A stretch of 21,182 nt of DNA from a virus. Below the pieces are notes generated by a model, which saw only the letters and a list, made by a program, of their open reading frames with translations, made no database searches and was not told the origin of the DNA. Made by a program: the position numbers and the translations under genes. Position 1 is the stretch's first letter. Every line of letters begins with the position of its first letter. Below are positions 1 through 21,182 of this stretch, one piece after another. The stretch covers positions 1-21,182 of the IMG/VR virus record IMGVR_UViG_3300032737_000092; one strand, written 5' to 3'.

Positions 1-262
1 ACCTTACAGCGGTCATTTGTGCAGCTTCACTGTTGTTTACAGTGAGATCTGTATCGGTCTGGATTGCTTCCGGATCTCCATCCAGAGGTTTCCAGAAAGG
101 AAAGTCAAAACTCTTTCCACCACCAGCCACAAGCCTCATGAGCTCAGGGCTTATTACAACAAGTCCAGAAGTGAAGATCACAGATCCAGTGGTCAACGCT
201 TCACGCATATATAATGCAAATAATTCAGGAATTACAACATCAGAAACTTTAGTTACAGCCAT
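1..262 (-). CDS. Major capsid protein, N-terminal part (gene runs off the left edge)
   Basis: The first 87 codons are present; the rest lies outside the window. The translation starts MAVTKVSDVVIPELFALYM and continues with an LMRLVAGGGKSFDFPFWKPL stretch. I recognise this N-terminus from Gp13-like siphovirus major capsid proteins, which usually open with 'VPELFNPYV...' followed by a 'GGGKTxxxPFW' segment; no database search was possible. The start at 262 is supported by an AGGAG site six bases upstream. It lies nine bases after the scaffold gene, the standard scaffold-capsid order. The protein would form the icosahedral shell. Confidence is limited by the truncation and by memory-based recognition. 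Confidence 0.85.
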   Translation of the reverse strand, partial: MAVTKVSDVVIPELFALYMREALTTGSVIFTSGLVVISPELMRLVAGGGKSFDFPFWKPLDGDPEAIQTDTDLTVNNSEAAQMTAVR

Positions 263-271
263 AGTATTCTC

Positions 272-979
272 CTATCGTCTATTTTTCACAAGAGTTGCAT
301 GCATTTGTGGATCCAACTCTTTGAATTTTTCAGGGTCATCTCTGAAGAGATTTGTCTTTTCTGATAGAGTATAATCTTTGTAAGCCTTTTCTTTGGGTGG
401 TGGTGTTCGGAGAGTATTGCTCCCCAACGGTTTCACATTTGCCATCCGTCTCTTAACTTCAGCTTCTACTGTATCAGCAATGATCTTAACGTTATCTGTC
501 TCAAACTTGGTAGTCATACCAACAATTAAATCCGGAAGAGTCTCGATATCAGCTTTCAATAAGTTCCTAGTTACTTCTTTTAAGTTCTCAGGTACTTTTG
601 AAACAGCAGCATCAATTTTAATCCGGAACTCTGAATCCTTATCATTCTTGTTTAGCCTTTCTTTCAGCTCCCGGATCTCTATTTGTTCCGGTGTTTCATT
701 CGGCTTAACTTCTTTGATAATATCTGCTTTCAACTGCTTGAATTCATCAGAATCTTTATAGGTAGTCTTGTAATTCTTGATTCGTTCTTCACTCTGACTG
801 TTAGCATAACTATCAAGATGAGATTTCAGGAGTGGAACGGTTGCAATAAAAGCCTTGGCTTCTTCAGCAGTTTTGATTGCAGATATTGGATTCAGTGTTG
901 AGACAAAAGTTTTTACACCTTCATCATCCTTGTTTGCTTCAAGATACGTTTTGATCTCTTCAACATTCTCTACAGGCAT
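272..979 (-). CDS. Phage capsid scaffold protein (DUF4355-like)
   Basis: This 235-residue, highly charged and mainly helical protein fits the size and composition of scaffold proteins in SPP1-like and related siphoviruses. Long Lys/Glu-rich helical stretches occupy about residues 50-180, and the C-terminal third carries a Pro-rich turn (TPPPKEK) before a basic tail (VKNRR). Basic C-terminal tails of scaffolds often contact the coat protein. GAGGAG lies seven bases before the ATG. The position directly before the major capsid gene is the strongest evidence for the role. It would be a temporary internal core during procapsid assembly. A promoter-like sequence about 110-150 bases upstream may raise expression of this gene and the capsid gene together. 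Confidence 0.85.
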   Translation of the reverse strand: MPVENVEEIKTYLEANKDDEGVKTFVSTLNPISAIKTAEEAKAFIATVPLLKSHLDSYANSQSEERIKNYKTTYKDSDEFKQLKADIIKEVKPNETPEQIEIRELKERLNKNDKDSEFRIKIDAAVSKVPENLKEVTRNLLKADIETLPDLIVGMTTKFETDNVKIIADTVEAEVKRRMANVKPLGSNTLRTPPPKEKAYKDYTLSEKTNLFRDDPEKFKELDPQMHATLVKNRR

Positions 980-1056
980 TTAATTTTCTCCTCAATTTTC
1001 TTCCCAGTTCCAGCCCACATTGCAAGCCCGTTTGCACAGTCAAGCTCCTCAGTCAT
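970..1056 (-). CDS. Possible 28-residue ORF ahead of scaffold gene
   Basis: A short reading frame, MTEELDCANGLAMWAGTGKK and eight more residues, begins at 1056 and ends in TAG overlapping the scaffold start by ten bases. The upstream AGGG lies only one base from the ATG, which is poor spacing for a ribosome site. The overlap with the scaffold start is like that of other coupled genes here. I do not recognise the peptide. It may be a translated leader or chance. Confidence 0.2.
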   Translation of the reverse strand: MTEELDCANGLAMWAGTGKKIEEKIKCL

Positions 1057-1088
1057 TCCCTGGCCTTTATAATACTTATAATATGTTA

Positions 1089-1130
1089 AGCATACATCTG
1101 TTGAGTATACCTGTCAAGATAACTTGTCAA
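1089..1130 (-). promoter_or_regulatory. Sigma-70-type promoter(s) reading into scaffold and capsid genes
   Basis: On the minus strand TTGACA (1112-1117) is followed after 17 bases by TATGCT (1089-1094). A second TTGACA (1125-1130) lies 13 bases upstream in direct repeat and is followed after 15 bases by TATACT (1104-1109). The elements sit just after the stop of the 53-residue gene, with little coding before the scaffold gene. A promoter here would give extra scaffold and major capsid transcript relative to portal and terminase, in line with their high copy numbers in the head. Activity is inferred from the sequence match only. Confidence 0.55.
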
Positions 1131-1136
1131 GGCTCC

Positions 1137-1298
1137 TCAATAGTCATAATCCTCATTTGTTTCAGGCACAAAAGGTTTGTTTTCTTTGATACTTTTCTCT
1201 ATCTGAGCATCAATTTCTTCCGCACTCATTCCCATTACCAGGAACATAGGGAAGTTCTCTCCAAACTTTTCAACATACTTTGTTAGTAAATCAGCCAT
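1137..1298 (-). CDS. Small conserved phage head-region protein, 53 aa
   Basis: A 53-residue frame starts MADLLTKYVEKFGENFPMFL and ends NEDYDY with TGA. It begins directly after the TAA of the MuF-type gene. The pattern 'KYxEKFGENFPxFxxMGM...EExxxxIxxxxKENKPF' is one I have seen in short unnamed proteins lying between minor head and scaffold genes of Firmicutes-type siphoviruses. Its function is unknown. The GGGG at about eight bases before the ATG could act as a weak ribosome site, and coupling to the previous stop is likely. It is acidic at the C-terminus and has no membrane segment. Confidence 0.7.
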   Translation of the reverse strand: MADLLTKYVEKFGENFPMFLVMGMSAEEIDAQIEKSIKENKPFVPETNEDYDY

Positions 1299-3122
1299 TT
1301 ATAACCCCTTTATCATTTCTTGGAATACCTTATAAGATTTAGGTATGTATTTCTTAAAAGTCTCTAACTCAATGGGGTTTGAAAAGGTTGCATCAAACAT
1401 CTCAGCAAAAGCTTCTTTCCCTACTCTTCCAGCATCTCTCTTCCAGTAGGCTTTTCCATGTCCAAATCCTGCTTGTATGTCTCCCTTAGTTGAGCCCTCT
1501 AGTATATCACTGAAATTCCTCTTTTCAAGAATAGGAAGATCAGAGATTTCTTTTTGTAGCTGTCTACGTGCAAAAAACTTTCTGTATCTAACTTTTTGAG
1601 GTACTATGCCTTGATCCTTCCACCTGTTATAGCTCCAACTATCCAAGTAATTATTATCTAGCAACCACTTATAATCTGTTTGATGAGCATTAAGACTGGC
1701 TTTAATTTTCACACCATAACCATCAATCCTATCAGCAATTTCCTTATTTATGGTTTTAGTATATAAACCATCCTTATAAACATTTGAATACCCTGTAAAT
1801 ACATGGCCTTTTTCTCTTGCAATAGCATAATCAATTGCATGGCCTGATTCATGGAATACGGTTTGAGCCTTTGCATTATATTTCCCAGCAACCATCTCTT
1901 TTTTCAGGTTAAAGCTGATATCTCCCTTACCAGGGTTGTAATATGCCGTTTTCCTGAGGTTGATATTTCCTACTTTTATCTGATCTTCATACTTATCCCA
2001 AACCCTAGCAAGTTCTGTATCAGGGCTTTTGTCAATCAAATCATGCAGAGTATCGTAATGCTCTTTGCCTATGTTTTTCGATAAATTAGAATTATAATTC
2101 CTTGCTATTGTTTCGGGAGCTTTTGGAGCTGCTTTCTTAATTTTTGCTTTAGCCTTAGTTTTTCCTGCCGGTTTCTCCCCGGGAAGAGGCTTCCCATTAA
2201 TATCAAGCCCTTTATTCTTCATCCACTCCTCATAGGAGGTTCTACCCTCAATGTCCTCCCAGGATCCATCCAGTTTCCTGGCTCTTCTGGTATCAGGAGA
2301 GAATCCATAAGGATCTGAGCGTTTGTAGCATCTGCATTGGATATCTTGAGCAGCAATTCCGGATCTACGGGGTGTTTTCGTTTGCCCTCCGGAAGCAAAG
2401 AGAAAATAATCCTCTTCATTTGGGTGTGTTTGGTCAAGCAGCCTATGGTCAATCCTGGTAACACCATCAAGAGAGGCATCCCAGGTGTCAGTAAGCTCAA
2501 CACCTGCATCAACGGCAACATCCCTTGCCTGATCATCTCCGATTGAATAAGCCCTGAGCCGTTCAGTTCTCGCTGTCATAACTGCACGATTCTTAGCAGT
2601 TGAATAAATATCATCAACCCCTTTGAGGGCTCTGGCTGTTTCTGGAATTCCTTTTCCTGCAGCTTCTGCTTCTGCAATGACATTCTGAACTTTCTTATTA
2701 AGCCTTTTCTTCTCTTTAGCGGTTCTCTTCTGGAAGGTTAATCCTCCCACTTCCTTAGTTACTGCAGCGTTTACTGCCCTCTGGTTTAAAGTACTGTATC
2801 CAAGTGCATATTGATCACTCCTGCCTATATTTGACCAACGTTCGTATGAGTAACCGTTTTTATAATATGTTTGCCTGAGAGCATCCTCTGAGGATATCCT
2901 GATAAGCTCCCTTGATTGATCTGTAAGAGCAGATAGTTCCCTAGTGAGATCTGATTCAAGCTTTTTGAGCTGTGTTTTTGTAATCTCTGATTTATACCGG
3001 GATAATTTGGATCTCACATTTTTTAAGGATCTGTTATAGATAGCAATGAGGCGCTTATTCAGCGCCTCTGTTTCCCTTAACGCCTTGTTAAATGTCCTAG
3101 CTTGAGCGCTCTCAAGAGCCAT
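1299..3122 (-). CDS. MuF/SPP1 gp7-type minor head protein with C-terminal zinc-metallopeptidase-like domain
   Basis: This 607-residue protein is about twice the length of a plain SPP1 gp7-like head protein. Residues 1-165 are helical and basic. Residues about 170-265 match the Phage_Mu_F domain, with the TDTWDASLDG stretch (211-220), R223, H226 and the end signature DIQCRC (260-265). A Lys/Ala/Pro-rich linker follows (310-338). The C-terminal domain has HESGH (424-428), the HExxH zinc motif, and a later GKEAFAEMF segment (568-576) whose E570 or E574 could be the third ligand, as in lethal-factor-like peptidases. Family knowledge: MuF proteins enter the capsid and some carry toxin domains. Inference: a virion-borne peptidase delivered with the DNA. 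It follows the portal gene, whose GAGGAG end supplies its ribosome site. Confidence 0.85.
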   Translation of the reverse strand: MALESAQARTFNKALRETEALNKRLIAIYNRSLKNVRSKLSRYKSEITKTQLKKLESDLTRELSALTDQSRELIRISSEDALRQTYYKNGYSYERWSNIGRSDQYALGYSTLNQRAVNAAVTKEVGGLTFQKRTAKEKKRLNKKVQNVIAEAEAAGKGIPETARALKGVDDIYSTAKNRAVMTARTERLRAYSIGDDQARDVAVDAGVELTDTWDASLDGVTRIDHRLLDQTHPNEEDYFLFASGGQTKTPRRSGIAAQDIQCRCYKRSDPYGFSPDTRRARKLDGSWEDIEGRTSYEEWMKNKGLDINGKPLPGEKPAGKTKAKAKIKKAAPKAPETIARNYNSNLSKNIGKEHYDTLHDLIDKSPDTELARVWDKYEDQIKVGNINLRKTAYYNPGKGDISFNLKKEMVAGKYNAKAQTVFHESGHAIDYAIAREKGHVFTGYSNVYKDGLYTKTINKEIADRIDGYGVKIKASLNAHQTDYKWLLDNNYLDSWSYNRWKDQGIVPQKVRYRKFFARRQLQKEISDLPILEKRNFSDILEGSTKGDIQAGFGHGKAYWKRDAGRVGKEAFAEMFDATFSNPIELETFKKYIPKSYKVFQEMIKGL

Positions 3123-3125
3123 TTA

Positions 3126-4700
3126 TTACTCCTCTGGTATTCGAGGCTCAACTACACCACCAAACTCTGCAGCAGATTTCTTTCCAAGTTCAGCAATATA
3201 GGCATCAACTACGGCAATAGATGCTTCCTTATCGAGTCCATAAACTTTCATCAAAGCATATTCAAGTCCAGCTGCTCCGGTAAGGGTTTCCAGCTCTTCT
3301 GCTTTTGCCTGGTCATCAACGGGTATGGTTCTTTTGAATGATATTTCAGGAGATTTCTGTGCAGCATAGATAGCTGAAAACTTAGCCTCTCCCTTATTTG
3401 CCATATTGATCAACCGGATCCGGTTATATAGCCATTCCTGCACATAAGCCTGAACCTCAGAGGCTTTGTTCTCCATCGTGAAGATTCTCCATTTAGCTGC
3501 AACTCCGGAGATAGATCCTTTGAAGTTCTCATCATTAGGATTCACAATCTCCATCATATCATAGGAAAGTCTCTCAAACCGGTCAAAGGCTCCAAAGATG
3601 AAAACAGCATCCATTTCTTTTACAAGCCATTTGACAAAGGCATCAGGAGAAATACCATCAAGGCCATCTAAAACTTTTACTTTCTTGAGCGCCTTAATCC
3701 TTTCTGATTGAGTTTCAAGCTCATTCCCATCTTCATCTTCAACGGGAACATCCAGGAAGCCTGACATTACAAGGATAGCATTTGCAAAGCCGGCAAGCTC
3801 ATCAGCAATATCCTCAGATATCGTTTTATCTGCCTGGTCAATTAGCGGTTTTACATGATCAAAGAAATTGATCTGAGCATCATTAGTTTCTAGTACATTA
3901 ACCGGAACAAAACCATAAGTTATCTTATCTTCCAAGGTTTCCCGAAACATATGCTCTCCAGACTTCTCTTCATCAAGTTTCATACTGGTAAGATTGAACG
4001 GAATATTATCATCCATCTGTGTATAGGTTTTCTTTGTCTGGTTTGTGTCCTTATATCCGCTCCCTGTTTTAGCAGTTGCGGTTGTTGCTGAGCATACATA
4101 TACATCAATTCGATTAGGATAATACACATTGATTTGCCCTGATTTATCAGGAAGCGCTATGTAATTAATGGCCCAGTCCACCCCATTTCTCTTAGGATCA
4201 ATATGGATTATCATGCTCTCAGGTTTTACCTTGATAAACATAGCCTCTTTGGTTCCCGGCTCAATAAATAGCACCTCAAAGGCATAAACAAAGGAAAGCG
4301 CATCTTTCAAGGATTGAAGATTATGCACCTCCTCATTGTTGTCTGCAAATATGGCATCATAGAATCTCTGGAAGGTTTCATCTTTATCATTCTCATCCTC
4401 TTTAACTTTTGCCCTATCTTCCAAACTCATTCCATCAGTTGATTTCTTTTTAAACTGGTATTGAATATTCCCAGGCTTTGCCATGTACCCGGAGAAGATA
4501 GATACGCCCTTTTTTGCAAGAGGAACAGCAATCTTGGATTGAGAATCAGATTGAGTGGTTCCAATGACATTTTTACCATCTGCATACTTTCGCTGCTCTT
4601 TCAAGATTCTGAGCCTGGCAACATCTTGCTTAATATAGGATTGAATTTCTGGTATGCTCAAGGGTTCTATATTTGCAATATCATATCCTGCTAATTTCAT
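3126..4700 (-). CDS. Portal protein (SPP1 gp6-like)
   Basis: The 524-residue product fits the Phage_prot_Gp6 portal family in length and layout. The N-terminus has the usual 'I..YI..DV.RL..LKEQRKYADGKNVIG' pattern, followed by a VPLAKKGVSIFSGYMAKPGN segment (79-98) and the ring-core region, and ends with an acidic EPRIPEE tail. Portal proteins form the dodecamer at one capsid vertex through which DNA enters and leaves, and contact terminase and the MuF-type protein. The gene lies between large terminase and the MuF gene, as expected. The start at 4700 has AGGAG six bases upstream. Identification rests on sequence pattern and order together. Confidence 0.9.
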   Translation of the reverse strand: MKLAGYDIANIEPLSIPEIQSYIKQDVARLRILKEQRKYADGKNVIGTTQSDSQSKIAVPLAKKGVSIFSGYMAKPGNIQYQFKKKSTDGMSLEDRAKVKEDENDKDETFQRFYDAIFADNNEEVHNLQSLKDALSFVYAFEVLFIEPGTKEAMFIKVKPESMIIHIDPKRNGVDWAINYIALPDKSGQINVYYPNRIDVYVCSATTATAKTGSGYKDTNQTKKTYTQMDDNIPFNLTSMKLDEEKSGEHMFRETLEDKITYGFVPVNVLETNDAQINFFDHVKPLIDQADKTISEDIADELAGFANAILVMSGFLDVPVEDEDGNELETQSERIKALKKVKVLDGLDGISPDAFVKWLVKEMDAVFIFGAFDRFERLSYDMMEIVNPNDENFKGSISGVAAKWRIFTMENKASEVQAYVQEWLYNRIRLINMANKGEAKFSAIYAAQKSPEISFKRTIPVDDQAKAEELETLTGAAGLEYALMKVYGLDKEASIAVVDAYIAELGKKSAAEFGGVVEPRIPEE

Positions 4701-4752
4701 CTTATGCTCCTGGTTCCTCTCTTGGTCTAGGGAAATTATAACTCAATGATCA

Positions 4753-6153
4753 CTAATCGTCTACCTTTCCTTTTTTACCTCTTTTGTCTCTCTGGGAAAA
4801 CCATCTCATTGCATCTATCTCAAGCGCGTAAATGGTTGAATCTATGGTATGGTCATTTCCATCTTCCGGAATGTTCTGTATCACTCCCCGGCTATCAATC
4901 TGCCATTTCCATTTAGCAAACTCCCGTGCTGCAGTAGGGCAATTAGTTTTATGTATGTAAATATGATCAAAATGCTTGAGATAATCGATCATTGAATTCT
5001 TATAGGCTCCAGCTTTCCGCTGCCTCCGGGAATTCATAACATTCTTCCGGGCTCCCATGATGGGAACGTGCAGCACGGTAATGAGCTTCCGGATAAGGTC
5101 CGGCCGGGAAGAATCTCCAACTCTCCTGGAGGCTTTCCGGATAAGATCCTTATTATCTTCCATCTGGTTGATATAGGGATCTATATTCCCGGTATAATTC
5201 ATCAGTTCATGGGGTATATACAGATCATTCCCGTCAACATATGACCAAGTATTTGCATAGGGATCTGCTCCACCGTTTGAGAAATCAAGCCCCATTCTCC
5301 AGGCAATTGAATTATCCGGTTCATATTCACATACCCGGATATTCCTCATAATTGTTGCTTCGGTTATCTCCAGGAACTTACCCTCCCATATCCACTCATA
5401 CTCATCTTTGGATAAGTGCTTTTCGTCATAGTCCTTGAGTGCCTTGAGCACATCAGTAAAAAACGGGTTATCTCTCCAGCTGATTCTCTTCACCACGGAT
5501 CCAGGAAACGCTTTCATGATATCACCTGCAGTATCAACACCATCTTTCTCAATGAATCGCTGACTGGTAGGATCTTCACGCTCAAAAGGGTTGAATATAA
5601 CCCAGATCTGACTGCCAGGCTTTCTGATTGTGGGAAGGATTATCTTCCAACTCTTCTCTGATACGTCCTGAGCCTCTTCAATAAACATGATATCAGCATC
5701 ATCAAAGGATTTGAAAGTATTGATGTTATGAGCAAGTAAACCCACAAAATGAAAAGAGGATCCGGTTCTTTCGTTCCGGATCTCTTCCCCCGTGATAACA
5801 AACTGCTTATCTAGTCCAAGGTTTGAAATCCATTTCTCAATTACTGATTTGCTTGAGTCCTTGATTGAAGTCTTTGTTTCTCTAGCGCAAACCACCTTTA
5901 GCTTGCTGTCGTTTGCCATTAGCACAAGATTCTGAGAGAGTGATTCTGATTTTGCAGCTCCACGGCCTGAATTATAGCATTTAAAATGCCCTGGCTGAAA
6001 TAGATCTTCAAAAACTAACGGGGTCCGGGTAATTCTGAGCCCTGCGCTTGGAAATTCTTCATAAGGAATGATCATCTCTAATGAGAAATCAACTCCCAGG
6101 GCTTTTGCCTGAGAGCTGATCCATCTGGTTTCCTGAGCGGTTAATGTTCTCAA
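4753..6153 (-). CDS. terL: Terminase large subunit
   Basis: The 466-residue protein has both terminase domains. In the ATPase part, GRGAAKS (63-69) is the variant Walker A and IMFIEEAQ (155-162) the Walker B with catalytic Glu. In the nuclease part, the acidic residues are D290 in GLDFSNGGADP, D347 in GDSSRPD and D434/D438 in NDHTID. It resembles PBSX/SPP1-type large terminases. It would cut concatemers and drive DNA into the procapsid through the portal. The start is a TTG at 6153: GAGG lies eight bases upstream and overlaps the end of the preceding gene; the next in-frame ATG (residue 27) would remove conserved N-terminal sequence. The gene ends in TAG, 52 bases before the portal gene. Confidence 0.95.
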   Translation of the reverse strand: MRTLTAQETRWISSQAKALGVDFSLEMIIPYEEFPSAGLRITRTPLVFEDLFQPGHFKCYNSGRGAAKSESLSQNLVLMANDSKLKVVCARETKTSIKDSSKSVIEKWISNLGLDKQFVITGEEIRNERTGSSFHFVGLLAHNINTFKSFDDADIMFIEEAQDVSEKSWKIILPTIRKPGSQIWVIFNPFEREDPTSQRFIEKDGVDTAGDIMKAFPGSVVKRISWRDNPFFTDVLKALKDYDEKHLSKDEYEWIWEGKFLEITEATIMRNIRVCEYEPDNSIAWRMGLDFSNGGADPYANTWSYVDGNDLYIPHELMNYTGNIDPYINQMEDNKDLIRKASRRVGDSSRPDLIRKLITVLHVPIMGARKNVMNSRRQRKAGAYKNSMIDYLKHFDHIYIHKTNCPTAAREFAKWKWQIDSRGVIQNIPEDGNDHTIDSTIYALEIDAMRWFSQRDKRGKKGKVDD

Positions 6154-6156
6154 TTA

Positions 6157-6393
6157 TTATTCCTCAAACTGAGGCTTTTTTGCATGGATCCGTTGTGGTT
6201 GAAGTGGCTTATTGAATGTCATTAAATTAAGCCAAACTTTCCCATGAATGAGCACCATCAATCTCTCTTTCCATGATAAAGCCCAGCATGAAGTGACATC
6301 CCCGGATTTTGATTTGTGAACCGGCAACGGGAGATATTCTGGCTGATCTTTCGCATAGGTTACGTTTACTTCTTTGAACTCTATTGGATTCAT
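6157..6393 (-). CDS. Conserved small phage protein next to terminase, 78 aa
   Basis: The 78-residue product has the pattern 'EFKEVNVTYAKDQPEYLPLP..........VTSCWALSWKERLMVLIHGKVWL...TFNKPLQPQ'. I recognise this pattern from short unnamed phage and prophage proteins that often lie near terminase genes. The middle 'WKERLMVLIHGKVWL' is amphipathic and aromatic. It contains no clear catalytic motif and its function is unknown. AGAAGG precedes the ATG by seven bases, and its last codons provide the ribosome site of terL, so the two are probably translationally coupled. Confidence 0.75.
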   Translation of the reverse strand: MNPIEFKEVNVTYAKDQPEYLPLPVHKSKSGDVTSCWALSWKERLMVLIHGKVWLNLMTFNKPLQPQRIHAKKPQFEE

Positions 6394-6395
6394 GA

Positions 6396-6896
6396 TTATA
6401 CCTTCTTGAAATCTTTTAGATCCGGGGTATTATTCTGCTTCTTCCTTCTCTTATTTGCTTGAAACCGATCAATGTACTTATTCAGCCTGTTCACCTTTTT
6501 AATTGCAATTCTATCAAAGAAATCTGGATCATCAGCACCAAATACAAAGCAGAGAGAAATCTGTGTAATCCAAAGATCAACAATCTCTTCACGGATATTT
6601 TCAAGATCATGAGGCGTTCCATCTGCAAGATTAAACCTTGCTAATGCTGCCGTAAGCTCTCCCATCTCCTCAATTGCTTTAGTTACTTGGTTCTTTATCC
6701 CAAACTCTTCCAGGGCTCTCCTTGCTGCAGTCCTTGCCAGAAATTCAACTGATACATCCTCACCAATACCAAGCTTCTCTGCCAGGTTCTCAATAGGCTC
6801 CATATCTTCTGGAATATCAACCTTTTGAGTAACAGGATCAAGCAGTTGAGGATTACCAAACTTCTCTACACTATTAACTTTTTCCTTTTCTTTCAT
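6396..6896 (-). CDS. MazG-like nucleotide pyrophosphohydrolase
   Basis: The 166-residue, mostly helical protein carries the paired acidic motifs of the all-alpha NTP-pyrophosphatase (MazG-like) superfamily: E77xxE80 in AIEEMGEL and E104xxD107 in REEIVD. The segment 'NIREEIVDLWITQISLCFVFG' is typical of phage members. The N-terminal 50 residues are an extra charged region, and the C-terminus is very basic (QANKRRKK). Such enzymes hydrolyse (d)NTPs to monophosphates and can clean nucleotide pools or lower alarmone levels; the actual substrate cannot be read from sequence. It lies between the two terminase genes, an unusual place for a nucleotide enzyme. GAGAGG lies six bases before the ATG. Confidence 0.85.
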   Translation of the reverse strand: MKEKEKVNSVEKFGNPQLLDPVTQKVDIPEDMEPIENLAEKLGIGEDVSVEFLARTAARRALEEFGIKNQVTKAIEEMGELTAALARFNLADGTPHDLENIREEIVDLWITQISLCFVFGADDPDFFDRIAIKKVNRLNKYIDRFQANKRRKKQNNTPDLKDFKKV

Positions 6897-6911
6897 AATA
6901 TACCTCTCTTT

Positions 6912-7493
6912 TTATTTTTCGGGAACCTCAGTTCCCTTGAATGGTATGAATCCAGAAACCCCGTTTTTATTCCCTTCAGGGTTTCCATCCCTGATAGTAT
7001 GATCAACTTTGTCATTGAAAAACCCGCCTATCCGGTTAAGCTGCTCAATGGCATTGTTCTGATTAGCATAAGTTACCTTGATTCCATCCTTTTTCTGTTC
7101 AATGCTTGCAACTGCATAACCGTGCTTGAAATCTTTTGTATCCTTTACGGTAACTCTTTGCCCCTGTCTGGTTTCTGTTTTCCCGGTATCTTTGCCTTTT
7201 TTATTAAAAATTGGAACCTGATAATCATATGTTTCTATTTTAACATCATCGGTAACATCAGCAATGGCAATGGCTTTAAGCTTATGGATGAGCTCATATT
7301 CAAGCCCTTCTTTCTCTTTTTCAAGTAGCTTAGAAGCTAGTTTTTTAAGATATTCCTTTATTTCAGCATTTTTCAACAGCCGGGATCCTTGTGAATATGC
7401 TGACCTAGGAGAGTACTTTGCCCGGATAGCAGAATTAGTAATGTGTCCACATTTCAAATACTCTCTGCAGAACTTCTTACGCTTTTCAGTCAT
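6912..7493 (-). CDS. terS: Terminase small subunit (Terminase_2-like)
   Basis: The 193-residue protein has an N-terminal helix-turn-helix region of the Terminase_2 type: 'KRKKFCREYL....ITNSAIRAKYSPRSAYSQGSRLLKN' (about residues 4-42). This is followed by a helical 'EYLKKLASKLLEKEKEGLEYELIHKLKAIAIAD' and a tail with 'NNAIEQLNRIGGFF', all standard for this family. It would bind pac/cos DNA and deliver it to the large subunit. It precedes the packaging genes in transcription order but is separated from terL by two small genes. The ribosome site (AGAGG) is about 11 bases upstream of the ATG, longer than usual. Confidence 0.9.
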   Translation of the reverse strand: MTEKRKKFCREYLKCGHITNSAIRAKYSPRSAYSQGSRLLKNAEIKEYLKKLASKLLEKEKEGLEYELIHKLKAIAIADVTDDVKIETYDYQVPIFNKKGKDTGKTETRQGQRVTVKDTKDFKHGYAVASIEQKKDGIKVTYANQNNAIEQLNRIGGFFNDKVDHTIRDGNPEGNKNGVSGFIPFKGTEVPEK

Positions 7494-7530
7494 AAATATA
7501 CACTACCTCTTGATTGATTAATTAGCAAGG

Positions 7531-7869
7531 TTATACCTTTGAATCTAATACCTGACTGTTTTTTTCAGTTACTAATGGTTTTGCCTGTAGTGCTTCTTCT
7601 GCTTTTTTACCAACATCTTTAGCAAGTCTATTTCTTGCATTTTTTCCATCTTCTCCAATCCTGTTACAATCACCACTATTAATTTTATAAAATTCAAGTG
7701 CTTCTCTCAGCCGTTCATTCTCGGCTTTCAGCTTACGGTTTTCTGAAGTAATTTTTAAAAAAGCATTGTTCATTTTCTCGCTATAGGCAGTTTCTTTAAA
7801 ATAGGAGGGAATACCCGATGGTGGATTTTCCTCTATCAAATCTTTCATATACTTGTCTCTATCACTCAT
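7531..7869 (-). CDS. Phage protein with short coiled coil, 112 aa, unknown function
   Basis: The product has a short leucine-patterned coiled coil (about residues 42-62, 'ENRKLKAENERLREALEFY') followed by a region ending KKAEEALQAK. Phages often encode unnamed proteins with the pattern 'LKAENERLREALEFYA.......GKKAREAL', and this fits. No catalytic residues stand out. GAGGAAGG lies six bases before the ATG. The gene lies between the replication and packaging regions and has its own upstream gap of 76 bases with a TTGACA element, so it may mark the start of a separate transcript. Confidence 0.65.
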   Translation of the reverse strand: MSDRDKYMKDLIEENPPSGIPSYFKETAYSEKMNNAFLKITSENRKLKAENERLREALEFYKINSGDCNRIGEDGKNARNRLAKDVGKKAEEALQAKPLVTEKNSQVLDSKV

Positions 7870-7899
7870 ATCTTACCTTCCTCTTTTTTGGCATTTCTG

Positions 7900-7928
7900 C
7901 CTAAAATTATTCATATTCTATTTGTCAA
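7900..7928 (-). promoter_or_regulatory. Weak promoter candidate before the packaging genes
   Basis: The gap between the replication gene and the packaging block contains TTGACA on the minus strand (7923-7928). At 17 bases spacing the -10 position reads TTTAGG (7900-7905), a poor match. The -35 match and the position are the only support. Confidence 0.25.
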
Positions 7929-7945
7929 ATCGTGGTAAATTATTC

Positions 7946-9088
7946 TCAATCAAATCCCGGTATTGAATCATCCTGCTGGATATCTTCTTTTTTTTCTAAA
8001 ATCCATTCCCCATTTTCCAAATCATAAGATACCCCACAATTATTGCAAATCATCAGATCATGAAGTTTTTTTATTAATTTATCAGATCCACATACTGAAC
8101 ACTTATCAAGATCTTTAATCTCTGCAGATTTCCTGAGTCCAGGATTCTTCTCTCCATCATTCCTCTGCCAATTCCTCACAGCTGCCTTCCAATCCTTCAT
8201 ACGGGTTTTTCCAATCATCCAATCCTTTGATTGATAATAGTCATAAAATTTGTGGTAATCACAGGAATAATTTATCTCTTTGCAGTATTCTGCAAACTCT
8301 TCTTTCTGAGGTTTTTTAAAGTTATGTTTTGCGCTCTTACTCTTAATTATAATATTAGAGTCAAGATCAGAGTCAAGATTAATATCAGAGTCAGAGTCAA
8401 GATTTATCTGGACTTTTTGATCTAGTTTCCTTTTTTCCACATAGCCTATATGGACTTTTATAATATTAGGTGTTATTTCCATATACCCCTTATGGATTTT
8501 AAGGTGGCAATCCTTGCATACGGGTATTAGATTGATGATATTATTATTCCCACCGTTCTCCACTTCCTTAATATGGTGGATATCAATTTCTTCACTGCTC
8601 CCACATAAAGAGCATTTTCCTTTATACAAATCTATGATTAATTTCTTTTTTGTGCCTGATATTTTATTCCTAGATTCCCTTGATATTATTACATTGTCTA
8701 TTTCTGCTAGATCAAATTGATAGCCTATCCTGTTTAATTTATTTAGTAATTCTTTGGGAAGTGCTTTTAAAATAAATATTATACCCTTTAAAACTTTCTC
8801 TGAAGTCTGCCATTTTTGATGCTTTGGCCAGTTCAGCATAATAATATGATTCATCGAATAACATACTTTTTTATATTCTTCTAGCCGTTTCAGAAATACT
8901 TCAATTTCTGTTTTTTCAAAGGCTGATTCAATCGCAATCCTTCTGATTGATATCTTATAAATCCCGGCAATATTGGTGTGTTCATTTGTCAGAAGGTAGA
9001 AATAGAATAACTTTTCTTTTTTGCTCAGTTCTTCCACAAACCAATCATCATCCCATATTGAGGTTGAAATATATCGTTGCTTTGCCAT
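7946..9088 (-). CDS. Replisome-organizer-like replication protein with embedded HNH domain and C-terminal zinc ribbon
   Basis: Residues 1-100 resemble the N-terminal DNA-binding part of phage replisome organizers ('SIWDDDWFVEELSKKEKLFYFYLLTN...GIYKIS'). Residues about 145-201 form an HNH nuclease-type domain: C159/C162, D169-IHH (H171, H172), N186, C191/C194 and H195/H199. A repetitive acidic linker (about 227-245) follows. Residues 257-311 match the organizer C-terminal module ('YCKE..Y..D..KFYDYYQSKDWMIGKTRMKDWKAAVRNWQRN'). A zinc ribbon (C330/C333, C348/C351) and the tail DDSIPGFD end the protein. It probably opens the origin and recruits host replication proteins. The ribosome site is a run of eight Gs. 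If the TGA were read through, only two residues would be added. Confidence 0.8.
   Translation of the reverse strand: MAKQRYISTSIWDDDWFVEELSKKEKLFYFYLLTNEHTNIAGIYKISIRRIAIESAFEKTEIEVFLKRLEEYKKVCYSMNHIIMLNWPKHQKWQTSEKVLKGIIFILKALPKELLNKLNRIGYQFDLAEIDNVIISRESRNKISGTKKKLIIDLYKGKCSLCGSSEEIDIHHIKEVENGGNNNIINLIPVCKDCHLKIHKGYMEITPNIIKVHIGYVEKRKLDQKVQINLDSDSDINLDSDLDSNIIIKSKSAKHNFKKPQKEEFAEYCKEINYSCDYHKFYDYYQSKDWMIGKTRMKDWKAAVRNWQRNDGEKNPGLRKSAEIKDLDKCSVCGSDKLIKKLHDLMICNNCGVSYDLENGEWILEKKEDIQQDDSIPGFD
8347..8469. repeat. Iteron-like repeats inside the replication gene; candidate origin
   Basis: AGAGTCAAGAT (plus strand) occurs three times, at 8357-8367, 8369-8379 and 8393-8403. The AT-rich 12-mer TTATAATATTAG flanks the cluster at 8347-8358 and 8458-8469. 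The repeats encode the acidic Asp/Ser/Leu linker of the replication protein. In lambda, the origin iterons lie within the O initiator gene in a comparable position, so this could be the binding region for this gene's product. They may equally be a by-product of the low-complexity linker. Confidence 0.4.
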
Positions 9089-9099
9089 GCTGCCCCCCC

Positions 9100-9363
9100 C
9101 TATTTCATCTGATAAATTGACTTAATGGTATTTACACAAATAACATTTACAATCCCAGCTTTCACCAACCTCTCCATAGCCTTTTTTACTGCAGCTTTCT
9201 CAGGCCAATACCCCAATATTTTTGATACATCATACAATAACCCCGTCCGGGTTATATCATCCAGCAGCGTGAAAAGTTTACCCCTCTGGTATGATTCTAG
9301 CACTTGCCGGGTTGCTTTGGCTGCAGTCATCTTTTTTGTGCGTCCTATGCTTCCTTTTTTCAT
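9100..9363 (-). CDS. Small phage protein, possibly winged-helix-like, 87 aa
   Basis: I chose the ATG at 9363, which has GAGGGG seven bases upstream. An in-frame start 33 bases further up (9396) would overlap the previous gene and lacks a good site. The product starts MKKGSIGRTKKMTAAKATRQ and is basic at the N-terminus. The middle ('KLFTLLDDITRTGLLYDVSKILGYWPEKAAVKKAMERLVKAGIVNVI') has the helix spacing of a winged-helix DNA-binding fold with a 'LVKAGIV' recognition-to-wing turn. That assignment is tentative. It is followed 11 bases later by the replication gene, so it may regulate or assist it. Confidence 0.65.
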   Translation of the reverse strand: MKKGSIGRTKKMTAAKATRQVLESYQRGKLFTLLDDITRTGLLYDVSKILGYWPEKAAVKKAMERLVKAGIVNVICVNTIKSIYQMK

Positions 9364-9379
9364 ATTAACCCCTCGCTTA

Positions 9380-9622
9380 TTAATGATTATCACCAATGAG
9401 TATTCTCGGTGCCTTTCCTAAAGTTTCCAAATTGGTGTTTAATTTTGTAGCCTGTAGAACGAGATCAGCAACATCTACAATATTACCGGCAACACTTGAT
9501 ATTGCCTTAGCTTTTTTAAGTTCCTTTTCTAGTGTTTCTTCAGTTATATCATCATCATTTAGCCTTTCTAATTGCATAAAAAGATGATCATTCAAATCAA
9601 GTAGCGTGTTTCTGGTTCCCAT
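9380..9622 (-). CDS. Conserved small phage protein, 80 aa
   Basis: The sequence opens MGTRNTLLDLNDHLFMQLER and continues with 'NDDDITEETLEKELKKAKAISSVAGNIVDVADLVLQA'. I recognise this as a widespread short phage protein ('RNTLxDLNxHLFxQLERLND..L.....L..EL.RAKA') of unknown function, often near replication genes and HNH genes. It is all-helical and acidic. GGGAG lies seven bases before the ATG, and the ATG overlaps the end region of the HNH gene by a single-base gap. Confidence 0.75.
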   Translation of the reverse strand: MGTRNTLLDLNDHLFMQLERLNDDDITEETLEKELKKAKAISSVAGNIVDVADLVLQATKLNTNLETLGKAPRILIGDNH

Positions 9623-9623
9623 G

Positions 9624-10349
9624 TCAATTCTCCCTTTCTTTTTTATAGATAGCTGCCTTTAGCTTTGCAATGGATAGGCCGGTCTTTGTAAGATCCTTAT
9701 CGTTAAATCTGAGATGATTAATATTGAGGATTCTGTTTTCATCCCTGGTTATCAGAGCAAGATTATCAATGGAGAAATTTCTCATATCTCCATCAAGGAA
9801 GGTAACTATTTTATCATCAGGAATCTTGATCTGATGATATTCTTCATAAAGGATCCTGTGCTTTGCTTCCCAAAGTTTAGGATCTGCAATCTTTCTCCAT
9901 ATATACCCATCTTTTGATAAAACTTCTGAGCCAATAGGTAACTTATTTTTTGGAATATGCCCCTTCTTGAAAGTTGTTTTTGATACCTTTTTAATCTGTT
10001 CAGGCGTCAAATATTCTTCCCACTTCTTACCTTTATTATCTGGAATATGACCATTAGCAAATCTACTATTAGCAAATCTACCAGTAGAGACACCTTTCAG
10101 TTTATTCCCTCTATCATAGCTAAAATGACACTTCTGACAAAGAGCTTTTAATCTATCATCAGTAACTTCCCAATTATCCGGATCATGGTCCAGATGAGCA
10201 ATTGTCAATACAACCCTGGATCCAGTTATAGGATGAGCCTGGTAGTTCTCTGCAGCACATTCTTCACACTTATGATCTGCCCTCTCCAGGATCCGTGGCC
10301 TGATTTCCGTTTTCCAATTAGGTGGATATTTAGTATAATCACAAGGCAT
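9624..10349 (-). CDS. HNH endonuclease built from two different HNH domains
   Basis: The 241-residue protein joins two nuclease-type domains that are usually separate. The first (residues 1-80) is the classical zinc HNH found in phages: C28xxC31, AHLDHD (51-56), C71xxCH (71-75). A middle segment has two 'F..GHIP.NK' repeats (98-106 and 127-135). The second (about 138-232) is HNH_3-like: a KH (163-164) in the KHRILYEEY helix, then the D186-G and N191...IDNL (194-197) pattern, and a TKTGLSIAKLKAAI tail. HNH_3 proteins in phages are often free-standing homing nucleases. The stop TGA lies just before the next gene's ATG. GAGGGGG precedes the start, which shares one base with the previous TAA. Confidence 0.85.
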   Translation of the reverse strand: MPCDYTKYPPNWKTEIRPRILERADHKCEECAAENYQAHPITGSRVVLTIAHLDHDPDNWEVTDDRLKALCQKCHFSYDRGNKLKGVSTGRFANSRFANGHIPDNKGKKWEEYLTPEQIKKVSKTTFKKGHIPKNKLPIGSEVLSKDGYIWRKIADPKLWEAKHRILYEEYHQIKIPDDKIVTFLDGDMRNFSIDNLALITRDENRILNINHLRFNDKDLTKTGLSIAKLKAAIYKKEREN

Positions 10350-10657
10350 TATTTCAACCCCCTCTTTATCGTCTCAAGATCCCGTACACATTCACCAATC
10401 TGATCCGGAGTATACCTAAGCACCTGCCATCCCATCAATGTTGCCATGTTGTACTTTTCCATATCTTTGATATATCCTTCAGCCCGGTTATGCCTGCCCT
10501 GGATCCAAGTTCCACCCTCAACCTCAATAGCAATCATGAGCTCCGGAACAGCATAATCATATCTTCATTTTCTTTTTGGATGGAATCTATATTCAGGAAA
10601 AACCTTTGAGCGTAACGTTTTATAAATAAGTGCTTTGAATAGTGGGTATTCAGGCAT
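10349..10657 (-). pseudogene. PD-(D/E)XK-like phage nuclease (VRR/DUF559-like) with in-frame TGA
   Basis: Reading from the ATG at 10657 gives MPEYPLFKALIYKTLRSKVF, then PEYRFHPKRK, a TGA at 10565-10567, then RYDYAVPELMIAIEVEGGTW and the rest to TAA. The pattern 'FHPKRKWRxDxAxPExxIAIEVEGG...GRHNR..GY..D..KYN......W.VLR' is typical of a family of small phage endonuclease-like proteins. The expected residue at the TGA is Trp (TGG), so one base change explains it. The frame is open on both sides, and AGGA seven bases before the ATG supports the start. The catalytic D (YDYA) and ExE (IEVEGG) lie after the stop. Internal restart at 10534 (62 residues, GGAG three bases before) would lose the YDYA part. 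Confidence 0.8.
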
Positions 10658-10826
10658 TGTTACTTCCTGAAAGCTTAGCGCTTTTATTTATATGAGCCAT
10701 TACATTTTTGTATGGTATTTCATTTGCCTTGCTATAAATTTGCCTTGCCTTATTTGCTGTTTCAGCTTCTATATCTATATCGTGCCCTATTAAATTAAAG
10801 TTATCTGAGCAAGTATATACTTTCAT
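10650..10826 (-). CDS. Small protein, 58 aa, unknown function
   Basis: I chose the ATG at 10826 because GGAGGGG lies four bases upstream; a longer frame from 10886 runs through a hairpin and has no comparable site. The product begins MKVYTCSDNFNLIGHDIDIE and continues as a helical 'AETANKARQIYSKANEIPYKNVMAHINKSAKLS'. The pattern of an initial strand followed by 'A.TA..AR...S...' recalls small phage proteins with a beta-hairpin and helix, but I do not recognise a family. Its stop overlaps the start of the broken nuclease gene by eight bases. Confidence 0.65.
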   Translation of the reverse strand: MKVYTCSDNFNLIGHDIDIEAETANKARQIYSKANEIPYKNVMAHINKSAKLSGSNNA

Positions 10827-10861
10827 TTTCCCCTCCAATCCATAGCTAGTGTGTAATCTAT

Positions 10862-10902
10862 CCGGAATAGCAGCTGCAGATAACACTATCAGCTGCTACC
10901 GG
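10862..10902 (-). other. Stem-loop between the SbcCD fusion gene and the next gene
   Basis: A nine-base perfect inverted repeat (TAGCAGCTG with CAGCTGCTA) lies within outer CCGG boxes, and GATA/TATC can pair inside the loop. No T-run follows on the minus strand, so it does not look like a simple terminator. It could slow decay of the long upstream message or reduce readthrough. Confidence 0.5.
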
Positions 10903-10910
10903 AAATTTTA

Positions 10911-13900
10911 TTATGATGATTTCTTAAAAATGATTTGCTGCTGCACAGAAGCCTGAATAACCAGATCATGAGTTATTAAAACCGTGTGATATCTGCCAGC
11001 TGCCTGATGAGCCTTTTCCACCATGCTCAGATAAAGGTGTTTATTCTCTGGAGATAATGCTCCATCAGCTTCATCCTGGAAGTTCGTTACATAGCTCAAC
11101 CCCGTGTTTCTTTCCCGGATGATACCAAAGGCATCATAGAGAGCTTTATTGATCCATACCAGCTCACCACCGGAGAGGGTAGAGAGTTTCTGTTCATTTG
11201 ATAGATCATCAATATCAAGCTCATTATCAGTAATGTACACTTCAAAATCCTCTGCCTGATGCACATTGCTACCGGAACCAACTTCTTTTGTTGTCTGGAA
11301 CCGTATGCTGAACTTAGGACCATACGCATCTACTAGGAGAAGATTTGCTTCATCTGCAATTGCTGGAGCAAGAGCATCTAGTTCAAGCGCCTGGATCCCA
11401 TCACGGGAGAGCCCGCGCTGCACAAGCTTCCAGGAAGCAATAATATCAATACTCGATTTTATCGCTTCCTTTTTGCTGCTTACCTGGTTAATAAGGTTGT
11501 CAAGGTTTGCAATTTTCTCTTCTACAGATTTTGACTGCAGTTCAAGATCCCTGATATTTCTGTTCACATTTTCAATATCAGAATTGACATCAAATAGGTT
11601 CCCATAAAATGCTTCATCTTCAGGAGTAATGGAAATTATCCCATCTGTAGCAATTTTATGCTTTGCCTGGTTTTCAGCTATTTTTTTATCATATTCTTTG
11701 ATGTTTTCCTGCTGCATAGCAATGGTATCTTCAGCTGCATCACACTTTCTCACAATCTCTTTTGCTCGATCATAACTATCAGCAAAATTAGAAACCCGTC
11801 TTTTCAGGCTTTCGATTGCTTCGGTTAATTCTACGGGTGGATGGATCTCTGGATCTATGGGAACGATGAGTCCTTTAAGATCAGAATCAAGCGCAATTTC
11901 CTGCTTATTTGCTACAGTAAGCCCGGCTTTAGAATTGTAAATAGTTTTTTCAGAAGCCTTAATTTTTGACTCTATTTCAGTTATTCGTTCCTGAATTGTA
12001 CCCTGAATATGTCCACATTTTTCACAGGGATCCTTAATCATTTCAATAGTTTTCTTATTGCTAACAATCTGATCTTCATTGCTCTTTATTGCATGATTAA
12101 AATCATTAACAATCCCATCATTTACCCGGATCATTTGATCAATCTCTGATTTTAGAGAATTGTATATTTGAACTAATTTATTATAATCAGCAGTCTTGAC
12201 ATTATTCTCTGTATCAATCAGAACTTTTTCAGAAACTTTCTTATCCAGTTTTTCCTTCATCTGTTCATATTCGACAATATCAAGTTTAGAATTGGGAAGC
12301 TTCTGCAGGAGTATCTCACTTGATTTGATAGTAAGCTCAGATAATTCCTTTTTTTCAGCATATTCTTGTATCTCATCAAGATAGGGTTGAAGCTGTTTTT
12401 CAAGAGTGGAATTTTTCAACTTTCTTTCATCCAGAAATTTTACCTGTTTTTCCAGGGATTCTTTAAGCTCACTGAAAGTTTTAAGATCTAATTTATGCCC
12501 TTCAATCAATGCTTCATTATTAGCAGCAACTACCTGCAGATCTTCCCTAGTGGATCCAGCATCAATAAGTTCCTGGAGAGTAGAAATACTCAATTTTGCT
12601 TTTTCAATTTGCGCTTCTAGTTCATCAGATTTTTTCTTTGCAAACTCATAAGCTTTCTGCAGATATTCATTCCCCATCAGTTCATTGAATAATTCTTTTC
12701 TGCCCTTCGGGGTTGCTGGAAGATCAATATTGCCTTGAGCAATGTAAACACTTCGCTGGTACATTTCCGGAGATCCAAAGATCTGGAGAATTGCAGCCTC
12801 ATAAGGTCCTTTTAGTCCAGATACTTCTGCACTTATCGGCTCCCATTCACTTCCCGGATGCTGGATATTCAAAAAAAATTCAGCTTTGCCGGTTGCAGCC
12901 TTTCCATTGATAAGCCATTTTGTTTGATATTTGATGCCAGTAACTGTATCAGTGAATTCCTTTATACACTGAGAATCCCGGAGGTAAAAAAGATCTTGCA
13001 TTTTTGTGCAATTAGGATCTAATGGAGAGGCATAAGGTGCACATAATTTGATAAAAGTTGATTTTCCAGCTCCGTTATCACCCAATAACGCAATAGTTCC
13101 TGCAGTAAAGTTATTAAAATCAACAGTAACTTCTTCTTTATCCTGGCCTTTCCTGAATCCGATTGCTCCCCTGGCAAAGAAGAAATCAAGCCTGAGCTTT
13201 TTGCTCTGATGCTCAAAACCTTCTTTCCGGATCATTTCCTTTACTTCCCCGATATGTTCAGTGTTAAGTGCAGATATATCCTGCAGCCCAGTTGAACTTT
13301 CGTGCCAGATCCGGAACTTTTCAGCCAGATCTCTATTATTTGCAATCTCAGGAGCTCTGGCTGTTTCAGTATTTATAATCTTAGCACTCACGCGAGAATC
13401 CTCTACAGCGCCCCATTCTTTCATAAGCCATGCAAGGACATCACTTACCACCAGTTCTCTCCTGCGGTTGGCCTCAATGCTTACCTCAAGCCAAACCCTC
13501 TGCCCGTTTACATCATTGGAAGTGATTAAATTCACATCATCAAAATGCCGGTTCATTTTTATCATAGGAGGATGAGGGAAGTTGATTGTCTTATGCTTAA
13601 TCTCCCTGTTGGAATATTCTACCAGGGAGAATGCTTTCTGATCTTTCTCTCCCCATGTTTTTGGGAAAAATGATCCTTCATACCAGATACTAGGGGCAAG
13701 CTCCTGCCTCATGTGAATATGGCCACAAGAAACATAATCAAATCCAACTGAAGCAAGCATCTGAGCAGTAACATCAATAGATCCTTCCGGGAGAGTTTGT
13801 GTATCAGAGATCTTGGATCCTCTCACTGTTCCGTGAAAAACTCCGATTGAGGGAATCTCCTGCATATCAACATCTGCTGAAAGCATAGAGAAAAGAGCAG

Positions 13901-14405
13901 CTAAACCTTTTGAAGCAATTTCCCTGGCTTCATCTCCGGAGAGTTTTTCCTGATCATTTGCAATCAACCAGGATTTATTGGGTTCAGGTATTCCATATAT
14001 TGCAGCAATAGCTTTTTTAGGAACCTCACAATCATTATAAATCTGATTAGTTTGCACGTTTCCACCATTAATCAGGTAGGAAACCTCTCCAGGTTGTAGG
14101 ATAATAAACGGATATTCTGCTGCAAATCGTGGAAAAACCTCCAGGGATCCCGGAATATCATGGCTTTTTGTTCCTTCCACGGTAAAAACCGGAGCAATAT
14201 TCATCAATTCTGTGATAAAATCCAACAATTCCGGCATTGCTGCAGACTCAGAGTTGTTAATTACTCTATCTGCAGTATCTCCTGCAAGAATAAAAAAATC
14301 TGGATTTTCTTTTAATGCAGTATAGATAAAGAATTCTGCAGATTTACGAAAACTTTTTAAATAATCTTTGTGATAATGTATATCAGCTGTGGATAAAAAT
14401 TTCAT
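10911..14405 (-). CDS. Single-chain SbcD-SbcC (Mre11-Rad50) fusion nuclease/ATPase
   Basis: The N-terminal 400 residues are a Mre11/SbcD metallophosphoesterase: D8xH10, GD (42-43), GTKSHD (78-83, in place of the usual GNHD), H191, and GHIH (228-231). Residues 403-1164 are a Rad50/SbcC ATPase: Walker A GDNGAGKS (442-449), a coiled coil, zinc hook CEKC (794-797), a second coiled coil, signature LSGGE (1077-1081), Walker B ending DEAD (1111-1114) and H-loop THD (1145-1147). SbcCD/MR complexes process DNA ends and hairpins; T4 gp46/47 and T5 D12/D13 are phage examples made from two genes. Here they are one polypeptide of 1164 residues with no stop between. AGGAG lies six bases before the ATG. It follows the candidate annealing gene. 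Confidence 0.95.
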   Translation of the reverse strand: MKFLSTADIHYHKDYLKSFRKSAEFFIYTALKENPDFFILAGDTADRVINNSESAAMPELLDFITELMNIAPVFTVEGTKSHDIPGSLEVFPRFAAEYPFIILQPGEVSYLINGGNVQTNQIYNDCEVPKKAIAAIYGIPEPNKSWLIANDQEKLSGDEAREIASKGLAALFSMLSADVDMQEIPSIGVFHGTVRGSKISDTQTLPEGSIDVTAQMLASVGFDYVSCGHIHMRQELAPSIWYEGSFFPKTWGEKDQKAFSLVEYSNREIKHKTINFPHPPMIKMNRHFDDVNLITSNDVNGQRVWLEVSIEANRRRELVVSDVLAWLMKEWGAVEDSRVSAKIINTETARAPEIANNRDLAEKFRIWHESSTGLQDISALNTEHIGEVKEMIRKEGFEHQSKKLRLDFFFARGAIGFRKGQDKEEVTVDFNNFTAGTIALLGDNGAGKSTFIKLCAPYASPLDPNCTKMQDLFYLRDSQCIKEFTDTVTGIKYQTKWLINGKAATGKAEFFLNIQHPGSEWEPISAEVSGLKGPYEAAILQIFGSPEMYQRSVYIAQGNIDLPATPKGRKELFNELMGNEYLQKAYEFAKKKSDELEAQIEKAKLSISTLQELIDAGSTREDLQVVAANNEALIEGHKLDLKTFSELKESLEKQVKFLDERKLKNSTLEKQLQPYLDEIQEYAEKKELSELTIKSSEILLQKLPNSKLDIVEYEQMKEKLDKKVSEKVLIDTENNVKTADYNKLVQIYNSLKSEIDQMIRVNDGIVNDFNHAIKSNEDQIVSNKKTIEMIKDPCEKCGHIQGTIQERITEIESKIKASEKTIYNSKAGLTVANKQEIALDSDLKGLIVPIDPEIHPPVELTEAIESLKRRVSNFADSYDRAKEIVRKCDAAEDTIAMQQENIKEYDKKIAENQAKHKIATDGIISITPEDEAFYGNLFDVNSDIENVNRNIRDLELQSKSVEEKIANLDNLINQVSSKKEAIKSSIDIIASWKLVQRGLSRDGIQALELDALAPAIADEANLLLVDAYGPKFSIRFQTTKEVGSGSNVHQAEDFEVYITDNELDIDDLSNEQKLSTLSGGELVWINKALYDAFGIIRERNTGLSYVTNFQDEADGALSPENKHLYLSMVEKAHQAAGRYHTVLITHDLVIQASVQQQIIFKKSS

Positions 14406-14422
14406 TTGACGCTCCTTTTAAG

Positions 14423-15493
14423 CTATTTGTTGTAAACCTTTGCTAATCCGTTAAGAAGCAGGTTTGCTTTCCCAACATCAATAGGGCTCTGTTCCAGAAC
14501 ACTTCTGATTTTTGCTAAATTTTCCTTATTGGGATCCCCTAATTTCCCCACTTTATCATTGAGATAAACAACTGAATCTGAGGCTTCCCAATCACTGAGC
14601 TTCCTCCGGAGATCCCTCTGCTCTGCCTGTAAGCTTTCATCTTCAATTTCCATCTCAGGCTCTTCAAAGCCTGGAATACTATCATCACTCTGCTCAGATA
14701 CTACTGCAGAAACATCTCCAGCAAGCTCAGCTGGCTTTGGATTAGATTGTGATCCTTTTCTACCATAAAGGTTTTCTGTTATCCCTAGCGCCTTATTAAG
14801 CACCTGCGCTTGACCTTCAGGAGTTTGCATGGCAAGGCCAATAAGTTTATTTTTGTACTTCTGAGATTCAACCGTTTGACTGAAACACATATCCTTTTTA
14901 AGATCTTCTTTTTTGAAAGCTGTCGGGATCCCGGCAATCTCCCGGATGGATGCAAGCTCTGCTCCAGTTGCTGCCCTACGGGTTGAAAACTTTTTCACCT
15001 GCAGGAGTTTCTTCCGTGCATCCATAATGGATTTAGGACGATATTGAGCCTGATCATTCATCCTATCCTCATTAAACCTATCAGCGACATTAAACTCATA
15101 AGCTGCTCCAGAGCTTTCCCTCATGGTTCCATCTGGAGCCCTTCGGATTGCAACTGCAGAGGATTTTACTGAATAATTACCCTTAACCTGCCATACACCC
15201 TCAAATTGATAAAGTGTATCAAGAAGATTGTCAAAATCTCCCTCAGTCCATGTTTTTGATTTAGCAGGTAAAAATGATACCCCAACTGCATCTGCAATTT
15301 GATGCTGTGCTGCTTTCATGGGATAATTATTCCCTCTTCCTACTTCAGCAAAATCTACTGGATTAAAACTGATGATGGTTGTTAATGGTTCATATTGCTC
15401 TGAAACATCCATGATTTCATCTCTTCTGGCAAAGATTAATGCACCGCTTCTTTTTGCCTGATCCATTACCGCTAATGCTTTTGATACTTCCAT
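14423..15493 (-). CDS. Putative ssDNA-annealing/recombination protein (family not identified)
   Basis: The start at 15493 has GAGGAGG five bases upstream; a frame extending 26 codons to 15571 has only a weak site. The 356-residue protein contains 'YPMKAAQHQIADAVGV' and 'VKSSAVAIRRAPDGTMRESS' stretches, then 'KSIMDARKKLLQVKKFSTRRAATGAELASIREIAGIP'. That last 'K....R......A.TGA..R.I..IAGIP' helix recalls Erf/RecT/Rad52-type annealing proteins, in which a similar segment precedes the disordered tail. The tail holds DDSIPGF (about 270-276) and an acidic coiled stretch. It lies between a helicase gene and the SbcCD fusion gene, the place where an annealing protein is expected. Without a profile search the family stays open; it might be a different DNA-binding protein. 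Confidence 0.5.
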   Translation of the reverse strand: MEVSKALAVMDQAKRSGALIFARRDEIMDVSEQYEPLTTIISFNPVDFAEVGRGNNYPMKAAQHQIADAVGVSFLPAKSKTWTEGDFDNLLDTLYQFEGVWQVKGNYSVKSSAVAIRRAPDGTMRESSGAAYEFNVADRFNEDRMNDQAQYRPKSIMDARKKLLQVKKFSTRRAATGAELASIREIAGIPTAFKKEDLKKDMCFSQTVESQKYKNKLIGLAMQTPEGQAQVLNKALGITENLYGRKGSQSNPKPAELAGDVSAVVSEQSDDSIPGFEEPEMEIEDESLQAEQRDLRRKLSDWEASDSVVYLNDKVGKLGDPNKENLAKIRSVLEQSPIDVGKANLLLNGLAKVYNK

Positions 15494-15587
15494 AGTACCC
15501 TCCTCATAAATTATAAAATGTTGGCCAGGACGTATCACTGTACCATAGGAACTTTTTAACCGCTTTCCCATCGGTTCTCATTACTCA

Positions 15588-15776
15588 TTACATCCAGCTG
15601 AGTGAAGGTTTCACAACATCCCTTATTTTCCCATCTTTTTTCCATGCGTGTAACGTTCCGCCTGCTGTTGATATTCTGATAACTTCGGGGTTGTTTACGT
15701 AATTAACATTACTTTCTTTCAGTTTGATAATTGCTTTTTCTGTTTCCATTCCAACTAAATCGTTAAAATCTTTCAT
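15588..15776 (-). CDS. Small protein, about 62 aa, unknown function
   Basis: The product begins MKDFNDLVGMETEKAIIKLK and ends with 'GGTLHAWKKDGKIRDVVKPSLSWM'. The 'LVGM...KAI..L.......' opening followed by strands is loosely like the small I78-type inhibitor fold, but this is weak. Two starts are possible: the ATG at 15785 sits directly against AAAGG, which is too close, while the ATG at 15776 has the same site nine bases away and is preferred. It is the first gene after the helicase and lies behind a palindrome and a TTGACA element. Confidence 0.6.
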   Translation of the reverse strand: MKDFNDLVGMETEKAIIKLKESNVNYVNNPEVIRISTAGGTLHAWKKDGKIRDVVKPSLSWM

Positions 15777-15807
15777 ATCAACCATCCTTTTATTAAACTG
15801 TCTTTAC

Positions 15808-15837
15808 ACATTAGTCCTTAACTTGACGATTGTCAAG
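15808..15837 (-). promoter_or_regulatory. Palindrome overlapping a TTGACA element (possible operator/promoter)
   Basis: CTTGAC-GATT-GTCAAG (15822-15837) is an inverted repeat with six-base arms. Its minus-strand copy contains TTGACA (15831-15836). At 17 bases spacing the -10 position is TAATGT (15808-15813), a weak match. The site lies in the 55-base gap after the helicase stop. A repressor-controlled internal promoter for the recombination genes is possible. Confidence 0.35.
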
Positions 15838-15840
15838 CTA

Positions 15841-17418
15841 TTATATGTATAAATCGCGTAATTTCATCCAAACCTTTGTAAGCTCTGGAAGTGTCATTTC
15901 CTCCAGTGATTTATCACATATCATGCGGATCCGTTTATAAAAGAGTTTCCTGGCAATGAGTAGGGCTCCCTGATTCTTTCCGGAAAGCTCCATATCCTTG
16001 ATATTCCGGATCTCCTTTTTTAAAATCTCCTCCTGAGTGGATGGAGTAACATAGGAAAGATCTGGAACATATTCCTCATGATCATCTGCAGCGGATTTTA
16101 AAGGATTTATCCAGGGCTCAGGATTTCCTTCCGGTTCATAATCAGCATCTTCTGGATTCTTTTCACCCCGTTCATTTTGATCATGTATAGAAAGCAGCTG
16201 CTCCTGTTCAATTGTCCTGATAGCTTCTTTGATCCTCATGTCATTAGGAAGGAATATTGTACAAAACTTTTTCCAGGAGCCCCATATTCTATTGCCTCTG
16301 GCAAACATCTGCTCTAACCAGGGAATAGATCTGATCCCGGTTAAGGCTGCGATTACTGTTACCGGTTTAACGCTCAAACCTTCATAGGCCATTGCTACAG
16401 TTACCAGGATATGCAGATCTCCGGTTTTAAAATCTTCAATGTTTCTCCTGGCCTGGATAGTTTCCTCAGAAGTTGCAATCTTTGCTCTAAGCTTGTGCAT
16501 GGATTTTATATGCTGCAGGTAGAATTGTGCATGTTCAATATCTGGAGATACAACCAGGAGTTTAGGGCTTTCACTTTCCATGTTCAAAATAACGCAATTT
16601 TCCTGCATGTTTGTCAACCAATCCTGCTGATCCTTTTTCCATTGCAGAATTGCAGCATCTAAAAGCTGGTAAGCGTATTCAGTCCGGAGAGCTGTAAACA
16701 AAGCCCTGGAAGAAAGTTTTTCATTTTTGGTTGAAATATGAGAGGATCTAGTTATTCCTTTTTCTTCCCAGGTAGCCTGACCATCCAGCATCTTGAATTT
16801 ATACGGAAGTATTGCTTTGTCCTGGAGCCCCTGTTCCCTGGAATATTCAATTACCCTGGTTGTTTTTGTCTCAGAAAGATCAATATACATCCCATTATAA
16901 TCCAAAAATGCAATTTTCTTTCCATCTCCACGGGAAAAAGTGCCAGAAGCAAAGACTTTTAACCAGGCATTTTCCATTATTGGAGCAAGAGCTGCTTCCC
17001 ATTCACTTCCTGCAGCAACATGATGAGGTTCATCCAGGAAAATTATATATTTATGCTTTTTAACTTCCTGGAGATGGATCTCCGGATTCTGGCCAATAGC
17101 CTGGTAGGTTGTGATATACCCCTGTAAACCTCTGCATGGGTCCACATCATTAATTGCTGCCCGGATCCTGTGAGGAGTTTTCCAACGTGCATCTGTGAAT
17201 TCTTCCTCTCCCTGCCACTTGAGAGCATTCCGGGGAACTATCCAGAGGATCCTATCTGCAACTGTAGGAATGAGGGAATCCGCTAAAATAACCGGGAGGG
17301 CTGATTTGCCTCCTCCCGGCTTAACTGATGCAATTATGCTTTCAGGCTTTTCTCCTGATAATATATCTTTGCAGATATCAAGCATTTCTTTTTGGTGCTT
17401 GCGTAGTTCAAATTTCAC
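15841..17418 (-). CDS. DEAD/DEAH-type superfamily 2 DNA helicase
   Basis: This 525-residue protein has the SF2 helicase motifs in order. Walker A is KPGGGKS (33-39), motif Ia is IVPRNAL (60-66), the DEAH-like box is DEPH (129-132), motif III is SGT (158-160), and motif VI is QMFARGNR (370-377). The N-terminal 'LRKHQKEMLD' corresponds to the Q-like HQ motif. Such phage helicases include T4 UvsW-like branch-migration enzymes. Long acidic segments and a helical C-terminus follow motif VI. The start is GTG at 17418, overlapping the previous gene's TGA (GTGA), with GGAG five bases upstream. It is the first gene of the recombination block; a role in remodelling recombination or replication intermediates is inferred from its neighbours. 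Confidence 0.9.
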   Translation of the reverse strand: MKFELRKHQKEMLDICKDILSGEKPESIIASVKPGGGKSALPVILADSLIPTVADRILWIVPRNALKWQGEEEFTDARWKTPHRIRAAINDVDPCRGLQGYITTYQAIGQNPEIHLQEVKKHKYIIFLDEPHHVAAGSEWEAALAPIMENAWLKVFASGTFSRGDGKKIAFLDYNGMYIDLSETKTTRVIEYSREQGLQDKAILPYKFKMLDGQATWEEKGITRSSHISTKNEKLSSRALFTALRTEYAYQLLDAAILQWKKDQQDWLTNMQENCVILNMESESPKLLVVSPDIEHAQFYLQHIKSMHKLRAKIATSEETIQARRNIEDFKTGDLHILVTVAMAYEGLSVKPVTVIAALTGIRSIPWLEQMFARGNRIWGSWKKFCTIFLPNDMRIKEAIRTIEQEQLLSIHDQNERGEKNPEDADYEPEGNPEPWINPLKSAADDHEEYVPDLSYVTPSTQEEILKKEIRNIKDMELSGKNQGALLIARKLFYKRIRMICDKSLEEMTLPELTKVWMKLRDLYI

Positions 17419-17720
17419 TTAAGCTCCAAGCATGCTTTTACTTGCTCAAAATTTGACAATAATATATTTACTCCATTCTCTGAGGAAAGGTCAGATAAAT
17501 AATCCTTAAATTCCAGATCACCCAAACCTTCATAATCATCAAACCAGTTATTAATATTTGCAAGCTCTGCACATTCTGTGTGGTTTTTCCAAGTGTATAA
17601 TTCCCCATCCTCTTTGCAACACTGAACCGCATATATAGTGCCTTTTTCTATCTTACAACCACACCACATGCATTTGTGTGGTTTTCTTGCTTTTCTTTTT
17701 GCATTACTCAACTGTTCCAT
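17415..17720 (-). CDS. Small zinc-finger phage protein, 101 aa
   Basis: Residues 13-50 form a zinc-binding module with the pattern 'RKPHKCMWCGCKIEKGTIYAVQCCKEDGELYTWKNHTEC': C17, C20, C34 or C35 and H47/C50 are candidate ligands. I recognise the 'ARKxHKCxxCGxxIxKGxxY.......DG..Y.WKxHxEC' pattern from small early phage proteins of unknown role, perhaps host-protein or nucleic-acid binding. The rest is acidic and helical. AAGGGAG lies eight bases before the ATG. The stop overlaps the helicase GTG, suggesting coupled translation. Confidence 0.75.
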   Translation of the reverse strand: MEQLSNAKRKARKPHKCMWCGCKIEKGTIYAVQCCKEDGELYTWKNHTECAELANINNWFDDYEGLGDLEFKDYLSDLSSENGVNILLSNFEQVKACLELK

Positions 17721-17742
17721 TATAACTCTCCCTTGAATTTCA

Positions 17743-18027
17743 TTACGCGCTCAATACCCGATAAACGTTCACCGGCCGGCCAGAATTCAACTTAGGCAAG
17801 CCCGGTTCTATTTCTATTAATCCGGAATCTCTCAATTCTTTAGTAGAATAAAAAACACCATGCAAACTTGCACCAATTATAATAGCAAGATGCTCCATTG
17901 TCATATTTTTGATAATACCGTCCACCTGTAAAGTAACCATTGCTAAATATAATATCTTGGCCGTTTGCCTCAGTGTAAACCGTTTTGATGATTGAAAGAA
18001 ATCCTCAATTTGCTTTGTTCTGTCCAT
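17743..18027 (-). CDS. Winged-helix DNA-binding protein, 94 aa
   Basis: The C-terminal half ('LAIIIGASLHGVFYSTKELRDSGLIEIEPGLPKLNSGRPVNVYRV') reads as a winged helix: helix, recognition helix, turn at 'DSGLIEIE' and a wing ending 'GRPVNVYRV'. The N-terminal 'QTAKILYLAMVTLQVDGI' is a supporting helix. Such proteins are usually small transcription regulators; a target cannot be named. GGGAG lies eight bases before the start. It may control the nearby early genes, but I see no operator copies at its own start. Confidence 0.65.
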   Translation of the reverse strand: MDRTKQIEDFFQSSKRFTLRQTAKILYLAMVTLQVDGIIKNMTMEHLAIIIGASLHGVFYSTKELRDSGLIEIEPGLPKLNSGRPVNVYRVLSA

Positions 18028-18042
18028 TCGTTTGACTCCCTT

Positions 18043-18246
18043 TTATAGGTCCTGATAAAATACATCAAAAGTTCTCCCCTTCCTATCGGGATTCCCTTTC
18101 CGTATCCTCATAAACAGGGTTGTTGGATGGAGAGAAGCAGCAGCTGCTGCTTCATAGCTTCCTACAATTCTCCATTCAACCTGCCCCAACTTGTTCCAGC
18201 ACACATATACCTTTTTAGGCTTTGGCACATCGTCAACCTTTTGCAT
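18043..18246 (-). CDS. Small protein with NUMOD1-like/HTH motif, 67 aa
   Basis: The frame can begin upstream at TTG 18300 or ATG 18291, but those overlap the previous gene by more than 50 bases. I prefer the ATG at 18246, which overlaps it by 14 bases; its ribosome site is poor (GGTGG about 12 bases away). The core 'GQVEWRIVGSYEAAAAASLHPTTLFMRIRKGNPDRKGRTF' has the 'F.S..EAA...G....T....I..G....G..F' spacing of NUMOD1-type DNA-binding repeats seen in homing endonucleases. It is probably a small DNA-binding protein. It has no nuclease domain. Confidence 0.55.
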   Translation of the reverse strand: MQKVDDVPKPKKVYVCWNKLGQVEWRIVGSYEAAAAASLHPTTLFMRIRKGNPDRKGRTFDVFYQDL

Positions 18247-18757
18247 TATGCAACGATCCACCAAAAAGAGGGAATTTTTTAGATCTCTCATCTCTCTCAA
18301 ATAGTATATCTGATATAATTGATCTGATCCTTAAAACACCGTCACGGAACCCATGAGTATGGTCAAGATCTCTTCCCCGATCTGCTTCATAAAATAAGTA
18401 ATTCTTTTTACGATCAACAATTTCAGAAACCTTTTGATCAAACATCTTGAAAGAGTTTGAGGATTTTAATTCATTCACTTCGACAACCATCAAGGCAAAA
18501 TCTTCATCACTGATAGAATGCAAATCTTCCATGAGTTCATGCTCCCGGATGGTTAAAATAAATGCCTGTGAACACATCTCAAATTCAATCATAGTTGAAA
18601 TCATGCTCCGAATTCCAGCAACCTCTCCCTGGCAAAATGCAATCATCTTTGCTGCATCTTCGAACTCAAGTCTTTGTTTTTGCAACCTTTCTCTGGCAAT
18701 TGCATCAGTAAGCAAAGTCACAAAAGTTCTATTATCCTGTATTGTAAAATCCATCAT
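18233..18757 (-). CDS. Unknown phage protein, 174 aa
   Basis: The start at 18757 (next codon also ATG) is set by GAGGAGG six bases upstream; a longer frame would run back into the previous gene. The protein begins MMDFTIQDNRTFVTLLTDAI and is almost wholly helical, with a 'RERLQKQRLEFEDAAKMIAFCQGEVAGIRSMI' helix, an acidic 'MEDLHSISDEDFALMVVEVNEL' stretch and a C-terminal basic tail. I do not recognise the family. The TGA stop lies over the start of the next gene. It sits in the early block among DNA-binding proteins. Confidence 0.65.
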   Translation of the reverse strand: MMDFTIQDNRTFVTLLTDAIARERLQKQRLEFEDAAKMIAFCQGEVAGIRSMISTMIEFEMCSQAFILTIREHELMEDLHSISDEDFALMVVEVNELKSSNSFKMFDQKVSEIVDRKKNYLFYEADRGRDLDHTHGFRDGVLRIRSIISDILFERDERSKKFPLFGGSLHNAKG

Positions 18758-18758
18758 A

Positions 18759-19700
18759 TTATTCCTCCTCTCCAACTTCATAGAAAGTGTATTCCATTCC
18801 CTCTCCACCGTTGTATGCTGCTGTTTTTAGTGCATATCCGCATTTAGCAGCAAAATCAATGAACTGGCCTAAAGTTGGTTTTTCGCTTCCAGCTGTAATA
18901 TTCAGCCATACATGAATATTACCAATTTCTTTAGTAGTCATTTCCTTAACTTGTTTAGGCTCTGGCTGTGGTATATTTTTAGCTGGTTCATCAGGAGGTG
19001 AACCAGCTAAAGAGTTTTCAGGGCTTTCAGCAGTTTTTCCTTCAGGTTTTACCTGGCTCACTTTTTCAGGTTTTTTCTCAACTGAACCAATAGCTTTTTT
19101 ATGGGAAGTTCTGAGGCCAATCAAACCTTTCTTCCGGAGAGCTGAAAGCTTTACGGATATAGTTCCACCTGACCTGCCTACTTCAGCACCAATTTGACCA
19201 TCAGAACAGCCAACATTATACATATCAATAATTGTTTGCAGCTCTCCTGCAGTATAGGTGCTTTTCCTTCCCGGTTTATGGTTCTGAGTTCTATTCAAAT
19301 CGTGACTCATTTCAGGCTTCTTTGCTTTTATACCGGAGTTATCCCGGATGATGCTGAGCACGACAATTGCAGAGGTTCCACCAATACGGGCTGAAATTTC
19401 ATCTGCAGCAATAATGATAGAATCATTATCATTTGCATCACTGAAATCTGATTTAAACATCTCCATTACTCTCTCATTTAGCGTTTTTGGCATAGATTTC
19501 TCTCCTTTTTCTTCAATATAGTCTTTCAATTCACAAATACACCGGGTTTGTTTCCCGTTTTCCCACATTTTCTTTCCACATTCCCTGCACCTTCTCAATG
19601 ATTGCCAGTAACCAGTGAGCCAAATAGGTTTCCCGGTTCCAGGCAGCTTATTGGGAATCATTTTTTTTGAGGTTCCTGAATATCCACAATTCTCACTCAT
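18759..19700 (-). CDS. Modular early protein: zinc ribbon, HTH, proline-rich linker, unknown C-terminal domain
   Basis: The 313-residue protein has a zinc-ribbon-like N-terminus (C38/C41, C54/C56) and then a helical region (70-120). The HTH-like segment is 'YTAGELQTIIDMYNVGCSDGQIGAEVGRSGGTISVKLSALRKKGLI' (about 149-193). A Pro/Glu/Lys linker (208-255) follows, then a C-terminal 'HVWLNITAGSEKPTLGQFIDFAAKCGYALK...MEYTFYEVG' domain I cannot name. An internal ATG at 19493 (MPKTLNERVMEMF, with AAGGAG eight bases upstream) could make a shorter form without the zinc ribbon. The main start overlaps the previous gene by eight bases and has a weak site. It may be an early transcription regulator. Confidence 0.65.
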   Translation of the reverse strand: MSENCGYSGTSKKMIPNKLPGTGKPIWLTGYWQSLRRCRECGKKMWENGKQTRCICELKDYIEEKGEKSMPKTLNERVMEMFKSDFSDANDNDSIIIAADEISARIGGTSAIVVLSIIRDNSGIKAKKPEMSHDLNRTQNHKPGRKSTYTAGELQTIIDMYNVGCSDGQIGAEVGRSGGTISVKLSALRKKGLIGLRTSHKKAIGSVEKKPEKVSQVKPEGKTAESPENSLAGSPPDEPAKNIPQPEPKQVKEMTTKEIGNIHVWLNITAGSEKPTLGQFIDFAAKCGYALKTAAYNGGEGMEYTFYEVGEEE

Positions 19701-19962
19701 ACTGCTTTGCTCTCTTCTGGATTCCCCGGTATGCTCCAGATCTATCCATAAGCCTCATATCAGAAGGATGCTGAGGAGAGTTGTTGATTGATAAACAAAT
19801 ATGTAACCTGGCAAGAGTTCTCTTGATAGAGCACTCAGAAACCCTTTTCTCTCCATTTGAAACCAGGATCTCTTTCACTTTGTCATAAACAGCACCGGCA
19901 TGGAATCTGTTACCATCAGGGATAGGGTCAAGAGCCTGGATAATTGCCTTAGAAATAGTCAT
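19693..19962 (-). CDS. Small early protein, 89 aa, unknown function
   Basis: The product begins MTISKAIIQALDPIPDGNRF. The segment 'VYDKVKEILVSNGEKRVSECSIKRTLARLHICLSINN' has the helix order of a winged-helix or HTH fold ('VSECSIKRTLARL' as recognition helix), and a basic C-terminus 'GAYRGIQKRAKQYE' follows. AGGTAGG lies five bases before the ATG. The stop overlaps the start of the next gene. I do not recognise a named family. Confidence 0.6.
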   Translation of the reverse strand: MTISKAIIQALDPIPDGNRFHAGAVYDKVKEILVSNGEKRVSECSIKRTLARLHICLSINNSPQHPSDMRLMDRSGAYRGIQKRAKQYE

Positions 19963-19979
19963 AATTACCTACCTTTTAA

Positions 19980-20480
19980 CTAATCTTCTGTTACCCTTCC
20001 AATGGTCTGATCAGTTTTTTTCCAAATAAGATTTATTGCAGCTTTCCTGGCAAAGAGTTTAGTTCCTTCCTCACAAAATGCTTTGATTTTATAGATAGCA
20101 TTCAAAAGAACATCATTCTTTGATTTCTCAGAAGTAAGCAAAGTTTTTGTGATTTCATGAGCAGCCTTGGAATCATCACGTACTACCTTCAAAGTAGCAA
20201 GCTCCCCAGTAGCATGTTTTATTAAACCGGCTTTACTCCTAAGTTCCATTTTAAGATTTGCACTCTCATGCTGCAGCTGTATAAAATCAGAAAGAAGTTT
20301 TTCTTGTGCATTCTTTGCTTTCTCAAGATTTGTTACATAAGCACCAATTCTCCCATTAGCAGAATTCCTGGAGCTCTCTGCTGCTCTCATTTTCCCCATC
20401 CAATACTCATGACATTCTCTGCATACTGAACTCTTTTTTTGTTCCTGACAATTTCTACACTCTCTTTCAAACTTTTTCAT
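19980..20480 (-). CDS. Zinc-ribbon/coiled-coil early protein, 166 aa
   Basis: Two CxxC pairs at the N-terminus (C8/C11 and C20/C23) form a small zinc ribbon. The rest is helical: 'NGRIGAYVTNLEKAKNAQEKLLSDFIQLQHESANLKMELRSK' (about 43-84) is a likely coiled coil, followed by another helix and a basic C-terminal 'RKAAINLIWKKTDQTIGRVTED'. GGAGG lies six bases before the ATG, and ATGA overlaps the stop of the previous gene. I know no family. The position suggests a role in early regulation or takeover. Confidence 0.6.
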   Translation of the reverse strand: MKKFERECRNCQEQKKSSVCRECHEYWMGKMRAAESSRNSANGRIGAYVTNLEKAKNAQEKLLSDFIQLQHESANLKMELRSKAGLIKHATGELATLKVVRDDSKAAHEITKTLLTSEKSKNDVLLNAIYKIKAFCEEGTKLFARKAAINLIWKKTDQTIGRVTED

Positions 20481-20662
20481 TTAGACCTCCAACGTCTATC
20501 CATCTCAACGATATCTGCAGAATATAACCGCCTCTCAGAACTACCATTTTCCAATTTTACCAATCTTCCAATATTGTTCCTTCTGGCTACCTGTCTACAT
20601 ACTCCAACAGACCTGCCTCTTTCCTTAGCATACTCACTTGTTTTTAGATACTTTTCTCCCAT
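20477..20662 (-). CDS. Excisionase/MerR-like HTH protein, 61 aa
   Basis: The product MGEKYLKTSEYAKERGRSVG and onward reads as a short winged HTH: 'KTSEYAKERGRSVGVCRQVARRNNIGRLVKL' followed by the wing 'NGSSERRLYSADIVEMDRR'. This is the 'helix-turn-helix, excisionase family' layout. With no integrase in view it could be a regulator rather than an excision factor. GGAGG (coding for part of the preceding small gene) lies five bases before the ATG, and it overlaps that gene by 29 bases. Confidence 0.7.
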   Translation of the reverse strand: MGEKYLKTSEYAKERGRSVGVCRQVARRNNIGRLVKLENGSSERRLYSADIVEMDRRWRSK

Positions 20663-20783
20663 TTATCCTCCTATAAGCTGATAAGATTTTATCCATGAGT
20701 TTCCAAATATATTTATCAATTATGAATCCAACTAAAAAGATGAGCCCGATAACTATCCCGATATGTAATAAATTGTTCATCAT
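20634..20783 (-). CDS. Small single-span membrane protein, first gene of the early operon
   Basis: A 49-residue frame starts MMNNLLHIGIVIGLIFLVGF. One hydrophobic helix (about residues 5-22) is followed by a basic cytoplasmic-type tail ('KLMDKILSAYRRINGRKVSKNK'). AGGAGG lies two bases before the first ATG and five before the second. It is the first gene after a strong promoter (TTGACA, 17 bases, TATAGT) and a terminator just before it. Its function is unknown; early phage membrane micro-proteins often block superinfection or alter host membranes, but nothing in the sequence shows that here. Confidence 0.7.
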   Translation of the reverse strand: MMNNLLHIGIVIGLIFLVGFIIDKYIWKLMDKILSAYRRINGRKVSKNK

Positions 20784-20797
20784 TGCCTCCTGTAATC

Positions 20798-20826
20798 ACT
20801 ATACCCATAGGTACAGGAGCTGTCAA
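20798..20826 (-). promoter_or_regulatory. Strong leftward early promoter
   Basis: Minus-strand TTGACA (20821-20826) is followed after exactly 17 bases by TATAGT (20798-20803), a 5/6 match to TATAAT. The start would be about 20791, just before the AGGAGG of the 49-residue membrane protein. Nothing separates it from the early gene array, so this is the likely main early promoter. Confidence rests on the consensus match and position. Confidence 0.8.
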
Positions 20827-20838
20827 GTAAAAAGGCAT

Positions 20839-20867
20839 AAAAAAGCCGGCTCATTTCTGAACCGGCT
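20839..20867 (-). terminator. Intrinsic terminator, leftward
   Basis: On the minus strand AGCCGGTTCA and TGAGCCGGCT form a ten-pair stem (one T-G wobble) closed by GAAA, followed by TTTTTT. The wobble exists only on this strand, and no T-run follows on the other, so it acts leftward. It would end a transcript from the promoter at 20929 before the early promoter. Confidence 0.9.
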
Positions 20868-20901
20868 CCTAGGAGGTCAATGAAAGCAAAATCATTAACC
20901 T
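20839..20901 (-). ncRNA. Candidate small RNA or leader with two hairpins
   Basis: A promoter (20906-20934) is followed by a hairpin (GAGGTTAATGA with TCATTGACCTC on the minus strand, 11 pairs including a G-U wobble, loop of eight) and then the terminator hairpin, with no gene between. A transcript of about 60 bases would begin at or very near the first arm. The hairpin might instead be a DNA operator. Length and start are estimates from the -10 position. Confidence 0.35.
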
Positions 20902-20925
20902 CTACATAGTATATTCATTGACTTC
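20873..20925. promoter_or_regulatory. Repeated TCATTRAC operator-like elements
   Basis: TCATTGACCTC (minus strand, 20873-20883), TCATTAACCTC (plus, 20892-20902) and TCATTGACTTC (plus, 20915-20925) are near-identical 11-base elements. The first two face each other in a dyad; the third repeats the second 23 bases on and lies within the promoter between its -10 and -35. This looks like a cluster of repressor binding sites, though the repressor is not in view. Confidence 0.45.
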
Positions 20926-20934
20926 TGTTGTCAA
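20906..20934 (-). promoter_or_regulatory. Second leftward promoter, overlapping the end of the upstream gene
   Basis: Minus-strand TTGACA (20929-20934) is followed after 17 bases by TACTAT (20906-20911), or after 15 bases by TATACT (20908-20913). The TTGACA overlaps the TGA of the truncated gene. It faces the terminator about 40 bases away and so would make only a short RNA unless termination is bypassed. Confidence 0.65.
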
Positions 20935-21182
20935 CCAAATATTAATGCGCTCAAAGCGCTTAACACAATGCCAATGACTACCCCTCCCCCTAATCCTTGC
21001 CAGAAGTTAAATATTGGCATATCAACAAAGTTTGCAATCTCCTGATCTTCCAGGGTAACTGAATAGGTAGCAAAATTTTCTGCTCTAATTGTTACCGGTC
21101 CGGAATATTCAGCATATAATGTTCCTTCAGGATCTAGGGTTACAGTTAAATCAGGATATGTGATCTGTGGAACTGCTTTCTG
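20931..21182 (-). CDS. C-terminal part of a membrane-anchored phage protein (gene runs off the right edge)
   Basis: The last 83 codons are present, ending in TGA. The visible part is a strand-rich region ('LTVTLDPEGTLYAEYSGPVTIRAENFATYSVTL') followed by a 'FNFWQ' turn and a C-terminal hydrophobic Gly-rich segment, GGGVVIGIVLSALSALIFG, which reads as one membrane span. I do not recognise the family. If the genome is circular or permuted, this may be the last gene of the tail or lysis region. The in-frame extension upstream is not in the window. Confidence 0.55.
   Translation of the reverse strand, partial: QKAVPQITYPDLTVTLDPEGTLYAEYSGPVTIRAENFATYSVTLEDQEIANFVDMPIFNFWQGLGGGVVIGIVLSALSALIFG

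Follow-up and report, generated by a model that had tools for sequence, protein, structure and literature searches.

The locus analysed here raises the question of whether a phage can carry SbcD and SbcC (Mre11 and Rad50), the nuclease and the ATPase of a universal machinery for processing DNA breaks, as one polypeptide and, if so, what such a protein might do. The window, i.e. the whole stretch of DNA that was analysed, is a linear virus record of 21,182 bases, and we regard it as phage DNA because terminase subunits, a portal and a MuF-like head protein are also encoded there. The MuF-like protein (1299-3122, minus strand; 607 aa) has a C-terminal extension with the sequence HESGH, a possible zinc metallopeptidase motif. 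Positions 10911-14405 form one uninterrupted ATG-to-stop frame of 1164 codons, as reported in the first-pass annotation, which omitted that the gene lies on the minus strand. Its features, with the evidence for each in brackets, are as follows.

10911..14405, minus strand: sbcDC fusion gene, 1164 aa (17 in-frame fused homologues, AlphaFold mean pLDDT 86)
14412..14417, minus strand: AAGGAG, Shine-Dalgarno-like, 6 bases 5' of the fusion ATG (sequence only)
13656..14405, minus strand: SbcD/Mre11 phosphoesterase domain, residues ~1-250 (Pfam Metallophos, Foldseek to 3thn)
14157..14174, minus strand: variant nuclease motif III GTKSHD, residues 78-83, GNHD in canonical Mre11 (sequence, alignments)
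13374..13634, minus strand: Mre11 capping domain, residues ~258-344 (model secondary structure, alignment)
13224..13328, minus strand: Mre11 helix-loop-helix, helices 360-372 and 379-394 (model, 3tho_B match)
13203..13223, minus strand: linker joining the halves, residues 395-401 (model, DNA)
12669..13202, minus strand: Rad50 N-lobe including Walker A (442-449), residues 402-579 (motifs, profile, model)
12033..12668, minus strand: outgoing coiled coil, residues 580-791 (model)
12015..12026, minus strand: zinc hook CEKC, residues 794-797 (CxxC in 17 of 18 fused proteins)
11409..12005, minus strand: returning coiled coil, residues 801-999 (model)
10926..11396, minus strand: Rad50 C-lobe with LSGGE, Walker B/D-loop DEADG and H-loop THD, residues 1004-1160 (motifs, model)

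Both halves of the protein are full-length. The SbcD/Mre11 half comprises nuclease, cap and helix-loop-helix, and the Rad50/SbcC half contains Walker A, the CxxC hook, the signature, DEADG and the H-loop. Each motif named in the first-pass annotation was found at the residues given there, on the nuclease side D8xH10, GD 42-43, H191 and GHIH 228-231, and on the Rad50 side Walker A 442-449, CEKC 794-797, LSGGE 1077-1081, DEADG 1111-1115 and THD 1145-1147. A profile search did find the Mre11 domain on which that reading depended, Pfam Metallophos matching residues 1-231 (E 1e-5), and a PHROG SbcC-like profile matches residues 535-1162 (E 3e-22). The NCBIfam SbcD and Rad50 models also match, with scores below their cut-offs; the profile of the fusion family gave E-values of 5.5e-39 against E. 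coli SbcC and 1.3e-37 against Thermotoga maritima Mre11.

The AlphaFold model of the fusion (monomer, 63 aligned sequences; mean pLDDT 86, pTM 0.59) has its parts in the expected order: nuclease, cap, helix-loop-helix, N-lobe, coils with hook, and C-lobe. Foldseek matched the first part of the model to Mre11 3thn (TM 0.76 on target) and, over 426 columns, to T. maritima Mre11 3tho_B, and the remainder to Rad50/SMC chains. The cap and helix-loop-helix region is retained between the nuclease and the Rad50 lobe, according to the model and the 3tho_B match, and helices 360-372 and 379-394 would bind the base of the Rad50 coil. The linker that follows them has about 7 residues in the model, versus the 9-12 suggested for the helix-loop-helix-to-Rad50 span (PMC3175470). 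CEKC 794-797 sits between antiparallel coil helices, one ending at residue 791 and the other starting at 801; at the hook residues the model has a low pLDDT.

The search for other fused members that had been proposed at the outset gave 17 more IMG/VR contigs with an in-frame fusion, i.e. 18 with the window. Since single-sequence scans of viral contigs with the full protein or with the nuclease half found no relatives, alignments were needed, and the relatives were found by scans with improved alignments; as the search was pattern-based, the counts of fused contigs are lower bounds. L088 was counted as fused because a single ORF contains both halves. One fused homologue in another viral contig is 35% identical to the window protein end to end, and the ATPase motifs and the CxxC hook are conserved throughout the fusion clade. 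The first relatives to be reached, those of phage LE1 and of plasmids from Leptospira and Burkholderiales, are all two-gene systems. When four fused proteins were used as tblastn queries, no isolated phage with a member of the fused clade appeared among the INPHARED matches listed.

A concatenated FastTree phylogeny was built from 66 pairs, both fused and unfused. In it, a single clade (support 0.92; 0.86 and 0.82 for the halves taken singly) takes in 17 of the 18 fused proteins, including that of the window. The fused clade, a group of uncultivated phages consisting of the window and 16 contigs, received an ultrafast bootstrap of 100 in an IQ-TREE analysis of 56 taxa, where its neighbours are two-gene phage loci; its nearest unfused relatives keep two genes. 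Both trees comprise phage and plasmid-type sequences only. The fusions of contig L142 and of the human faecal phage clone MT837445.1 (GenBank; our locus L158) group outside the main clade with bootstrap 100 and are separate events, which makes at least three fusion events in this set of sequences. The MT837445.1 fusion (2-3472), whose 5' end is cut off, groups with a Moorella phage and L080. The L142 fusion (3917-7522) has GNHD as its motif III and lacks a CxxC hook.

The joining of two frames by a sequencing or assembly error, with two overlapping genes in the real phage as in LE1, was a serious rival, because the separate genes of LE1 and the Leptospira plasmids overlap by ATGA and their products (387 and 779 aa) add up to nearly the length of the fusion, but it is rejected as practically impossible, given that 17 other contigs are fused in frame (16 of them in the clade of the window), that the Rad50 boundary has no start codon, that both alternative frames at the junction are full of stops and that the closest homopolymer of at least 6 bases lies about 70 codons away. 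The frameshift foreseen as a danger in the first-pass annotation did not materialise, and the gene of the window is a true phage fusion of SbcD with SbcC.

As both halves are in one chain, the fusion has the fixed 1:1 stoichiometry that had been predicted for it. A gene that is truly fused might, nevertheless, also give free Rad50, either from an internal start at Met391 or by proteolysis of the linker, and the stoichiometry would then not be fixed. The ATG at codon 391 is preceded by GGGGAAGTAAAGGAA, and a start there would yield a product of 774 aa, close to the 779 aa of LE1 SbcC. However, Met391 is not conserved in the fused clade, the linker is short and the AlphaFold model is confident across it, so that we regard such a second product as very improbable.

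The description of the phosphoesterase motif set as 'full' has to be qualified. The DxH, GD, H and GHIH elements are present, but motif III, which had been left out, reads GTKSHD. This motif is usually GNH[DE], and its asparagine is a metal ligand in canonical Mre11. In the window protein the histidine of motif III is retained and the asparagine is replaced. The catalytic histidine (H82) is invariant in all 18 fused proteins, while the asparagine position is occupied by S, T or A in 17 of them; SbcD proteins of Burkholderiales plasmids have a GTxSHE form in common with the window motif. With the asparagine replaced, nuclease activity or metal use may differ from canonical Mre11, and the claim made here is accordingly one of an Mre11-fold homologue with a variant site, rather than of a canonical SbcD active site. 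Six members of the clade (L083, L084, L087, L094, L098 and L099) have GDIH in place of GHIH.

An Mre11/Rad50 fusion as such is not new. Yoshida et al. (2011, PMC3175470) reported thirteen, among them proteins from Mimivirus (R555), bacteria, Bacillus phage 0305phi8-36, Clostridium kluyveri plasmids, a Deferribacter megaplasmid and some eukaryotes; they argued that joining the two proteins agrees with the geometry of the complex, and proposed that viruses are the home of such fusions. Compared by description, those proteins and the window protein have both domains in one chain, Mre11 first, and are sporadic and tied to mobile elements. R555 is longer (1351 versus 1164 aa) and has a variant phosphoesterase site with D at the position of H206 (PMC3175470), a His-to-Asp change that matches the GDIH of the six clade members. 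The 0305phi8-36 fusion is described as missing a P-loop segment together with the cap/helix-loop-helix region (PMC3175470), whereas the P-loop segments, cap and helix-loop-helix are all present in the window fusion. In the literature searched, we found no earlier description of a clade of fused phage proteins with every domain intact, or of its constant neighbour (see below); the novelty is the fused clade and its partner gene.

Among two-gene systems, E. coli SbcCD has the same nuclease, cap, helix-loop-helix, ATPase lobes, coils and CxxC hook. It differs from the window fusion in being encoded by two genes, as well as in motif III (GTKSHD in the fusion) and in its coils, which were correctly expected to be shorter in the phage protein: they extend for about 210 residues each way, and the Rad50 half has about 764 aa versus the 1048 aa of E. 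coli SbcC. The separate SbcD and SbcC of Leptospira phage LE1 (gp75/gp74) are 24% identical to the fusion over 95% of its length and also have an upstream partner gene (gp76), but their genes overlap, motif III is GNHD and the hook has no CxxC spacing.

The partner lies directly upstream of the fusion and is followed, in the upstream direction, by a helicase gene.

14423..15571, minus strand: partner gene, phrog_13782 family, predicted RAD52-like fold (conserved position, AlphaFold, Foldseek)
15841..17418, minus strand: SF2 helicase, UvsW/RadD-like, upstream of the partner (Pfam, PHROG, NCBIfam; homologues in four fused loci)

Partner homologues 5' of SbcD or of a fusion were found as 71 ORF hits, which correspond to about 60 distinct phage or phage-like loci after removal of duplicates, and at almost all phage loci, whether or not the nuclease is fused, the partner is directly 5' of it. 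It is upstream in 16 of the 17 fused relatives, the exception being L094, which has almost no upstream sequence, and also at the unfused loci of phage LE1 and the Leptospira plasmids. A helicase homologue lies upstream at four fused loci. Elsewhere in the window, the product of 7946-9088 (minus strand) is a DnaD-like replication protein over residues 1-108, carries an HNH nuclease domain in mid-protein (~150-210) and has an A2L-type zinc ribbon near the end (326-355). The two halves of an HNH endonuclease encoded at 9624-10349 (minus strand) match different HNH families: phrog_1571 (1-84), and phrog_1891 and HNH_3 (72-241).

The family of the partner, phrog_13782, is a PHROG without assigned function, and the protein matched no Pfam family. 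Its AlphaFold model is confident (core pLDDT >90), and in a Foldseek search of the PDB the eight best matches are all human RAD52 (E 0.011-0.064, low TM); among the BFVD viral models a phage RAD52-like recombinase ranks second. The comparison with the ERF profile by hhalign gave a probability of 0, the partner sequence had no sequence match among PDB chains, and among the relatives of one Burkholderiales genome, Rad52 family searches yielded too few sequences to build a profile. As no sequence-level test supported it, kinship with RAD52 is a lead only and, with no profile similarity to a known family, the partner is not assigned to the RAD52 superfamily of annealing proteins. Its predicted fold is closest to RAD52, with a weak resemblance, and makes it a putative RAD52-fold annealing protein.

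We consider it likely that the locus encodes a single-chain phage SbcCD that resects DNA ends and acts together with a strand-annealing partner in recombination-dependent replication and repair. Two fusion chains, in contact at the ATPase heads, the Mre11 halves and the zinc hook, would make up the usual M2R2 complex as a dimer, whose stoichiometry would be fixed by the covalent linkage. When the Rad50 lobes bind ATP, this would gate the access of DNA ends to the nuclease, which would clip and resect the end to leave single-stranded DNA; if E. coli SbcCD and T4 gp46/gp47 are a guide, the fusion most likely binds DNA ends and resects them under the control of ATP. The exposed strand would then be handed over to the upstream partner, which may pair it with a homologous strand, assisted by the neighbouring helicase, and the outcome would be recombination-dependent phage replication and repair. 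T4 gp46/gp47 is thought to resect ends for recombination (PMC3016280). It resembles the fusion as a phage Mre11/Rad50 pair linked with end resection and recombination, and differs in having separate genes. T4 uses UvsX/UvsY, as opposed to the RAD52-like partner proposed here.

A role outside recombination can also be envisaged, in which the fusion degrades host or competing DNA, or shields the ends of the phage DNA against nucleases of the host, while the partner regulates it or binds ends. The departure of motif III from canonical Mre11 and a partner without an annotated family would agree with this. We consider it unlikely, however, as the neighbours of the gene in the window are replication genes, a helicase gene and the partner, whose predicted fold is RAD52-like. 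Within the recombination reading, which we prefer, a bolder and distinctly tentative suggestion is that of a separate type of recombination module, in which a one-chain Mre11-Rad50 whose metal site is a variant, consistently paired with a so far unrecognised RAD52-fold annealing family (phrog_13782) and often with an SF2 helicase, might couple resection and annealing in one operon.

With its short coils and a mass of about 130 kDa, a natural single-chain Mre11-Rad50 would be convenient for structural and single-molecule work, and makes the question of fixed stoichiometry testable. The close link of the nuclease to a gene with a RAD52-like predicted fold likewise gives phrog_13782 a testable function, and suggests that in some phages SbcCD is paired with an annealing protein, as Exo is with Beta in lambda.
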